Source: Scytolyngbya sp. HA4215-MV1 | GTDB lineage: Bacteria > Cyanobacteriota > Cyanobacteriia > Leptolyngbyales > Leptolyngbyaceae | Assembly (NCBI GenBank): GCA_019359045.1 | Contig: JAHHIA010000003.1 | Span: forward strand, 496,001-560,000 | Length of the DNA: 64,000 bases | Direction of reading: 5' to 3' | Shown: positions 1 to 64,000 of the stretch, one piece after another | Numbering within the stretch: position 1 is the stretch's first letter | Layout of the letters: each line of letters starts with the position of its first letter | Program-made: the position numbers and the translations under genes | The notes under the pieces: model-generated | What the model saw: the letters and a program-made list of their open reading frames with translations, nothing else | Told to the model about the DNA's origin: nothing | The model's database searches: none

Positions 1-267
1 TTCATGGTAGCTCTGGTGTTGCTGCTGCTGGTGATTGGTATTGTCGGAACGATTGGGCAGTTTGGCAGTTTGGGACATTCCTCCCATCTGGCAGCAGGAT
101 TGGGTGTGGTCAATCTGGTGGGACTTTCAGCCTGGAGTGCTGTTCAAATAAGGCGTCAGCGTTTCTGGGCACGTCCCTTGCACATCGGTACTAATTTGCT
201 ATTATGCATTGCCCTTGCTTGGGTCTCATTAACAGGTTGGGAAGTGGTTCAGAAGTATTTGCCTTAA
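1..267 (+). CDS. DUF4079 membrane protein, 5' end cut off by window edge
   Basis: The reading frame is open from the first base, so this is the C-terminal part of a longer protein; an internal ATG at 4 is unlikely to be the true start. About 87 residues remain, with two or three hydrophobic helices and a GHSSHLAAGLG stretch followed by a helix ending in LTGWEVVQ. The same layout (histidine helix with LLAGLG, then ITGVEILQ) ends the protein at 2513-2983, so the two are paralogues of the cyanobacterial DUF4079 family. The histidines in the helices could bind haem, as in cytochrome b561-like proteins, but that is inference. The function is unknown. Confidence 0.75.
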   Translation, partial: FMVALVLLLLVIGIVGTIGQFGSLGHSSHLAAGLGVVNLVGLSAWSAVQIRRQRFWARPLHIGTNLLLCIALAWVSLTGWEVVQKYLP

Positions 268-340
268 AACAAATTTCTATGACCGTGCCTGCCTGCATCA
301 ATAGATCAGGAATCGAGATCAAGTCATTCATCGAATTTTT

Positions 341-631
341 CTATTTTTTGCGAAAGAATCGAAGCACTCCCGCCATTTCCAAAATTACTCTGACTTGAGG
401 TTGAACATTTTTTAGAGAAAATTGGGCATTTCGTTGCTTTGCCAACATTAATCCCTGCAAAACAACATCGGCAGCGTTGGGATCAATCGTTCGCGTCAGT
501 GAAAAATCCAGGATAATTTGGCGACCTTGTTCGATTTTAAGTTCGAAGTCTTTGCTGAGGTGGGGTGCCGTAAACGCATCAATCCGATGAGGAACACGAA
601 TAACCAATTTTTCTTGAATAGAGTTCAACAT
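341..631 (-). CDS. STAS-domain protein (anti-anti-sigma-like)
   Basis: A protein of about 96 residues when started at the ATG at 631; the frame stays open to 685, giving 114 residues. It matches the STAS fold: a first strand (KLVIRVPHRIDAFTAPHL), a second strand ending in IILDFS, then a helix NAADVVLQGLMLAKQRN and a last strand. In SpoIIAA-type proteins a serine after the LDFS strand is phosphorylated. Here the segment reads TRTIDPNAADVV, with Asn-Ala at the usual Ser-Ala position, so classical phosphorylation control may be lost. No kinase or phosphatase partner is adjacent. It is divergent from purH. Confidence 0.7.
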   Translation of the reverse strand: MLNSIQEKLVIRVPHRIDAFTAPHLSKDFELKIEQGRQIILDFSLTRTIDPNAADVVLQGLMLAKQRNAQFSLKNVQPQVRVILEMAGVLRFFRKK

Positions 632-896
632 AGCTGGCGAAGGTCCTTGAATCAACAAATCAAATATGAGATCTTGATCAAACAAAATTTGGGTAACGAT
701 CGCCCTCGGTAAAAATCAGTTTTTATTGCATTTCGACGTTTAAGGAGGTAGTAAAAATACGGTTCTCTCCGCATTCCAGGTGATGAATACCACATCGTTA
801 AGATATCTCGTGGTGCAAACTTGGAAAGGCAGTGATAGAGTAATAAGCTGATTTCTCTGTCGGTGAATTTTGTTGGGGATGAGTTGGGGCTTAGCA

Positions 897-2465
897 ATGG
901 TACGTCTGGCACTCTTAAGTACATCGGACAAAACTGGTTTAGTAGATTTTGCGCGTCATCTGGTAGAAGACTTTGATTTTGCTCTGATGAGTAGTGGTGG
1001 GACAGCTCAGATTTTGAAGGCAGCAGGTTTACCTGTTACCAAAGTTTCTGACTATACAGGTTCGCCAGAGATTTTAGGAGGTCGAGTTAAAACCCTACAC
1101 CCACGAGTTCATGGAGGTATTTTGGCACGGCGTGATCTGCCACAAGATTTGGCTGATTTGGAAGCGCAAAATATCCAACAGATCGAACTGGTGGTGGTCA
1201 ATCTTTATCCGTTTGAGCAGACGATCTCGAAGCCAGAGACTTCCCTGGCAGAGGCGATTGAGCAAATTGATATTGGTGGCCCGGCAATGTTGCGTGCTGC
1301 TGCCAAAAACCATACCGATGTCACAGTTTTGTGCAATGCCAGTCAATATCAGGAATATTTGCAAGAACTCCAGCTAAATCAGGGGCAGGTCTCGCTGGCA
1401 TTTCGTCGGGCTTGTGCCAGAAATGCATTTGAACATACCGCAGCCTACGATCGAGCGATCGCGACTTACCTGACAGCATCCACCAGTGAGGCGGAGCAAA
1501 CCGGGCAACCTTCAGCACTCCCCATTTCTTTCTTTTTAGTCGGGCAAGAACTGCAAACGCTACGCTATGGTGAAAACCCCCATCAACCGGCTGCCTGGTA
1601 TCAAACTGGCAATAGGGCGACTGGGTGGGCACAAGCAACCCAGCTTCAAGGCAAAGAGTTGAGCTATAACAATCTGGTTGATCTAGAGGCTGCTCGTCGC
1701 CTGATCGCTGAATTCGTTGATTTTCCCAAAGCAGCCGCAGCGATTCTTAAGCATACGAATCCGTGTGGCACTGCGATGGGCGACACGCTGGTGCAGGCTT
1801 ATGAAAAGGCTTTTAATGCTGACTCTACTTCAGCGTTTGGCGGCATTGTGGCGTTGAACCGAGCGATCGATGCCAACACGGCAACTGCTTTGACTAAAAC
1901 TTTTCTAGAATGCGTTGTTGCTCCAGCTTGTGCACTAGAAGCCGCAGAAATCCTGCAAGGTAAATCAAAAGTCCGTGTTTTAGTATTGCCAGATTTACTA
2001 CGGGGAGAAAAACAATTGGTCAGACAAATCGCAGGGGGCTTTTTAGTGCAAACTGCGGATGATTGGGTGGAATCTCCTGACCAATGGCAAATTGTCACGG
2101 AACAGCAGCCCACTCCTGCTCAACTCGAAGAGTTACTGTTTGCTTGGAAAGTTGTGAAGCATGTGAAGTCAAACGCGATCGTGGTAGCACGTGACCTGAC
2201 AACGATTGGGGTTGGCGCAGGACAGATGAATCGAGTCGGTTCTGTGAAGCTAGCTTTAGAACAGGCAGGAGAAAGAGCGCAAGGAGCTGTGCTGGCGAGT
2301 GATGGTTTTTTCCCATTTGATGACTCTGTGCGGATTGCTGCTGCTGCCGGAATTCGGGCGATTGTGCAACCGGGTGGCAGTTTGCGCGATCAGGACTCGA
2401 TTAAAGCTGCTCATGAACTGGGCATTGTGATGGCATTAACCGGAGTAAGACACTTTTTACATTGA
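897..2465 (+). CDS. purH: Bifunctional AICAR formyltransferase / IMP cyclohydrolase
   Basis: This enzyme carries out the last two steps of de novo purine synthesis in the cytoplasm: formylation of AICAR with 10-formyl-THF, then ring closure to IMP. The N-terminal MGS-like IMP cyclohydrolase domain begins LALLSTSDKTG and carries SSGGTA and GGRVKTLHPRVHGGIL. The C-terminal formyltransferase domain shows LRYGENPHQ, LSYNNLVDL, the catalytic KHTNPCG and SDGFFPFDD. The length of 522 residues is normal. The ATG at 897 is chosen because family members start a few residues before LALLSTSDK; the frame is open from 870. The next gene, a DUF4079 protein, follows within 50 bases and may be co-transcribed. 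Confidence 0.97.
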   Translation: MVRLALLSTSDKTGLVDFARHLVEDFDFALMSSGGTAQILKAAGLPVTKVSDYTGSPEILGGRVKTLHPRVHGGILARRDLPQDLADLEAQNIQQIELVVVNLYPFEQTISKPETSLAEAIEQIDIGGPAMLRAAAKNHTDVTVLCNASQYQEYLQELQLNQGQVSLAFRRACARNAFEHTAAYDRAIATYLTASTSEAEQTGQPSALPISFFLVGQELQTLRYGENPHQPAAWYQTGNRATGWAQATQLQGKELSYNNLVDLEAARRLIAEFVDFPKAAAAILKHTNPCGTAMGDTLVQAYEKAFNADSTSAFGGIVALNRAIDANTATALTKTFLECVVAPACALEAAEILQGKSKVRVLVLPDLLRGEKQLVRQIAGGFLVQTADDWVESPDQWQIVTEQQPTPAQLEELLFAWKVVKHVKSNAIVVARDLTTIGVGAGQMNRVGSVKLALEQAGERAQGAVLASDGFFPFDDSVRIAAAAGIRAIVQPGGSLRDQDSIKAAHELGIVMALTGVRHFLH

Positions 2466-2512
2466 GAATTGTGATAACTTTTATGAAGTTTCTCACAAAG
2501 TTCTTGGGGTTT

Positions 2513-2983
2513 ATGAGTTTAGCAATTCCAGAGTCGGTCAAAGTTTGGAGTCAGTTTTTTCATCCATTGGTAATGTGGGGGTTGTTGGCGCTCAGCTTCT
2601 ATGCGCTCTATTTAGGAATCCAGATTCGGCGAGTTCGGAGTGCTGAAGGGGAAGCCAAAAAAGAACTCATTAAAGGCAAGTTCAATGTAAAACATTACCA
2701 AGTTGGTTCGTTATTGCTAGCGTTCATGGTTCTAGGGTCGATCGGGGGCATGGCGGTGACCTACCTCAATAACGGCAAACTGTTCATTGGCTCACATTTG
2801 CTAGCAGGGTTGGGGATGACTGGGTTGATTGCAACTTCTGCGGCTTTGTCTCCGTTCATGCAAAAAGGAATCGAGTGGGCGCGCTATTCACACATTTTTC
2901 TGAATGTGGTTTTACTGGGTTTGTTTGGCTGGCAAGCCATCACAGGTGTGGAAATCTTGCAGCGAATCATTAGCAAACTGTAG
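2513..2983 (+). CDS. DUF4079 family membrane protein
   Basis: A 156-residue membrane protein with about four hydrophobic helices (near residues 15-35, 65-85, 95-115 and 130-150). It has histidines in or near the helices (FFHPLVMW, IGSHLLAGLG, YSHIFLN), a pattern that could suit haem binding; that is inference. The start at 2513 is preferred because GGGG lies just upstream and the protein then begins like family members (SLAIPESVKVWSQFFHP). An ATG at 2483 would add ten residues. It lies right behind purH, and a paralogue lies on the other side of purH at the window edge. A strong hairpin at 3144-3186 probably ends its transcript. Confidence 0.8.
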   Translation: MSLAIPESVKVWSQFFHPLVMWGLLALSFYALYLGIQIRRVRSAEGEAKKELIKGKFNVKHYQVGSLLLAFMVLGSIGGMAVTYLNNGKLFIGSHLLAGLGMTGLIATSAALSPFMQKGIEWARYSHIFLNVVLLGLFGWQAITGVEILQRIISKL

Positions 2984-3143
2984 GGTTGCTGCAAACGAGA
3001 TCGCCGCATTAATAAACTTGGACATTGATTTGGAATAGTTGCTTAATTAAGCATTTGAAGCAAAAATATTTCCACTCAAACAATCCCGTGCTCAAGGTTA
3101 CTCGAAATCTTTAGAACGTAGATTTTCGTTCTAATGACCTATT

Positions 3144-3186
3144 ACAGCAAAAGCTTCTGATCCTTTAATTTAGAAGCTTTTGTTGT
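3144..3186. terminator. Hairpin between convergent genes, bidirectional terminator
   Basis: A 15-base stem with one mismatch (arms 3144-3158 and 3172-3186, core CAAAAGCTTCT / AGAAGCTTTTG) encloses a 13-base loop. A/T-rich arm ends give T-rich tails in both directions. It sits between the stop of the plus-strand DUF4079 gene (2983) and the stop of the minus-strand DUF1997 gene (3211), so it can serve both. Confidence 0.7.
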
Positions 3187-3210
3187 AATGGATGAGGAGC
3201 TACTTCTGGA

Positions 3211-3966
3211 TTAGCTATTTTCTTCTTCTGAATGTCCATTCCCCTGCCAGAAAAAATGCTTTCTGGAATGTTTGGGAATAATAATGTCTTGACTTTTATG
3301 AAAGTCTTCCTGCACTTTAAATGTCAACCGACGAGAAACTTGGCGCACAATTTGATAAAGCAAGTGATCCCCAGTTTTCTGAATCAGGGGCTTGGGTAGA
3401 GATTGAATAAATCGTGGGAAGTGAATTGAAACGGTGAGCGCTAAATTCCATTCAACCCGTGTATACTCTGAGGGCAAAATTACCTGCTTTGGCTCCAGTT
3501 CATGTTCGGCAGGATCAAGCAGCGCTTCGACTAATTTCAATGCTGCCTTGAAATCAACATCATAACCAGTTGACACATAGCCAGGAACGGGAATAGTTTC
3601 AATGCGATAAATGCCCTGTTCCTGCGGTAATAAATGCAGCCCAATTTTCGGTTCAATCTCGTAGCCAAAAGAGCCAAAACGACCTACGGTCAGAGCATAG
3701 CCATTATTAGTTAAGGGCTGAACTTTCATCGGATGAGCACAGCGACAAAACCAATCTTGATGGGCATCAAGATATTTGGCAACAGCACTGGCAGGCGCGT
3801 ACATATCCATACGCCCGACAAACTCACTGTGAAACTGGGTTGACTCGTTCACAGTTCGGCTTACGTCCTCTGGCAATGAGTAATCTGCCTGCGGGTAGCC
3901 CGACACAGAATGGGACAGGATACTAGGAGCATCGAGAGAATCGTGATTGGTAACTTGGGACTGCAT
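3211..3966 (-). CDS. DUF1997 family protein
   Basis: A 251-residue soluble protein without a signal peptide. After a variable N-terminus of about 45 residues the family core begins (FVGRMDMYAPASAVAKYLDAHQDWFCRCAHPMKV). Then follow GRFGSFGYEIEPKIGLHLLP and a strand reading TRVEWNLALTVSIHFPRFIQSLP. The C-terminal region is LLYQIVRQVSRRLTFKVQEDFH. DUF1997 is conserved in cyanobacteria and plant plastids, and its role is unknown to me. The start at 3966 is the first ATG; the true start could be further in. It is convergent with the DUF4079 gene. Confidence 0.8.
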   Translation of the reverse strand: MQSQVTNHDSLDAPSILSHSVSGYPQADYSLPEDVSRTVNESTQFHSEFVGRMDMYAPASAVAKYLDAHQDWFCRCAHPMKVQPLTNNGYALTVGRFGSFGYEIEPKIGLHLLPQEQGIYRIETIPVPGYVSTGYDVDFKAALKLVEALLDPAEHELEPKQVILPSEYTRVEWNLALTVSIHFPRFIQSLPKPLIQKTGDHLLYQIVRQVSRRLTFKVQEDFHKSQDIIIPKHSRKHFFWQGNGHSEEENS

Positions 3967-4446
3967 AGCAAGCTTCTCGACGATTGGTGCTAATTTTCAG
4001 GGTTCCCCATTGGGGAAGAGCCCCTTCTACGAAGCCTGCATTTGCTTCTGAAATTTATATCATCTAAATCCAGATGAAAAATTCTCTAGCAGAAGAGGAA
4101 ATTACTTCTTAGCATAGCTTGTATTACTAGAGCATCACCATGTTTAATTTACGGAGACCACCAGAGCGGTTGGCCCTAGTCAGTCTAACGCGAGGCTTGT
4201 AGGATTGCCCAGTCTCATCTCTTGCTCTACCAGGATGGACATGAGTCTAGCAGAGGGCTAGAGCTTGATTGGATACATTGAGCCAGTCACGGATCAGACT
4301 TTGGTTAGATTGTTTTCAGCTTGAGATCGGGGTAAGTAGAAGCAAGGTGTGCAAAGAGCCAGAAATCTTTCAATATCAATCGCAAGAAAAATTATTTTGA
4401 AGTTTTTAGGCTTGTGATTTAAACAGCTATTGACAAAGGAAATTGT
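3967..4446. other. Intergenic region of 480 bp
   Basis: This lies between divergently transcribed genes and must hold both promoters. A short palindrome (TTCCCCATTGGGGAA, 4003-4017) sits 37 bases upstream of the DUF1997 start and could be an operator or the base of a 5' UTR hairpin. An AAAGGAAA ribosome binding site precedes the ATG at 4447. I see no gene. Confidence 0.5.
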
Positions 4447-5106
4447 ATGAAAGCATTTGTAGCAGGGGCAACAGGAGAAACAGGGCGACGGATTGTCCAG
4501 GCATTGGTTGACCGTCAAATTCCGGTGCGGGCATTGGTTCGCAATCTGGATTCGGCGCGGCAAATTCTGCCTTTGGAGGTTGAGTTGGTTCAGGGCGATG
4601 TCTTGGAGCCTAAAACTTTAGCAGTAGCGATCGCGGATAGTACGGTGTTGCTCTGTGCCACCGGAGCCAAACCTGGTTTTGACCCTACTGCCCCTTATCG
4701 GGTGGACTATGAAGGAACGAAAAACCTGATCGATGCTGCAAAAGCCACAGGAATTGAGCATTTTGTTTTAGTAACTTCTTTGTGTGTTTCGCAGTTTTTT
4801 CACCCGCTCAATCTGTTTTTCTTAATCTTGGTATGGAAAAAGCAAGCAGAAGACTATTTGCAAAAAAGTGGTCTGACTTACACGATCGTTCGTCCGGGTG
4901 GGTTGAGAAATGAAGATCATGACTTACCGATTCGGATGTGTTCTGCTGATACGCTGTTTGATGGCAGTATTCCGAGAGTAAAAGTAGCACAGGTTTGTGT
5001 CGAGGCGTTGTTTCAGCCAACTGCCCGAGATCGTATTGTAGAAATTGTGGCAGAACCGCAAGTACCTGCTAAAACTTTGGAAGACCTCTTTATCAGTCTT
5101 GCTTAA
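4447..5106 (+). CDS. NAD(P)H-binding SDR-like (NmrA/Ycf39-type) protein
   Basis: This 219-residue atypical short-chain dehydrogenase has a Rossmann nucleotide-binding motif at its N-terminus (GATGETG, residues 7-13). A basic residue after strand 2 (RALVRN) favours NADP. Further family features are VELVQGDVLEP, YRVDYEGTKNLIDAAKATGIEHFVLVTSL, the K-Q-AEDYLQKSGLTYTIVRPGGL segment and a C-terminal VAQVCVEALF. This subfamily is widespread in cyanobacteria and plastids; some members help photosystem assembly or quinone handling. The substrate cannot be told from sequence. The ribosome binding site AAAGGAAA fixes the start. Confidence 0.85.
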   Translation: MKAFVAGATGETGRRIVQALVDRQIPVRALVRNLDSARQILPLEVELVQGDVLEPKTLAVAIADSTVLLCATGAKPGFDPTAPYRVDYEGTKNLIDAAKATGIEHFVLVTSLCVSQFFHPLNLFFLILVWKKQAEDYLQKSGLTYTIVRPGGLRNEDHDLPIRMCSADTLFDGSIPRVKVAQVCVEALFQPTARDRIVEIVAEPQVPAKTLEDLFISLA

Positions 5107-5163
5107 ACTTAAGAGCATTGTGATCTGATTGAGCAATCTGCACCCTGTACGTATTGATTTTTC

Positions 5164-5862
5164 GTGCAAGAGTCTTCTGAAGTTAAATCTCAAGAAACCC
5201 AGGCAGCCCAAGAGCGCGGTGAAGCGCTGAAGCGGGTAATTTTGGGCATCGTTGCAGTCGTCTCGCTGATGATGGTTTCAGAGTTACGACCTTCTCAATC
5301 ATTTTTCTCTCTAGGATCAACGGCAGGCTATAACATGCAGCCTCTGGTGATGCGAGGGGGAGACCCTTATATTCGGGCGTTAATGCGCACCATTTCTGCC
5401 AGTGAAGCCAATAGTCCGGAGCCTTATTCCATTCTTTACGGCGGGCAGCATGTGTATGACTTGAGCCAGCATCCCAATGTATGTGTTGCGATCGTGGCTG
5501 GACCCAATGTGGGCAAATGTAGTACTGCGGCAGGTCGCTATCAGATGCTCAGTTCTACCTGGGATGAAAAAGCAGGGCTTTATCATCCCAGACCGGGTAA
5601 TTTTTTGCTCTGGCATGGTTACAGTTTTGAGCCAGAGTTTCAGGATGAAGTAGTTTATGCCTGGCTGACTGACTCCAAAGCTTGGGGTGTGAATATTTCA
5701 GCGCTTTTACGGCAGGGACAGTTGGATGAGGTGCTGAAGTTGCTTTCAGGCACTTGGACAAGCCTGGGTTATGGGATTGAAACGAATTCAGCCTCGCAAG
5801 ATTTACCTGCAATTTACCAAAAAATGCTGCAAGAAGAGTTGTCGTTGTCGGCATTGCCGTGA
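5164..5862 (+). CDS. GH104-like muramidase with N-terminal membrane anchor
   Basis: A 232-residue protein starting with GTG. A charged N-terminus is followed by one hydrophobic segment (about residues 24-40, VILGIVAVVSLMMV) that anchors or exports it. The rest resembles the glycoside hydrolase family 104 fold of lambda-type endolysins: RTISASEANSPEPYSILYGG, where Glu81 is the likely catalytic acid, then AAGRYQMLSSTWDE. It should cleave peptidoglycan in the periplasm. No phage genes surround it, so it is probably a host cell-wall enzyme. No clear Shine-Dalgarno lies before the GTG, so the start is uncertain. Confidence 0.8.
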   Translation: MQESSEVKSQETQAAQERGEALKRVILGIVAVVSLMMVSELRPSQSFFSLGSTAGYNMQPLVMRGGDPYIRALMRTISASEANSPEPYSILYGGQHVYDLSQHPNVCVAIVAGPNVGKCSTAAGRYQMLSSTWDEKAGLYHPRPGNFLLWHGYSFEPEFQDEVVYAWLTDSKAWGVNISALLRQGQLDEVLKLLSGTWTSLGYGIETNSASQDLPAIYQKMLQEELSLSALP

Positions 5863-5987
5863 ACCTTAGTCGATTTCCAGGGTTTCAATTCAGGGGGGTG
5901 AATTCAGCACTCGGCACTGAGCATTGCCTGATCTGGTTGCTTCGACGATCTCGTTTACTGCCTGACTCCTTCAGCCCTATAAATGAT

Positions 5988-6347
5988 CTACAGCAAAAAC
6001 CGATCGAGGGCAGCTTTCAGTTCTTCGATTTCGACTTCGATGTTGCCTTCTTGGGCGGCTCTGGCAACGCATTGGGTAAGATGTTCGTCTAAAATGAGAC
6101 GGGCGACGCGATCAAGGGCACCCCGAACCGCAGCAATTTGGATCAAGATATCGGGGCAGGGACGGCTCTCGTTTACCATCGTTTTGATGCCCCGAATGTG
6201 CCCTTCGATGCGAGCCAGACGGTTGATCAGCCGACGCAATGATTCCTCACTGTGAACGTGAGGACGCCCTGAAAATTCCTGAGGGGGGGGATGTTTGGTA
6301 GCGGGATAGTCCAGGTCGCGATCGCGGGGAAATTCAGAAGCTGCCAT
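5988..6347 (-). CDS. inrS: CsoR/RcnR-family metal-sensing repressor, InrS-like
   Basis: A 119-residue all-helical DUF156 repressor. The family core runs SLRRLINRLARIEGHIRGIKTMV, then DILIQIAAVRGALDRVARLILDEHL. The positions that bind nickel in InrS of Synechocystis are all present with the same spacing: His32, Cys64, His89 and Cys93, each shifted by 11 from InrS His21, Cys53, His78 and Cys82. That makes nickel (or copper) sensing likely. In Synechocystis InrS represses the nickel exporter gene nrsD; no exporter is next to this gene, so its target lies elsewhere or is the gene itself. The start at 6347 is tentative. Confidence 0.85.
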   Translation of the reverse strand: MAASEFPRDRDLDYPATKHPPPQEFSGRPHVHSEESLRRLINRLARIEGHIRGIKTMVNESRPCPDILIQIAAVRGALDRVARLILDEHLTQCVARAAQEGNIEVEIEELKAALDRFLL

Positions 6348-6403
6348 TGAGAATGGGCTGGGGTGAGGGGACGCAATCCAAGCTCATACCATTGTAAATG
6401 TCA

Positions 6404-6417
6404 GATTTTAGATTTTG
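6404..6417. repeat. Heptamer repeat AGATTTT, two units
   Basis: Two exact tandem AGATTTT units in the intergenic space upstream of the CsoR-like gene. This is the same heptamer class as at 44251-44264 and 50319-50353. Short tandemly repeated heptamers are known between genes in filamentous cyanobacteria. Confidence 0.4.
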
Positions 6418-6575
6418 GAAACGCTGCTAAATAAGCTCTTCAGAAAATCATCTGGCATCAACATCATCAATATGGGTCGCAAAAATTAGAAATTAAACCT
6501 GAATTTTGCCATTTTTGAGTCGGTTGATTTGCTGGGTGGGTTGCGATGGGTCAATGAGTTCTTAAAGAGAAAAAA

Positions 6576-7043
6576 TTAGGGATTGTGAGGAGGGGCTTGG
6601 TAGTGAGTCATATCTGCGAGTTCCTGAAGCGATCGCTCCCCTCCATAGAGTTTCCCTTCAATCTCCCAGGTGGGAAATCCTCGGATTCGCTTATCCGCGC
6701 AGAGTTGGGGTTGGGCATGTTGTCCGGCTGGGTCGCATTCCACATAGGGAAGCAAGGATACCGCATCCTTAAAAGCCTCTTTTTGCCTAGCACAGTAAGG
6801 GCACCAGTAAGCGCCATACATCACTGCCCCGGTATCGCGTAAATGTTGAGCCAAACTGCGTTCAAACGAAAAAGTCGGTTTGGGGGCAGGGATCTCGGCA
6901 AAGGGATCGGGAGCACAGCCTGCCACCAGACTGACTGCTACCACTGCCCAGACACTGGCGAGCGATCGCTGCCAGGGCTGGGGAAGGAAATGATGACGGG
7001 ATCGCTCTGGGAGGGTTTGCCGTTGAAAGAAATGCTGACTCAT
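6576..7043 (-). CDS. Thioredoxin-like lipoprotein with WCPYC motif
   Basis: 155 residues from the ATG at 7043, which has AGGA upstream; the frame is open further to 7109. A basic N-terminus and hydrophobic segment end in a lipobox (LVAGC, Cys43), so it should be a membrane-anchored extracytoplasmic protein. The redox motif WCPYC (Cys81, Cys84) and the later RGFPTWEIEGKLYGGERSLQEL match the thioredoxin domain fused to VKOR in plants and cyanobacteria. It probably works as a thiol oxidase partner or disulfide carrier in the periplasm or thylakoid lumen. No VKOR gene is visible nearby. Confidence 0.85.
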   Translation of the reverse strand: MSQHFFQRQTLPERSRHHFLPQPWQRSLASVWAVVAVSLVAGCAPDPFAEIPAPKPTFSFERSLAQHLRDTGAVMYGAYWCPYCARQKEAFKDAVSLLPYVECDPAGQHAQPQLCADKRIRGFPTWEIEGKLYGGERSLQELADMTHYQAPPHNP

Positions 7044-7324
7044 GAGTCCTATCCTACAGTGGTTTTTTGGGGTATGAGGGAGATGGCACAGGCAAATGTC
7101 TGAACTCAATCTCTTTCAGGCATATTCTGAGACATTCATCTATCTGGTTTTCCGGTAGGGTTTCCCCTACATCCGCAAAGTAGCGTGTCTGAGTGAGGGT
7201 TACGCATAATAGATTGAGAATCGATGCGCTGATTCGACCCCCTTAAGGGCTTAGGCTGAATCCCTACTTGCTGGGTCTTTGCCTTCACCCAGAGCTAGCC
7301 GACTGATAGTTTGAGGTTCATGCG

Positions 7325-8545
7325 ATGCAATTCTCCCAAATCTTTCACTTTCTGTATTCAATTCGGAGTTGGGTACTCCTTTTGGTTTCTGCTGTGGTTT
7401 TAACAATGAGTAGTGTGCCAATACTACCTGCACAAGCCCTTCCGCTTGACCCTGCGACGCCTGCTCAAACTGTGCCTTCAAAAAGTGTGGCGCTTCAATC
7501 TGCCACGGTGAGTGCACCCCGCAGTAGCAGTTTCGTGGCAGCAGCAGTGAATCGGGTGGGGGTAGCAGTCGTGCGGATTGATACAGAACGAACCATAACG
7601 CGCAGTCGCCCTGATATCTTGATGGACGATCCGTTTTTTCGTCAGTTTTTTGGTGATGATGTGTTTCAGCAGGCACCGCGAGAAGAGCATTTGCGGGGTC
7701 AGGGATCGGGGTTTATTGTAGACAAATCAGGCATCATTTTAACCAACTCTCACGTGGTCAATGGCGCAGACAAGGTGACGGTGACTCTCAAAGATGGGCG
7801 AGTCTTTGAAGGAAAGGTACGGGGTGCGGATGAGGTCACTGATTTGGCAGTGGTGAAGATTGACGGTAAAGATCTACCGGTTGCACCCTTAGGAGATTCA
7901 GACGAGGTACAGGTAGGAGATTGGGCGATCGCGGTAGGAAATCCCTTAGGTTTGGACAATACCGTTACATTGGGCATTGTGAGTACCTTGAAGCGATCGA
8001 GTGCTCAGGTTGGTATTCCCGACAAGCGTTTGGACTTCATTCAAACTGACGCAGCCATTAATCCGGGTAACTCTGGCGGTCCCCTTCTGAACGAGCAGGG
8101 TGAGGTCATTGGTATCAACACTGCTATTCGGGCTGATGCGATGGGTATTGGGTTTGCCATCCCGATTAACAAGGCAAAGTCTATTAAAGATCAACTGGCA
8201 CGAGGTGAGCGGATTTCCCATCCTTACCTTGGTGTGCAGATGACGACGCTGACTCCTGAGTTAGCGCAGCAGAACAATAGTGATCCGAATTCTGCGTTTG
8301 CAGTGCCAGAAGTGAACGGGGTAATTGTGGTGCGAGTCTTGCCTAACACCCCTGCGGCGGCGGCGGGCTTCCGTCGAGGAGACGTGATTACGGAAATTTC
8401 AGGTAAATCGATCACGACGGCGGAACAGTTGCAAAAGCTTGTTGAGGAAAGTCGCCTGGGCGAAAGTTTGCAGGTCAAAATCCTGCGAGGCGATCGCCCA
8501 CAACAATTGACCGTCCGCCCTTCTGAGTTAAAGAATGCAGGTTAG
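7325..8545 (+). CDS. HtrA/Deg-family serine protease (trypsin-like + PDZ)
   Basis: A 406-residue exported protease. A hydrophobic segment (residues 16-30) followed by PAQA looks like a signal peptide. The trypsin-like domain has the full triad: His143 (TNSHVV), Asp173 (TDLAVV) and Ser250 (GNSGGP). One PDZ domain follows (about residues 295-400: [11 protein letters not shown], then [16 protein letters not shown]). One PDZ and this size fit the cyanobacterial HhoA/HhoB/HtrA group, which degrades misfolded envelope proteins under light and heat stress; I cannot tell which paralogue it is. A hairpin with a T-run at 8616-8673 probably ends the transcript. Confidence 0.95.
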
Positions 8546-8615
8546 GACAGGCACGACACTCGTTTAGTTGCGTGGGTGAGACTTAACTTACGGCTCAGAT
8601 CGAATGATCGCTTTT

Positions 8616-8673
8616 GTTGGTAGTGTGGAAAGTGCTGCTGAGCAACACTTTTCACGCTACCAACGCGCTTTTT
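8616..8673 (+). terminator. Terminator after the Deg protease
   Basis: A 19-base stem with two G-T pairs (arms 8616-8634 and 8646-8664, ends GTTGGTAG / CTACCAAC), followed by CTTTTT at 8669-8673. It lies 70 bases behind the protease stop and just before the next gene. Confidence 0.6.
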
Positions 8674-8701
8674 GAAACACGACCAGCGGGAGAAACGCTG
8701 C

Positions 8702-9472
8702 ATGGATTGGCAAGAAGTTTCGGGGAATTGGGTTTTGGTGCCTCCACGTCCGGTTGGTATTGTGCATTTTTTGGGCGGAGCATTTATTGCCACAGCGCCC
8801 CAACTCACCTATCGTCGATTGTTAGAACGCCTAGCAGACCAGGGCTACGCGATCGTAGCTACGCCTTTTGTCAATACCTTTGACCATGCAGCGATCGCGC
8901 GGTCTGTGCTGTGGAGCTTTGAGCAAGCATTCGATAATTTGCGAGATGCGCTGAGACGGCGCTATTTGCCCATCTACGGGGTGGGACATAGTATGGGATG
9001 TAAGCTGCATTTGTTGATTGGTAGCCTGTTTCCGGTCGAGCGAGCCGGGAATGTGCTGATTTCGTTTAACAACTTTTCTGCACGGGATGCAGTGCCCCTA
9101 GTGCAGCAATTTTCTCAGTTCACTTCAGCATTTACCACGGAGTTCACGCCCTCTCCTCTAGAAACCAACGCGATCATTACGCGCGATTATCAGGTTAGGC
9201 GCAACTTGCTCATCCGATTTACCAACGACACGATCGACCAAACGACTGCTTTAAATGAGGTGCTCAAGCAGCGCTTTCCCACGATGGTGACATCCCAAAC
9301 TCTGCCAGGTAACCACTTGACCCCTCTAGGATCGGATGTTAAGTGGCAGTCAGGAGCGATTTTTACTCCCATCGATGCGATTGGGCAGTGGATGCGGCAA
9401 GAAGTTTATCGAGAGTTACAACAGCTCGAAACGTCAATTTTGCAATGGTTAGATCCAACCCGCTCATTTTGA
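8702..9472 (+). CDS. DUF1350 family alpha/beta-hydrolase-like protein
   Basis: 256 residues from the ATG at 8702, which has GGGAGAA eight bases upstream; the frame is open from 8672. The core reads GIVHFLGGAFIATAPQLTYRRLLERL, then YGVGHSMGCKLHLL with the G-x-S-x-G elbow (GHSMG), and LPGNHLTP near the C-terminus, where the catalytic His would be. DUF1350 is conserved in cyanobacteria and plastids and resembles alpha/beta hydrolases. A serine-hydrolase role is inferred; the substrate is unknown. It is followed by a terminator at 9529-9560. Confidence 0.85.
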   Translation: MDWQEVSGNWVLVPPRPVGIVHFLGGAFIATAPQLTYRRLLERLADQGYAIVATPFVNTFDHAAIARSVLWSFEQAFDNLRDALRRRYLPIYGVGHSMGCKLHLLIGSLFPVERAGNVLISFNNFSARDAVPLVQQFSQFTSAFTTEFTPSPLETNAIITRDYQVRRNLLIRFTNDTIDQTTALNEVLKQRFPTMVTSQTLPGNHLTPLGSDVKWQSGAIFTPIDAIGQWMRQEVYRELQQLETSILQWLDPTRSF

Positions 9473-9528
9473 TGCTCAGGGCATCGATGATTCAGCCGAT
9501 CGGGTGAATCTAGAAATAGATGCGAAAG

Positions 9529-9560
9529 CTCCTCATAGTGAGGAGGATTGAATCCTTTTT
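9529..9560 (+). terminator. Terminator after the DUF1350 gene
   Basis: A perfect hairpin CTCCTCA-tag-TGAGGAG (9529-9545) is followed by a short GATTGAATC hairpin and a T-run (9556-9560), 56 bases after the DUF1350 stop. Confidence 0.65.
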
Positions 9561-9732
9561 CTGTTAAGAACGTTGTGCGGAATTGCCTCCATTCTTAAAA
9601 AGAATTAGCCTCAGCTTTTTTCTGAAGGATTAAACTGGATACTGCTAGACACTTGACTGAGACGATTTTAAGTATCCCGTCGTTTCGTTGCACGATCGTC
9701 CAAAGTTTAATTCCTAATCGGTACTTCAAAAA

Positions 9733-9761
9733 TTGACAGATCTCCCAATTGGGCGTTCTAT
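9733..9761 (+). promoter_or_regulatory. Possible sigma-70 promoter for the small membrane gene
   Basis: A perfect -35 box TTGACA (9733-9738) is followed after 17 bases by a weak -10 box TTCTAT (9756-9761). The start codon lies 28 bases further on. The weak -10 keeps confidence low. Confidence 0.35.
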
Positions 9762-9788
9762 CAAGCATTCAAAAGGTGGTGACAGCGG

Positions 9789-10016
9789 ATGGAATATGCT
9801 GGTCCAACATTAATTATTCTGGCTCTGTTTCTCTTAAGTTGTTTGCTTTGCTGGGTTGCAAGCTGGCTAGAGTTTTTGGGTCCTCTTTTTTCACTGCTCT
9901 TTTTTCTAGGCGGCACTTTAGGAGTTTTGCTAGTCGTAGATACCCTTTGCTATCATTATTCACTCCGTCAGGATAAAATTATGATGCAGCAATCCCGGCA
10001 GAAACAACAGGGCTAA
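9789..10016 (+). CDS. Small two-helix membrane protein, unknown
   Basis: 75 residues: two hydrophobic helices (about 7-28 and 31-52) and a basic, Gln-rich tail (DKIMMQQSRQKQQG). The ATG at 9789 has AGGTGG upstream and a possible promoter at 9733-9761. Its 3' end overlaps the end of the convergent HTH-GrpE gene by 38 bases, which lowers confidence a little. The hydrophobic composition and upstream signals favour a real gene. I recognise no family. Confidence 0.5.
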   Translation: MEYAGPTLIILALFLLSCLLCWVASWLEFLGPLFSLLFFLGGTLGVLLVVDTLCYHYSLRQDKIMMQQSRQKQQG

Positions 10017-10698
10017 CTTTGGCACGATAAAGTAGCTTATTTGCCTGTAAATAACCTGTGTAGCGGACTTTGACCTGAGCACCGGGTTCTGCCACACCCT
10101 CCATTAGTTGATGCTGATGGGGATCAAAGGGGATCTCTGTGCCTACGGGTGCGATCGCAGTCACTTCCCAAGTTTGTAGCAACTGTTCTACAGGGCGCAT
10201 CAGGGGCAATAGCTTGACTGCTGGAACCTGAGGATTATTTTGCGCCGCATAGGCTGCGGTCGGAAATTGAAGCATCCAGGGTTCTAAGACCTGTAAGCAA
10301 GATTGTTGGAATTCTTGCCACAGCGTTTTTCGTTGCTCGTCTAGTTGCGTTTGTAGGCGATCATATTCTTGTCGCAGAGCTGCCAATTCTTGCACATGGT
10401 GCATAGAACCCTGCTCTGAAATGGGTGGTTTAGAGGTTTGCCCTGACGAAACTTCAAGCGTTCCCGCAAATTCAGCCTCCGGCGATTCAGAAAAATGCCT
10501 AAGCAATTCCAGCAGGGGCATCTGCAAGGCGTGGCTTAGTCGAAGTAACGCTGCTACCTGCATTTCCATCGCTTTGCCCCGGCGCAGGCGTTTGACCTGA
10601 CGATCAGAGACTCCCGCGACCTGCCCCAGCGCTTTGAAACTAGAAAAACCCACCGCTTGCATCTGCTGGCGCAATCGGTGGGTATAGTGTTGGGTCAT
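9979..10698 (-). CDS. Helix-turn-helix protein with GrpE-like C-terminal domain
   Basis: 239 residues in three parts. Residues 18-70 form an XRE-like helix-turn-helix (ALGQVAGVSDRQVKRLRRGK, then ALLRLSHALQMPLLELL). A charged helix, probably a coiled coil, covers about 100-135 (LAALRQEYDRLQTQLDEQRK). The end (about 165-232) reads PVEQLLQTWEVTAIAPVGTE, IPFDPHQHQLMEG and GYLQANKLLYRAKVSPV. That follows the GrpE beta-domain pattern, in which FDPxxHEA and GYxxxxRVLRPAxVxVS are typical. GrpE exchanges nucleotide on DnaK. Here a DNA-binding head replaces the usual long N-terminal helices, suggesting a regulator that touches DnaK; that is inference. Confidence 0.75.
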   Translation of the reverse strand: MTQHYTHRLRQQMQAVGFSSFKALGQVAGVSDRQVKRLRRGKAMEMQVAALLRLSHALQMPLLELLRHFSESPEAEFAGTLEVSSGQTSKPPISEQGSMHHVQELAALRQEYDRLQTQLDEQRKTLWQEFQQSCLQVLEPWMLQFPTAAYAAQNNPQVPAVKLLPLMRPVEQLLQTWEVTAIAPVGTEIPFDPHQHQLMEGVAEPGAQVKVRYTGYLQANKLLYRAKVSPVVSAGIAAS

Positions 10699-10897
10699 AG
10701 AAGAATTACAAAAAGGGTTGAGTTTTCAGTGATTCGTGTGAGCGCAGTTGCGGTGTTGGAACCAAGACCCCCAGCGTTTGCCTGCCCAACACTCCTCCTA
10801 AAGAAGAGATTACTGGAACTGGGGATCAAATTCTTAAACTCGCGAGAGTTTAGAACACACGAACCGAGCTTGCCAACCTTCTGACAACCCAAAATGC

Positions 10898-11386
10898 TTA
10901 TTCCAAAAGGCTACGCAACATCCAGGCATTTTTCTCATGCACCTGCATCCGCTGGGTCAACAGGTCGGCAGTGGGTTCGTCATGAACCTGATCTACCGTA
11001 GGAAAAATAGATCGGGCAGTGCGTACAACCGCTTCCTGCCCTTCCACCAACAGACGAATCATGTCTTCAGCATTCGGTATGCCACTGGTTTCCTCGATCG
11101 AACTTAACCGGGCAAAATCGCTATAAGTGCCAGGAGCGGGAAACCCCAGTGCTCGAATGCGCTCAGCAATCACATCGACTGCCAATGCCAATTCGGTGTA
11201 CTGCGTTTCAAACAGCAGATGCAGCGTTTGGAACATCGGTCCCGTCACGTTCCAGTGGAAGTTATGCGTTTTCAAGTACAACGTGTAGGTATCTGCCAGC
11301 ACACGAGAAAGCCCCTCGGCGATCTCGCTTCTTGATTTTTCATCAATTCCGATATTGACGGGCATTGTGCCTTGTAACGCAACCAT
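10898..11386 (-). CDS. dps: Dps-family ferritin-like protein
   Basis: 162 residues from the ATG at 11386, which has GGAG six bases upstream; the in-frame TTG at 11398 is less likely. The ferroxidase-site pattern is clear: [20 protein letters not shown], then [13 protein letters not shown], giving His44, His56, Glu60, Asp71 and Glu75. Dps dodecamers oxidise Fe(II) with hydrogen peroxide, store iron and protect DNA. The C-terminus [12 protein letters not shown] is typical. Sulfiredoxin, another peroxide-defence gene, lies 112 bases upstream on the same strand, so the two may respond together. Confidence 0.93.
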
Positions 11387-11498
11387 TTTTTTCTCCAATT
11401 TAATTGAAATTATCCGAATGTTCTGGACTAGTGCCTCTAGATGCAGTTGTCTTCCGGATCAGGGGATAGATAACCACCAAGGGCTGAGTTTTTAGGGC

Positions 11499-11762
11499 TT
11501 ACGCCAGATGCATTTTGAGAATCGTAGGAGACGCTCGGCGCACGCGACAGCGAATTGTTTCATGCCCTAAGCGGCTACAGGCTTCGTAGCGGTGACACCC
11601 AGAAAATCCATAGTATTTCCCGTCCACTTCCAGCACATCGATCGGTTCCTGTAGCCCAATTTTTTGAATCGACTCCATTAAAGCTGCCACTTTTTCCGGA
11701 TCATTCTGCCGAAGCAGAGGACGGCGTATTTCTTTAATAGAAATGTCCTGCTCTCTTGCCAT
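11499..11762 (-). CDS. srx: Sulfiredoxin
   Basis: An 87-residue ParB-like fold protein with the sulfiredoxin signature FSGCHRYEA, where Cys56 is catalytic. IKEIRRPLLRQNDPEKVAALMESIQKIGLQEPIDVL precedes it in two parts, and the length is normal. Sulfiredoxin reduces the over-oxidised (sulfinic) cysteine of 2-Cys peroxiredoxins with ATP and a thiol donor. Chromosomal ParB proteins share the fold but are much longer and lack this GCHR motif. It lies upstream of dps on the same strand. Confidence 0.92.
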   Translation of the reverse strand: MAREQDISIKEIRRPLLRQNDPEKVAALMESIQKIGLQEPIDVLEVDGKYYGFSGCHRYEACSRLGHETIRCRVRRASPTILKMHLA

Positions 11763-12005
11763 GCCAGATATCCCTACGATTAAGGTCTCAGTCTAAATCA
11801 TACTCATTATGACTTCGATTTGCAACTCATTGGTAGGGATTGGCACTGGCAAGCCAAGGAGTATAGACGATGAATACTGGGCTGTAGACGCAAAGGCGTT
11901 GCTTTTGTGAATGGGTTGATCCTGCCAATTTGGATTTCTGAGGTCGATCGCCCAGGCACCTTTGGTATTCGTTGCTAGTCTAAAGTCATTTTTTTCAAAA
12001 AAACA

Positions 12006-12019
12006 CTATCGTAAGATAG
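12006..12019. promoter_or_regulatory. Small inverted repeat before the SpoIID/LytB gene
   Basis: CTATC-gtaa-GATAG (12006-12019) lies 36 bases before the start codon and just after a T-run/A-run pair. It could be an operator or a leader hairpin; it is too short to be sure. Confidence 0.25.
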
Positions 12020-12054
12020 CGAATCTTTCCACCTTCATCTAGGTCTTTGGGTAG

Positions 12055-13725
12055 ATGTCTTCCTTTGCTGTTGCCTCTAAATCAGCCTTTCCCTGGCGTT
12101 TTTTCCTATTTTGTCTCAGTCAGTTTTGCTGTCCAGGGTTTGTGGCAATGGGTCTAATGGTGGTGCTTCCCAGTGCCGGACTGGCTGCGAGTTCCGATGT
12201 CGAGCTAAAGATTGGTATTGTGCAACGCTTTGGCGACAAGCCAACCGATCAGATGACGTTGCAGGCGCTACCGGACGATCGCCTCACTGTGCGCTTTCAG
12301 ACCGGCAAGCAACTGCAAACCTTGGTAACAAATACCCTCAAATTGGATGTGCAAATGCAGCCTTTGCCAGAGCCAGAAGTGCGAGAACGGGTGGTGTTGA
12401 GCACTCACCGCAGTTTTGAAAGTGCTGAGGACAATGCTGATCGATGGCGTGCTCAGGGCATTGAAGTAGAAATTGCTCAGCCGAATCATTGGCAAGTCTG
12501 GGCAAAACGCAGCGTTTACAACACTCCGTTTCTACGGCGATTGCTATTGCAAAGTTTACAAACGAAAGGCTTCCAAACCGCTTATTTAGATAGCCAGGTA
12601 ATTGATAAACTGCCGCGTGCGTCCTGGATGGCGAATGGCTATCGCTACGCTCGCGATGTGTTGGAGGTAACGGCAGGCAAGGGAATGTTGCGAGTAACAG
12701 AGTCTAAGGAGGGCACCAATCGACTCTATGCAGGGAAGTTTCGGCTGCAACCGAATACTTATCAGACTTACACCCTGGTGAACTACGTGCCGTTGGAAGT
12801 CTATTTGAGAGGAGTGGTGCCTCACGAAATTGGAGTGGCGGCTCCGACTTCTGCGATCGCAGCGCAGGCAGTGTTGGCGCGTACCTATGCCCTGCGCAAT
12901 CTGCGTCGGTTTGCCGTAGATGATTATGAACTCTGTGCGGATACCCAGTGCCAGGTCTATTGGGGACTTTCGGGAGTGGTAGAAAAAACAGATCAGGCGA
13001 TCGCAGCCACCCAAGGACAAGTCCTGACTTACCAGAATGAACTGGTGGATGCGGTCTATTCTTCGACCACAGGGGGTGTTACTGCCCCTTTCAATGATGT
13101 CTGGAATGGCTGGGAACGCCCTTATCTCAGGGCAGTGGTGGACTCTGTCAACAACGTTTGGGATTTGGCACGTAAGCCGCTGGCAGACGAAAAGAATTTC
13201 CGTGCTTTTATCAAGCAGCGCAAAGGATTTAACGAAGAGGGATGGGATATGTTTCGCTGGCAGGTAAAAAGTAGCTTGCCAGAACTAACTCAAGACCTTA
13301 AAAGTTATCTCAAGAAAAATAAAAGCCCCCTGGCAAATTTTAAAACGATTCAGCAGATGTGGGTTGCTGAGCGATCGCCCGCAGGTCGCGTGCAAAAACT
13401 GAACATCAAAACCGATCGTGGCATTGTAGAGCTGCAAAAAGATAATATTCTGATCGCACTCTACGCACCCAACAGCACCCTCTTTTATCTAGATGGACTG
13501 TATGGGGCTGGTAAGGTATTGCAGGGTTATGCCTTTGTCGGGGGGGGGCTGGGACATGGGGTTGGCTTAAGCCAAACCGGTTCCTATCGCCTAGGGCAAT
13601 TGGGCTGGAGTTACGATCGCATCCTGAGTTTTTATTATCCCGGTACTCAGCTACAACCCATTAGCCCCAATCTGACCTTTTGGCGCGATCGTGCCACTAC
13701 CCCACCCATAACGCCTCACTCTTGA
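12055..13725 (+). CDS. SpoIID/LytB-domain cell-wall protein
   Basis: 556 residues. A hydrophobic N-terminus (about 15-45, ending in GLAASS) is a signal sequence. Residues around 120-160 (VVLSTHRSFESAEDNADRW) look like a SPOR-like region. The SpoIID/LytB domain follows: NYVPLEVYLRGVVPHEIG, AAQAVLARTYALRNL, CADTQCQVYWG and VYSSTTGGVT, ending with GHGVGLSQTGSYRLGQLGWSYDRILSFYYPGTQL. SpoIID relatives cleave glycan strands denuded of peptides or enhance amidases, so this one should act in periplasmic peptidoglycan remodelling. It stands alone, with a strong terminator just behind. Confidence 0.93.
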   Translation: MSSFAVASKSAFPWRFFLFCLSQFCCPGFVAMGLMVVLPSAGLAASSDVELKIGIVQRFGDKPTDQMTLQALPDDRLTVRFQTGKQLQTLVTNTLKLDVQMQPLPEPEVRERVVLSTHRSFESAEDNADRWRAQGIEVEIAQPNHWQVWAKRSVYNTPFLRRLLLQSLQTKGFQTAYLDSQVIDKLPRASWMANGYRYARDVLEVTAGKGMLRVTESKEGTNRLYAGKFRLQPNTYQTYTLVNYVPLEVYLRGVVPHEIGVAAPTSAIAAQAVLARTYALRNLRRFAVDDYELCADTQCQVYWGLSGVVEKTDQAIAATQGQVLTYQNELVDAVYSSTTGGVTAPFNDVWNGWERPYLRAVVDSVNNVWDLARKPLADEKNFRAFIKQRKGFNEEGWDMFRWQVKSSLPELTQDLKSYLKKNKSPLANFKTIQQMWVAERSPAGRVQKLNIKTDRGIVELQKDNILIALYAPNSTLFYLDGLYGAGKVLQGYAFVGGGLGHGVGLSQTGSYRLGQLGWSYDRILSFYYPGTQLQPISPNLTFWRDRATTPPITPHS

Positions 13726-13734
13726 ACCGAAATA

Positions 13735-13775
13735 AAACGCGACAGAGATGACAATAACCTGTCTCTGTCGCGTTT
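13735..13775 (+). terminator. Terminator after the SpoIID/LytB gene
   Basis: A perfect 14-base inverted repeat (AAACGCGACAGAGA at 13735-13748, its complement at 13762-13775) begins nine bases after the stop codon. The 3' arm ends in TTT. Confidence 0.75.
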
Positions 13776-13932
13776 CTGTATAGGTATAGCCATCCTTTGC
13801 CATTCCGAAGGAGGAATGTAGTTGGGCAAAAAATTCCCTGCCCCTACTCCCTCAACGGACTCCTGAACTGTAATGAGGCGCGATCGCTGTGGGTAACCGC
13901 AGGTCTCTTACAACAAAGCCAGCGATACAAAA

Positions 13933-13964
13933 GAGTCAGGAACCAGAAAGAATCATCCTGACTC
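13933..13964 (-). terminator. Terminator after the ferredoxin gene
   Basis: A perfect 9-base stem (GAGTCAGGA / TCCTGACTC, arms 13933-13941 and 13956-13964). On the minus strand it is followed by TTTTGT, and it lies 62 bases downstream of the ferredoxin stop. Confidence 0.6.
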
Positions 13965-14026
13965 CTGACCATCGAATGTTGAACTTCTGGCTCGACCAAG
14001 CTGAACTGTCTGAAGCCAGAAAAAAA

Positions 14027-14326
14027 CTAGTACAACTCTTCTTCTTGGTGAGTCAAGATGGTGCAGTCCGAAGTGGGGTATGCCACACAAGTCAGGACAT
14101 AGCCCGCTTCAATCTGATCATCATCCAAGAAAGACTGGTCAGATTGGTCAACAGTACCATCTTTGATTTTGCCTGCACAGGTCGAGCAAGCACCTGCGCG
14201 GCAGGAGTAAGGCAGGTCAAGCCCTTGTTCTTCAGCCGCATCAAGAATGTACTCATCATCGGGGACTTCGATCGTGGTATTCAGCCCTTCAGCTTCGTTA
14301 ATTAGCGTGACCTTAAAAGTTGCCAT
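14027..14326 (-). CDS. petF: Plant-type [2Fe-2S] ferredoxin
   Basis: A 99-residue ferredoxin with the four cluster cysteines in the usual spacing: Cys42, Cys47, Cys50 and Cys80 ([16 protein letters not shown], then [15 protein letters not shown]). It has the typical acidic ends ([18 protein letters not shown]). This is the photosynthetic type, which takes electrons from photosystem I and hands them to FNR, nitrite reductase and thioredoxin reductase. It carries its own terminator at 13933-13964, and 330 bases of gene-free sequence upstream are enough for its own promoter. Confidence 0.96.
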
Positions 14327-14656
14327 GCAGTGATCCTCTCATTAGTTAAAACGGCAATTTTCTCCAAGCGCTGGAAACAGATCCATGAACTTGTCTGGGT
14401 AAAATCTGCTCCTCAATGCGACTTCATTTCTGACACGCCCTATATATTTGAAGTCAGGCATATCAGCAGAAAAAGGCGCTTCAGCGCAAATCAAACGTAC
14501 AAATCTCATTAAAGGTCTAGCTTTCCCTAAGTGCAATAGATAATCGGAACTCTTGAGGGAATCCGATAAGCCTATCAGCTTTCTTTATGTTTGAATTCCT
14601 CAAGTAGCGATTTTTACAGCATTCCACAAAGTTTCTCGAATTCTGTAGCGGATGCT
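14327..14656. other. Gene-free 330 bp between ferredoxin and Rieske genes
   Basis: It must hold the ferredoxin promoter on the minus strand. The ferredoxin start has GAGAGGATC upstream as its ribosome binding site. I find no clear -10/-35 pair, hairpin or small gene. Confidence 0.4.
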
Positions 14657-15112
14657 CTAGGCTTTCACTAGCACCATGTCCCCATCGATTTTGGCAGCGA
14701 AAGTTGCAAGAGGTTTAGTCGCCGGGGCTTTTTTGACACTGCCATCGATGCCAAAGGCAGAATTATGGCAGGGGCAAGTCAAGAGAGCCTGATTTTTTTG
14801 CCATTCTACAGTGCACCCCTTATGCGTGCAGACAGAGCTAAGTGCGACGATTTTATTCGCTTGCTTGGGATCACGGACGACAATCACTGCGCCAGCGGCA
14901 GATTGCTTATTGGACAGGAAACCTTGTTGATCCATTTGTGCCACAGTTCCTACAGGAATGAAGCCATCTGGACGAGGGGACGTCGCCAGGGGAGACTCGG
15001 TTGGTGAAGCACTGGTTGTTTCAGGTTGTTTAGTGCAGGCAGCGATCGCCGCTGGCAAAGAACTCGCTAAAACCCCAACACTGACCCACGATAAAAACTC
15101 ACGTCGCTCCAT
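14657..15112 (-). CDS. Rieske [2Fe-2S] protein, exported
   Basis: 151 residues. The N-terminus MERREFLSWVSVGVLASS looks like a Tat signal with the RR pair, and AIAAC (Cys26) could be a lipobox. The Rieske domain has CTHKGC (Cys95, His97, Cys100) and CPCHNSAF (Cys113, Cys115, His116), so both cluster ligand pairs and the disulfide pair are present. It is much shorter at the N-terminus than the b6f PetC protein and lacks a long membrane hinge. It probably serves as a soluble or lipid-anchored electron carrier outside the cytoplasm; its partner is unknown. AAGGAG precedes the start. Confidence 0.9.
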   Translation of the reverse strand: MERREFLSWVSVGVLASSLPAAIAACTKQPETTSASPTESPLATSPRPDGFIPVGTVAQMDQQGFLSNKQSAAGAVIVVRDPKQANKIVALSSVCTHKGCTVEWQKNQALLTCPCHNSAFGIDGSVKKAPATKPLATFAAKIDGDMVLVKA

Positions 15113-15300
15113 GCATTCATCTCCTTAAGTATTCAAAAAAATCAACCGTATTCAAAAAAATCAGCGACTGACGGTATCCGACCCAGGACCGATCGCCCTC
15201 ACAGTAGCGCTTAATCCTGTACTCTTGCCATTCTGTGCAACTTTCTGCAAAGGTAAATGTAGATTTCTGTAATTGCACGGTCTGGTTTGTGCCATCAGCT

Positions 15301-15990
15301 ATGAGTCAGAATTCATTAGAATCGGTCAATCTAAAGATTCTCGTCGTGGACGATCATGAGATTGTTTTGGGTGGAACGATCGACCTGCTTAAACGAGAAT
15401 ATCCTCAGGCAGAGATTTTGACTGCCCAGACTGTAGAGAGTGCGCTCAAACAGGTGGACGATGCACAGCCCAATTTGGTGGTTTTGGATCTCTCCCTCCC
15501 CGAAAAACCGGGAGAATCTGCCCAAACGGAAACGGGTGTGCAATTGTTGAAGACCTTGATGAAAAAATATCCTACCCTCAACCTGACGGTGCAGAGCACT
15601 TATGTAAAAGCGCTGGTTCGGATTAAACCTGAGATTGACAACCACAAAGGAGGGTTTACGGTTGCGGACAAAAGCCTTTCGAGTAAAGAGATGCTGACTC
15701 GCGTCGATTGGGCGTTGAAGGCGATTACGCATACTAAAGATATTCGTCAGGGGCGAGTTGGCTTGGAGGTTAAGCCTGATTGGTTAACGGTGCTCAAACT
15801 GGCGTTTTATGAAGGGTTACAAGACCGCTCGATCGCTCAGCGCATGCAGGTCTCCGAACGTACCGTTCGCCATTATTGGACCAAAATTCAGGATGTGCTG
15901 GGTGTCTATCCCGAAGATGACAAAAAAGACGGCAAAAATATCCGTATCCAGACCGAAATTCAGGCGAGAGCTGAAGGGTTGATTGATTAG
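15301..15990 (+). CDS. Response regulator, receiver + LuxR-type HTH
   Basis: 229 residues from the ATG at 15301; the frame is open from 15235. The receiver domain has the acidic pair Asp17-Asp18 (VVDDHE), the phospho-acceptor Asp63 (VVLDLSLP) and a conserved Lys (VADKSLS). The C-terminal HTH (about 160-215: LAFYEGLQDRSIAQRMQVSERTVRHYWTKIQDVLGV) is of the NarL/LuxR type. The CHASE2 histidine kinase starts 15 bases behind its stop, so the two form a two-component pair in one operon. The target genes cannot be seen. Confidence 0.92.
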   Translation: MSQNSLESVNLKILVVDDHEIVLGGTIDLLKREYPQAEILTAQTVESALKQVDDAQPNLVVLDLSLPEKPGESAQTETGVQLLKTLMKKYPTLNLTVQSTYVKALVRIKPEIDNHKGGFTVADKSLSSKEMLTRVDWALKAITHTKDIRQGRVGLEVKPDWLTVLKLAFYEGLQDRSIAQRMQVSERTVRHYWTKIQDVLGVYPEDDKKDGKNIRIQTEIQARAEGLID

Positions 15991-16005
15991 AACCGCGATC
16001 ACACA

Positions 16006-17958
16006 ATGGCACAGCGCAATTCCTGGCAAAGTTTGAGAGCAACCGTTTGGGGTTGGCGGTTTTGGGCGCTGCCTGGCATGGCAATGGTGGGATTGGTAGT
16101 AGCTGCCCGCCTAGTGGGTTCTCTACAAGGGTTAGAGCTATTTGCGCTAGATTCGTTGATGCGGTTGCGCCCTGCCGAACCCAGAGACGATCGCATTGTG
16201 TTGGTTGGGATTGATGCAGCCGATATTCAAAAAATTGGCTACCCCGTGCCTGAAGCGGCGATCGTCGATCTCCTCAAAACTGTACAGACTTACAAGCCCA
16301 CTGTCATTGGGCTAAATATTTTGTGGAATAACTCAGTCAAGTCGAACAATCAAAATTTGTTTGTCACCCTGGGTCGGACACAAAATGCTATCGCTGTAGA
16401 AAAACTCTTGCCGACACCCGATCAAATCCTTCCACCGATCGGATTCCCTCCGGAACAGGTCGGATTCTCTGACATTGTGTCAGACGTAGATGGACGGCTC
16501 CGTAGAATTTTATTGGGAACCTCTAACCCAATTAATGCTAGAGACTACAAGCTCTCACTGATCATTCGCTTGACCGAAGCTTATCTCAGGTCTAGAGATC
16601 AAAAATTGGGATTGCAAAACGGCATTCGTGATAAGTTTGCCATGCGATTTGGTACTACTGAACTGCCCCGACTCTCTTCTAATTCGGGTGGGTATGTGGG
16701 AGTAGATGCTGGGGGACCTCAACTACTGATGAATTTTCGCAGAGGACTGCATCCGTTTCGCAGAATCACGTTGCGACAACTGAAAACTGGGCAGGTACAG
16801 CCTGAGTGGTTGCGCGATCGCATTGTGATTGTCGGCATTACCGATCCCCAATTTCGCCCACCGCTGTCAATCAGAGCGATCCCCAGTTCCAACAATATTC
16901 CTGGCACGATAGATGGGATCGAAATGCAAGCCCACTCCGTTAGCCAAATTATTAGTGCTGTGCTCGATCACCGTCCTCTGTTGCAAACCTGGGCAGATGG
17001 CTGGGAGTATGGATGGATTGTGCTATGGGGTGCGATTGGCATTGCCTTGGGACAGCGCACCCAATTTTTGAGGCGCAATTTGCTGGTGGTTGGGTGTGTC
17101 AACCTGGGTCTATTCACAGGCAGCTACCTGATGTTGGCGATCGGGAATGTGTGGATTCCATTGATTCCGGTCTTGTTTGTGCTCAACCTCAATGTGCTGT
17201 TTCCCGCTATTTATGACTATGTCTATGAACAAGAGCGGGCATTAAAATCTCGTCTGCAAGAACGACAACGGACGATCGAGCAAACCTTTAACATCATCCA
17301 CAACGGGCCTCTGCAAACTCTGGCGACTCTACTCCGACGCCTCCGAGACGATAACCTGCCCCAACCACAACTGTTATCTATCCTGGAAAATTTGAACCGG
17401 GAGATTCGCAACATTGGTGAGCATCTCAGACAGGAATCTCTGGCGCAAGAAGATAGCCTCTATCTGAGAACTGGACTGAAGCTAGACCTCCAAAGTCCTC
17501 TGCATGAGCTGTTTTACGAGGTTTATAGCAGCACCCTGGAACGGCCCGAATTTTCCTCTTTGGGAAGTCTTAAGGTTGCCTGGTTTTTTGAACCGATCGA
17601 GCAGCCCACCCTCACCTCAGATCAAAAGCGCAATCTTTGCCGATTTTTAGAAGAAGCGATAGGCAACATTGCCAAACATGCCGAAGGAGCCACTCACCTT
17701 AACATTACAGGCACTCATCAGCGAGGTTGGTATATGTTGCAAATCAAGGATAACGGGATGGGACTCCACACGACCCACGAAGGGGAAGGTTCCAAACAGG
17801 CTCGCAGGCTCGCTGCTCAACTGAAAGGACACTTTAAGCGATCGGCTGCCGCACCTCAAGGTACACTTTGCGAATTAAGCTGGCCCCTGACCCAATCCTG
17901 GTTCCAAAAATTGGGGATTCATATTAACTTTCATCCACGCTCTTTGGTTAAGAAGTAA
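16006..17958 (+). CDS. CHASE2-domain sensor histidine kinase
   Basis: 650 residues. An N-terminal membrane helix (about 20-40) leads into an extracytoplasmic CHASE2 domain (about 40-310: LFALDSLMRLRPAEPRDDRIVLVGIDAADI, then LRDRIVIVGITDPQF). Three membrane helices follow (about 335-410), then a coiled-coil stretch (YEQERALKSRLQERQRTIEQ). A short dimerisation box IIHNGPLQTLATLLRRL has a histidine near residue 431. A HATPase domain ends the protein (EEAIGNIAKHAEGATHLN, KDNGMGL). The H-N-G-P-L-Q box resembles the HDG-LQ box of NarX/DesK-type kinases, which pair with LuxR-type regulators, as here. The external signal is unknown. Confidence 0.92.
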   Translation: MAQRNSWQSLRATVWGWRFWALPGMAMVGLVVAARLVGSLQGLELFALDSLMRLRPAEPRDDRIVLVGIDAADIQKIGYPVPEAAIVDLLKTVQTYKPTVIGLNILWNNSVKSNNQNLFVTLGRTQNAIAVEKLLPTPDQILPPIGFPPEQVGFSDIVSDVDGRLRRILLGTSNPINARDYKLSLIIRLTEAYLRSRDQKLGLQNGIRDKFAMRFGTTELPRLSSNSGGYVGVDAGGPQLLMNFRRGLHPFRRITLRQLKTGQVQPEWLRDRIVIVGITDPQFRPPLSIRAIPSSNNIPGTIDGIEMQAHSVSQIISAVLDHRPLLQTWADGWEYGWIVLWGAIGIALGQRTQFLRRNLLVVGCVNLGLFTGSYLMLAIGNVWIPLIPVLFVLNLNVLFPAIYDYVYEQERALKSRLQERQRTIEQTFNIIHNGPLQTLATLLRRLRDDNLPQPQLLSILENLNREIRNIGEHLRQESLAQEDSLYLRTGLKLDLQSPLHELFYEVYSSTLERPEFSSLGSLKVAWFFEPIEQPTLTSDQKRNLCRFLEEAIGNIAKHAEGATHLNITGTHQRGWYMLQIKDNGMGLHTTHEGEGSKQARRLAAQLKGHFKRSAAAPQGTLCELSWPLTQSWFQKLGIHINFHPRSLVKK

Positions 17959-18723
17959 TCAACTTTGGGAACATTTTGTGATTCCTTAAATCACCACTGA
18001 AATCTCTATTAAAGCTTTATCGATTCTTATCAAGAGTGGGTAAAGCTTTAATTTTTTCGTTTAAAGAAATGCTATGTTGACAAAATTCAATCTTCAACCG
18101 ATGACTCAAAGATAGTACCGATGAAAAAGCCTTGAAGTCCTTATTGTAAAAGAACTTCAAACTTAAAATACTACACTAACTACATCTAAATTCTCTGTTT
18201 CTCTATCGCCAATTGCCGAATAAATGCTTAATCAGGAAATTAGCTATTCAATAGAAAATAGTACATAAGAACTGTTGTTGTGAAGGGTTTTCTTGAAGTC
18301 TGTAAAGGCAAGAAACTTTGCATAAAACTGTAAAGCCTTTCATTGCTATCTGGTTTAGACTCTATGTATAAAGGGAAAAGGTTTTGCCCCATTTCCTACT
18401 TTCAGGAATCTCTTGAAAGTGAAAACGAAGCTTCTGCCTCCAGCGTCACTACTTAGGGAAATCTACCTTCAAACCTATCCAGAAATGTTTTTGATTTCGG
18501 CTTTGTCCAAAGGTTTGAAGACATGGAATGGATAGGTTGTTTCTACCTGAATTGAGGCAGAATTCATGAAGTCTGTGCCCCATGCTGTTTGTTGGGTGCA
18601 GTTCCTCGTTTTTGTGTAGGTGATTCTACCAGAACATCACACAAGTGCCCGTAAATCACCTAAAGGCTTATGAACAATCCACACTGGTGCGCTGTCATGG
18701 AAATGATGGCAGCCAAAATCTCA
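17959..18723. other. Gene-poor region of 765 bp rich in inverted repeats
   Basis: After the kinase terminator (18009-18057) several imperfect palindromes follow: TTGAAGT/ACTTCAA (18132-18138 with 18154-18160), AAAGGC/GCCTTT around 18304-18340, AACCTATCCA/TGGATAGGTT (18472-18481 with 18529-18538) and TAGGTGATT/AATCACCTA (18617-18625 with 18654-18662). No long reading frame is convincing. It may hold a small RNA or a structured leader of the downstream small gene; the sequence alone does not decide. Confidence 0.4.
18009..18057 (+). terminator. Terminator after the two-component operon
   Basis: An 11-base perfect inverted repeat (TTAAAGCTTTA at 18009-18019, TAAAGCTTTAA at 18041-18051) is followed by a run of T (18052-18057), 50 bases behind the kinase stop. 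Confidence 0.65.
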
Positions 18724-18924
18724 ATGTCAAAAACTATGGTGCTTCTCACCCCAAGGGGACGATCGCTTGGCATCTTATTGGCTACTATGGCTGTGGTCGT
18801 AGCCCAATATACGCCGCCCCCCGATCCGCCGCCCCACAAGCCTCCAACCACTGCATCTATGCAGATTGCTCAATTGCCGATTAATTCAGTGAGGACGATC
18901 GGTTCAAGCAGTTTTGTCTCCTGA
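18724..18924 (+). CDS. Possible small exported proline-rich protein
   Basis: 66 residues from the ATG at 18724; the frame is open from 18670. A basic start is followed by a hydrophobic stretch (LGILLATMAVVVAQ) like a signal peptide, then YTPPPDPPPHKPPTT and a short tail. No ribosome binding site stands out. The order signal peptide, Pro-rich linker suggests a small secreted or anchored peptide, but chance is possible and I recognise no family. Confidence 0.3.
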   Translation: MSKTMVLLTPRGRSLGILLATMAVVVAQYTPPPDPPPHKPPTTASMQIAQLPINSVRTIGSSSFVS

Positions 18925-19219
18925 CCTCTCTCTGAGGGGTCTCCTCGATCGGCGTAAACCGTTCTATTGCATAGGCAGGAGTTAGAAGGCAGAATTCAGC
19001 ATCCCTTCTAGCTCCTGATTTTCTTATTTTCAGCCTTGATGCTTCCTCAAGCCCAACAATCCATCATCCTCGTCCACACTCTGTGGTTTTCCTTCTAAAT
19101 TCCAATTTCCTGAACAGATGCAGCGAAATTCGTTCGACGCAGTATGATGGGGCACAATTGTGGCGATTTGCTGAACTGGCGACTCGTCTCATTTCAGACC
19201 CTTTTGGCTTCGCTATGCT

Positions 19220-20260
19220 ATGGCACCGTTTTTCTTTCGTGCAGGCTATTTGAGTGCGATTTTGGTCTTGCTTTTGTCAGCTTTTCCGGGAGCCCAGGCG
19301 CAAGTATCGCCCCCCCCTGCGGACGCGCCCCCCCGGAGCACGGCACCCTTGCCCAGCCAGCGGCAACAAGAGACGATCGCGCCCGACTACCGCATCAATG
19401 CGCTGCAAAAAGACTTTAAGGGAAAGCTCTGGGTGGGGTCTTGGCAGGGGTTGACCCAAATTGATCCCAATACAGGTAAGGTGTTAGCGCGTATCAGCTT
19501 ACCCAACGTGACGATCGGTGCTCTGGCGCAAGACAAAGTTGGACGGATTTGGGTTGGCACTTACGACGGACTCAAGCGGATTGACCCTCGCACCAACGAA
19601 ATTACTGCTCAAAACTTTTTGCTGCCCTCCAATCGGGTGTTGGCATTGTTGATTGACTTGCGCGGTTACCTGTGGGTGGGTACGGATGGTGGGTTAGCGC
19701 TGATTAGCCCCGATGAGGGGTTGTTGATGACGACGATTAAGGATCTGCCGGGGGTAAGTGCCCATGCGCTCAGTTTGGATTCGGATGGGCAGCTTTGGGT
19801 CGCTACGCTGGAAGGGATGGTTCGTATCGATACCGCCAGTGCCAAGGTAATTGCCCGCATTCCAGAGGTGCCAGGGGGGGTAGTGCAAACGTTGACTCGT
19901 AGCCCCAGAGGCGGTTTGTGGGCAGGGACACCGAACGGCCTATTGGAAATTGACTACAAAACTGGGCAGGTATTGCGATCGGTCACCAAGCTCAAAGGAC
20001 ATGATGTAACTGCCATCCGGTTTGATAAGGCTGGGAGTGTTTGGGTAGGGATGTCGAATGGGCTATGGCGAGTGAATCCTTACAATGGAGCGATTTTGGG
20101 CGAAGTGTACAATCTGCCTGCCGATCGCATTTTGGCACTGGCACCTGACACGGGCAATAAATTATGGGTGGGGACAAGCGAGGGGCTGGCATGGGTAAGT
20201 ATGACAACTTACCACACGGGTACCCATCGCACCCTCAGCCGCAATCCTGCGACTGAGTAG
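19220..20260 (+). CDS. Seven-bladed Reg_prop beta-propeller protein, exported
   Basis: 346 residues with a signal peptide (hydrophobic to about residue 27, GAQAQ), a Pro-rich linker, then seven repeats of about 42 residues. Each carries a version of LWVGTxxGL: LWVGSWQGL, IWVGTYDGL, LWVGTDGGL, LWVATLEGM, LWAGTPNGL, VWVGMSNGL and LWVGTSEGL. Each is followed by an I-D-P-type turn. This is the two-component-regulator propeller (Reg_prop) fold, usually half of the sensor of hybrid kinases. Here it stands alone with no membrane helix, kinase or DNA-binding domain, so it may be a periplasmic ligand-binding or scaffold protein. Confidence 0.85.
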   Translation: MAPFFFRAGYLSAILVLLLSAFPGAQAQVSPPPADAPPRSTAPLPSQRQQETIAPDYRINALQKDFKGKLWVGSWQGLTQIDPNTGKVLARISLPNVTIGALAQDKVGRIWVGTYDGLKRIDPRTNEITAQNFLLPSNRVLALLIDLRGYLWVGTDGGLALISPDEGLLMTTIKDLPGVSAHALSLDSDGQLWVATLEGMVRIDTASAKVIARIPEVPGGVVQTLTRSPRGGLWAGTPNGLLEIDYKTGQVLRSVTKLKGHDVTAIRFDKAGSVWVGMSNGLWRVNPYNGAILGEVYNLPADRILALAPDTGNKLWVGTSEGLAWVSMTTYHTGTHRTLSRNPATE

Positions 20261-20349
20261 CGCTTGAATTCTACCAATTCACCCACTGGGTGGCTCCAGA
20301 CAGAAGCGGGGAGATCTACAATCAAGCATCTCCTGATTGCGATCGGTTT

Positions 20350-22131
20350 ATGACTTTTTTGGCAAAAAAAACTTGGCGACGTTGGTGGGTCGGATGTCTA
20401 GCGCTGATGCTAGTGCTCTCTGTGGTTGCCTGCAATCCTCATCAGTTCAAAGTAAAGGCGGCGCAGCGTTCTCAGATTGTTGTCCGCACGCCAGGTGAAC
20501 CCAAAACTTTTAACTATGCATTGATTCAGGAAGCTCCCAATGTTTCCCAGTTTTTGCATGCAGGGCTGATTTTTGAAAATGGGACGGGTGATTTAGAACC
20601 CGATCTGGCGGAGTCCTGGCAAATCTCTCAAGACAAGCAACACATTACAGTGACCCTGCGGGAGGGGCTGAAATGGTCAGATGGGGCACCGCTAACGGCG
20701 GATGACGTGATGTTTAGCTATCAGGAGCTTTACTTTAATCCCAAAATTCCCTTGCCTATCCAAGATGCATTCAAAATTGGGGTGAGTGGAGCACTGCCTT
20801 CCATCCGCAAATTGAACGATCGTCAGGTGGAATTCGCGACGCCCGAACCGTTCGCACCTTTCCTACGAAGCATTGGAGCTGCCATTTTGCCAGCCCATGT
20901 CTTGCGAAAAGTGGCGAATGCCAAAGATGCCAAAGGACAATCCCAGTTTTTGACCACTTGGGGCGTGGATACCGATCCCAGCAAAATTATTGTAAATGGT
21001 CCCTACCGCATTGAAAGCTATGCTACTAGCCAGCGTTTGGTGCTGCAGCGCAATCCCTACTACTGGAAAAAAGATGCTCAGGGCAAGCAACTACCCTATA
21101 TTGATCGCGTCATCTGGCAAATTGTTGAATCGGCTGATACGGGATTAATCCAGTTTCGTTCTGGAGGATTGGATGCACTGGCGATCGGCTCTTCAAGTTT
21201 TTCGTTGCTGAAACGTGAGGAGAAACGAGGCAAATTTACCATTTACAACGGAGGTCCAGACTCCAGCACATTGTTTGTTTGCTTTAACCTGAACCAGGGG
21301 AAACGCAACGGCAAGCCTGTGGTAGACCCAATCAAATCACGCTGGTTTAATACGGTGGCGTTTCGGCAAGCCGTGGCGTATGCGCTCGATCGGCAGACCA
21401 TGGTCAACAATACGTTTCGGGGATTGGGACAACCGCAAGATTCGCCGATTTCGGTGCAAAGCCCTTACTATTTTTCTCCTCAAGAAGGGCTTAAAACCTA
21501 CCCCTATGATCTCAAAAAAGCCAAAAAGTTGTTGCTGGATGCTGGATTTAAGTACGACAATTCTGGACAGCTTTTTGATGCCCAGGGCAATCGGGTGCGC
21601 TTTACGATGTTGTCGCAAACTGGTAGTCGCACGATCGAGGGTTTAGCCGCCCAGATTAAAAGCGATTTGGGCAAACTTGGTATGCAGGTGGATTACGCCC
21701 CGATCGATTTCAGCGCCCTTTTGGATAAAGTCATTAACACGCTGGAATGGGAATTTTATGTGGGTGGCATTACAGGGGGGGTAGAACCGAATAATGGCTA
21801 CAATGTCTGGTCGCCCGATGGCTCATTCCATCCTTTCAATCAAAAGCCTCAATCTGGGAAGGCACCCCTCACAGACAGAGTGGTTGCAGATTGGGAAGCC
21901 AAAATTGGTCAGCTTTACATTCAAGGAGCCAGGGAATTGGATGAAGCTAAACGCAAAGCGATCTATGCCGAAACCCAACGTCTTTCTCAGGAATATTTAC
22001 CGTTTATCCATTTGGTGAACTCGCTAAATCTGGTGGCGGTACGAAATCGGGTACAAGATGTCAACATTTCCAGTCTGTACTATGAGTCGTTATTGTGGAA
22101 TGTTGCCAATCTCAAAGTGCGAGATAACTAA
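20350..22131 (+). CDS. ABC transporter substrate-binding lipoprotein, family 5
   Basis: 593 residues from the ATG at 20350; the frame is open from 20290. A basic N-terminus (KKTWRRWW) and hydrophobic stretch end in the lipobox SVVAC (Cys28). The SBP_bac_5 fold of peptide and nickel importers is clear: EPDLAESWQISQDKQHITVTLREGLKWSDGAPLTADDVMFSY, in which each block is a family signature, then FRQAVAYALDRQTMVNN and LLLDAGFKYD. It should capture oligopeptides or similar ligands outside the cytoplasm. No permease or ATPase gene lies next to it, so its channel is encoded elsewhere. Confidence 0.92.
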   Translation: MTFLAKKTWRRWWVGCLALMLVLSVVACNPHQFKVKAAQRSQIVVRTPGEPKTFNYALIQEAPNVSQFLHAGLIFENGTGDLEPDLAESWQISQDKQHITVTLREGLKWSDGAPLTADDVMFSYQELYFNPKIPLPIQDAFKIGVSGALPSIRKLNDRQVEFATPEPFAPFLRSIGAAILPAHVLRKVANAKDAKGQSQFLTTWGVDTDPSKIIVNGPYRIESYATSQRLVLQRNPYYWKKDAQGKQLPYIDRVIWQIVESADTGLIQFRSGGLDALAIGSSSFSLLKREEKRGKFTIYNGGPDSSTLFVCFNLNQGKRNGKPVVDPIKSRWFNTVAFRQAVAYALDRQTMVNNTFRGLGQPQDSPISVQSPYYFSPQEGLKTYPYDLKKAKKLLLDAGFKYDNSGQLFDAQGNRVRFTMLSQTGSRTIEGLAAQIKSDLGKLGMQVDYAPIDFSALLDKVINTLEWEFYVGGITGGVEPNNGYNVWSPDGSFHPFNQKPQSGKAPLTDRVVADWEAKIGQLYIQGARELDEAKRKAIYAETQRLSQEYLPFIHLVNSLNLVAVRNRVQDVNISSLYYESLLWNVANLKVRDN

Positions 22132-22397
22132 TGCTCTCTATTCCCATTGCTCTCTGTCTTTACAGGGGGCTTTTTATTTTGGGTAGAATAGAGCACTTGG
22201 TGCTGTCCTATCTATCAAAGCAGATCGCCATTGCTAGAATGATGTTGTGCGCTTTGCCCAGACAAGTTTGCCCAGTAGACCCCAAGCACTTTGATCGTCC
22301 GTTCTGGACTTTTTCTCATTACTAGTCAGAGGATGGGAACGAAATCGCCAGGCTCTGCCTCATGTCAGGAGTTAGAGCCGGGATATCCAGTGCTTCG

Positions 22398-23327
22398 CTA
22401 CTTAATCTTGCCGATTTCTCGTCCAATTTGCTCGATCGTGGCATAGTTAGAATTCTGTGTTTTGACAAACTTCGATGCCGTGAACAAGTCCAAAATTTCT
22501 TTTTGCTCGGGCACTTTGGGATCGAGCTTGAGCAGCGCAGCCTGTACCTTCTCTACAAACTCTGCGCCGTACCGTTCTTTTACCGCTGGATTAATTACCC
22601 AGTGGTAATCAAAATAGGCAGGCGATCGCCAAATCACCGCCACCTTGCTCTGATCCACTTTGCCTTCCTTGAGCCGACTTGTCCAGACTTTTTCGTTGAG
22701 TGCGCCTGCTTCGTAAGTGCCAGCGGTGACGAGTTCCAGGGTGGCATCGTGATTTTTTGAGAAGCCGACCTGTCCTTTGAAGTCTTCGAGCTTGACCCCG
22801 GCTTGCTTGAGAAAATATTGCGGCATTAGGCGACCTGAAGTGGAAGACTCGCTGCCAAAGGTGAAGGTATGTCCTTTCAGCTCGGTCAATTCCTGAATAT
22901 CTTTGATGGGTTTCAGCCCACTCTTTTGGTTGACGATGAAAACACTGTGGAATTGGGAATCGACATCGCGCTGGGCGATCGCCTCGGCTCCGGGTACTTG
23001 TAACCGTGCCTGCACCCCGGTCAGTCCACCAAACCAGACTAGATCCAAATCCCCCACTTTGAAGGCAGTCACCGCTGCGGTGTAGTCGGTGACGGGCTTG
23101 TAGACTACTGGCACTTTTAATTCCGCTTCCAGATACTTCGCCAGTTTGGTGTAGAGGCGCTGGAGTTTTTCTGGCTCTTGGTCGGGGATGGCGCTGGTGG
23201 TGAGGGGTTTGGCGGTAGTGGGGGCAGCAGAATGGGTGGATGATGCGGTGGGCGAAGATGCAGGGGTGCAAGCGGTAAATGATAGCCCTAACAGCAGGAG
23301 TAGACCAGAGAGAACAATTTTTTTCAT
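22398..23327 (-). CDS. PhnD-like (putative selenate/phosphonate) binding lipoprotein
   Basis: 309 residues; lipobox FTAC (Cys20) after a hydrophobic N-terminus, then a Ser/Thr/Pro-rich linker. The body is that of the phosphonate-type periplasmic binding proteins: IPDQEPEKLQRLYTKLAKYL, VTDYTAAVTAFKVGDLDLVWFGGLTGVQARLQVPGAEAIAQRD (each block characteristic) and GSESSTSGRLMPQYFL. The subgroup annotated as putative selenate transporter components has these blocks, but phosphate, phosphite or phosphonate are also possible ligands. No transporter partner is adjacent. Confidence 0.88.
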   Translation of the reverse strand: MKKIVLSGLLLLLGLSFTACTPASSPTASSTHSAAPTTAKPLTTSAIPDQEPEKLQRLYTKLAKYLEAELKVPVVYKPVTDYTAAVTAFKVGDLDLVWFGGLTGVQARLQVPGAEAIAQRDVDSQFHSVFIVNQKSGLKPIKDIQELTELKGHTFTFGSESSTSGRLMPQYFLKQAGVKLEDFKGQVGFSKNHDATLELVTAGTYEAGALNEKVWTSRLKEGKVDQSKVAVIWRSPAYFDYHWVINPAVKERYGAEFVEKVQAALLKLDPKVPEQKEILDLFTASKFVKTQNSNYATIEQIGREIGKIK

Positions 23328-23410
23328 CGATCGTTTCAGATTGGAATTTTAAGGAGTCGGTCGATCGCTTTGTAGGGATGCTGAAGACAATTGTAGGGTA
23401 GGTTGGCAGG

Positions 23411-23450
23411 CGGTTTGAAAAGGGGCTGACTGTGATTTCAAGCACTAAAC
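23411..23450. repeat. Dispersed repeat copy 1
   Basis: About 33 bases (TTTGAAAAGG, CTGTGAT and AAGCACT blocks) match 26 positions of a second copy at 34159-34196, both outside genes. Confidence 0.4.
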
Positions 23451-23753
23451 CTGGCGTTCCTCCCTCTGATTAACTATCAACTTGGGTAATTATTTGACCC
23501 AATTGCTAACAGAAACGAAGCTTGCCTCCACAATCGCCCATATGGCTGAAACCCTGATTGTTTCGTTTTATTGTGTAGAAGTCCTGCGGTGCAAGGCTTT
23601 TGGCTAGTGAAAATGGCTCTTTTTCAGTTATACTCACGCCCATAATTCGATGTGGAGATTTCTATACTTGGAGTCCGCTCTGGATAAGGCTTCTAGATCG
23701 GGTGAGGTTACCGATCGCCTCAAATCGGATTCATTGAAACCTCGCAGCGATCG

Positions 23754-23787
23754 AGATCCCCGGCTTTTTTGGAAAAGCCGGGGATCT
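23754..23787 (-). terminator. Terminator after the SNF2 helicase gene
   Basis: A perfect 15-base stem (AGATCCCCGGCTTTT / AAAAGCCGGGGATCT) with a four-base loop, 28 bases downstream of the helicase stop. The T-rich arm ends suit termination in either direction. Confidence 0.75.
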
Positions 23788-23815
23788 GGGTCTCAATCGA
23801 TTGCCTGCCGTTCCT

Positions 23816-26800
23816 CTAACCTTCTTCCTGCAACAACCGCAACAAATCATCTGTAGACATCTTGCCGCTGATGTCGGCTCCTTCCAGCAAACTATCGGCA
23901 AGGTCGCGCTTGTGCTGGTGCAGTTCGACAATCTTTTCCTCGATCGTGTCTTTTGCCACCAGGCGATAAATGGTCACCGGGCGTAGCTGCCCAATGCGGT
24001 GGGCACGATCGCTGGCTTGGTCTTCCACTGCCGGGTTCCACCAGGGGTCCATGTGGATGACATAGTCGGCAGCAGTGAGGTTGAGTCCGGTGCCACCCGC
24101 TTTAAGGCTAATCAGAAACACATCGCCTTCCCCAGCTTGAAAGGCAGTGACCCGTTTTTTGCGATCGGGGGCAGGGGTGCTGCCATCCAGGTATTGATAG
24201 CGGATTTTTTGCTCATCCAGATAATCGCGCAGGATGTGCAGATGATCGACAAACTGGCTGAACACCAGCGCTTTGTGACGGTTCTCCAACAGTTCGGTCA
24301 GCACTTCGCCAAACAGTTGCAGTTTGGCACTGGGGAGGGAGATTTCGGGCTTCACCAGGCGCGTGTTGCAACAGGCACGACGCAATCTCATGATTTCTGC
24401 CAGCACTTGCAGATGTTTGGCTCCGGCAGTGGCATCGCTATTGGAGAGTTTGGCGATCGCGTCACGGCGCAGGGCTTCGTAAAACGCCAGTTCTTCCCGA
24501 CTGAGATCGACCTGTAAAGTAATTTCGGTGCGCGAGGGCAATTCTTCCAACACCTGGCTCTTAGTACGACGTAGCAAAAAGGGCTGGATCAGCTTTTTCA
24601 GGCGATTGCGGGCTTGCTTGTCCTGGTAGCGTTCGATCGGGGTAGCGAAGCGCTGATTGAAGTTTTCTAGAGAACCGAGCAAGCCCGGATTAATGAAGCG
24701 GAAGAGGTTCCACAATTCGCCTAAGTGGTTTTCGATCGGGGTGCCTGTGGTGATCAGTTTGAAGCCCCCTTGCAGGGTCATGGCAGCCTGCGATCGCTTC
24801 GTCGCAAAATTCTTAATCGACTGAGCTTCGTCCAGCACAATGGTTTGCCACTGCACCTTTGCCAATTTTTCTGCCAACTCTTCTTGCTGCAAGAGTCCAT
24901 AGGTGCAAACCAACATATCGAAGGGTTGCAGATTATCCAGCAACTTTTGGCGATCGCTACTGCCAAACTGAATCGCGTTCAGTGTGGGAGCAAAGCGCTG
25001 GGCTTCCCCCATCCAGTTCATGCCCACCGAAGTCGGTGCTACAATCAGCGTGGGACCCGCTGCCGCACGGGTGAGAATCACTGCCAGGGCTTGCAGGGTT
25101 TTGCCCAAGCCCATGTCATCGGCAAGGCACGCTCCCACGCCCCAATGTGCCAATCGTGCCAGCCAGCGGAAACCCTCGACCTGGTAGTCGCGCAGCTCTG
25201 CCTGGAGGGTGGAGGGCAAGGTTGGTTCAAAGTCCTGAATTTCTTTGAGGCGCTGAATATGCTGCTTCCAGTATTTATCGGCTTTGAGGTCGCCCACTTC
25301 ATCCAGCCAGTCTTCCATTGCCACGGCTGCCAGGGGATGAATACGCAAACCTTTGCCCGATTTTTCGGAATAGGCGCGCAGTTCATCCAGCCGTTTACGA
25401 AATTCTTGCGTCAGTGCCAAAAATTGCCCGTTGCCAAGCGGAAGAAAGCGACCCGGAGTTTTGTCCAGGAGTTCCATTAAGCGCTGGATATCCAGCACCA
25501 AATTGTGATCCAAATTCAGCGCACCATCGGTCGAGAACCAATCTTTCTGGCGTTGAATCTTCAGACTAAAGTTGCTGAGTCCTGCTTGATGGCTGACGCG
25601 CAATTTCTCGCCTTCGGGCCATTCCAGCGTGACGGTCTCGCCCAATTCACCAATCTCCAGCAATAATTCCAGACAATCTTCTGGGTCTTCTACCAGCCAT
25701 TCACCGTCCTGTTCTGCCTGACGAGTTAGGGTCGGGCAGGCGGCGATTGCGGCATTGGCGAGTTGTTTTTCTTCTTTCAATTTACGGGTGGTTTGCAGCC
25801 GTTTGCCCTCGATCTCAGCAATCACCGTTTCGCCGCCCGCTCCGGGGCGATAGTAAGGTCCTCCCTGGGCAAAGGGGCGGGTCAACACTGCTACTTTCAA
25901 ACCATCTCCGGCAGGCAGCAGATGCACATGGGGTTTGGCATCGGCGGGCACTTCTTCGGCATTGCTGACTCCCCCGCCAATGTCTGAGTGGACGGTGACG
26001 ATGCCAGAAACGGCGTTAATAGCTGCGAGTACCTGATCTTTGGCGATCGCAGGAACTTGCAACCGATTTTTAGCACCCAAAATCTCGGCAATGCGACGAT
26101 GATCTGCCGTAATCTCAATCACTTTCAGTCGCGTAGGGCTTTCTTTGACCACCAAGATATTTTCAGCTTTACTGAGTTCTGGCGAAAACTGGAGGGTGAA
26201 TTGATCGCCTTTGCCTTTTTTGACCAGCAGTTCCGGTTCTCCTTTGACAATCTCCACTCGAATAGTAGGAGTGTCTGTCCAGAACACATGGGGATGCCCC
26301 ACCAGCGCGACGATCGCCTTCTGACTAAAGCGATACTGAGTTTGTCCATAGTACCCATAGGAGTGCTCTGTCTCCAGTTGGGCACAGACGCGGATATCTT
26401 GTGGGGTAAGATAGTCCAGTTCGCCCGTTTTTTTCAACCGTTTGAGGGCGATCGGGCGTCCCTTGCTCCAAACGCCCTGCGCGTTGATTTTTTGTTCACG
26501 TGGTTCCAGTTGATAGCTATTGCTGGAATAGAAAGTAATAAACCAGGCAAGTCGCTGAGTACCTTCTGCTTTGGCAACGGTTTGAGGGGAGGCTTTGGAG
26601 AGGTTGGTGAGGGCAGTTAGACTCAATTGCCAGGTTTCTTTCGGTTCGATCAGGTCTACGAGGGTGTGGATATTGCTGTTTTGGCGCAAGGTTTGTGCTT
26701 TTTTGCTAGAGGCAGTGCTCGGCTTGAGTCGTGTCAACAATTCTGCCGATTCCATTGCAATCCAGCGGTAACCCGATTCTTCTGCCTGCTGACAAAATGA

Positions 26801-28027
26801 CTTGAGTGCTTCGGGCAAGAGCTTTTTGGCACTTTCGACATCGATCCAATACATACACAGCGCCCGCAATAGAACATCAATGCTGTGATCATCGGGCGTA
26901 TAGAAGAAGGCATTGCTGACCCAGCTTTTTTGAGACAAATCTCCTTGCTGCATGCGAATGACTCGTTCCAATAAGTCGTAGAGTGGGCTGAGCCAGTGCT
27001 TTGCCCGCTGTGCGATTTGGCAATATTCCATGGCTTCTTGGAGCCGATCGCCCGTGCCTTGTTTAATCAGCGCCAGCACAAAAAATATCCCGGTCAATGT
27101 TTGGAAGTAAATTTTGCGTTTATTGGTGCCTTTTTTGAGGGCTTGCAATGCGGTGGTGTATTGGGCGATCGCCGCTGCATCGTCTCCTTGCAGAAAAGAC
27201 AAACATCCCTGCACATTGCCTGCATTGATGCGGTAGGCTTCAGGCAATTGATCCAGATTTTGTTGGGCGTCTGCCAATTTGCCCCGCAGAATCAGTTGTT
27301 CAATCAAAAAGAGGCGTAACAAATCGGAGACTTGCCGCTGCCCTGCACAATCTTGTTGAAGCAGTTCAAATGCTTCGGGTGCAGGCTCTAGCCCGAGCAT
27401 TGACTCATTCAAAATGCTGATGATGATGCTCTCATATAATTCGTTAGGCAGCGATCGCATCCAATCGGTATCGAAAGGATTGTTGCAGACTAAGTCATAG
27501 ATTTCGGCAACGGTGATGGGATCAGCGAGGTAACTGTACTTGTAATAATCCTCAAGTTGCTGATTGATGAACTTAACATTTTTGCGGTAAAGACCAATTC
27601 GCACTTCTCGAATCAACAGACCGTCCCGACTAAAAGAACGGGGACCGTCTCGCCAGCGTCGTGGGATTGGGATTTTGTCTTCGACGACTTTGGCAAGGGC
27701 TTCAAATCGCCCAATCCGCACTGCATCACGAGTGACGATTTCTATCAACAGAGGGTAGCATTGCACTCCCTGTCCACTGTTCTGAATTACAACGCCTTTT
27801 TCTAATAGGCGATCGAGGTAGGGCTTAATCGTGTGAGGCTTAAACGGTTGACCCTTGCTATCTTTTGCACCTGCTTGATCCAAGCAAATGATCAGCATGT
27901 TGCGATTAATCGGCTCATAAATCACCGATAACAATTGCACGATCAATTGTTCGAGGGGAGATAACTCGTGATATACATCAAGCAGTTGATCGCGAGGATT
28001 GGTAGAATCAAGGGGAACAGCGCTCAT
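23816..28027 (-). CDS. Very large SNF2-family helicase/ATPase
   Basis: 1403 residues from the ATG at 28027; an in-frame TTG at 28057 is possible. The N-terminal 450 residues are helical, with TPR-like stretches ([33 protein letters not shown]). A middle part of strands has no motif I know. The motor follows: [13 protein letters not shown] (Walker A, about residue 972), [10 protein letters not shown] (about 1069) and [18 protein letters not shown], then the helicase C lobe with [22 protein letters not shown] and DRAHRIGQ. It should translocate on double-stranded DNA or remodel DNA-bound proteins; bacterial members link to transcription recycling (RapA) or defence. It stands alone with its own terminator. 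Confidence 0.9.
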   Translation of the reverse strand: [1403 protein letters not shown]

Positions 28028-28383
28028 GATTTCAGCAAGTGCACTAGATCCTCTCAAAATACTACATGTTAAATGAAAGTAGGATCACAATCGTCTCGTA
28101 AGACAAATGCCCGCATAGTATCCAAACAATTCTGTTCCTCTACTGCGTAAGGCTCGCAGCGGATCTAGTCTACGATTGCCTACAAAAGCCTCTCCACAGG
28201 TATTCGGTCAGTTGGCGCTCCCTTGCTGGGGTCAGGAAATCCCCCGTTGGCCCTACTCTATCGGCAGAATGAACCACAAGGGCTTCATTCTGCCGATCTA
28301 CCTGTTCACCTGCTATTGGGCATCGCTACTCTGCACCCCAAAAATTCCAGAATGGGGTTGCTTGGAGCAAGATGGGACGATGT
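28028..28383. other. Intergenic region of 356 bp with a strong inverted repeat
   Basis: This is the upstream region of the SNF2 helicase gene. It holds a perfect 13-base inverted repeat (TCGGCAGAATGAA at 28261-28273, complement at 28284-28296, 10-base loop) that can terminate the upstream operon's transcript or act as a regulatory site. Open frames here look accidental. Confidence 0.5.
28261..28296. terminator. Hairpin behind the metallophosphoesterase gene
   Basis: Perfect 13-base stem, 10-base loop, about 88 bases downstream of the metallophosphoesterase stop on the minus strand. No T-run follows, so it may be a regulatory hairpin instead. Confidence 0.4.
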
Positions 28384-29295
28384 TTATCCCAGAGAATGCT
28401 GCTCAATTTGGGTGTCCTGGTGCGTTATCACTTCAACAGTGCGGAATCCTAGCACCGCCAACAGATGATTTTCGGGAAGCTTGACAGGCGCAGGTTGCTC
28501 ACCCTTGCCAGGGGCAGGCAGAGGATAAGCAGTTGCCGCCGCCGTGTGGAAGCGAATATTGCCTTCGCTGTGCTGAATGACCTGATGAATGTGACCGCTC
28601 AATACCGTGACCGAAGCAAAGCGGGAGAGCAGGGAGAGCAATTTGGCGGAATCGGCGGTTGCCCAGCCCCATTTGGGATAAAGGTCATACAGGGGAATAT
28701 GACTGAAGACAACGATCGGCGTATCCGATTTTTGGGCTAACAAATCTTGGGTCAGCAGATCCAGTTGCGCCTGACCCAATTCGCCCTTACCGGTTGCCCC
28801 AAAGTCCAACACATTGGTCACAGCAACAAAGTGAATGCCGCCCTGATCCCACACCTGCAAGCCTTCTTTCACTGCTTTGCGAGGAAATGCCTCTTCGTAA
28901 GCTTTACCTCGATCGCCAATGGTGTCATGTTCCCCCGGTAGAGTAAACAAGGGCACTTTCAGTTGGGAAAGGAGTTGTTTTGCCTGATCAAATTCTGCGG
29001 GTTTAGACAGATGGGAAATATCTCCCGTATGCACCACAAAGGCAGGTTGAACGGGTAAAGCATTGATCGCCGCGATCGTTTTCTGCAGCGTATCAGTTAC
29101 ATGTTCATTGGCAGGTTTATGGAACCCAATGTGTGTATCACTGATTTGCACGAAGGAAAATGGCGTGGTGGTGGATGCCGGCTGAGTCTTTGAGGTGCCG
29201 ACCTGGCAGGCAGTGAGCAAGCCATTTTCACCGACTGCCCAGACAATGCCCAGTCCAGTCCAACTAACATGTTCGATAAATTTGCGACGTTTCAT
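28384..29295 (-). CDS. Exported metallophosphoesterase
   Basis: 303 residues. The N-terminus MKRRKFIEHVSWTG resembles a Tat signal, and LLTAC (Cys30) could be a lipobox. The calcineurin-like metal site is complete: SDTHIGFH (Asp53, His55), HTGDISHL, GEHDTIGD, FSHIPLYDLY and LSGHIHQV. It should hydrolyse phosphate esters with a two-metal centre outside the cytoplasm; the substrate is unknown. It is last in an operon of small membrane protein, cupredoxin and this gene; a 31-base gap separates it from the cupredoxin. Confidence 0.92.
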   Translation of the reverse strand: MKRRKFIEHVSWTGLGIVWAVGENGLLTACQVGTSKTQPASTTTPFSFVQISDTHIGFHKPANEHVTDTLQKTIAAINALPVQPAFVVHTGDISHLSKPAEFDQAKQLLSQLKVPLFTLPGEHDTIGDRGKAYEEAFPRKAVKEGLQVWDQGGIHFVAVTNVLDFGATGKGELGQAQLDLLTQDLLAQKSDTPIVVFSHIPLYDLYPKWGWATADSAKLLSLLSRFASVTVLSGHIHQVIQHSEGNIRFHTAAATAYPLPAPGKGEQPAPVKLPENHLLAVLGFRTVEVITHQDTQIEQHSLG

Positions 29296-29326
29296 TTGGA
29301 TATTCCTCTGGTGATTGGCGATCGAG

Positions 29327-29782
29327 TCAGGTTTTCTTGGGGGTGACTGTCAGCGTCCCTTTCATGAAAGGGTGAATGGAGCAAATGTAGGGAAAGGAGC
29401 CTGGTTGGTTGGCAGTGTAGTTCCAGGTTTGGTTGGTGTCCAATGCTTTAGAGTTGAAAGTCCCCTCGGTTGACGTAGCTGTGTGGGGTTCCTCATCAAC
29501 ATTGATAAATTGGACAGTTTCACCTGCGACGATCGTGACATTGGCAGGCTCAAATTTGAAATTATGAATTTTGACTGTCGCAGTCGTCGGTGGGTGACTT
29601 GGTTGAGGGGGGGCTTGCGTGGGACTGGTAGTAGCTTGGGGTTGGGTGGTCGCTGGATGATCCATCACCGCTGGGGGAGGGGGCGTTGCCTGGGGCGTAG
29701 GGCTACAGGATGATAACGACAACAGGATGACCAGAAGGGTACTAGCGATCGCGATGAAAAAGTAAGTCAGAAATTTCATCAT
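29327..29782 (-). CDS. Cupredoxin lipoprotein
   Basis: 151 residues. A hydrophobic N-terminus ends in a lipobox (LSSC, Cys26), then a Pro/Thr/Gln-rich linker to about residue 68, then a plastocyanin/amicyanin-like domain (VKIHNFKFEPANVTIVAGETVQFINVDEEPHTA). The type 1 copper ligands are all visible: His100, Cys134, His137 and Met140 (PYICSIHPFMKG). It should carry single electrons or bind copper at the outer face of a membrane. Its start overlaps the end of the membrane-protein gene by four bases, a sign of translational coupling. Confidence 0.92.
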   Translation of the reverse strand: MMKFLTYFFIAIASTLLVILLSLSSCSPTPQATPPPPAVMDHPATTQPQATTSPTQAPPQPSHPPTTATVKIHNFKFEPANVTIVAGETVQFINVDEEPHTATSTEGTFNSKALDTNQTWNYTANQPGSFPYICSIHPFMKGTLTVTPKKT

Positions 29783-30066
29783 CGTTCTCCGGTTCGCTTG
29801 GCTCGATGACGTTTGGTAACCAGTCCAGTCATGCTCAGTCCCGTGGCAACTAAGCCCATCAGTCCCAGCCCATTGACAACGGGCAGAATGGCATCAAGTT
29901 TGAAGAGCTGAAACGTATGCACAGTGATTAGAAAAGCCACCCATGCCTCTTGATGCAACCATTGATCCGCGATCGCAAGGCTGATGCCCGTCAAAGCCGT
30001 GAAGCATAATGGTAAACCAAACATCAGGGCAATGAACCGATGATATTGACGTAATGTATTTTTCAT
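29779..30066 (-). CDS. Small PepSY-like membrane protein
   Basis: 95 residues with three hydrophobic helices (about 10-30, 40-60, 65-85) and a basic tail (TKRHRAKRTGER). The start (LRQYHRFIALMFGLPLCFTALTGISLAIADQW) resembles the first helix of PepSY-associated membrane proteins, which often have a histidine that may bind haem. It is first in the operon with the cupredoxin and metallophosphoesterase, so it may pass electrons to or from the cupredoxin; that is inference. Confidence 0.75.
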   Translation of the reverse strand: MKNTLRQYHRFIALMFGLPLCFTALTGISLAIADQWLHQEAWVAFLITVHTFQLFKLDAILPVVNGLGLMGLVATGLSMTGLVTKRHRAKRTGER

Positions 30067-30103
30067 GGACGCAACGTATTTTTTCGGTTTGGTTTTCTGG
30101 TCT

Positions 30104-30157
30104 TGACGTTGCTGAGTTCAAGGCTTTTCCTAAGACATGATTGAGTCAGCAACGTCA
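30104..30157. repeat. Perfect inverted repeat with GTTGCT/AGCAAC ends
   Basis: TGACGTTGCTGA (30104-30115) pairs perfectly with TCAGCAACGTCA (30146-30157) across 30 bases. It lies 38 bases upstream of the membrane-protein start and just behind the small secreted protein gene. It could be an operator, a terminator or a small mobile repeat; see the similar ends at 32480-32556 and 51762-51849. Confidence 0.45.
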
Positions 30158-30164
30158 GATTTTC

Positions 30165-30530
30165 TTAGTCTTTTCCTAATCCTTGCAGTTGATCTGTCAA
30201 CGCCGATCGATAGTCTCGATCCGTTAGCGTTTGCTCAGAAATCTGATTAGCTTTGACTGCTGCTTGCATTAAGTCTTGAGCTGTGACCGTGCCAGCTGCG
30301 ATTGCATCGACTAATGCACTATTGCTAGGAATGCCTTGTTCGATCAGATACCCTTGATATGCCAGATAGGTCAGATTAAAAGGGCTGACTGGGTTTACCG
30401 AAGCTTGAGTCGGCACGTATGGATTGAAGCTGGTTGGGGCTGCTTCGGTGGTTTGGGCAGATACCGCAGTCGGCAAAATGGCAACAGAAAGCAGCAAGGT
30501 TGCACATAAGTTAGCAAGCGATCGGTTCAT
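30165..30530 (-). CDS. Small secreted protein, unknown
   Basis: 121 residues with a clear signal peptide (LCATLLLSVAILPTAVSAQ). The mature part is polar, with NPYVPTQASVNPVSPFNLTYLAYQGYLIEQGI and an alanine-rich helical part DAIAAGTVTAQDLMQAAVKAN, where each block is uninterrupted. I recognise no family. GAGAGGT precedes the ATG. It is first of the minus-strand set facing the ECF sigma gene and may be its target. Confidence 0.75.
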   Translation of the reverse strand: MNRSLANLCATLLLSVAILPTAVSAQTTEAAPTSFNPYVPTQASVNPVSPFNLTYLAYQGYLIEQGIPSNSALVDAIAAGTVTAQDLMQAAVKANQISEQTLTDRDYRSALTDQLQGLGKD

Positions 30531-31056
30531 AAAATTACCTCTCAGATCAGGGGTTGTGTGACGACGTTTTCGCCACCTTCAACCGTAAGATGCAGCCCAA
30601 ACGTACGGTACATCGGTCTCACTCAGACGGCTGAAAGTGCAGAATATTGCGTGATTAAAAAAACTGTAGGAGCGAATAAGTCAGCAGTTAGTTTGATGGC
30701 AGGAATTAATTGCAACTCATTCCTGTACAGGAGACTGATTGGCTGACTGATGGGTCTCTATCCTTAAAGCGACCCGGTCTCTGTTTTGGATTTAAACTTC
30801 TCGATCTCACTCCAAAGGCGCGTTTTCCAATTGGGTCTGCCTGAAGCTCATCCAATTCACTTCATCAATCGTTTTAGAGATAAGGGGGAAGTTTGACCTA
30901 TGCTCAAAACATGCTATGAAACGAAGATTACTATCACCACTGCAAGATGCATCGAGTATTCTTACAGGGAAAGTAATCCGGGTCTACTCATCTGAATCGA
31001 TGCAGCGGAGTTCCCCTGAGGATCTTCGATTCGGTTTTGCTCATTGCCATTCCTCC
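30531..31056. other. Divergent control region, 526 bp
   Basis: It separates the secreted-protein gene (minus) from the ECF sigma gene (plus) and should hold promoters for both. I see no clear ECF-type GGAAC/CGTC pair. A frame in phase with the sigma gene is open from 30916, but that part does not look like a sigma domain. Confidence 0.4.
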
Positions 31057-31623
31057 ATGCCAACCTTCACTGATGCTGAGCTACTCAATCATCTGAAGAC
31101 AAAACAGCCAGAAGCGTTAGGGTGGCTCTACGATCGCTATGGCAGTGTGGTGTATGGTGTGGCACTTAAAGTGTTGCAAAGCCAACCAGAAGCCGAAGAC
31201 CTGACCCAGGAAATTTTTCTGTCCCTCTGGCAACGTCCGGTTGATCCGGTCAAACATGGACATTTACTGCGCTACCTGATTGCTATGACCCGATCGCGGG
31301 CAATTGATAAACTCCGATCACGGAGTCGCAACCTGAATTTGGTGCAACGCTGGGGGCAGACTTTCACAGCGGAACCGCCTGCGCCCACTCCAGTTGAGCA
31401 AGCGGTTGCCAGTGAGCGATCGCAGCAAGTGCGGCAGGCATTAACCCAGCTTTCCGAGCGACAACGGCAGGTAATCGAACTGGCTTACGATGCTGGACTC
31501 AGCCAGTCAGAAATTGCTCAACAACTCCAGGAACCCCTGGGAACGGTGAAAAGCTGGACTCGTCAGGGACTTCTGAAGCTAAAGCAACTGTTAAAAGACT
31601 CCATTGACGAAGGTTATGACTGA
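31057..31623 (+). CDS. ECF-type RNA polymerase sigma factor
   Basis: 188 residues from the ATG at 31057. An earlier ATG at 30916 would add 47 residues unlike any sigma region, so the later start is preferred. Region 2 reads LGWLYDRYGSVVYGVALKVLQ, then AEDLTQEIFLSLW and the DNA-binding LIAMTRSRAIDKLRSRSR. Region 4 reads LTQLSERQRQVIELAYDAGLSQSEIAQQLQEPLGTVKSWTRQGLLKLKQLL, with blocks matching sigma-70 region 4. The start of the anti-sigma gene overlaps its end by eight bases. Confidence 0.93.
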   Translation: MPTFTDAELLNHLKTKQPEALGWLYDRYGSVVYGVALKVLQSQPEAEDLTQEIFLSLWQRPVDPVKHGHLLRYLIAMTRSRAIDKLRSRSRNLNLVQRWGQTFTAEPPAPTPVEQAVASERSQQVRQALTQLSERQRQVIELAYDAGLSQSEIAQQLQEPLGTVKSWTRQGLLKLKQLLKDSIDEGYD

Positions 31624-32350
31624 ACCTCTCTCTCCTCAAGCGATCGCAACCCTAGCAGCAGGTTATGTGGTGGGCGACCTCGACCCTACCGAAGTCTCAG
31701 TCTTTGAGCAACTGCTGCAAGACAACCCAACCTTAGGGGCAGAAGTGGCTCAGTTGCAAGCGACTTTAGACCGTGTGACGCATGACTTGAATAGTGTTGA
31801 ACCTCCTGCCCATCTGAGATCGGCGATTCTGGCAACTGCAACGACCCCACGACTGACTGCTCAGTTCCAGCGACCTCGATTTCCCTGGCGTACGGTTATG
31901 GGCAGTATAGCAGCGCTGTTGATTCTTTATTTAGGCGTTGAGAATTACCACTTGCGCCAAGACCGTCAGATTGCTCAAGACATCCATACCCTCCTGCAAC
32001 AGCCCCAGACGCAGCTTTTCTCCCTCAAAGCGGTCAAAACAGCCGATACAGCGACGGGTAGCTTTGTGGTGAATCTGGGTCAGCGACAGGGAGTTCTGGT
32101 GGTGCAAAATCTCACAGCACCAGCTACCAACCAAGTCTATCGCCTGTGGGCGATCGCCGATGGCGAAAAGATTCCCTGTGGGACGCTGATCCCCAATTCC
32201 CAAGGAGAGGTGTTGGAGAAATTCTGGATGCCTGCCGACTTCTACGATACGGGCATCTCCGGATTATTCGTTACTTTGGAAGCATCCGCATCCAGCCGTT
32301 ATCCAACCGGTCCCGTGGTGCTCCAGAGTTCCTCGTCTACTCAGATCTAG
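31616..32350 (+). CDS. RskA-type membrane anti-sigma factor
   Basis: 244 residues from the ATG at 31616, which lies inside the last codons of the sigma gene. The N-terminal part (about 1-70: AGYVVGDLDPTEVSVFEQLLQDNP) is the sigma-binding region typical of this class and lacks the zinc motif. One membrane helix follows (about 95-112: VMGSIAALLILYLGVEN). The outer domain (about 150-244) reads QVYRLWAIADGEKIPCGTLIPN and ends in the RskA C-terminal fold. It should hold the sigma factor at the membrane until an outside signal, often via proteolysis, frees it. Confidence 0.9.
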   Translation: MTEPLSPQAIATLAAGYVVGDLDPTEVSVFEQLLQDNPTLGAEVAQLQATLDRVTHDLNSVEPPAHLRSAILATATTPRLTAQFQRPRFPWRTVMGSIAALLILYLGVENYHLRQDRQIAQDIHTLLQQPQTQLFSLKAVKTADTATGSFVVNLGQRQGVLVVQNLTAPATNQVYRLWAIADGEKIPCGTLIPNSQGEVLEKFWMPADFYDTGISGLFVTLEASASSRYPTGPVVLQSSSSTQI

Positions 32351-32378
32351 CCTCAGATCTCGGTGATGTTCTAGCCAG

Positions 32379-32431
32379 GTTGTAGTATTTTTGAAAGCCT
32401 TGCTCAACAAGGCTTTCAAAAATACTACAAC
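32379..32431 (+). terminator. 24-base perfect hairpin after the sigma/anti-sigma operon
   Basis: Arms 32379-32402 and 32408-32431 match perfectly around the loop CTCAA, with stem ends GTTGTAGTATTTTTG and its complement. It begins 28 bases behind the anti-sigma stop. No long T-run follows, but the stem itself carries T and A runs. Confidence 0.65.
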
Positions 32432-32479
32432 TCCTTTGAAACACTCCCCGATCGTTTCCCCGTGTTCTCGACCGCAGGA

Positions 32480-32556
32480 CGTTGCTCAGCAGCGGGATGA
32501 AAATGATGCTGAATGATTTGAAACTTCGTTACAAATCATCCTGCTTTTCAGCAACG
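32480..32556. repeat. Small nested inverted repeat with CGTTGCT/AGCAACG ends
   Basis: Outer arms CGTTGCT (32480-32486) and AGCAACG (32550-32556) enclose ATGATTTG/CAAATCAT (32513-32520, 32532-32539). It lies between convergent operons, behind the amidohydrolase gene. The ends resemble those at 30104-30157 and 51762-51849. Confidence 0.4.
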
Positions 32557-32573
32557 CCGACCGCAGAGATGCC

Positions 32574-33977
32574 CTAAGTCGGCAGCCCCATAACCGATCG
32601 GTAATGCGTTTCAAACTGCTGTACGTTCAGAGAGTGACGGTTGAATACCCATTCGCTGCGATCGAACAGGGTTTGCCGAAGTTGATCGACATCCACATTG
32701 ACGACCTGCCCATCAGCGACTACCCGATCGCCCTTTACCCAGGCACTATGCACCGCTTCTGTCGGTCGTCCCAAAACTAACAAACCGATTGGGTCGGTTC
32801 TGGGGAGCAGAGCGAGACGGGTCAGATCATACAGCACCAAATCGGCCTGTTTGCCAACCGTCAGAGAACCCAACTCCTCTGCCAACCCCAGTCCCTTTGC
32901 TCCCCCCAACGAAGCCATGGCGATCGCTTGTCGCGGGGAAATCCAGTTGCGATAATCGAAATCCGTCACATCATGCAAAAGGGAACCGATTTTAATCGCT
33001 TCTAGCAAATCTTGAGAATCATTACTGGCGGCTCCATCACAGCCGAAAGTGACATTCACACCTGCTTGCAGGTACTTAAAAACAGGCGCAATACCACTCC
33101 CTAAGCGCAGATTACTGAGAGGATTGTGCACCACGGTGGATTGGGTTGCTGCCAGGAGGGTGATATCGGCATCATCTAACCAAACACAATGTGCTAGGGA
33201 AGTCTTGGCACCCAGAAAACCCAAATGCTGCATTTGTTGCACCGCACTGCAGCCATATTTTTCATGAGCCAGCATTTTTTGGGCTTTGGTTTCCAGCAAA
33301 TGGGTATGGCGGCAAAGCTGATGTTGTTGGCTCAATGCCACTAACCCTTTGAACAACTCATCCGAACAGAGTTGAAATCCGGTCGGTGCCACCATAATCT
33401 CGATGCCCTCATCAGGACGATGGAATTTTTCAACCACTTCCTGCATCAGCATCAGCAAACTCTCGGCGGTTTCGGCACAGGGCAGGGGTTCCCAAGCTTT
33501 GCCGCCAGCAGGCAAGCTAGCAGTCAAAGATTCGTCCTGAATTAGGGGACCGACAAACGCGCGGATACCGACTTCTCGGTACCCTCGGACGGCAGCGGCG
33601 ATCGTCTCAATCTCTTGTCCCGGAATCAGTGTCAGGTGATCCACTACCGTAGTGCCCCCCGATAGCAAGGTTTCGATCGCCGTACCGAGTGCACTCAAAT
33701 AAACCTGTTCAGGATCAGGAGGAGCAAAATCGTAGAGTTCGGCAATCCACAGTTCCAGCGGCGCTGGTGGGATAATCCCCCGCTGCCACATCTCGGAAGA
33801 ATGGGTATGGGCATTAACAAAACCGGGCAATAGCAACTTGTGGCGACCATCCACGACAGTGCCGATCACTTCTAGATTCGGAGCGATCGCGGCGATTCGT
33901 CCCGCCTGAATTTGCACATCGATGGTTTGATATCCTGGCTCAGCCGGAATGAGAACATTCTGAATCGTGAAGTTCAA
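32574..33977 (-). CDS. Amidohydrolase of the chlorohydrolase/deaminase group
   Basis: 467 residues of the metal-dependent amidohydrolase superfamily. The metal-binding NAHTHS (His57, His59) is followed by MWQRG, CRHTHLLET, AHCVWLDD, NPLSNLRLGSG and GCDGAASND, in the order seen in TrzN/AtzA-type chlorohydrolases and SAH/methylthioadenosine deaminases. The C-terminal end GKQADLVLYDL is typical. It probably deaminates a purine-like or nucleoside-like compound in the cytoplasm; the exact substrate is open. It is alone on its strand. Confidence 0.9.
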   Translation of the reverse strand: MNFTIQNVLIPAEPGYQTIDVQIQAGRIAAIAPNLEVIGTVVDGRHKLLLPGFVNAHTHSSEMWQRGIIPPAPLELWIAELYDFAPPDPEQVYLSALGTAIETLLSGGTTVVDHLTLIPGQEIETIAAAVRGYREVGIRAFVGPLIQDESLTASLPAGGKAWEPLPCAETAESLLMLMQEVVEKFHRPDEGIEIMVAPTGFQLCSDELFKGLVALSQQHQLCRHTHLLETKAQKMLAHEKYGCSAVQQMQHLGFLGAKTSLAHCVWLDDADITLLAATQSTVVHNPLSNLRLGSGIAPVFKYLQAGVNVTFGCDGAASNDSQDLLEAIKIGSLLHDVTDFDYRNWISPRQAIAMASLGGAKGLGLAEELGSLTVGKQADLVLYDLTRLALLPRTDPIGLLVLGRPTEAVHSAWVKGDRVVADGQVVNVDVDQLRQTLFDRSEWVFNRHSLNVQQFETHYRSVMGLPT

Positions 33978-34520
33978 ATTTCTACCCCCTGCAATATGGG
34001 AAATTCTGCATATCAGCTTTATGACAACTCCACTTGAGTGGTCAGAACATTAGGGGGGCAACTACTTCTGAAGTCTGAGTTGTGTCAATTTTCAGGGATC
34101 GATACCCCTTCTCCATCATGGGTCAATCCAGATCGTTGTGAAAGTCCCTTTCAGAGCGTGTTTGGAAAGGTGCTCGCTGTGATGTTGAGCACTCCGAGAT
34201 CCCCCTAGCCCCCGTGCTAGCGCAGCAGTGCGTATAGCCTGTCGGCATGGCTTCGCTAAAGGACAGGAATTTAGGGAGATCGTGTCTGTTGCTACTTGCG
34301 AAAGGACTTTTTAAAACACCCTCTTATTCGGGAAACTTCTTACAGGTCGAATCAAATCACGATCGGCTTACCCAGTCAGTGTTTTGGCGAACTGGAATCA
34401 GACTTTTAGCTCCTCTTTCCCATCTTCAATTTCGCTATCAAACTATAGAACATTTTTACGGTCAAAATTAATCGTCCTTTGGTAAAAAATACTACATTTT
34501 ACGCTCACTCGCTTGACGAT
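33978..34520. other. Gene-free 543 bp with repeat debris
   Basis: This is upstream of the amidohydrolase gene and behind the helicase gene. It holds a dispersed repeat copy (34159-34196), short phrases common between genes in cyanobacteria (GATCCCCCTAGCCCCC, GGCTTCGCTAAAGGACA) and A/T-rich sequence. The mix suggests decayed repeats rather than a gene. Confidence 0.5.
34159..34196. repeat. Dispersed repeat copy 2
   Basis: Matches the element at 23411-23450 at about 26 of 33 positions (TTTGGAAAGG, CTGTGAT, GAGCACT). It also holds a small GTGCTC/GAGCAC palindrome. Confidence 0.4.
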
Positions 34521-36893
34521 TTATCGCACTTGCGATCGGGAAAATTGTGCCTTGAGTGCTGGAATCACAGGGCAAGGGGGCTTGTCCTCCAGATTGTCGG
34601 GCTTGCTCCAGGTAAAGGGGGCTTGCTTTGCTGCCGACATCCACAACAACTGCTTGGCGCGGGTCATTGCCACATAGAGCAGCCGATATTCTTCTGCCAT
34701 TTTTAACTGTTCTGCCCGTTGCCATGCCGCTGCTAAATTGGGCAGTGGAAATTGTTGGTGCAAACTGGCACGAATCTGAGCACGAGTCACTTCTGCCAGG
34801 GTGAATTCGCCCAGAAACTTTGCCTGGGGGGGAATCCAGAGCGTGCCAGGAATGCTCTGCTCATGCAGGAAGGGAATGAACACATAATCCCAGTCCAGCC
34901 CCTTGGCTTTGTGCATGGTGATGATGGTGAGTTGCCCAGATTGGGTATAGCGATTTTCGCTGTCTTCGGTTTCAACGGGTTCAAACTGCTCTGAACTGAC
35001 AATCTCGCTCAAAACCTCCAACATGGTGCTGAGCGAACTGCGATCGGAGGTTTGTTGGGCAATGCGCTCTGCCAGTTTGTTGGCGGTTGCCAACTCGGTT
35101 TGGTTTTCTCGGTAGAGGCTGAGGGCGAGAAAGGGGATGAGTTGGTAGAGGGGCAATTCCAATCGTGCTTTTAATAAGCCGCTACAGAAGCGTCGTGCCT
35201 GCTGTACCGGATCGGGTTGAACTGGATCGAGCGGCCCGGGATAGAGAAATTGTTCGGGCAGGGGAGCCAGGGCGTTTAAGTCCTGAGTTGGGATCAGGCG
35301 ACGATCCATGAGCACGGTCAGAGCAGCTTTCAGGTAATCGGGGGAGTGAGGCCGATCGACAAACTGGAGCAGCGCCAAAATTTCTGCGGGCACTTGCGAT
35401 TGACGATCTCGCTGTCCAACTTCATAAGTCCGTAACTTTCCTTCGTACCAGCGATTCAGCTCTTTTGCGACAAAGCGTCCCTGTTCGTTGGTGCGAACCA
35501 GCACGGCTGCCTGTGCTTGGGGGGTTTGGGCAAATAAGGCGATCGCGCGTTTGCCCAGTTGCTCGACTGTGGCATAGACATCGTCCGGCGTACACAGTTC
35601 TAATCCTTGTCCTACAGGGGCGGGATTGGCATTGGCTTGCGGATCGTCCAACGCAACGGGTTGAATCATCTGCTCCCGAAACGGCAGGAAGGTAGGAGGC
35701 AGACTGGGGCGGTCTTCTGTCGCTCCGTTCTGCCTTGCACCGCTTGCCTGGATGTTTTCGTTTACCCACTGCAACACAAAATTTGCAGCCTGCATGATGA
35801 TGGGACTGCTGCGCCCTGCCTGGTTCATGGTAGCCAGGCGATCGTGCTGAGCACAGATAGCGCAAAACTCGCGAAAAAAGATGGGATCAGCCGGGGTAAA
35901 GGTTGAGTTAATTGCCTGGTTGGGATCGCCCACCCGAACCAAGTTGAGTCGATCGGATGCAAAGCGATCGTGTCCTTCTGGTGCTTCGGCGTTTACTGCC
36001 AAAATTTCTAGTAGACGAGTTTGTAATGGCGTCGAGTCCTGGGCTTCGTCCTCAAAGACTGCAAAGACTTGATTTTGCCAAAACCGCTGGACTCCCTCAT
36101 CTTGCAGCGCACGCAGCGCACCCAAAATCATTTCGTCATAGTCGATCAGGTTCCGGCGTTGCAGCAGTGTTTGGTACTGTTCGTAGAGTCCCGCCGCGAT
36201 CGCTAACACCGGATAGTCATCATTCACCTGTTCGCTCAGTCGCAACAAGTCGGCGGGCATTAGTCCCGAGCTTTTGGCTTCGCGAATGACGGTATTTGCT
36301 AAATCGGGCAATACTTCCGTTCGCAGAACCGATTGACGCCGCAACCGTTCGGTTTCTTCCCCATCAAATTGTTGCCCTTCTATCAACGCCAGGTAGTACT
36401 GGGGGTTAACAGCAATCCACTGTTCCACAGCGGTACGAATCAGGCGATGCCCCTGGTTGGGCGTAACCAGCACGCTATCAGGATTGATGCCCGATCGTTG
36501 CGGGTGCATGCGAGCGATCGACCATGCCAGCCCATGCAGGGTATAGACCATGAAGCCGCCCATCGGCAGGGATAAGTACTGGAGATTGGCGCGGATTTTG
36601 GCGCGGATGTTGGCAGCAGCCGATCGAGTAAAGGTGACAACGATGAGTTGGCGACGAGCATGGAGTTGCTGTTGGGCGATGGTCAGTGCAGCGGCGGTTG
36701 CCATGCCAGTGGATTTACCTGATCCAGGCACCGCAGAGACAGCCAGCGGTCCTCCTTGCCAGTCAGCAATTTCGCGTTGTCCGGGACGCAATCCTGCTCG
36801 TAATTGCTGCATCAAGCTGGTTAGGGTCGGCGAGGTAGCCGCTGCCTGAGCATCTGGAGGCGTCGAGAACGAATTGGGGTGAGATCGTACCAC
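34521..36893 (-). CDS. UvrD/Rep-family ATP-dependent DNA helicase
   Basis: 790 residues from a GTG at 36893; an ATG at 36812 (MQQLRAGLRPGQ) is an alternative and fits the family start well. Walker A is AVPGSGKST (residues 54-62), followed by VVTFTRSAAANIRAKI and YTLHGLAWSI. Walker B reads VFEDEAQDSTPLQ (about 280), then VRVGDPNQAIN. The C-terminal motifs are TMHKAKGLDWDYVFIPFL and YVAMTRAKQLLWM. This is superfamily 1A, 3'-5' translocating, with roles in repair or in clearing stalled forks. It is shorter than UvrD with a divergent middle, and no nuclease domain is seen. Confidence 0.9.
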   Translation of the reverse strand: MVRSHPNSFSTPPDAQAAATSPTLTSLMQQLRAGLRPGQREIADWQGGPLAVSAVPGSGKSTGMATAAALTIAQQQLHARRQLIVVTFTRSAAANIRAKIRANLQYLSLPMGGFMVYTLHGLAWSIARMHPQRSGINPDSVLVTPNQGHRLIRTAVEQWIAVNPQYYLALIEGQQFDGEETERLRRQSVLRTEVLPDLANTVIREAKSSGLMPADLLRLSEQVNDDYPVLAIAAGLYEQYQTLLQRRNLIDYDEMILGALRALQDEGVQRFWQNQVFAVFEDEAQDSTPLQTRLLEILAVNAEAPEGHDRFASDRLNLVRVGDPNQAINSTFTPADPIFFREFCAICAQHDRLATMNQAGRSSPIIMQAANFVLQWVNENIQASGARQNGATEDRPSLPPTFLPFREQMIQPVALDDPQANANPAPVGQGLELCTPDDVYATVEQLGKRAIALFAQTPQAQAAVLVRTNEQGRFVAKELNRWYEGKLRTYEVGQRDRQSQVPAEILALLQFVDRPHSPDYLKAALTVLMDRRLIPTQDLNALAPLPEQFLYPGPLDPVQPDPVQQARRFCSGLLKARLELPLYQLIPFLALSLYRENQTELATANKLAERIAQQTSDRSSLSTMLEVLSEIVSSEQFEPVETEDSENRYTQSGQLTIITMHKAKGLDWDYVFIPFLHEQSIPGTLWIPPQAKFLGEFTLAEVTRAQIRASLHQQFPLPNLAAAWQRAEQLKMAEEYRLLYVAMTRAKQLLWMSAAKQAPFTWSKPDNLEDKPPCPVIPALKAQFSRSQVR

Positions 36894-37203
36894 AGGGCTA
36901 ACTCCTGAATCAACGATGAAATAAGGCTTAGCGAAAGGGACTCCAAGTTTTTAGCAATTTTTGCCGAATTCTTTGCGTAAAAAAATCCTGCTTCCACGAT
37001 AGGTAATCCAGCTACGGAATCGAGATTGGCTTTTGCCCAAACGACACTGATTTCCTCAGTGTTGAAGCCAATCAAGCCCCCCCTGTATCAGTGGGTTATG
37101 GCTCTCAGGGGGTTGGCGAGTTTGAACGCTTTCAAAAATCTCCCAATCCTGTTTAGACCATTCCTGAATCAGTGCAGTCTACCGAAGTAAGGAGCTTGTT
37201 TCT
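36894..37203. other. Divergent intergenic region, 310 bp
   Basis: It lies between the helicase (minus) and the outer-membrane barrel (plus). A 7-base palindrome (CCCCCTG 37079-37085 with CAGGGGG 37106-37112) could be a leader hairpin of the barrel gene. AAGGAG precedes the ATG at 37204. I see no gene. Confidence 0.45.
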
Positions 37204-38601
37204 ATGTTCGCATCGCTCAGCGTGATCCGCTCTCTAATCCTGAGCTTGCCCACTGCTGCGGCATTGTTTGTGTTAATCAACTCGGGATCAGCCTTTGCCC
37301 AGGTGCAACCCGATCCGTTGACCCAGGCAGAACCTTCTCTCGAACGCAATTCCACCCACCCCAATCTTGCGCCTCCGTCCGGCGTGGCGATCGCCGCTGA
37401 AGCAGTACCAACTGCCCAGTCACCCAGTGGGTTGGCTGCCGTGACTACCACCCCCACCGTCGCAGTCATCTCTGAACCCGTGCCCCTAAAACCTGCGATC
37501 GCCGAGCAACAACCCTCAACACTGAAAGCCTTTCAGCAATACCCTACTCAGGCAAATGCCCTCGCCCCCGATCGGCAACCCATCCAGGGCACTCGTCTGA
37601 TCGCACAAGATGCCTCAGAGACCGAAGCGCCCAAACCTGCCCGTCCTGCCACTGCGCGCTTGGGAAGCAGCCAAAAGTTTTCCTTTGAGGCAGAAGCTCT
37701 GTTCCTCGATCGCGACATCAAGGATGTGGACACCACTGCCGATATCGATACTGGCAAAGTGTTTGGCACCGACGACTTGAACTTTGGCATGGAAGCGGGT
37801 GCCCGACTGACCGTTGGCTATCATCCCACCCCGGAAAACAGCTTTGAAGTTTCCTTTTTTGGCTTTCAAGAATTTAGTGATTCCGCCACCTTCACCAGTA
37901 GCGATTTTACCAATGATGGGGTGGAGAATCTCAATCCTACTTTCAATGCCGATCCTTTGGCTGACACAGACGACGAACCCGATGATTTTTCCCAGGCATT
38001 TCAGCACAAGATTAAATACACCTCTGATATCACCAACCTGGAACTCAACTATCGTCAACAGATCACCAAGCCCGAAAGCAAGGGCTATGCCTCCTGGCTG
38101 GTAGGCTTGCGCTACTTCAACATCAACGAAGGCTTTGATCTCATCTCATTTGATGGTGCACCGGGCGATGGCGAAGATGTTGGGACTTACAAGATCGAGA
38201 CTGATAACGATATGTTTGGGTTGCAGATTGGTCTGGATGCCGGAACCCAACTTTCCTCTAACTTGGGGATTGGTCTCAAACTGAGAACGGGAGTCTTGCT
38301 CAACTTTTCTGACCAGAATAGCAAACTGGTCAATACCGGGTTCGCTGGACAAACTGTGATTCAGGGAGATGCTCGTGGTACAGGCATTTCGCCCATGATT
38401 GAACTAGGGTTATCTGCAACCTGGGATCTCAGTCCCAATATCAGTCTCAAAGCCGGGTACAACCTCCTGTTTTTGGGACAGGTTGCTTTAGCCCCCGAAC
38501 AGTTTGCCCAGGGTCCCGATTTAGGCACAGAATTCTCTCGCCTCGATCGTTCCTCAGCGCTGTATCACGGACCCTCGATCGGGATTGTGGCACGGTTTTA
38601 G
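37204..38601 (+). CDS. BBP7-like outer-membrane beta-barrel protein
   Basis: 465 residues. A signal peptide (about 1-32, GSAFAQ) is followed by a long low-complexity Pro/Ala-rich part to about residue 155, then a barrel region (SQKFSFEAEALFLDRD, AGARLTVGYHPTPENSFEVSFFGFQEF). Alternating strands follow (YASWLVGLRYFNINEGFDL, MFGLQIGLDAGTQL), and the end GPSIGIVARF has a terminal aromatic residue typical of outer-membrane barrels. The pattern resembles the BBP7/Lpg1974 group; the cargo is unknown. Acidic loops (ADTDDEPDDF) may bind cations. A good AAGGAG ribosome binding site fixes the start. Confidence 0.8.
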   Translation: MFASLSVIRSLILSLPTAAALFVLINSGSAFAQVQPDPLTQAEPSLERNSTHPNLAPPSGVAIAAEAVPTAQSPSGLAAVTTTPTVAVISEPVPLKPAIAEQQPSTLKAFQQYPTQANALAPDRQPIQGTRLIAQDASETEAPKPARPATARLGSSQKFSFEAEALFLDRDIKDVDTTADIDTGKVFGTDDLNFGMEAGARLTVGYHPTPENSFEVSFFGFQEFSDSATFTSSDFTNDGVENLNPTFNADPLADTDDEPDDFSQAFQHKIKYTSDITNLELNYRQQITKPESKGYASWLVGLRYFNINEGFDLISFDGAPGDGEDVGTYKIETDNDMFGLQIGLDAGTQLSSNLGIGLKLRTGVLLNFSDQNSKLVNTGFAGQTVIQGDARGTGISPMIELGLSATWDLSPNISLKAGYNLLFLGQVALAPEQFAQGPDLGTEFSRLDRSSALYHGPSIGIVARF

Positions 38602-38602
38602 G

Positions 38603-38682
38603 GGTGCAAGGGTGGGAGGGGTGGAGGAGTCTCTTCGCGTCCCCCATGCCCCTTCCGCCCATCCAGTTGCCCTCCCTGCACC
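38603..38682 (+). terminator. Long G/C-rich hairpin after the barrel gene
   Basis: The ends GGTGCA (38603-38608) and TGCACC (38677-38682) are perfect. Between them lie G-rich and C-rich halves with many matches, giving a long imperfect hairpin right behind the stop at 38601. Confidence 0.5.
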
Positions 38683-38757
38683 ATTCTTATTAGACTGGTG
38701 CATTTGTCATTGTCCAGACAGGTTTATGCTAGAAATACTGTCGATCGGGTCAAACAC

Positions 38758-39180
38758 TTGAGTAATTTGAGTCTTCAAGCAGCCCAGCAAAAACTGAGGC
38801 AATTTACATGTACTGGCAGTGAGCCAAAAACCGTCAGTTTCGATGCAGCTGAGGTGCGGGAATCGCTGCTGCTGCTTGCCAGCCATTCTGACTACCAGCT
38901 TCTGGGAATTTGTGCAGATACCGTTGCCCTCGGTGCCCAAGCCTTACAGACTTATCTAAAGGCATTAGGGTCCGAAGAAACGCCGACCGTAACGCCTACC
39001 GAGGGTCCCGTTTATATCAAGTTCAATCCCAAAACGGGGAAATGCCATGTCGATCGCTACATTGGCAATCACCGAGGGGTTTTGGTTTCTTGCCAATCTG
39101 CCTACGATGGAGATATCAATGAAACCTTCGGACATTTGCCGCTAGATTTATTCCAGGTCACTGAAGCGACTCATGCTTGA
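38758..39180 (+). CDS. DUF1824 family protein
   Basis: 140 residues when started at the TTG at 38758, which gives MSNLSLQAAQQKLRQF, the usual family start. A GTG at 38698 would add 20 residues. The core matches DUF1824: LLLLASHSDYQLLGICADTVALGAQALQTYLKALG, in blocks, then GPVYIKFNPKTGKCHVDRYIGNHRGVLVSCQS and a C-terminal FGHLPLDLF. The family is found in cyanobacteria and its function is unknown. It probably has its own promoter in the short gap after the barrel terminator. Confidence 0.82.
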   Translation: MSNLSLQAAQQKLRQFTCTGSEPKTVSFDAAEVRESLLLLASHSDYQLLGICADTVALGAQALQTYLKALGSEETPTVTPTEGPVYIKFNPKTGKCHVDRYIGNHRGVLVSCQSAYDGDINETFGHLPLDLFQVTEATHA

Positions 39181-39473
39181 CTCTGAGGCATTGGGTAAGT
39201 TGGGTTTTTTTGTTAAGAAATGCTGATGCATTGAGTGAATCCTCAATAGCTTCATCCAAACTTCATCCGCAATCTGCTTTTATGAAATTAAGGTAAGGTA
39301 TCGAGTAGCGTGCTGACTCAGCGGCTCTTTTTTGTGTTCGCCAAAGTTGGGCGATCTCGACTCGGTAAAGTTGCACCTGCATCAGTTAGGTGCCCTTAGC
39401 TGCCATGAAGATCAATTCGTTAGACAAACTCTAAACACGGGAAAATTGAGAAAGAATCCCGGGGTGCTTCCAA

Positions 39474-41444
39474 ATGATTTGTTGTCTCAATCCTCAATGT
39501 CAACAGCCCCAAAATCCTGATGACGTCACGTTTTGCCAAAGCTGCGGTACCGAATTGATTGCCCTTTTGCGAGGACGGTACCGGGTGAGCCATCTGATTG
39601 GTCAGGGTGGGTTCGGTAGAACCTATCTGGCAATGGATGAAGATCGGCTCAAAACTCGCTGTGTCATCAAGCAATTTTCCCCGCAGCTTCAGGGCAGCAA
39701 GTCTCTGGAAAAGGCGATGAGTTTGTTTGATCAAGAAGCAGTGCGTCTGCACGAATTGGGTGAGCACCCACAAATTCCCACGTTGCAAGCCTATTTTGAG
39801 CATGGGCAACGGCTGTACCTGGTGCAGCAGTTTGTCGAAGGGCTAACCTTAATGCAGGAAGCTCAACACGCTCCGTTTGATGAACGAAAAATTCGGGAGG
39901 TCTTGGCAGGGCTTTTGCCCGTGCTTAAGTTTATCCACGATCGCCAAGTCATTCATCGAGACATCACCCCCTCCAATATTATTCGCCGCAAATTGGATAG
40001 CAAGTTGGTGTTGATTGATTTTGGCGTTGCCAAATTGCTGACGGAGGCAACTTCCGCCCAACCTGGTACCCGCATTGGCACCGAAGGATATTCGCCCATG
40101 GAGCAAATCCGCAGTGGTCGAGCTTATCCTGCCAGCGATATCTATAGCTTGGGTGCGACCTGTCTATACTTGCTGACCCGAATGAAGCCGGATGATCTCT
40201 ACGATCCACTGAATGGCAAATGGTTCTGGCAAGAATATTTGGCAAAAAAAGGCACCCGACTAAGTGAGCCGATCGCCCATATTTTGGACAAAATGCTCAA
40301 AGATTTGGTGAGCGATCGTTACCAGTCTGCTAATGATGTCATGCGCGACTTGCGTATGGCGCTGTCCACGCCGATCGCCGCATCTGCCCAAGCGGTTGGT
40401 AGAACCACAACATCTTCTCCCCCTCTGTCCGCTGCGCGCTCCAACCCCCCGAGCCCGCCCGCCCGTCCCCCGACATCCAGTGCGCCTCCGCCGCGTTCCA
40501 CCTCTACCCCACCCAAAGTCCCTTCCAAGCCACCGACTGTTCATTCACGCCCCAAGATTTATGGCTGTTTGTATACTTTGAGCGGTCATTCCTCCTGGGT
40601 CACGACAGTTGCCATCAGTCCAGACAACCAAACCCTTGCCAGCGGCAGTATGGACGACAAGATCAAACTTTGGAATCTGCAATCGGGTGAGCTGAGTCAA
40701 ACCCTGACTGGACATACCAAAGTCATTAATTGTCTTGCATTTACTCCCGATGGGCAAACCCTGGTCAGTGGTAGCGATGATATTACCCTGCGGTTCTGGC
40801 AAGTGGCGTCTGGCAAATTGGTGCGATCGGAGCGGGCACATACGCGAGATGTCACCGCTGTGGCGATTAGTCCCCAGGGAGATTTTTTGGCAAGCGGTAG
40901 CGAAGACCGCACGGTTCACCTCTGGAAATTGGGCGGGGGTGAGCCGATCCGGACCTTGTCTGGCATTGCGGGCATGGTGCGATCGGTCGCCATCAGCCCA
41001 GATGGCAAAACGGTTGCCAGTGGTGGACTGGACAACCAAATTAGACTCTGGAATGTGAAGACTGGTGAACTCTTGCGTACCCTCTCAGGACACCTGAACT
41101 CCATTAACTCGGTTGCCCTGAGTCCTGATGGCAACCATTTGGTCAGCGGCAGCAAAGACAAAACAGTAAAAATTTGGGACTTTCATACCGGAAGGGTGTA
41201 TCGAACCTTATCTGGACATATGGATGCTGTCAACTCAGTTGCTATTAGCCCCGATAGCAAAACTCTGGCCAGTGGTAGCAGCGACAAAACGGTTAAACTT
41301 TGGAATCTGGAAAGTGGTGAACTCCTTGCCACCCTCTCCGAACACACCAACCCAGTCAGCGCGATCGCTCTCAGCAGCGATGGCAAACTTCTCGCTAGCG
41401 GTAGTTGGGACAATACCATTAAGGTGTGGTTGTTGGCACTTTAG
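39474..41444 (+). CDS. Ser/Thr protein kinase with C-terminal WD40 repeats
   Basis: 656 residues. A small zinc ribbon opens the protein (Cys4, Cys9, Cys21, Cys24). The kinase domain covers about 34-305: LIGQGGFGRTYLA, Lys66 (CVIKQF), the catalytic loop HRDITPSN, DFG (LIDFGVAKLL) and the P+1 region GTEGYSPMEQ. A Pro/Ser-rich linker (about 306-360) leads to seven WD40 repeats, each ending in a form of LWNLxSGE, enough for one closed propeller. The loop has Thr where Lys is usual (HRDxKxxN); Ser/Thr variants occur in cyanobacterial kinases, so activity is still likely. The repeats should bind partners. Confidence 0.93.
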   Translation: MICCLNPQCQQPQNPDDVTFCQSCGTELIALLRGRYRVSHLIGQGGFGRTYLAMDEDRLKTRCVIKQFSPQLQGSKSLEKAMSLFDQEAVRLHELGEHPQIPTLQAYFEHGQRLYLVQQFVEGLTLMQEAQHAPFDERKIREVLAGLLPVLKFIHDRQVIHRDITPSNIIRRKLDSKLVLIDFGVAKLLTEATSAQPGTRIGTEGYSPMEQIRSGRAYPASDIYSLGATCLYLLTRMKPDDLYDPLNGKWFWQEYLAKKGTRLSEPIAHILDKMLKDLVSDRYQSANDVMRDLRMALSTPIAASAQAVGRTTTSSPPLSAARSNPPSPPARPPTSSAPPPRSTSTPPKVPSKPPTVHSRPKIYGCLYTLSGHSSWVTTVAISPDNQTLASGSMDDKIKLWNLQSGELSQTLTGHTKVINCLAFTPDGQTLVSGSDDITLRFWQVASGKLVRSERAHTRDVTAVAISPQGDFLASGSEDRTVHLWKLGGGEPIRTLSGIAGMVRSVAISPDGKTVASGGLDNQIRLWNVKTGELLRTLSGHLNSINSVALSPDGNHLVSGSKDKTVKIWDFHTGRVYRTLSGHMDAVNSVAISPDSKTLASGSSDKTVKLWNLESGELLATLSEHTNPVSAIALSSDGKLLASGSWDNTIKVWLLAL

Positions 41445-41556
41445 CGGGTTGAGCGTTTAATTGTCTTGTATCCAAGGCTTTGCCCTGTAACGAGGAACAA
41501 CTCCCCTATCTTCTGACTCCTCTTCTTTCACTCCTTTACTTCCTCCTTGCCCCTCC

Positions 41557-42522
41557 ATGCCTTTCAACTTCACCGTTGCGCTCCCTGCCTTCGTCATCAC
41601 CTTACGAGAAGGCGTCGAAGCCGCGCTTGTGGTCGGTATTGTACTGGCGTATTTGAAAAAAGCCGAACAAACCCATCTGAACCCCTGGGTCTTTGCTGGA
41701 ATTGGAGGGGGGATTGGGGCAAGTGGCTTGATCGGTTGGCTATTGAACGGAGTCATTCAATCGCTGACAGGCATCAATGCTGACTACGCACCAGTGGTGA
41801 ATCAGGCATTGCAAGCGACATTTGGGTTGTTGGCGATAGTTATGCTGAGTTGGATGTTGGTCTGGATGACCCAGCAGGCAAAGCGGCTGAAAGCGGAAGT
41901 GGAAGGAACCGTTGGCACAGTCTTAAAAAACACTGGGGGGAGTGCTTGGGGAATTTTTGGGTTGGTGTTCTTTGCAGTGTTGCGCGAGGGCTTTGAGACA
42001 GTTTTGTTTCTGGCAGCACAGTTTCAGTCAGGCTGGGTGCCTGTACTGGGGGCGATCGTGGGTCTGCTGGGCGCAACTCTGATCGGCATCCTGTTGTTCA
42101 AATTTGGAATTCAGATCAACCTCCGCCGCTTTTTTCAAATCATGGGCGTGTTTTTGCTGTTGATTGTGGCAGGGCTGGTGGTTTCGGCATTAAAGCATGG
42201 CGATGCAGCGATCGCACTACTTGACTCAATCAACCCCGACACTCGTCATCTCTGCTTTTTCACTGCACCTACTGCCGCCTGTGTGTTGGGTCCACAGGTT
42301 TGGGACTTTTCGACCGTACTCCCCGATCGACAATTTCCCGGCATCTTGTTCAAAACACTGCTGGGTTATCGAGAACGGCTTTATCTGGTACAAACCATAG
42401 CATATGTTGGCTTTTTGCTGACCGTAGGCGGTTTATATTGGCAGAGCATCACAGGTTGGCAGTTGCCCACAGGCAAGACTCAGACATCCGCTGCCCCTCC
42501 TGTGCAACCTCAATCCAAATAA
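41557..42522 (+). CDS. FTR1-family iron permease
   Basis: 321 residues, about seven membrane helices. Two REGxE motifs mark the iron path: REGVE (residues 17-21) and REGFE (about 145-149). An additional extracytoplasmic part (about 225-275) reads TRHLCFFTAPTAACVLGPQVWDFS and sits before the last helix. FTR1/EfeU proteins take up ferric or ferrous iron, often with a peroxidase or oxidase partner. No EfeO/EfeB or multicopper oxidase gene is adjacent. The ATG at 41557 is the first in frame. Confidence 0.92.
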   Translation: MPFNFTVALPAFVITLREGVEAALVVGIVLAYLKKAEQTHLNPWVFAGIGGGIGASGLIGWLLNGVIQSLTGINADYAPVVNQALQATFGLLAIVMLSWMLVWMTQQAKRLKAEVEGTVGTVLKNTGGSAWGIFGLVFFAVLREGFETVLFLAAQFQSGWVPVLGAIVGLLGATLIGILLFKFGIQINLRRFFQIMGVFLLLIVAGLVVSALKHGDAAIALLDSINPDTRHLCFFTAPTAACVLGPQVWDFSTVLPDRQFPGILFKTLLGYRERLYLVQTIAYVGFLLTVGGLYWQSITGWQLPTGKTQTSAAPPVQPQSK

Positions 42523-42664
42523 AGCTCATTTTGGGCGCAGGTGGTCATGGTTTACCTGCAAAGACCAAATTCTATGGTGACAGGAACACCAGATTCCACC
42601 CATCGCAACGATGATTGCTTGGGTTGACACTTTCTCAGGAGTGAGTTTAGTGAAGTCTCTCTCT

Positions 42665-43024
42665 CTAATCGTCTATTTCGGGGGCTTCGCCATAGAGCGA
42701 AATCGAACCTGCCAGTGTCCCTTCCAGATGCATTCGCTGTTCCATCTGACGCAAAAAATACCCTGTCATCATGGCGGATGCTAAGAGTCCTGCTAAATTC
42801 TCCCGATCGGTCGTGACTTTCACACTAAACCCTTCTGGCGGCAGCATTCCAACTAAACCTTGCACATTGTGGGAAATGATCTGCTTAACCTCCGGGCTGA
42901 CGGACTTGGCAACCTGTGCCAGCACATCCGGTGATTGATGTTGAAGATATCTCAACAGAGAATTGGCATCCTCATCTTCAACATCGGCTCTGAGAAAGTT
43001 TGCGCTATCAGGGTCAAAAACCAT
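42665..43024 (-). CDS. DUF760 family protein
   Basis: 119 residues from the ATG at 43024; the frame is open to 43111, but the added part does not look like the family. DUF760 features: NSLLRYLQHQSPDVLAQVAKSVSPEVKQIISHNVQGLVGMLP, in blocks, then LAGLLASAMMTGYFLRQMEQRMHLEGTL. It is a small soluble helical protein of cyanobacteria and plastids; no function is known to me. It lies downstream of the unknown gene at 43165-44214 on the same strand. Confidence 0.82.
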   Translation of the reverse strand: MVFDPDSANFLRADVEDEDANSLLRYLQHQSPDVLAQVAKSVSPEVKQIISHNVQGLVGMLPPEGFSVKVTTDRENLAGLLASAMMTGYFLRQMEQRMHLEGTLAGSISLYGEAPEIDD

Positions 43025-43164
43025 AGCCTCTGTGAATGCTACATTCAGATCATTGTTACATTTATACTTGCGATTTGGTTCAATCCCTGAGTAAGAATTC
43101 CGAATCTTCAAAAAGCGACGAGACGCTTTATCCGTATTTACCGATGGGTAGGGACTATGCCCCC

Positions 43165-44214
43165 TCAGCCTTCCTCATCAGTTTCGATTTTGAGCCGAAT
43201 CGTGTGAGAAACACTGCCCTCCAGTGTTCCAAGTTGCACTTCAATGAACTCACCAGAAAGCGGTTGGAGATGTGCTAGTAGCGATCGCAAATGAGGCGTA
43301 CTGGCACCACTGTCGAGATAGACCCGCTCCACCAGCCCTCGAATCCGCTTCCAGGTGGTGAAGAGTTTGATGGTCGTTTGTTCTAACTGGGCCGACTGGC
43401 TGACTAGATCTGCCGCTGAATTGAGACAACCCAATCGTAGGGCTTCTTCCAATGCCAGTTCTAGGTTTAGCGATTCGCTGTTGAGTGCCTGTACCTGCGC
43501 CGCAGCTTCTAGGTATCTTGCCAAATAGCGGGCTTCTGTGGTCGCTTGTTTCAGCGTTTCTACTTCCGGACTTTCCACCAAAGCCTCCCGAATCGGTGCC
43601 TGATGCACTTCGGGCAACTTTTGCATCTCCTTGACCAGTGGAGCCAAATACTTTACTGGCAGAATATGGTTCGAGGCTTTTTCCTTAATCATTTCTGGAA
43701 GCAAATCCGAAGTGATGGCTGTCCATTCATCCGACAGTTGCTTCACCTCGCGACGGGTGATGCGATCGCCCCGCTTTGCCGCTTCTCCCACCATCTGCTG
43801 CACCTCTGGCGCTGCCTGTGCCGTTTCCACAAACGCCCGCTTACTGAACTGGTTGACATCTTCCGGTTCCAGGCAACCGGCTTCCAACAGCGTATCAGCA
43901 CTATCTGCCAACTCGATCCAGCTATATGCCTGACTTTTGCTAATTTCTCGCTCTTGCAACCATTTCAAAAAGCCCGTTCCTCGTCCCTCGCCTTGCTTCT
44001 TTTCACGATCGCGCACAATCCGCAAAATCCGTCCGCGCCAGATATCCGTTTGCAGATCAAAACGATCGCAAACTTGCCAAGCCATATCGACCTGCCGCTG
44101 AAACTCCATATCTGGGAGTTGCTCGTTTTCAGGGTCAGGCAACTGAAAGCTCAGTTCGACCTCTTCAAACACTGAATTGGGCAGTTGCGCTGGAGACTGG
44201 GGTGCTTGAACCAT
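43165..44214 (-). CDS. Conserved cyanobacterial protein, unknown
   Basis: 349 residues, soluble and mostly helical. The part near 55-110 (DIWRGRILRIVRDREKKQG, GTGFLKWLQEREISKSQAYSWIELADSADTLL) looks weakly like DUF3102, a family linked with plasmid and DNA-associated proteins. Positions 140-200 hold RGDRITRREVKQLSDEW, which could be a ParB/HTH-like piece. The end is a coiled helical region and a short strand part. I do not recognise a function; DNA binding is a guess. It shares a strand with the DUF760 and DUF4112 genes. Confidence 0.75.
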   Translation of the reverse strand: MVQAPQSPAQLPNSVFEEVELSFQLPDPENEQLPDMEFQRQVDMAWQVCDRFDLQTDIWRGRILRIVRDREKKQGEGRGTGFLKWLQEREISKSQAYSWIELADSADTLLEAGCLEPEDVNQFSKRAFVETAQAAPEVQQMVGEAAKRGDRITRREVKQLSDEWTAITSDLLPEMIKEKASNHILPVKYLAPLVKEMQKLPEVHQAPIREALVESPEVETLKQATTEARYLARYLEAAAQVQALNSESLNLELALEEALRLGCLNSAADLVSQSAQLEQTTIKLFTTWKRIRGLVERVYLDSGASTPHLRSLLAHLQPLSGEFIEVQLGTLEGSVSHTIRLKIETDEEG

Positions 44215-44250
44215 TTGAGATCTTTAGATTTTTAGATTTTTGGTTATTTT

Positions 44251-44264
44251 GATTTTGGATTTTG
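44251..44264. repeat. Heptamer repeat GATTTTG, two units plus degenerate copies
   Basis: Two exact GATTTTG units (44251-44264) follow degenerate TAGATTTT copies from about 44225. The same heptamer class occurs at 6404-6417 and 50319-50353. Confidence 0.4.
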
Positions 44265-44346
44265 GAACATTGAGAATCCTATTCTCCAAAGTTCAAATCG
44301 CTCTCTCCATTCCTACCCCTGCACTTCTTTACCCCTACACTTTCCC

Positions 44347-44853
44347 CTATCCCCGGATCGCCCGAACTAGCCAATAAACTACCGTCACACTTAAAGCTGC
44401 GATCGCGATCGTCAGAATCAGAAAGCCAACCAGCAACAGAATAATAAAACCCTTATCGACTTTACGAGCTGGTGGCAGTTTTTCAGCCGGAGGCAGATTC
44501 AAATGAGATTCGATTAATTTGTAATTTCTCAAGTTTGCTTTGAAGCCAAAATCGAACATATCCCCCAGTGCGGGAACCGATCCGACAGCAGTATCCAGCA
44601 ACAAATTGCCAACCATACGCAACAAGCTTTCACGGGGAATTCCCAGTCTTGTTGCTTCAAATACGATATACACGGCGAGTACATTGCTTAATACGTCGCC
44701 AGCACCGGGCAGCAAACCCAGAATGGGATCGATGCCAAAGCGCAGCCTGGTGCCGGGTATCGGGATGGAGTTATCTAACAGATAGGTCAGGGCACGGAGC
44801 CGTTTGACGGCAGGAGCAGAGTGGGACTGGGGAGGTTCAACAGGGTGCTGCAT
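44347..44853 (-). CDS. DUF4112 family membrane protein
   Basis: 168 residues. The DUF4112 core is clear: LLDNSIPIPGTRLRFGIDPILGLLPGAGDVLSNVLAVYIVFEA, in blocks, then DTAVGSVPALGDMFDFGFKANLRNYKL. The C-terminal part has one long hydrophobic helix (about 138-165). The family is widespread and has no known function. Upstream on the same strand is the CocE-type hydrolase gene, 41 bases away, so it may belong to the same transcript. Confidence 0.85.
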   Translation of the reverse strand: MQHPVEPPQSHSAPAVKRLRALTYLLDNSIPIPGTRLRFGIDPILGLLPGAGDVLSNVLAVYIVFEATRLGIPRESLLRMVGNLLLDTAVGSVPALGDMFDFGFKANLRNYKLIESHLNLPPAEKLPPARKVDKGFIILLLVGFLILTIAIAALSVTVVYWLVRAIRG

Positions 44854-44894
44854 GATCCTGACGGAATGGAGGATGCTAAGACGCAGAATCCAGC

Positions 44895-46604
44895 TTACAC
44901 CAGTGGCAGCAAAACATGTGAAGCAGTTGTCTCGCCCGTGGCGATCGTCACCGTGATGATTTGCAGATCCATCAGATGAGTTTCCCCCGACGGCGTGCCC
45001 TTGCCCTCATTGACAGGATATGCTGGAAAGCAGGCAGCACTGAGGCTCAGGCGCAGCGCACTGCCCTGGGGAAGGCAGATGCAGGTGGGTTGGAGTTGGA
45101 TGGATAAAGGAGCAGTGAATTGACCGGGGTTGACCCGCATATAGCCCTGAGTGAAGTTGAATACACTGCCATTGGGTTTAACTTCGGACAATACTGCGCA
45201 CAGGTCAAAGCTCGGAGTATCAGCAGCGCAGAAAATTTCAGCTTTCACCTTTCCGGCAAGATGCAGATCTGCTGTCAGGGGTGCGGATGTGTAGGTAGCA
45301 ATGTCGGTGCGGCAGTCCAGACTGGCACGATCGAAGGCACCAGCGGGAATTGTTGCGTGTCCGCCCAGTGCCGGGACAGGACGCCAGGGATCGTGGACGA
45401 TATGATCAGGAGGCGTGAAGCGGTGAAGCGGTGAAGTGGCGAGGGGTTGAGAAGAGAGTCTGCCATCAGTTTCGTCGAGGCTGGCGAGTCCGGTGCTGGT
45501 GAGGAAGTAGGGCGTTGGTTTTGGGTCGGGAAACTGATCAAAGTTCCGCCATTGATTGGTCCCCATCTCGAACAAACGGACAAGGGGTTCATGGTGTAAC
45601 CCAGTGTCGAGACCTTTGAGAAAATGGTCAAACCAGCGAATTTGCGCCCGATCGCAGGGACTAATGGCGGCAGTGCCATAGTCGATCTCGCCCACCTTCC
45701 GCCCCCAAGGCAAATGCGCCCAGGGTCCCACAATCAACTGTTGCAGTGCTTGACTCCGAGCCACCTGATCCTGATACAGATGCAAGGTTCCTCGCAGATA
45801 AGGATCGAACCAACCGCCAATGTGCAACATGGGTAGCGCCAGCAATGATTGGGTTGCCTCCCGAGTCCCAATTCCTGACTCCTGACTCCCGACTTCTAAC
45901 TCCTGAAAATAAGTCTTCGGCGACAGCTTGTCCCAATACGCTCCCGGTTGCCAGTGATCCAACCAGGCATGATAGAACGAGTCGGGATCAAGACTTTTTA
46001 GCAATCCCGATCGCGTCGGTACGGGATCGCAGAGGGGCAATTTTTTTGCCGCAGTCGAGAGCATATGATGCGCGGTGGCATCGCCTTTCAACCGGGCTGT
46101 TTCAGCCGCCAGTTGAATTGCCCAACCCAGATTTGCCTGGAGGCAAAAGGCTCCCCCCTCATACGCCCAGTCGGTATACAGGTCATAGCCCAGCATGGCG
46201 GGACAGATCGCCTTGAGCGCAGCAGGTTGGGCGATCGCGGCATACAACTGGGTCATGCCCTGGTAAGAAAAGCCATACATGCCTACATCGCCTGTGCTAC
46301 TGGGTAAATTAGCTGCCCATTGCACCGCATCAAAACCATCGGCAATTTCGTGGGTAAATAAGCTAAACTCCCCTGCAGAAGTGCCCCGTCCGCGCACATC
46401 TTGAATCACCACAATGTAGCCATGAGCGGCATACCAGGCAGGATGGGCATAGACCACGGTGGAGGCGATCGTCCGTCCATAGGGTTGCCGCATTAGCAGT
46501 ACTGGAAATGATCCCGGCGCATCGGGATAATAGACATCCGAATCCAGACGTACCCCATCCCGGGTTTGCATGGATAGGAGTTGCTTAGGACGAACCGCTA
46601 GCAT
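44895..46604 (-). CDS. CocE/NonD-family serine hydrolase
   Basis: 569 residues of the Xaa-Pro dipeptidyl-peptidase/cocaine-esterase family. The N-terminal hydrolase part has MRQPYGRT, QDVRGRGTSAGEF and the nucleophile elbow GFSYQGMTQ (Ser113); the C-terminal jelly-roll domain has DPWRPVPALGGH. The substrate may be an ester, an amide or a peptide. Its start overlaps the cupin gene by seven bases, so it is translationally coupled behind the cysteine hydrolase and cupin. An in-frame heptamer repeat at 45863-45904 adds a QESGIGTRE-like insert. Confidence 0.92.
   Translation of the reverse strand: MLAVRPKQLLSMQTRDGVRLDSDVYYPDAPGSFPVLLMRQPYGRTIASTVVYAHPAWYAAHGYIVVIQDVRGRGTSAGEFSLFTHEIADGFDAVQWAANLPSSTGDVGMYGFSYQGMTQLYAAIAQPAALKAICPAMLGYDLYTDWAYEGGAFCLQANLGWAIQLAAETARLKGDATAHHMLSTAAKKLPLCDPVPTRSGLLKSLDPDSFYHAWLDHWQPGAYWDKLSPKTYFQELEVGSQESGIGTREATQSLLALPMLHIGGWFDPYLRGTLHLYQDQVARSQALQQLIVGPWAHLPWGRKVGEIDYGTAAISPCDRAQIRWFDHFLKGLDTGLHHEPLVRLFEMGTNQWRNFDQFPDPKPTPYFLTSTGLASLDETDGRLSSQPLATSPLHRFTPPDHIVHDPWRPVPALGGHATIPAGAFDRASLDCRTDIATYTSAPLTADLHLAGKVKAEIFCAADTPSFDLCAVLSEVKPNGSVFNFTQGYMRVNPGQFTAPLSIQLQPTCICLPQGSALRLSLSAACFPAYPVNEGKGTPSGETHLMDLQIITVTIATGETTASHVLLPLV
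45415..45438. repeat. Octamer repeat GTGAAGCG, three units, inside the CocE gene
   Basis: GTGAAGCG, GTGAAGCG and GTGAAGTG in tandem, all within the coding sequence. Twenty-four bases keep the frame. Confidence 0.45.
45863..45904. repeat. Heptamer repeat (GACTCCT type), six units, inside the CocE gene
   Basis: Six tandem heptamers: GAGTCCC, AATTCCT, GACTCCT, GACTCCC, GACTTCT and AACTCCT. Such repeats normally lie between genes in cyanobacteria. Here 42 bases equal 14 codons, so the reading frame is kept. Confidence 0.6.
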
Positions 46605-47053
46605 AGAACCGGCAGCGGCGCACGGCGTAGCACCGACAGATCTTCCTCATCCAACTCGACCGGCGTCCCACTGCGAATCAGTTCGGCAAAGTCTTCATTG
46701 GGTACCATGATGCAGAGCGCATAGAGACGCCCAGTCCCTATATTGGCAATTTCATGAATTCCCGTCGGAGGCACTAGAATACTATCGCCTGCCTGAATGG
46801 GAACTGTTTTGCCATCACAGGTGGCGATCCCTTCCCCTTTCAGGACAAAAAACATTTCCACAGCCATTTGATGGCGATTGGGAGGCGTTTTGCCGCCAGG
46901 GTCAAAAATCTCCACACAAAAGGTCAGCGACATATTGGCAATCACCGGGTCAAAGACGATCGCTAAGCGATTCGTGTCATTGGGACTGATTCGATAAGCC
47001 TGGTAGTCCTTCGGAGACTTCACCACAGGAATAACGCAGCGATTTGAGTCCAT
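46598..47053 (-). CDS. Cupin-domain protein
   Basis: 151 residues, one cupin barrel. Motif 1 resembles G(x)5HxH(x)3E: GGKTPPNRHQMAVEMFFVLKGEG. Motif 2 is AGDSILVPPTGIHEIANIGTG. One usual histidine of motif 1 is replaced (NRHQMAVE), so metal binding may involve His, Glu and the later His. It could be an isomerase, dioxygenase or small-molecule sensor. It lies between the cysteine hydrolase and CocE-type hydrolase genes and overlaps the latter by seven bases. Confidence 0.85.
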   Translation of the reverse strand: MDSNRCVIPVVKSPKDYQAYRISPNDTNRLAIVFDPVIANMSLTFCVEIFDPGGKTPPNRHQMAVEMFFVLKGEGIATCDGKTVPIQAGDSILVPPTGIHEIANIGTGRLYALCIMVPNEDFAELIRSGTPVELDEEDLSVLRRAPLPVLC

Positions 47054-47223
47054 GTTGTTAGGGGGTAAGTGGCTCGGGATCAGATATCAGTTGTCTCTTC
47101 GTTCCGATGCTCTGTTTGGCAACACCCATAGAAGGCTCTGCCTCAAGCTCTGGTGGGTATTTCTCACTTTTGTGCCCTGACTGGAGTGAATGACTCTGTC
47201 TGGTAATCTAGCCAAGTGCCAGG

Positions 47224-47994
47224 TCATCCTGAGATCCCCGCCAATATTGCCTGCGAATCCGTCACAAACCCGAAACATTGTTTAACGTTATATAAGGTGG
47301 CTAGCCAGCAATAGTCAGGAGAAGTGGTCGCGGTGCAGTCCTGGACAAGAACACAGTCATAACCCAAAAAATTGGCATCTTGCAACGTTGCCATAACGCA
47401 CTGATCGGCATTGACTCCCGCAAATAATAGGGTGGTGCGTCCTAAATTTCGCAGAATGCTGTCCAGGGGGGTATCCCAGAAACCGCTCATCCGGTACTTA
47501 TCGACATGAATATCTTCTGGCTTTGGGTCCAGCTCATCGACGACGGCTGCCGCCCAACTGTTTTTTGTCAGCACGGGGGCACCATTGGTAGGCAGCGGAT
47601 CGTTTAACCCGACTCCCACACCAGTGGGGTTATAGACATGGCGGACTGCTGCACTGATGTTGAGCAAGTCGGGACGATTGCCCCAGTTAACCCAGAGGAT
47701 GGGGACGTTGACCGAACGCAACTTTGGCAAGAATCTCTGAAGCGGCGCGATCGGCGTTCTGGCTGGACCGACATCTACCCCAATATGCGCCAACCAACCA
47801 TCCGGATGACAGAAATCATTCTGCATATCGATCACCAGCATTGCGGTTTTTGCCAGATCCAGGCGCAGAATTTTGGTCTCAGTTTTGAGTGCGATCGGGT
47901 GGGGGGCTAGGGATGGACGGGTGATATCTGCTGTTTCCGCATCCACCGTCCAGGCATTGGGAGGCGTTCCCAGCGTTTTTAGCGCTCGATTCAT
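47224..47994 (-). CDS. Isochorismatase-like cysteine hydrolase
   Basis: 256 residues from the ATG at 47994, which has AAGG upstream; the frame is open to 48021. The Asp-Lys-Cys triad is visible: LVIDMQNDF (Asp56), the Lys in VDKYRMSGFWDT, and the Cys in GVNADQCVMATLQDA. The family includes nicotinamidases, N-carbamoylsarcosine amidases, ureidoacrylate amidases and biuret hydrolases. It starts a short operon with a cupin and a CocE/NonD hydrolase and may open an amide or carbamoyl bond in a catabolic path; that is inference. Confidence 0.9.
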   Translation of the reverse strand: MNRALKTLGTPPNAWTVDAETADITRPSLAPHPIALKTETKILRLDLAKTAMLVIDMQNDFCHPDGWLAHIGVDVGPARTPIAPLQRFLPKLRSVNVPILWVNWGNRPDLLNISAAVRHVYNPTGVGVGLNDPLPTNGAPVLTKNSWAAAVVDELDPKPEDIHVDKYRMSGFWDTPLDSILRNLGRTTLLFAGVNADQCVMATLQDANFLGYDCVLVQDCTATTSPDYCWLATLYNVKQCFGFVTDSQAILAGISG

Positions 47995-48210
47995 AACCCT
48001 TAGAAATCGTCCTGATTGCAATGAACAGTCTGCATTGGACGCGATCGTCCCTGCACTTTCTATAATCCCAATCTGCTGGGATTACCAGAAGATTTAATCG
48101 AAAGTAAAGATTTTCCGGGAAATCTTTTATAGGGGAATTGCCAACAGGACGATTTCCGTTACCAGTGTTACAAAAAATCAGTTCAAAGTCCCAACGTCTG
48201 TTTAACGGGA

Positions 48211-48585
48211 TCACTCAGAATCTGATTCCTTAGAGTTTTGTTGTCCAGATTCTCGCTTGCCACACAAAAAGCCTAATATACCCGTGGCGATCGCGCTAAT
48301 ATTTGTCCTTGCCCAATTTTTGTCTTCCTGAGTTGTATTGGGACCTGGATTAAAAATTGGGAAAGTTAATGCGAAAACAATGACACTCAATATTATGCTA
48401 GTCATTCCATAAATTGAGAGTGCTTTGATAACATCTTCCCAACCTTGAAACTTTTCTCTAATTTCCCCTTCTGTCTTACTGGAGTTGCTGAGCAACAAAA
48501 AAGTTTTTCTTTGTTCTGGCAAAATTGTTTCGACTCGGTAGTAAGTAGAGCGGTCGCTGAGATCGATGAAGCGAGAAACGGTCAT
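48211..48585 (-). CDS. Small membrane protein of an unknown two-gene unit
   Basis: 124 residues. A polar start (about 1-50: FIDLSDRSTYYRVETILPEQ) is followed by two hydrophobic helices (about 56-76 and 92-110) and a polar, acidic tail (GQQNSKESDSE). I recognise no family. The gene begins three bases behind the stop of the gene at 48589-49092, so both are surely one transcript, and the products probably work together. Confidence 0.65.
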   Translation of the reverse strand: MTVSRFIDLSDRSTYYRVETILPEQRKTFLLLSNSSKTEGEIREKFQGWEDVIKALSIYGMTSIILSVIVFALTFPIFNPGPNTTQEDKNWARTNISAIATGILGFLCGKRESGQQNSKESDSE

Positions 48586-48588
48586 TGA

Positions 48589-49092
48589 TTAAATTCCTCT
48601 GATTTCAATTTCTAGGTCTTGATCTTCGCCCACAATTCCTATCTTTTTGCCCTGGCTAGTGGCATGGCTGGCAATATGCAGTAAAGAAATTGCTCGGGCA
48701 GCAACTTCACTGGGTTCTACCTGCATTTTTTGAGCTAACTGCTCAATGACCTGGCGCGCGATCGGAAAATTCTCGATCGGCACATACAGTTGCTTCACTT
48801 CAGAATTGGCATTTCTGACTTCTAGAAAACCGCCCTCCACTTCAGCCAAAATTGTATTTTTACCATATGTCACTAGACTAGGAATGGAGACGGCTTCTGT
48901 TGCCAAGTCCTTTGCTTTAGGGGAATTCAGAGTCTTCAGAATTTCACAAAGATGCTCAAATTCATTTTTCTGTTTTGCAAATTCCCAATCTTCAGCCTGA
49001 ATTTGTGTCTTGATATAGACCAGAAACTCTTCCAGAAATGCTCGAAATACCGGATCAGAAGCCATCTCTTCCAAGGAGATAGGGGTCGTCAT
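48589..49092 (-). CDS. Unknown protein, first of a two-gene unit
   Basis: 167 residues, soluble. The N-terminal 60 residues are helical and acidic (EEMASDPVFRAFLEEFLVYIKTQIQ). A short strand region follows (LVTYGKNTILAEVEGGFLEVRN), then a helical part ending in DLEIEIRGI (IARQVIEQLAQKMQVEPSEVAARAISLLHIA). No signal peptide or membrane helix. I recognise no family. It is directly followed by a two-helix membrane protein. It could be a cytosolic partner of that protein, but nothing decides this. Confidence 0.65.
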   Translation of the reverse strand: MTTPISLEEMASDPVFRAFLEEFLVYIKTQIQAEDWEFAKQKNEFEHLCEILKTLNSPKAKDLATEAVSIPSLVTYGKNTILAEVEGGFLEVRNANSEVKQLYVPIENFPIARQVIEQLAQKMQVEPSEVAARAISLLHIASHATSQGKKIGIVGEDQDLEIEIRGI

Positions 49093-49458
49093 TTGGTGTG
49101 TCCTTTACTGAATGATTGAAAGTGGCAAATCAGCGATCGAAGCGTTTGCTGACGAGTCAGATATAAAGGTTTTCAATCACCTTGAATCTGCCCTTTCACT
49201 GCAATGCGCTACATTCAATCTACTGTCCGCTTGTTTAAATCGCCCATATAGAAAAGCTCAGGCTTTTACTTTTACAGATCAGGAAAGTTCAGATTTATTC
49301 AGATACCAAATAGAGGAATCGGCGACAGGACGAAGGCTCAGCAGCAGGATGGATGATGTGAACGTTAATTCTGCGTCTCTTCAGGTTCCGCTTCTAAAAG
49401 CGAAAGCACGGGACAGAGAACGTTAAGATATTTAAAGAACCGTTCTTCACCTAATCTC
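49093..49458. other. Divergent intergenic region, 366 bp
   Basis: It lies between the unknown two-gene unit (minus) and the ABC ATPase gene (plus) and should hold both promoters. A plus-strand frame (49112-49426) is open, but it has a poor start context and a composition unlike a real protein. Confidence 0.4.
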
Positions 49459-50310
49459 ATGTCTGTTGCTGTTTCGCTCCACAACGTCTACAAAACCTAC
49501 AATAAAGTCCCCGTGGTCAACGACCTTTCCTTTGAAATCCAGCGGGGGGAGATGTTTGGTTTGCTGGGTCCCAATGGAGCCGGAAAGTCCACCACCATCC
49601 GGATGTTGACTACGCTGACTCAGCCTTCGCAAGGGCAGATCCAGGTGGCAGGGTATGATGTGGTGCAGCAACGATCGCAGGTCAAACGCCAGATTGGAGT
49701 GGTTTTGCAGCCAACCAGCGTAGACAACGATTTGACAGTTTGGGAAAACCTGGAGTTTCATGGGCGGTTGCACCACATCCCCAACCCCCAGCGCCAACAA
49801 GAGATCGATCGCTGGTTAGAGTATGTGGAGTTGATCAATCGCCGCAACGACCTGGTCAAAACCCTCTCTGGAGGGATGAAGCGACGGTTGCAAATCGCGC
49901 GCGCCCTATTACACAGACCGGAAATGCTTTTTCTGGATGAGCCAACGGTGGGGCTTGATCCGCAAACTCGGCGTCGTCTTTGGGAAATCATTCTCGACCT
50001 GAACAAGCAAGGCATCACCATGTTGCTGACGACGCATTATATGGAAGAAGTGGAATTTCTCTGCGATCGCATCGGCATCTTGGACAGTGGCAAACTGATT
50101 GCTCTGGGGACTCTGCCAGAACTGCGCCAGCAATACGGCGAAGGATTGGTGATGAAGCAAGTTGATGAACGTTGGGATTACAAATTTTTTCCGACTTTGG
50201 CAGATGCCAATCTCTACCTGGATCAACAGCCCGACAAAACTGGCATGATGGTGCGTCCTTCTAATCTGGAAGATATTTTTGTGGAATTGACGGGAAGAAA
50301 TTTGGATTAG
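49459..50310 (+). CDS. ABC transporter ATP-binding protein, DrrA-like
   Basis: 283 residues, one nucleotide-binding domain. Walker A is GPNGAGKST (about 37-45), the Q-loop is VLQPTSVDN, the signature is TLSGGMKRRLQIARALLHRP, Walker B is EMLFLDEPTVGLDPQ, and the switch His lies in LLTTHYMEE. The C-terminal extension (SNLEDIFVELTGRNLD) is typical of exporters of the DrrA/CcmA type for drugs, lipids or polysaccharides. No permease gene stands next to it, so its membrane half is elsewhere. Confidence 0.92.
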   Translation: MSVAVSLHNVYKTYNKVPVVNDLSFEIQRGEMFGLLGPNGAGKSTTIRMLTTLTQPSQGQIQVAGYDVVQQRSQVKRQIGVVLQPTSVDNDLTVWENLEFHGRLHHIPNPQRQQEIDRWLEYVELINRRNDLVKTLSGGMKRRLQIARALLHRPEMLFLDEPTVGLDPQTRRRLWEIILDLNKQGITMLLTTHYMEEVEFLCDRIGILDSGKLIALGTLPELRQQYGEGLVMKQVDERWDYKFFPTLADANLYLDQQPDKTGMMVRPSNLEDIFVELTGRNLD

Positions 50311-50318
50311 GCATCAGA

Positions 50319-50353
50319 GATTTTGGATTTTGGATTGTAGATTGAAGATTGAT
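50319..50353. repeat. Heptamer repeat (GATTTTG type), five units
   Basis: GATTTTG, GATTTTG, GATTGTA, GATTGAA and GATTGAT in tandem between the ABC ATPase and scpB genes. Confidence 0.5.
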
Positions 50354-50398
50354 GCTTCAGTCTAAATCGACTTATGACCCTTTATCCTACCGTTGACC

Positions 50399-50929
50399 AT
50401 GTCTCGTCTTGCTGCCACGATCGAAGCCATTCTCTACCTCAAGGCACGTCCCGTCGCGATTGCCGAAATCGCTGAATGCGCGGCATGCGATCGCGAAGCT
50501 GCCGAAGAAGGACTCATGGAACTGATGGCAGAGTATGCCCATCGGGATAGCGCTCTAGAGGTGATCGAAACGCCTGATGGCTATAGCCTACAACTCCGGG
50601 AGGCGTTTCAGGATCTTGTGCAAAATCTGGTTCCCGCTGACTTGGGTGTGGGGGCGTTGCGAACCCTTGCTGCGATCGCCCTCAAAGGACCGATTAGCCA
50701 GATCGATCTGGTCAACTTACGTGGCTCCGGTGCCTATCAACATGTGCAGGAACTGGTGCAACTGGGGTTTGTACGGAAGCGTAAACAATCGGATGGGCGG
50801 TCTTCCTGGTTGCAGGTCACCGATAAGTTTCATCAATACTTCCAACTCAATCAACTCCCTCAGCCTTTTGATTTGCGATCGGTGAAGCCTGCCCCGGAAG
50901 CGGATGAAAACATGCTTGGAGCCTCATAA
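50399..50929 (+). CDS. scpB: SMC-Scp complex subunit ScpB
   Basis: 176 residues from the ATG at 50399; an in-frame TTG at 50393 is possible. ScpB has two winged-helix domains: IEAILYLKARPVAIAEIAEC near the start, and LGVGALRTLAAIALKGPISQIDLVNLRGSGAYQHVQELVQLGFVRKR in the second half. ScpB dimers bridge ScpA and SMC to organise the nucleoid and separate chromosomes. No scpA or smc is near, which is common in cyanobacteria. Confidence 0.92.
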   Translation: MSRLAATIEAILYLKARPVAIAEIAECAACDREAAEEGLMELMAEYAHRDSALEVIETPDGYSLQLREAFQDLVQNLVPADLGVGALRTLAAIALKGPISQIDLVNLRGSGAYQHVQELVQLGFVRKRKQSDGRSSWLQVTDKFHQYFQLNQLPQPFDLRSVKPAPEADENMLGAS

Positions 50930-51117
50930 AATCATAGGATTGATGGGGGTGTGGTTGGACGAGATCGAGAAGGCGACCACTGCGATTGAGGTGACATTGC
51001 CAACAGGCTTGGCTATCTCCTTCAGGAAAGGCTACGCTAACGAAGTCGAGCCTTGAGCCCTCGGATTTTTTGCCAGACTCAGCCGACTCGCTCAATCAAT
51101 CCAGTCACGAGAACGTT

Positions 51118-51738
51118 ATGATGAAACATCGTCAAGGGTTTGGGAAACTCGGTATTGCAGCGGCGGGTGCCCTGCTTTCTCTTTGCATTGGCTTACCTGC
51201 ATTGGCAACTCCTGCCAAAATCGTGGGTGCAGAACCCGGTTCCAGAGTCAATGTGCGGGAAAGTCCATCGACCAATGCGTCTTCTCCTCATTTTGGCTTG
51301 GTGGGCGATCGAGTCGAGATCTTAGATCAAACCACCGGTCGGGATGGCTACACCTGGTATTATGTCGAGTTCCCAGTATCAGGTGCTCGGGGCTGGGTAC
51401 GTGGCGACTTTATCCAGGTACTTGACTCATCCGTTCGTCCACCTAAACCTCCTGGCTCCGCTTGGTCGCATGTGTATCAATGCGAAGCGTACCAAATCAC
51501 CTTACGGGAGTACGCGCCTAAAGCTTTTTCCTACAGTTCCACCAGCGCCAGAGGCAACTTGAATCTGAAGAATGGTACTCGGCGCAATACGGGATACTCT
51601 TGGGTGTATTCCTTCCGAAATGGAGACACAGTTTACGAATTGGAGGATAGCTGGCCCCAAAATGGCTATCCGGGTTCTGCCAGTCTTTCGGTTCGTCGCA
51701 ACGGTACGCTGGTTTTAGACGAAGCTTGCGAGAAATAG
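51118..51738 (+). CDS. SH3-domain exported protein
   Basis: 206 residues from the ATG at 51118. A signal peptide (LGIAAAGALLSLCIGLPALAT) is followed by a bacterial SH3 domain (about 35-105: VGAEPGSRVNVRESPSTNASSPHFGLVGDRVEIL, in blocks, then WYYVEFPVSGARGWVRGDFI). A C-terminal part of about 85 residues (CEAYQITLREYAPKAFSY, TGYSWVYSFRNGDTVYELED) is of unknown fold. SH3b domains bind cell-wall peptides or metals. It stands alone. Confidence 0.85.
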   Translation: MMKHRQGFGKLGIAAAGALLSLCIGLPALATPAKIVGAEPGSRVNVRESPSTNASSPHFGLVGDRVEILDQTTGRDGYTWYYVEFPVSGARGWVRGDFIQVLDSSVRPPKPPGSAWSHVYQCEAYQITLREYAPKAFSYSSTSARGNLNLKNGTRRNTGYSWVYSFRNGDTVYELEDSWPQNGYPGSASLSVRRNGTLVLDEACEK

Positions 51739-51761
51739 TGAACCGGAGCCACGGCTGAACG

Positions 51762-51849
51762 GTGTTGCTGAATCGCAGTATGATTTTTGGCATTGCCGCT
51801 CATCCAAACGGGTTGAAATGAGGGGTTTCATCGCTGCATTTAGCAACAC
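51762..51849. repeat. 88-bp inverted repeat element with GTGTTGCT/AGCAACAC ends
   Basis: GTGTTGCTGAAT (51762-51773) pairs with ATTTAGCAACAC (51838-51849), 11 of 12 positions, the odd one being a G-T pair. The inner part has TGAAA/TTTCA arms. It lies behind the SH3 gene and 24 bases before the epimerase gene. It shares ends with the elements at 30104-30157 and 32480-32556. Confidence 0.5.
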
Positions 51850-51873
51850 TTATCCCATCTCATCGATTCGAGA

Positions 51874-52950
51874 ATGCGTTTTCATATCCAAACTTTTACC
51901 GTCCACAAGCGATTTGCGCTCACCATCAGCCGAGGCACCACTGCCCAGAGCACTAACCTTTTAGTTAGAGTCGAACATGAGGGCATTGAGGGATGGGGAG
52001 AAGCATCTCCGTTTTCGGTGGGAGATTATGCCCAAACCACAGAAACCATCGCCCGATCGCTGCAAAAAATTGCTCCGCTATTGAAGGCACTGAGTCCTCT
52101 GGAACGCCAGCGAGTCGAACATCTGATGGCAGATGTGCGCTTGCCCTCGGCAGCGCGGGCAGCTTTAGATATCGCGTTGCACGACTGGGCAGGCAAATAT
52201 ACAAATCTGCCGCTCTGGCAAGGTTGGGGATTGGATCGCGATCGCATTGTTCCCACCTCCGCAACGATCGGACTTAACCCTCCCGATGTAGCCCAACAAC
52301 GTGCCAAAGACTGGTTAGGCAGAGGCTCCTCCTCCCCGATCGGCATTCAAGCTTTAAAGCTCAAACTAGGTAACCCCGAGGGCATTGAAGCGGATCAGGC
52401 AATGTTCAGTGCGGTGCAAGAGGTTGCTCCCAACTTACCCCAACTCAGTGTGGATGCCAATGGTGGTTGGAGCCTGCCTGATGCACTGAAGATGTGCGAT
52501 TGGTTGGCAGAGCGGGGCGTAACCTATGTGGAGCAACCCTTGGCAAAAGGGCAAGAAGGAGACTTGCTAGACCTGTATCAGCGATCGCCTTTGCCCCTGT
52601 TAGCGGACGAAAGCTGCTTTACGAGTTACGACATTTTGCCCCTGGCAGACCGAGTGCATGGAGTCAATATCAAGCTTATGAAAGCGGGTGGGCTAACCGA
52701 AGCGCTGCGAATGGTTCACACTGCCCGTGCCTGTGGGCTAAAGGTCATGTTTGGCTGTTATTCTGACAGTGCCCTGCTCAACACTGCGGCGGCTCATCTT
52801 TCCCCCCTAGCAGACTATCTCGATCTCGACAGCCACCTGAACCTGGTCAATGATCCGTTTATTGGAGCGACGGTAAAGAATGGGCGGGTGATGCCCAATG
52901 AACGATCGGGCTTAGGCGTCACGATGCGGCAACGCGGAGAAGAAGGGTAA
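51874..52950 (+). CDS. Dipeptide epimerase (enolase superfamily)
   Basis: 358 residues of the mandelate racemase/muconate lactonising group. The catalytic lysine pair lies in LKLKLG; metal ligands are in VDANGGW (Asp), EQPL (Glu) and ADES (Asp); the second lysine is in VNIKLMKAGGL. The C-terminal loop has FGCYSDSALLNTAAAHLSPL. This pattern fits L-Ala-D/L-Glu epimerases that recycle cell-wall peptides. Related o-succinylbenzoate synthases share the fold but differ in these loops. The substrate cannot be proved from sequence. Confidence 0.88.
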   Translation: MRFHIQTFTVHKRFALTISRGTTAQSTNLLVRVEHEGIEGWGEASPFSVGDYAQTTETIARSLQKIAPLLKALSPLERQRVEHLMADVRLPSAARAALDIALHDWAGKYTNLPLWQGWGLDRDRIVPTSATIGLNPPDVAQQRAKDWLGRGSSSPIGIQALKLKLGNPEGIEADQAMFSAVQEVAPNLPQLSVDANGGWSLPDALKMCDWLAERGVTYVEQPLAKGQEGDLLDLYQRSPLPLLADESCFTSYDILPLADRVHGVNIKLMKAGGLTEALRMVHTARACGLKVMFGCYSDSALLNTAAAHLSPLADYLDLDSHLNLVNDPFIGATVKNGRVMPNERSGLGVTMRQRGEEG

Positions 52951-53007
52951 AGGTGAGACGCAGGGATACGCCAAGATCGAAACCAGTGATTTTCTGGTTC
53001 TCCACAT

Positions 53008-53619
53008 CTAGGGACATGCCGTATTGACCCCTTGGCTTAAGGCTCCAAGTAGGGTTTGCACACTGGTGCAGCGTTTGATGGTAGGAGTCCGTTGCAGAAA
53101 GGCTGTGATGGTGTAGGGCTGGGCAAGGCTGGGGTTGTTGGGCGCCAGGGTCTGCCGTACCACCGATCCATCTGGGCTAAAAATAATGGAGTCGCTAGCT
53201 GCGTTATTGTCGGTTAACCGGATGGTTTTGGGCAGGATGTTGCCTTGCCCGATCGTCTGCCAGTTGGTGATCTGAGCGCTTGGCAGAGAGATCAAGGTCT
53301 GGTTGGGGTTGTACTGAGAGGTGACGGGTACTATGGCAAATCGGGGTGGATCGGCAGCAAAATCGAACCGGGCTTCTCGGTAAGAACGAGTGCGTTTGGC
53401 TTCAGTTTGTGCGGAGCGGAGCGCTTGCAAGATTTGTCCATTCGCAGTGGTTAGACGCTGACGGTTAGTGAAAGCCACCCAGCCCGGTGCCGCGATCGCA
53501 AACAAAATCATCGCAATGATAGTAACCACCAGCATTTCCAGCAGTGTAAAACCTGCCTCTGGTTTCGACGATCGTGTGAAGTTTCTCAGAAAATTTGCAT
53601 CAGCTTTCCAGCTAGTCAT
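53008..53619 (-). CDS. hpsD: Pseudopilin of the hps locus (GspH/FimT-like)
   Basis: 203 residues. A prepilin leader ends before EAG|FTLLE (cleavage after Gly23, Glu28 at position +5), then a hydrophobic helix (MLVVTIIAMILFAIAAPGW). The rest is a C-terminal GspH/FimT-like pseudopilin domain. It is last of four same-strand genes in the order hpsA-hpsB-hpsC-hpsD known from Nostoc punctiforme, where these pseudopilins serve hormogonium polysaccharide secretion and gliding. Confidence 0.82.
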   Translation of the reverse strand: MTSWKADANFLRNFTRSSKPEAGFTLLEMLVVTIIAMILFAIAAPGWVAFTNRQRLTTANGQILQALRSAQTEAKRTRSYREARFDFAADPPRFAIVPVTSQYNPNQTLISLPSAQITNWQTIGQGNILPKTIRLTDNNAASDSIIFSPDGSVVRQTLAPNNPSLAQPYTITAFLQRTPTIKRCTSVQTLLGALSQGVNTACP

Positions 53620-53733
53620 CGGTTGCCACCATGTTTCAAATTGGGTTCAAAATCTTGGGAACGGGAAAAGGGGTAGATGATTCAAGGGGTGGATGAGTCT
53701 ATCCCTTTGCCCACTCCCTTCTGTGTCCCATGC

Positions 53734-54816
53734 TTACTGCGGTGCTGGATTCTTAGCAAAACTTCCCCGTAACAAAGTTCGGGTATTCATTTCAAACGTT
53801 ACTTGGGCAGTGCTGGGTACTCCGGGCTTCCCTGCGGCATTGCCACGCAGGAAGATGGCGACTTCTTGATTGCGCCCACCAGGGTTATTGGCAGAAGTTT
53901 GTCCACCCACCGTAGTAACTCCTCCCCCTCGGACACAGGCGTAGAAGCTGTTGCTACTGGCGGTGGGGGTGCGGACAAAAGTGGGCAGGTTGGTGGTGTT
54001 GAGAGTGGCAGGGCAGGCGTTGGCAGTCCCAACAATAGGATTATCGACAAAGTCGGCAAGGACTGGGGGAGAGATGTTGTTATTAGGGACACCTTGTGCT
54101 CGGTTGACAGAACCATCGGGCAAGGTGCCGACCGTTTGCAAGTTTTGGTTGGCGGAGTCACGGGGCCAGCCCAAAAAGTTATTGGCGGTGAGGGTCGGAT
54201 CGACCCAACCTATGTTGCGATTGCCCTGCGCATCAAATTGGGTGAGTTCGTAGCGACGAATGCGCGATCGTCCAAGCCAGGCACTGTTAGCTGTAGTATC
54301 CAGATAATACACCACCAAACTGTAAGTCCGACGAGAAAGGCAGGGAATATCGAGAATAGCAGCGGGTTGGGGGTTGTCGTATAGCCGAGTGGCGTTAGCG
54401 CTACAGGCTAGCAGCAGGGGTTGGGGCAATTCATCTACCCGCCAAAAAGCCAGAATGGGAATGGTATTGGGGGCAGTATTGATGGTTGCAGGCAGAAAGT
54501 TTAAAACACCCGGGCAGACCGTATTGGCTGGCACTCCAGAGAGGCAAGCACCATCATAGACAAAGACAGCTTCTCGCAGATCGGCGGTGATGTAGTCCAG
54601 TGCCAGTTGAATTTCTTGCTGGGTTTCAGCCCGGCTCGATTCTTGCTGATTGACTTTGAGCAATTCCACGACAGTTGCTAGCATGACCCCGGTGATGATT
54701 GACCCAATCAGCATGGCAACCAGCAACTCCATGAGGGTGAAGCCTGCGGTAGTGGGATGACGATCGCGCTTGAGCCAGCGACGTAAAAACCAGAAACGGG
54801 GAGATTGTTTAGCCAT
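53734..54816 (-). CDS. hpsC: Pseudopilin of the hps locus (PilW-like)
   Basis: 360 residues from the ATG at 54816. The open frame extends to 55059, but that part overlaps the preceding gene and lacks pilin features. The leader ends at AG|FTLME (after Gly25, Glu30), then the helix LLVAMLIGSIITGVMLATVV. The long C-terminal part is rich in Asn, Thr and Pro. It lies between the PilV-like and GspH-like genes. The role follows from locus order: minor pseudopilin of the hormogonium polysaccharide system. Confidence 0.82.
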   Translation of the reverse strand: MAKQSPRFWFLRRWLKRDRHPTTAGFTLMELLVAMLIGSIITGVMLATVVELLKVNQQESSRAETQQEIQLALDYITADLREAVFVYDGACLSGVPANTVCPGVLNFLPATINTAPNTIPILAFWRVDELPQPLLLACSANATRLYDNPQPAAILDIPCLSRRTYSLVVYYLDTTANSAWLGRSRIRRYELTQFDAQGNRNIGWVDPTLTANNFLGWPRDSANQNLQTVGTLPDGSVNRAQGVPNNNISPPVLADFVDNPIVGTANACPATLNTTNLPTFVRTPTASSNSFYACVRGGGVTTVGGQTSANNPGGRNQEVAIFLRGNAAGKPGVPSTAQVTFEMNTRTLLRGSFAKNPAPQ

Positions 54817-54997
54817 CCTAGACCTCTGTGATCGGATAAAGACAATCAAGGCAAGTAAACCAAGTGGCGAACAATGCGATAGACGCGAGGAAAAAGGAAT
54901 ACAGAAACGCGGGGATGTCCGTGAATTCTCTGGTTCTCGATCGCCCGAGTGTTTTGCATCAGTTTCGACTGCGCTCTCAAGGGTGAGATGGGCATGG

Positions 54998-55699
54998 CTA
55001 GCAAGCTCCAGGTGTGGAGCACACAGTGCCATAATCTCGCAGAGAATTGTTAGTATCACTGCGGATCAGGGTGGAATAGAGCACTGCCATGGGTCGCGCG
55101 TTTTGTTGTCCCAAGCCACGGGTAAATTTCAAAGTAGCCTGAGTGGTTTGCAAGTTGCCGAGGTTTTGGCGCAGGTTGGGGATATCGGCATAGACGCGTA
55201 CCCCGATTTTGAAGCCTGTGGTCGGGGTAGACGCCCCTGCCGGTCCCGTGGTGCGGAAAATTTGCACCAGAAAATCAGAACGACAATCGCCAGTGATATC
55301 AACGGGTAATAGCGTTGTGCTGTTGATTGTGGTTCCTGTGTAAGAGTTGCAGCTGGTATTAATGGATTTCAATAGGGTCGAGACACTGTTGGGGGCAGCA
55401 ACATTGTTGATGTTTGCACCAATGTCGGCGGGCAGTTCTGCGGTAGAGTAAACGCCTCGTTCGACGATCGTCCTCACAGCATCAATTTCTGCTTGGGCAA
55501 CTTGGAGTGCCTGTTCTGCTCGCCGAGTTTGCACCCGTGAAGCGGCAACCATAACGATTGGGGGCGTGATGGCAATGAGCACGACGGAAACTGCAACGAT
55601 CGCCATCAAGGTTTCCAAGAGCGTGAAGCCGGATGCCTGAGTGATAGGGGGTCGCGTGGTCGATCGCTGCCCCAAAAACCGAGATTGATGCATCAACAT
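54998..55699 (-). CDS. hpsB: Pseudopilin of the hps locus (PilV-like)
   Basis: 233 residues from the ATG at 55699, which has GGAGG eight bases upstream; a TTG at 55714 is less likely. The leader ends at ASG|FTLLE (after Gly24, Glu29), then LMAIVAVSVVLIAITPPIVM. A Ser/Thr-rich mature part follows. It begins 20 bases behind hpsA, so both are one transcript. In Nostoc the hpsB-D products are needed for motility. Confidence 0.85.
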   Translation of the reverse strand: MLMHQSRFLGQRSTTRPPITQASGFTLLETLMAIVAVSVVLIAITPPIVMVAASRVQTRRAEQALQVAQAEIDAVRTIVERGVYSTAELPADIGANINNVAAPNSVSTLLKSINTSCNSYTGTTINSTTLLPVDITGDCRSDFLVQIFRTTGPAGASTPTTGFKIGVRVYADIPNLRQNLGNLQTTQATLKFTRGLGQQNARPMAVLYSTLIRSDTNNSLRDYGTVCSTPGAC

Positions 55700-55719
55700 T
55701 GCATAGACCTCCAAACGAG

Positions 55720-58700
55720 TTAATTGGGACAGTTAATTGTGGCAACCGCTCCGGCTAAGATGCCGGTCTTGGGAGTGGCATTGAAGGCATTGCACAGCCG
55801 ATTGATATAGGGATCGTTGATCGGCAATTCTTTATAAAACTCGTTGCGATTCTTGCTGGCGATGATGAATCGTGCCGCCGCAGGTCCCGCAGGTGCCAGT
55901 TGCAACCCTGGATCGTAGCCCCAAATCCGGCGAGGGGGACTGTAGTAGGGAATCACTTCACTGGTGCTGGCAGTGGCAAGCGGCGGTTCCCAACTATCTT
56001 GGTCAAATGGGGCAGTGGCAGCATTGCTGAAGTTAAGTTGTAAGAACGACCCATTAAACCAGAGGTTCTGACTACCCCAGTTTTCCAGGAAGCGGGGGAA
56101 GTTGTGCAACCCCCCGTATGCCTGGTTCGCTCTGGAAGGAACAATGCCGCTGACGACGATCGCGTTCACCGTAGTGTCGCTGGCAGTTCTGAGGGGTTTG
56201 CCGGTGCTAAAGCTGTCATAGCCTTCTCCACTGGATGAGCCGTAGAGTGGGTTCGTCCGATTCACCTGAGGTGTGCCATTGCGATCGATCCGCACAGGCG
56301 ATGTTGCATCATAGACATTCTCGCGTGCCCAGGTAGGAGCAGCCGTAGGGCGGTTTTGATCCAGGAAAGAAGACACGGTCGCACCGCTACATCCAGGACT
56401 CCACAATCCCACTGTGGCGTTGTGGTAAGTGCTAGCAGTGATGGTGTCGGTCACGGCTGAGGTGAAGGTGTCTTCCAGACTGCCATCGCAGAAGTTATCC
56501 GACAGGATAGAGATGGCATCTGCCAAGATTTCAGTAGGACGCCAGCGATCGCGGGCTGGTTGTGCAAAGTCTGGATCGAGTGTCGTTCTGCCATAAAACT
56601 GGGATTGGCTGTAGGTGCCATTTGCCCCCAGCCCTGGCACCAGTTTCTGGGTAAATTCTTCGATGCGGGTGCCGACAGTGTTGTCTGCACCCAGTTGATG
56701 CAGGTTAAAGTTGCCCTGGATGTAAACAGGATTATCGGTAAAGAGTGACAAGCCGCGAATGTTGTCCGCAGTGGGAATGCCAAAGCTGTCGTTGCGCTTG
56801 ATTTGTACCCCGTTGCGTAGCCGGAAGCCATGGGGACGACGATCGGGATCAGGAAGATAGTCCACTGCCTTGGTACTCACCCGAATTCCTTCAGCTGTCG
56901 TTGTCAGCGTCGGATCGACTGGATTGGTCGCACTGCGGGTATCGGTGGTTGCAGGTGCCAAACCACCAGGCGGGCGGGCAATTTGATCTTCGCGCACGGC
57001 ATCTTCGCGGAAGGCATAGACAATGCCACTAATCGGTAACCAGGGTTGGTTATTGGTGCCACTGCTGCCCACACTCCGCAACATCCCCAAATCTAGATCC
57101 ATCATGCGGGTGGTCATCATTTCACGCCCATTAAAGACGGCGCGATCGAGGAAGCCTACTGCTCGTGTGCTACCACTGGGAGCAACAATCAAATTGCTGG
57201 AGATATTGGCACCTGCAATGTTTTGCGCCGTGGAGTTGGGCAATAGCCAGTCGCTAAAGGTCGCTTGTTTGGGCTGAATCACCACGCCTGACAGGTCATC
57301 GGGTGTGCTACCCACCACCTGATACTGTACCGTCGCGCTGGGGTTGACCGTATTTTTGATGTAGGTATCGGCGATGTAAGGCTCTGTCGTGGGTTGAAGA
57401 TTGCCCTGATCAAAGTTGATTGCAGTTGTTGCAGCTTCGCTAAATTCCCCATCATGATCGTGATCTTCTTTAGGGAAAATATAAAACAGCGAGGGGTAGC
57501 GAGGTTTGCGCTCACAGAGGGTCAGTGCCAGTCCCACTTTTTGGTTCAGGGTCATTCCAGTCGCCGTAAAAGTCTCCGCATCGCAATCAGTCTGATAAAT
57601 GACTGATGTAGCGCTTCCCCCAACTGTCATGGGAATTGAGACACTGCTCAAGGTTGGTAGTGTTTGATCAGCAAACCCGAAAATGCGATCGCGATTGATT
57701 TGCTGTTTGGCAAGAACAATTTGGGCAATTTTGACCAGTTCTGTCCGATTGGCAGAAGTAACCGACAAATTCGTTTCGGTTTGCAACGCCTTGATAAAGG
57801 CTTCAGGAGGCAAGTTGCGATAGGTATTAGGAACACTGTTCGTTACAAACGTGGTTGGTGTACTGCTTGCACCTGTGGAGGCAAAGTAGTTATTGGAGGC
57901 ATCTCTAACTTCCCCATTCGCCTGGTTGCCATCTGTTAGTTCAAACAGCTTCTGTCCCAGCATTGCCAAACCAGGGGTACTGGTGCCATTTCCGATGTTA
58001 CTAGCGTTGTTGTAGGCATAACCCTGGGCTGTATTAATGTTGTATGCCAACATGCCTAAAGTACATGCGGCAGTGTGTAGATAAGTTTTATCCGCTGGAC
58101 TGAGATTGGCGTAAGAGGTGCCCGAATCCAGACGGTTGAGCGTGCGGCGCAGTTCGGAAAAATTGCCCCACATTGCCATATTGGGGGCGGGGTGAACAAA
58201 CCCCGTTTCTTGGGTGGGTGGAAAAGCACCGTTACGGCTTTCACTGACAAAATCGCCCGCAAATTTTGCCAGGTTCCTCAGCGCTTTGCCCAATGGTTGA
58301 GAAGCAACGATCGCGTTGCTAAAAGCTTCCTCTGTTCCTTGAGGCACTGCAAACTCCCAACCATTTGTCCCTCGACCACCAAAGAAGTCAGTCCACAATG
58401 CCTGTCCACCGTTAATCGAGTAGTTATTGAAAGTAATGCTGTTCTGGAGCGTAGACACAGTACCGGGGTGGATTGTACTTGCCAGACAGGCAACGGGGAA
58501 GTTTTGTCCCCCCGGATTGGCTGAGTGATAAATGGCAGCTCCCTGCACTGCTGCCAGATTATCTCGCAACATGCGACGCTGACGGGCTTCATGGCTGAGG
58601 GTAGTATTAGGGGGGTAGAGCGCATCACTATTGGACCAACCAAAGGCATTCCCCAGTTCCAAACGCTGTCCAACAATCACTCGCATCCCTTCATTCAGGG

Positions 58701-60363
58701 CGCGTCTTTCCCAGTAACCATCCAGACCCACGTTCGCCGAATCATTGGTAGGAGGTGTATTGTTGACCAATGTGTTGAAGTCGGTGGCATTGGTGACATT
58801 CGTGGTGCTAATCAGCGTACCGGGTTGTTGGCTGGCACCCTGGAGTATGATTTGGTCATAGCGAGGCTTGGGTCCCCAGCGATCGTCCGCTCGGTACAAA
58901 TCGTCCACATACGGCTTGTTATCTGCCTGATTACGAATACGAGGGTTTTGAGCACTGCTTGGCAAACTGCTCCAGGTGCTCGAAACATTGGTGCGATTGG
59001 ATGGATCGGTGCCACGTCCCAAGCTGACATCACGGGTCAACAGGCTAACGGGATCGAGTGCCAGCGCCGCAGGCAAATTGGTTTGGTTGGCAGACTGGGT
59101 GGTGGTGTTCAGCGTCACGGATTGCGAGGGACCCGTCGTTGTAGCGGGCCAAACGTGAATATTAGAACTCCCTGCGTAGGTGTTATCTCGCATGGAGCCG
59201 CTAATCGCCGCACCAATGAAATCAGGTGCCTGATTGGCGGCATTGGTCGGATTGCGAATGTTAGTAATCGTCACTTCCGAGCTATCTGCCGATGCCATTA
59301 AACAAGAACTTTGGGCACTGACCAGATAGGCATCAAACCCAGTATTGGGTTGAATCATCAGACTCCCTTCGGTGTGCATCGCCCCGTTCCAGTTAAATTG
59401 GGGACCGGGAAAGATTTCTAAGTCATAGCGGAACCAAGCTCCCCATTTGTTGCCGCGATCGAGCTGGCGATCTTGCTGCATCTCCATCGTGACAAACGTG
59501 CCATTGGCGTTAGCATTGTCTGGAATCACTAACGCATTCACTTGCAAATTTTTCCGCAAGGTGGCTGAGTTATTCAGATCGGCAAACCAGCCCTGTGCTG
59601 GCGCACTCACTTGCGTACTGGCGTTGCTACAGTTGCCTCGCTGGCGGTTACTGAGGGGGGCATTGCGTACCCACAAATTGGTTGCCTTGGTGCGATCGTC
59701 TGTATTCACCACCCCCGACCCCGCCACCGCTTTCGCTGGGCTGCCCGTCGTCAAGTCGGGAGGGGTTTGAGCAATGATCGAATAAATCACCGTTGCATCA
59801 CGGGTTCCATCGCCGTTGGTATCGGTTCGAAACGACCAGGCATTATCTTCGGGGCGGGTTTCTCCGGTTTTTTGCAACCCGTCTAAATTGATCCGCTGCT
59901 CATCGGGCAGGGTATACATGTCTGCGGCGGGGGCACCTGGTAACGCGGTGACGCTGTAGCTGCCATCATTGCGCAACATGCCCACTAGATAGTTTTCCGC
60001 CGGAATTCCCCCCGGATAGCGGTTGTCTCGGTTGGCATCAAAGAGGGTTTCTAGCTTGGCTCTGGCACGGTCAACCGCAGGCGTCGCAGCGTTATAAATC
60101 ACCCGCTGCTGGGTTTGCCCGATCGCCTGAGCGGTCCGGTTATAGGCACGAAAAACGATCGCTCCCACCGTCATCGAAGCGATCAGCAGCAGCAGCACAG
60201 TCGTGGGTAAAACAAAGCCTGCGATCGCGGTAGACACCCGACGACTTGGACGAAACATGACCTTGAGTAGCCAATGGATAAAGCTTTTGGTCATCCCTCT
60301 AGCAATTTTCTGCAGATGCCTGAAAAGGGTCTGAATCGTTTTTGCAAGTTTGGGGTTTGACAT
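55720..60363 (-). CDS. hpsA: Hormogonium polysaccharide biosynthesis protein HpsA
   Basis: 1547 residues from the ATG at 60363, which has GAGAGG upstream; the frame is open to 60441. The N-terminus has a basic stretch and one helix after AG|FVLPTTVLLLLIASMTVGA, which looks like a PilX-type prepilin start but has Thr instead of Glu at +5. The long exported part holds LFDANRDNRYPGGIPAEN, MHTEGSLMIQPN, RVIVGQRLELGNAFGW and TEILADAISILSDNFCDGS, blocks typical of HpsA. It heads the operon hpsA-B-C-D, linked in Nostoc to polysaccharide secretion and gliding. Confidence 0.9.
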   Translation of the reverse strand: MSNPKLAKTIQTLFRHLQKIARGMTKSFIHWLLKVMFRPSRRVSTAIAGFVLPTTVLLLLIASMTVGAIVFRAYNRTAQAIGQTQQRVIYNAATPAVDRARAKLETLFDANRDNRYPGGIPAENYLVGMLRNDGSYSVTALPGAPAADMYTLPDEQRINLDGLQKTGETRPEDNAWSFRTDTNGDGTRDATVIYSIIAQTPPDLTTGSPAKAVAGSGVVNTDDRTKATNLWVRNAPLSNRQRGNCSNASTQVSAPAQGWFADLNNSATLRKNLQVNALVIPDNANANGTFVTMEMQQDRQLDRGNKWGAWFRYDLEIFPGPQFNWNGAMHTEGSLMIQPNTGFDAYLVSAQSSCLMASADSSEVTITNIRNPTNAANQAPDFIGAAISGSMRDNTYAGSSNIHVWPATTTGPSQSVTLNTTTQSANQTNLPAALALDPVSLLTRDVSLGRGTDPSNRTNVSSTWSSLPSSAQNPRIRNQADNKPYVDDLYRADDRWGPKPRYDQIILQGASQQPGTLISTTNVTNATDFNTLVNNTPPTNDSANVGLDGYWERRALNEGMRVIVGQRLELGNAFGWSNSDALYPPNTTLSHEARQRRMLRDNLAAVQGAAIYHSANPGGQNFPVACLASTIHPGTVSTLQNSITFNNYSINGGQALWTDFFGGRGTNGWEFAVPQGTEEAFSNAIVASQPLGKALRNLAKFAGDFVSESRNGAFPPTQETGFVHPAPNMAMWGNFSELRRTLNRLDSGTSYANLSPADKTYLHTAACTLGMLAYNINTAQGYAYNNASNIGNGTSTPGLAMLGQKLFELTDGNQANGEVRDASNNYFASTGASSTPTTFVTNSVPNTYRNLPPEAFIKALQTETNLSVTSANRTELVKIAQIVLAKQQINRDRIFGFADQTLPTLSSVSIPMTVGGSATSVIYQTDCDAETFTATGMTLNQKVGLALTLCERKPRYPSLFYIFPKEDHDHDGEFSEAATTAINFDQGNLQPTTEPYIADTYIKNTVNPSATVQYQVVGSTPDDLSGVVIQPKQATFSDWLLPNSTAQNIAGANISSNLIVAPSGSTRAVGFLDRAVFNGREMMTTRMMDLDLGMLRSVGSSGTNNQPWLPISGIVYAFREDAVREDQIARPPGGLAPATTDTRSATNPVDPTLTTTAEGIRVSTKAVDYLPDPDRRPHGFRLRNGVQIKRNDSFGIPTADNIRGLSLFTDNPVYIQGNFNLHQLGADNTVGTRIEEFTQKLVPGLGANGTYSQSQFYGRTTLDPDFAQPARDRWRPTEILADAISILSDNFCDGSLEDTFTSAVTDTITASTYHNATVGLWSPGCSGATVSSFLDQNRPTAAPTWARENVYDATSPVRIDRNGTPQVNRTNPLYGSSSGEGYDSFSTGKPLRTASDTTVNAIVVSGIVPSRANQAYGGLHNFPRFLENWGSQNLWFNGSFLQLNFSNAATAPFDQDSWEPPLATASTSEVIPYYSPPRRIWGYDPGLQLAPAGPAAARFIIASKNRNEFYKELPINDPYINRLCNAFNATPKTGILAGAVATINCPN

Positions 60364-60954
60364 GGGAGATCCTCTCGCATCGACAGGGATTGGGGTCAGG
60401 AAAAATGGGATAGCGCAATTGAGCGACCATGCCGCGAGCAACCGCTGAACGGTGTGTCTGTGATGGCGCTGTCAGAATAATTTGAAAGTTCGATGGCTCA
60501 AAAAATGATTTGAAAGTTTGATTGCTCAAAAAAGTCGGGGCGACTTTTCAGGATGCCTTGGCAGCAGAAAATTGCCCAATCCTGAACCAAGAGGACGATC
60601 GCTCCTTCCAGCATGGAGAAGCTGACTCCTTGATTCGCTAATCTGGGATTTGTTTTCTAAGCACTTTTTCTTTACAACCGTGCCTAGTCCGGAAGCATTA
60701 CAGTAGATTCACAAATGACATTTCCGATTCCCTCAATCTGCGGTTTTTACGGAGGTGTTTTCACCACCAAAACAAGGATTTCAGAGATGGTCGGGGGGGA
60801 TGGTTGGGCAACTCATCTCGTTTTTTGGGTGGTTTATGCCGATTTTTACGGAGAACCCTGCTGATTTTGCTTCACCGTTGCTTTAAAGACCTAGAAAAAA
60901 CTCGGAGAACGAGACAAATCTTTTTCGGAGAGATTCCTAGAGACCGACCTCTGT
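60364..60954. other. Upstream region of hpsA, 591 bp
   Basis: It lies between hpsA (start) and the antiporter gene (stop), so it should hold the hpsA promoter. A 28-base unit (ATTTGAAAGTT...GCTCAAAAAA) stands twice in tandem at 60480-60533. The phrase TTTTTACGGAG appears around 60740-60750 and again around 60842-60852, both on the plus strand. No gene is seen. Confidence 0.5.
60480..60533. repeat. 28-bp tandem repeat upstream of hpsA, two units
   Basis: Units start at 60480 and 60508; 24 of the first 26 bases agree (ATTTGAAAGTTCGATGGCTC versus ATTTGAAAGTTTGATTGCTC, then AAAAAA). It lies about 120 bases upstream of the hpsA start. Confidence 0.55.
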
Positions 60955-62592
60955 TTAATCATCCTCTAGCTTCAGCAACTGTTCATCAATTGCCTGGAGC
61001 CTTGACCGTACAATCTCTTCGGACAAAATTCGCTTACGTAAGGCATCATTCAAGGCGTTTTTTTCTGCCAGCAGCAGCCGACGGCGGATTGCTTCCAGGT
61101 TGGCATATTTGACACTAAAGCTGGGCTGTTGATCAGTGCGACGATTGTAGAAATCCCGCAACGATCTCTCTGCTGCTGCCACCCTTACCTGGTATCCCGA
61201 TCGCATCTCTTCATACACTGATTTGGGCAGCACCCCAGTTTTGAGCAAAGTCTCCAGTTCTGCTTGTGCCGCTTTTGCTGTCATCAGTTGCGATTGCAGC
61301 GCTTCTGTCCACTGTTGCACTTCCGAAACGGGAGACAATTGGAGTCGCCGCACTAACCAGGGCAAACTTACCCCCTGTGCCAAGAGCGACAACAAGACCG
61401 TCCCAAAGACCAGGGCAATCAGGCTTTCTCGTCCGCTCAGCCCGGTGGGCAGACTCAGCGCTAGTGCCATCGAGAGTGATCCCTTGATGTTGCCCAAAAA
61501 AATGACATGCTGCCAGCGCCACGGAATGGAACGATCGCCCCAGCTGGCGACCGCCAAGAGAGGATAGATGGAGAGAAATCGCCCAACTTGGTAGGCCACC
61601 ACTGCCAGTAGAACTGCGGGCAAGGTTCTGCCCAGGGTTGCCAGATCGATCTCCAGCCCAATCAGTAAAAAGATGAAAGTATTGACCCCAAAGCCTGCAT
61701 ATTCCCAAAAACTGAGCACGGTAATGCGGCTGGAAGCAGAAATACTGCGAGACGACAGTTCCTGATTACCGATCACCAACCCTGCTACCACCACTGCCAC
61801 CACACCCGATACCCCCAGCACATGCCCTACCTGAAACGCTCCTAGCGCGATCGCCACTGTCAATAAGACACTGCTCAGGGGATCGGCTTCTGACTGGACG
61901 TAAAGCCCCACGCCCAAATAGCCCAGGATCAATCCCACAACAATGCCACCCGCCAGCACTACCACCAGTTCTTTCGTTCCTTCTGTGACCGTGATGGAGC
62001 CAGTTTCATACACCTTCAACAGCAAGCTAAAGAGCACCAAGGCAATGCCATCGTTGAACAGGCTTTCTCCTTCGACGATCGTGATTAATCGGGCAGGGAC
62101 CGACACTTCCTTAAAGACTGCAATGACCGAGACGGTGTCTGTAATTGCCAGAATCACCCCCACCAGCATTGCCGGAATCCAGGCTAAGCTCAAGCCAAAC
62201 TTGAGCACCAGCGCCGTGATCCCAGACGCGATCACAACACCGGGACCGGCTAACAGCAAGATGGGTTTAATGGTGCTGCGGAGGCGACTGACATCGGTGT
62301 TGATGGCTGCCTCAAACAGCAAAATTGGTAAGAACAGGTTGATGATCAAGGATGAGTCTAACCCAATTCGCCGGGGTAAAAAATCGGCGATCGCCAACCC
62401 TGCCAGCACTAACCCGGTGACATAGGGAAGCCGCAATCGTCGGGACAACACCCCAACCACCGTTGCCACCAAGAGCAAAATGATCAGCACGGAAACCAGA
62501 CTGGCAACTTTTTCAGGTTCGCCACTGGTGGCGCCTGGATCACGACTCACCGTTGCGATCCAGCATGTCATGGGAGATTGATAGAACCGCAC
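60955..62592 (-). CDS. CPA1-type Na+/H+ antiporter
   Basis: 545 residues from a GTG at 62592 with AAGGGGG upstream; an ATG at 62571 is an alternative. About twelve membrane helices. The signature FLPILLFEAAINTD and the ion-site helix TIVEGESLFNDGIALVLF are those of NhaP/CPA1 exchangers, followed by LGVSGVVAVVVAGLVIGN and LGNIKGSLSMALALSLP. A C-terminal cytoplasmic tail of about 120 residues is helical and charged. It exchanges Na+ or K+ for protons to control pH and salt. Confidence 0.93.
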   Translation of the reverse strand: MRFYQSPMTCWIATVSRDPGATSGEPEKVASLVSVLIILLLVATVVGVLSRRLRLPYVTGLVLAGLAIADFLPRRIGLDSSLIINLFLPILLFEAAINTDVSRLRSTIKPILLLAGPGVVIASGITALVLKFGLSLAWIPAMLVGVILAITDTVSVIAVFKEVSVPARLITIVEGESLFNDGIALVLFSLLLKVYETGSITVTEGTKELVVVLAGGIVVGLILGYLGVGLYVQSEADPLSSVLLTVAIALGAFQVGHVLGVSGVVAVVVAGLVIGNQELSSRSISASSRITVLSFWEYAGFGVNTFIFLLIGLEIDLATLGRTLPAVLLAVVAYQVGRFLSIYPLLAVASWGDRSIPWRWQHVIFLGNIKGSLSMALALSLPTGLSGRESLIALVFGTVLLSLLAQGVSLPWLVRRLQLSPVSEVQQWTEALQSQLMTAKAAQAELETLLKTGVLPKSVYEEMRSGYQVRVAAAERSLRDFYNRRTDQQPSFSVKYANLEAIRRRLLLAEKNALNDALRKRILSEEIVRSRLQAIDEQLLKLEDD

Positions 62593-62682
62593 TAAAACCC
62601 CCTTGCCAATAGACTAAGCTATAGTACAGGCTTAAAGGTTCCTTCCCATCATCTCTCTTGAATAGTTGAGGATGCAGTTTTG

Positions 62683-63957
62683 GTGAGCTTGAAAACCCTG
62701 ATTCAATCCGTATTTCCTGGTGACGCCTCAGAAGTCGATAGCCCATTTAAGATGGCTGATTTTGATGAATATGTCATGCATACCTATGCACGTTTCCCGC
62801 TTGCCCTGGAGCGGGGGGCAGGTTGCACCGTTTGGGACAGCGAAGGGCGTGAATATTTAGATTTTGTGGCAGGAATTGCCACTTGTACGTTGGGTCATGC
62901 CCATCCGGTGATGGTGGAAGCCGTGACTCGGCAAATCCAAACCCTGCACCATGTCTCTAACTTGTATTACATCCCAGCTCAGGGCGCATTGGCGCAGTGG
63001 TTGGTCGAGCATTCCTGTGCCGATCGTGCCTTTTTCTGTAATTCCGGCGCAGAGGCAAACGAAGGGGCAATTAAACTAGCGCGCAAGTATGCCCATACAG
63101 TGCTAAAGATTGACAATCCCATCATTCTGACTGCTCACGCCAGCTTTCACGGGCGCACCCTGGCAACCGTTACCGCCACCGGACAACCCAAATACCAAAA
63201 GAACTTTAGCCCGTTGGTGCCCGGGTTTCACTATATTCCCTACAACGACATTGCAGTACTCGAAGCGACAATCGCGGAACTTGACAAAGACCAGCGACAG
63301 GTAGCTGCCATCATGCTCGAAGCCTTACAGGGCGAAGGAGGCGTGCGTCCCGGCGATCTAGCGTACTTCAAACGTATCCGCGAAATTTGTGACGAAAAGG
63401 GTATTTTACTGATTCTCGATGAAGTGCAAGTGGGCATGGGACGCACCGCTAAGCTGTGGGGCTACGAGAACCTGGAGATTGAGCCAGATATCTTTACCTC
63501 TGCCAAAGGCTTGGGCGGCGGCATTCCGATCGGGGCACTGCTGTGCAAGTCTTTCTGCAACGTTTTTGAACCCGGAGACCATGCCAGTACTTTTGGCGGC
63601 AATCCCTTTGCCTGCGGTGTTGCCCTGGCAGTTTGCAAAACCTTAGAGCGGGATAACCTCCTGGACAATGTCTATCATCAAGGGCGGCAACTGCGCCGCG
63701 GGTTGCGGATGATCGCGCAAACACATCCGGATCACATTGGGGAAATCCGAGGTTGGGGCTTAATTACGGGGCTGGAGTTGAAAGCCGACAGTCCTCTGAC
63801 TGCACCCGATGTGGTGAAAGCAGCGATCGCGGAAGGATTGCTGCTCGTCCCCGCTGGACCCAAAGTCGTGCGCTTTGTTCCCCCACTCATTGTCACGGCT
63901 GATGAAATCGATCAGGCGCTGGTTTTATTTGGTCGGGCCTTGACCGGGTTGCTGTAG
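62683..63957 (+). CDS. argD: Acetylornithine aminotransferase
   Basis: 424 residues from a GTG at 62683; a TTG one codon earlier is also possible. This is a class III PLP aminotransferase: GAGCTVWDSEGREYLDFVAGIATCTLGHAHP, in blocks, then CNSGAEANEGAIKLARKY, HGRTLATVTATGQ, LILDEVQVGMGRTAKLWGYE and the PLP lysine in SAKGLGGG (about residue 275). STFGGNPFAC follows. It makes N-acetylornithine in arginine synthesis and may also act in lysine synthesis. It is divergent from the antiporter gene. Confidence 0.95.
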   Translation: MSLKTLIQSVFPGDASEVDSPFKMADFDEYVMHTYARFPLALERGAGCTVWDSEGREYLDFVAGIATCTLGHAHPVMVEAVTRQIQTLHHVSNLYYIPAQGALAQWLVEHSCADRAFFCNSGAEANEGAIKLARKYAHTVLKIDNPIILTAHASFHGRTLATVTATGQPKYQKNFSPLVPGFHYIPYNDIAVLEATIAELDKDQRQVAAIMLEALQGEGGVRPGDLAYFKRIREICDEKGILLILDEVQVGMGRTAKLWGYENLEIEPDIFTSAKGLGGGIPIGALLCKSFCNVFEPGDHASTFGGNPFACGVALAVCKTLERDNLLDNVYHQGRQLRRGLRMIAQTHPDHIGEIRGWGLITGLELKADSPLTAPDVVKAAIAEGLLLVPAGPKVVRFVPPLIVTADEIDQALVLFGRALTGLL

Positions 63958-64000
63958 GAGATCAAGGCAGGGCGGTTTTGAGCTTCGACGCTTGTTTTCT

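Follow-up and report, generated by a model that had tools for sequence, protein, structure and literature searches.

The window, a stretch of 64,000 nucleotides of the Scytolyngbya sp. HA4215-MV1 genome, contains a gene pair for an ECF sigma factor and its anti-sigma factor next to a set of envelope protein genes. The question raised by this locus is whether the sigma factor controls the neighboring set, and what kind of signal would be involved. A sequence-only reading had proposed shared control in a copper- or redox-linked envelope response. Our model, which we consider likely to be correct, is an autoregulated ECF signaling module that controls an effector set of four envelope proteins, SEC-MEM-CUP-MPE.

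Organization of the locus

An ORF was found in its expected place for each of the six genes of the sequence-only reading. The ECF sigma and anti-sigma genes are on the plus strand, and SEC, MEM, CUP, and MPE are on the minus strand. The features of the locus are as follows.

28384–29295, minus strand: MPE, exported GpdQ/Rv0805-like metallophosphoesterase with GEHD replacing GNHD (Pfam Metallophos)
29327–29782, minus strand: CUP, cupredoxin lipoprotein with lipobox LSSC and a CxxHxxM type 1 copper motif (Pfam Cupredoxin_1, Copper-bind)
29779–30066, minus strand: MEM, small PepSY_TM-like membrane protein with invariant His residues H9 and H50 (PepSY_TM matches of orthologs)
30165–30530, minus strand: SEC, secreted protein without a family, cyanobacterial versions only (Pfam and NCBIfam scans)
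30766–30791, minus strand: predicted ECF promoter toward the effector operon, ATCCAA-N14-CGCTTT (motif conservation)
30850–30875, plus strand: predicted ECF promoter toward sigma/anti-sigma, ATCCAA-N14-CGTTTT (motif conservation)
30916–31623, plus strand: ECF sigma factor, NF009172/PRK12519 subfamily (profile matches above cut-off)
31604–32350, plus strand: anti-sigma factor with an RskA_C outer domain and a single invariant outer-domain Cys (profile matches above cut-off)

The two gene sets had been described as facing each other; they are in fact divergent, standing back to back with the intergenic region 30531–30915 common to both. The reported overlap of four bases between MEM and CUP is present at 29779–29782. 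The sigma factor matches Sigma70_r2/r4 and NF009172 above cut-off, and its start is uncertain, with in-frame ATGs at 30916, 31000, and 31057, of which 31000 or 31057 may be the true one. The membrane anti-sigma factor exceeds the cut-offs of NF052375 and RskA_C (74.9 versus 29.4 bits for the latter), and its ORF overlaps the end of the ECF gene, as in an RskA-type pair. Cupredoxin_1 and Copper-bind are matched above cut-off by CUP, whose lipobox was read from the sequence, and Metallophos by MPE, which has the RR signal MKRRKF. SEC remains a secreted protein with no family match in Pfam or NCBIfam.

The description of MEM as PepSY-like draws on its orthologs. The MEM protein of the window has no match to PepSY_TM (PF03929) at E 0.01, and its only match is to NfeD_membrane, below cut-off. 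The label is nevertheless fair, because the ortholog in locus L089 passes the PepSY_TM cut-off (31.4 versus 28.8 bits) and those in L085 and L087 match it below cut-off. The structure of MEM was predicted to be all-helical, with a mean pLDDT of 71 and a pTM of 0.45. An Rfam scan of 27500–33000 gave no match. Ordinary sigma-70 promoters and terminators were discarded as candidates at the locus, since the generic scan gave fewer sites than its shuffles.

Recurrence of the gene block

Loci were collected around MPE as the best 80 of 570 relatives in the scan. An ECF gene lies no more than 3 kb from MPE in 65 of these best 80; the 65 come from six named phyla and fall into three gene orders, and an anti-sigma gene is near 59 of them. 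Counted per kb of distance from MPE in the same best 80, the ECF matches number 49, 18, 2, 0, 2, and 0. The other 15 of the best 80, some of them at contig ends, have no ECF gene within 3 kb and are counted against the model. By clustering, SEC relatives are found in 10 of the best 80. Judged by their gene content and the lengths of their contigs, three loci, L111, L089, and L090, appear to be the same as L063, L075, and L077, respectively.

Comparative synteny, which had been suggested as a check, showed the same divergent order for five of the six genes in two other genera with different flanks, with all six in one of them, and the divergent block was seen again in other cyanobacteria. Separation of the sigma pair from the cupredoxin operon in neighboring genomes, the finding that would have spoken against the proposal, did not occur: of the 42 genomes of the order, 3 have anti-sigma orthologs of at least 70% identity, all of them located inside the block. 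Most other RskA-type pairs in the order are unlinked to the effectors, which we count against the model. In a search of the phylum at E ≤ 1e-60, the genome of the window alone matched among 386, in line with a patchy distribution.

A single outer-domain Cys is invariant in 14 of 14 linked anti-sigma factors. A role for it as the sensor is not claimed, because a Cys is likewise found in the compared stretch of 10 of 28 unlinked paralogs.

Predicted promoters on both arms

In all 14 divergent cyanobacterial loci, ATCCAA-N14-CG[T/C] is present on both strands of the intergenic region, with one copy per arm; this bidirectional arrangement was seen 0 times in 300 shuffles. The long form of the motif has 2 matches in the window versus 0.04 expected. 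Three observations count against the model: the short form ATCCAA-N14-CGY is not rare on its own (3 in the window versus 1.15 expected), some loci lack the TTT downstream of CG, and the effector promoter candidate lies about 230 bases upstream of SEC and is likewise far in other loci.

Together with the recurring ECF-MPE linkage (65 of the best 80 of 570 relatives), the motif toward both arms (14/14) makes the predicted shared control of the six genes by the ECF factor well supported at the sequence level, as had been proposed for an envelope response. The ATCCAA-N14-CG promoters would be those read by this sigma factor.

A wider regulon was considered and dropped. ATCCAA-N14-CGYNTT has 8 matches in the genome of the window, 2 at this locus and 6 other loose ones, and the control gave 3, which also weighs against the model. 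Four of the six others (L161, L162, L164, and L165) are apparently inside longer ORFs, whereas L160 ends immediately upstream of a 499-aa ORF, and a sigma-70-like ORF follows L163 at a distance of about 830 bases. No wider regulon is claimed because of this placement and the control count.

The metallophosphoesterase

The nearest solved structures to MPE are GpdQ (Protein Data Bank codes 3d03 and 2dxl) and Rv0805 (2hy1), with a Foldseek E of 8.5e-17 and a TM of 0.76 on the target. By alignment, six of seven metal-site positions are common to MPE and GpdQ/Rv0805, by the metal-ligand list of those enzymes. The motifs DxH, GD, GNHD, H, and GHxH are all kept in 81 of 81 MPEs except for the Asn of GNHD, which is a Glu (E122) in every one. 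As a result of this exchange, the GpdQ/class III phosphodiesterase motif set is incomplete in MPE. Other differences from GpdQ/Rv0805 are the export of MPE and its association with an electron carrier and an ECF pair. MPE scores far under the NCBIfam cut-offs for CpdA (55.2 versus 225 bits) and SpdA (49.1 versus 400 bits). By kinship with GpdQ and Rv0805, the substrate of MPE would be a phosphodiester. Our set A3 comprises 42 of the 81 MPEs. The MPE of L121 carries one internal stop.

The proposed electron carrier

A cupredoxin is encoded near MPE in 64 of the best 80 loci, and CxxHxxM is retained in 63 of 65 neighboring cupredoxin ORFs. The nearest solved structures to CUP are the cupredoxin part of copper nitrite reductase and then the amicyanins. 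CUP falls under the amicyanin NCBIfam cut-off (TIGR02657, 47.8 versus 110.2 bits), and because of its CxxHxxM site an amicyanin-like working is proposed. The prevalence of the cupredoxin and its type 1 copper motif would suit a copper response, with the ECF pair as the sensor of periplasmic copper, the cupredoxin buffering or oxidizing the metal, and MPE serving a side task. We regard this as unlikely: L089 has a Rieske protein instead of the cupredoxin with the promoter pair unchanged, candidate c-type cytochromes take its place in 8 of the best 80 loci (2 checked by Pfam), and clustering recognized no copper ATPase or multicopper oxidase as a recurrent neighbor. These loci show that the predicted carrier is exchanged between copper, apparently heme, and Fe-S types. 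Because Rieske or apparent heme proteins replace the cupredoxin, the copper-linked half of the earlier proposal is too narrow, and the redox-linked half fits better.

Other lineages and related systems

The linked ECF factors form two clades in the ECF tree (90 of 93 rows), and acidobacterial-type loci are linked to an ECF lineage different from the cyanobacterial one. Promoters were analyzed in 25 of the 46 acidobacterial-type loci (L112–L157), namely those with a divergent ECF gene within 900 bases. GGAATA-N16/17-GT[C/T] precedes the effectors in 19 of 25 (shuffle mean 0.09) and the sigma gene in 18 of 25 (shuffle mean 0.08). The published ECF26 consensus is matched on either arm in 23 of 25 and on both arms in 14 of 25. 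Three of the linked sigma factors were scanned and are nearest to NF009185/PRK12533, below its cut-off. A TTGTA...GGC block was dropped as a promoter for this set because its alignment position and sequence put it in the sigma coding frame.

In Sinorhizobium meliloti, the ECF26 factor RpoE4 targets genes for sulfite dehydrogenase, cytochrome c, and pseudoazurin (PMC3511301, PMC6180224). This RpoE1/RpoE4 system with sorT-sorU-azu2 resembles the present loci in that an ECF/anti-sigma pair drives a periplasmic cupredoxin and cytochrome c, and its consensus GGAATA/GT is common to the acidobacterial-type loci; it differs in that the effector is a sulfite dehydrogenase, and the passages cited name no phosphoesterase (PMC3511301, PMC6180224). 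By analogy, the locus could serve a response to sulfur, sulfite, or another electron donor, with an oxidoreductase encoded elsewhere as the electron source of the carrier and an accessory role for MPE. Despite the shared consensus, this appears quite unlikely, as no oxidoreductase was recognized as a recurrent neighbor in clustering and, compared with the ECF26 system as given in those passages, the ECF factor of the window is of another lineage with another motif: its own promoter lacks the ECF26 consensus GGAATA/GT, and the window and cyanobacterial regions carry ATCCAA-N14-CG.

Two further systems share single features. In S. meliloti rpoE8-SMb20593-amcY (ECF29), the ECF gene adjoins an amicyanin gene, and a motif precedes both rpoE8 and SMb20593, but the account used here recognizes no anti-sigma factor, names no phosphoesterase, and states that overexpression revealed no targets (PMC6180224). 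Mycobacterium tuberculosis SigK is likewise the ECF partner of an RskA_C anti-sigma factor, RskA, but its regulon is MPT70/MPT83, and no cupredoxin-phosphoesterase block is named in the part cited (PMC7509140). A search of the open-licence literature for an ECF/anti-sigma pair with a cupredoxin, plastocyanin, or phosphoesterase found no description of this module; the ECF re-classification and the work on ECF factors of Nostoc punctiforme lie outside that scope and may hold one.

In 20 of the 21 Eremiobacterota-type loci, the upstream regions were analyzed, and neither motif as such was found (ECF26-type 0, ATCCAA-type 1), which is counted against the model. The Gloeobacter-type loci L076 and L077 contain the effectors and no ECF gene in the stretch examined. 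Two-component genes precede CUP-MPE in L076, and a histidine kinase gene is present in L077. Across the loci, gene content shows that the predicted regulator is exchanged as well: some have one or the other of the two ECF lineages, and others have a two-component system.

The location of most RskA-type pairs of the order elsewhere and the Gloeobacter-type effectors without ECF would fit a chance adjacency of two unrelated units, but this is very improbable and was rejected, as it is contradicted by synteny, with linkage recurring in several gene orders, and by the conserved motifs on both arms.

Proposed mechanism

In the resting state of the autoregulated module, the membrane RskA-type anti-sigma factor would hold the ECF factor. 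Its release would follow a signal at the envelope, probably a disturbance of redox state, metals, or electron transport; regulated proteolysis is the usual route for such pairs. The freed sigma factor would fire the two promoters in 30531–30915, one raising sigma/anti-sigma and the other raising SEC-MEM-CUP-MPE. The products would include MPE as an exported di-metal phosphoesterase, CUP as a periplasmic protein with a putative role as one-electron carrier, and the membrane protein MEM, which probably connects CUP to the membrane electron pool.

A further step is conceivable, and we hold it to be rather unlikely. The carrier, whether cupredoxin, Rieske protein, or cytochrome, and fed via MEM, would set the oxidation state of the Glu-for-Asn di-metal site, so that periplasmic phosphoester cleavage is switched by the state of electron transport, which the ECF pair or two-component system would also sense. 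If true, this would be a new coupling of respiration or photosynthesis to envelope phosphoester chemistry in several phyla.

For many ECF groups, neither a signal nor a target is known. The effector set described here is defined and recurrent, and it is linked to two or more ECF lineages as well as to a two-component system, with promoters predicted for each arm; the regulon, the signal, and the enzyme are therefore directly testable. The ECF linkage, the carrier exchange, the promoter motifs, and the two-component replacement therefore suggest that an exported phosphoesterase and a small electron carrier have repeatedly been tied to envelope signaling. It is unusual for a phosphoesterase to be paired with an exchangeable one-electron carrier, and this recurring pairing points to a connection, so far undescribed, between periplasmic phosphoester chemistry and electron transport.

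A Divergent Six-gene Block

Open reading frame (ORF) calls recovered all six genes that the sequence-only reading had placed at 28384-32350, and their coordinates bear out the proposed four-base overlap of the membrane protein and cupredoxin genes. The sigma pair does not face the minus-strand set, as had been described; the two sets are instead divergent and are separated by one intergenic region.

Genes of the block and the region between the two sets
28384-29295, minus strand, metallophosphoesterase (MPE); ORF and family search
29327-29782, minus strand, cupredoxin (CUP); ORF and family search
29779-30066, minus strand, membrane protein (MEM); ORF
30165-30530, minus strand, secreted protein (SEC); ORF
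30531-30915, intergenic region common to both divergent sets
30916-31623, plus strand, ECF sigma factor; ORF and family search
31604-32350, plus strand, anti-sigma factor with RskA_C domain; ORF and family search

A perfect inverted repeat with 23-base arms lies directly past the anti-sigma gene (32380-32430) and is probably a terminator. It is missing from the list of a generic terminator scan, and no second copy was found in the rest of the genome with up to two mismatches in the arm.

Of 42 genomes searched in the order, 3 had a match to CUP (E ≤ 1e-10), and of 388 in the class, 6 did (E ≤ 1e-12); at ≥74% identity, the class yielded only the same 3 genomes found in the order. In the order, the anti-sigma factor occurs at ≥70% identity only in the window genome, G015, and G039, always inside the block, and its remaining matches are ≤43% identical. 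Synteny is retained in G015 and G039, where sigma, anti-sigma, MEM, CUP, and MPE occur together in the same divergent order, and the stretches taken from these genomes contain no match to the three window flanks tested (SNF2 helicase, amidohydrolase, and UvrD-like helicase). G015 retains SEC (59% identity), and in G039 (L111) the SEC position holds a 117-residue secreted ORF with weak similarity (E 1e-4). The MPE of G015 is split by a frameshift (L062, 11013-11940), despite which its sigma, anti-sigma, SEC, MEM, and CUP genes are all open.

Linkage of MPE to ECF Factors across Phyla

Relatives of MPE were collected with a five-sequence alignment, using one genome per species. The best 80 of 570 were kept, so the fractions of loci below hold for this closest subfamily; many of the loci are short contigs of metagenome-assembled genomes, with genes called mechanically as ORFs. 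In 65 of the 80 loci, MPE has an ECF gene no more than 3 kb away. Per successive kb away from MPE the ECF matches number 49, 18, 2, 0, 2, and 0, and because of this fall-off the outer flanks, some truncated by contig ends, serve as the control.

Loci with an ECF gene within 3 kb of MPE, best 80 of 570 relatives (phylum read from record titles)
Cyanobacteriota, 12/14
Vulcanimicrobiota/Eremiobacterota, 17/19
Acidobacteriota, 22/28
Verrucomicrobiota, 7/7
Pseudomonadota, 5/6
Armatimonadota, 1/1
Bacteroidota, 0/3
No phylum assignment, 1/2

An anti-sigma gene is close by in 59 of the 65 ECF-linked loci. Among the 80, the anti-sigma factor is RskA-type in 12 cyanobacterial loci and of the zinc-finger type in 48 loci in all (one member confirmed as zf-HC2). 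Three gene orders were seen: an ECF side divergent from SEC-MEM-CUP-MPE in cyanobacteria, CUP-MPE-ECF in a single direction in Eremiobacterota, and MPE-CUP divergent from ECF in Acidobacteria and others.

The ECF phylogeny, built by maximum likelihood from 90 sequences (midpoint root, bootstrap not fully settled), groups the 14 linked cyanobacterial factors in one clade (100/98). This clade is nested in a larger one of 33 rows (100/94) that also holds 19 unlinked cyanobacterial factors of the RskA type, and 32 linked acidobacterial-type factors form a separate clade (100/100). By NCBIfam, the window factor is PRK12519 above cut-off; below cut-off, three acidobacterial-type factors are closest to PRK12533 and one from Eremiobacterota to PRK12519. 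In two Gloeobacter-type loci, two-component genes precede CUP-MPE: L076 has a response regulator together with a histidine kinase, and L077 a histidine kinase close to the contig start. At least two ECF lineages and a two-component system are therefore linked to the same effectors. At L077 (G119), ORFs at 1-1308 that by eye resemble IS200/IS605-type TnpB and TnpA adjoin CUP-MPE, a hint of locus mobility.

Predicted Promoters

When the regions between the two gene sets were aligned for 13 cyanobacterial loci of the divergent type, including those of the window and G015, two blocks proved conserved, each consisting of ATCCAA, 14 bases, and CGT or CGC. In all 13, one block is directed at the sigma gene and the other at the effector operon. 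The motif occurs on both strands in 14 of 14 divergent cyanobacterial regions and in no region of 300 dinucleotide shuffles of the set; the 14 are akin and thus not independent, although the stretches separating the blocks are largely unalignable. In the window, ATCCAA-N14-CGYTTT has two matches, both in the shared intergenic region (0.04 expected), and the shorter ATCCAA-N14-CGY has three versus 1.15 expected, so what makes the motif strong is how well it is conserved and where it stands, rather than the short form by itself. Both blocks are also present in L089, a variant with a Rieske protein; the motif was not found in L076 or L077.

In the window, about 230 bases separate the effector motif from SEC downstream of it, predicting a long untranslated leader (30531-30760) that had no match in Rfam; the leader is also long in other divergent cyanobacterial loci. 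ATCCAA-N13/14-CGT occurs, apparently upstream of the sigma gene, at three unlinked cyanobacterial RskA-type ECF loci (L037, L052, and L054), which may reflect a type of promoter that members of this ECF subfamily share. A further match of the loose motif in the window genome (L160, G000:C12:7659) ends right before a 499-residue ORF, a possible additional target.

In the set of 25 acidobacterial-type loci that have a divergent ECF gene close by, GGAATA-N16/17-GT[C/T] was found upstream of the effectors in 19 (shuffle mean 0.09) and of the sigma gene in 18 (shuffle mean 0.08), on both arms in 14 and on either arm in 23. This motif matches the published ECF26 consensus, −35 GGAATA and −10 GT (PMC6180224). 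Twenty Eremiobacterota-type upstream regions contained no ECF26 motif and a single ATCCAA motif. Recurring linkage and a motif directed at each arm leave the proposed shared control of sigma pair and effectors a well supported prediction.

MPE and Its Exchangeable Partner

By sequence and fold, the closest solved structures to MPE are GpdQ and Rv0805, followed by purple acid phosphatases; the predicted structure has a mean pLDDT of 72, with the first 43 residues weak. Asp-53, His-55, Asp-92, His-123, His-199, His-235, and His-237 are kept in all 81 MPE sequences. Glu-122, a site left out of the scan patterns, is likewise found in 81 of 81, where the aligned GNHD of GpdQ and Rv0805 (PGNHD in the alignment) has a metal-binding Asn. 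A twin-arginine pair lies within the first 12 residues in 63 of the 81.

CUP is closest to a copper nitrite reductase, in its cupredoxin part, and to amicyanins. Among the best 80 of 570 loci, 64 have a cupredoxin no farther than 1.5 kb from MPE (one also with a cytochrome candidate), 1 has a Rieske protein, 8 have a small CxxCH protein instead, and the same rules identify no carrier in 7. Two CxxCH candidates (L116 and L133), the only ones of the 8 checked, were confirmed by Pfam (cytochrome c and Haem_bd). A CxxCH protein is encoded immediately downstream in four of the 7 (L122, L130, L132, and L137); L143, L145, and L156 remain without a carrier after this check. In the verrucomicrobial L122 (8934-9620) and L130 (8905-9648), Pfam identifies a fusion of a DUF2231 membrane domain with cytochrome c beside MPE, and a DUF2231 relative lies near MPE in 19 of the 80. 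The small carrier next to MPE is thus exchangeable among cupredoxin, Rieske, and CxxCH proteins. In the Rieske variant (L075/L089, 3418-4834), the Rieske protein directly precedes MPE in place of the cupredoxin, with the same promoter pair.

MEM, earlier called PepSY-like, resembles PepSY_TM, with two His residues invariant in 14 of 14 sequences. Two distant relatives in other cyanobacterial contexts adjoin Rieske-like genes (L008, by Pfam, and L021), which points to a general role alongside small redox proteins.

Functional Implications

The best experimental analogue of the module is the ECF26 factor RpoE4 of Sinorhizobium meliloti, which drives a sulfite dehydrogenase, a cytochrome c, and a pseudoazurin (PMC3511301). 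ECF29 rpoE8 near an amicyanin gene of S. meliloti is another described ECF-cupredoxin neighborhood (PMC6180224). Unlike the module with its MPE, neither is described with a phosphoesterase in the available portions of these papers. The task of the module is less certain than its shared control. It had been proposed to be copper- or redox-linked; that a phosphoesterase is paired with an exchangeable electron carrier favors a task linked to redox over one linked strictly to copper.
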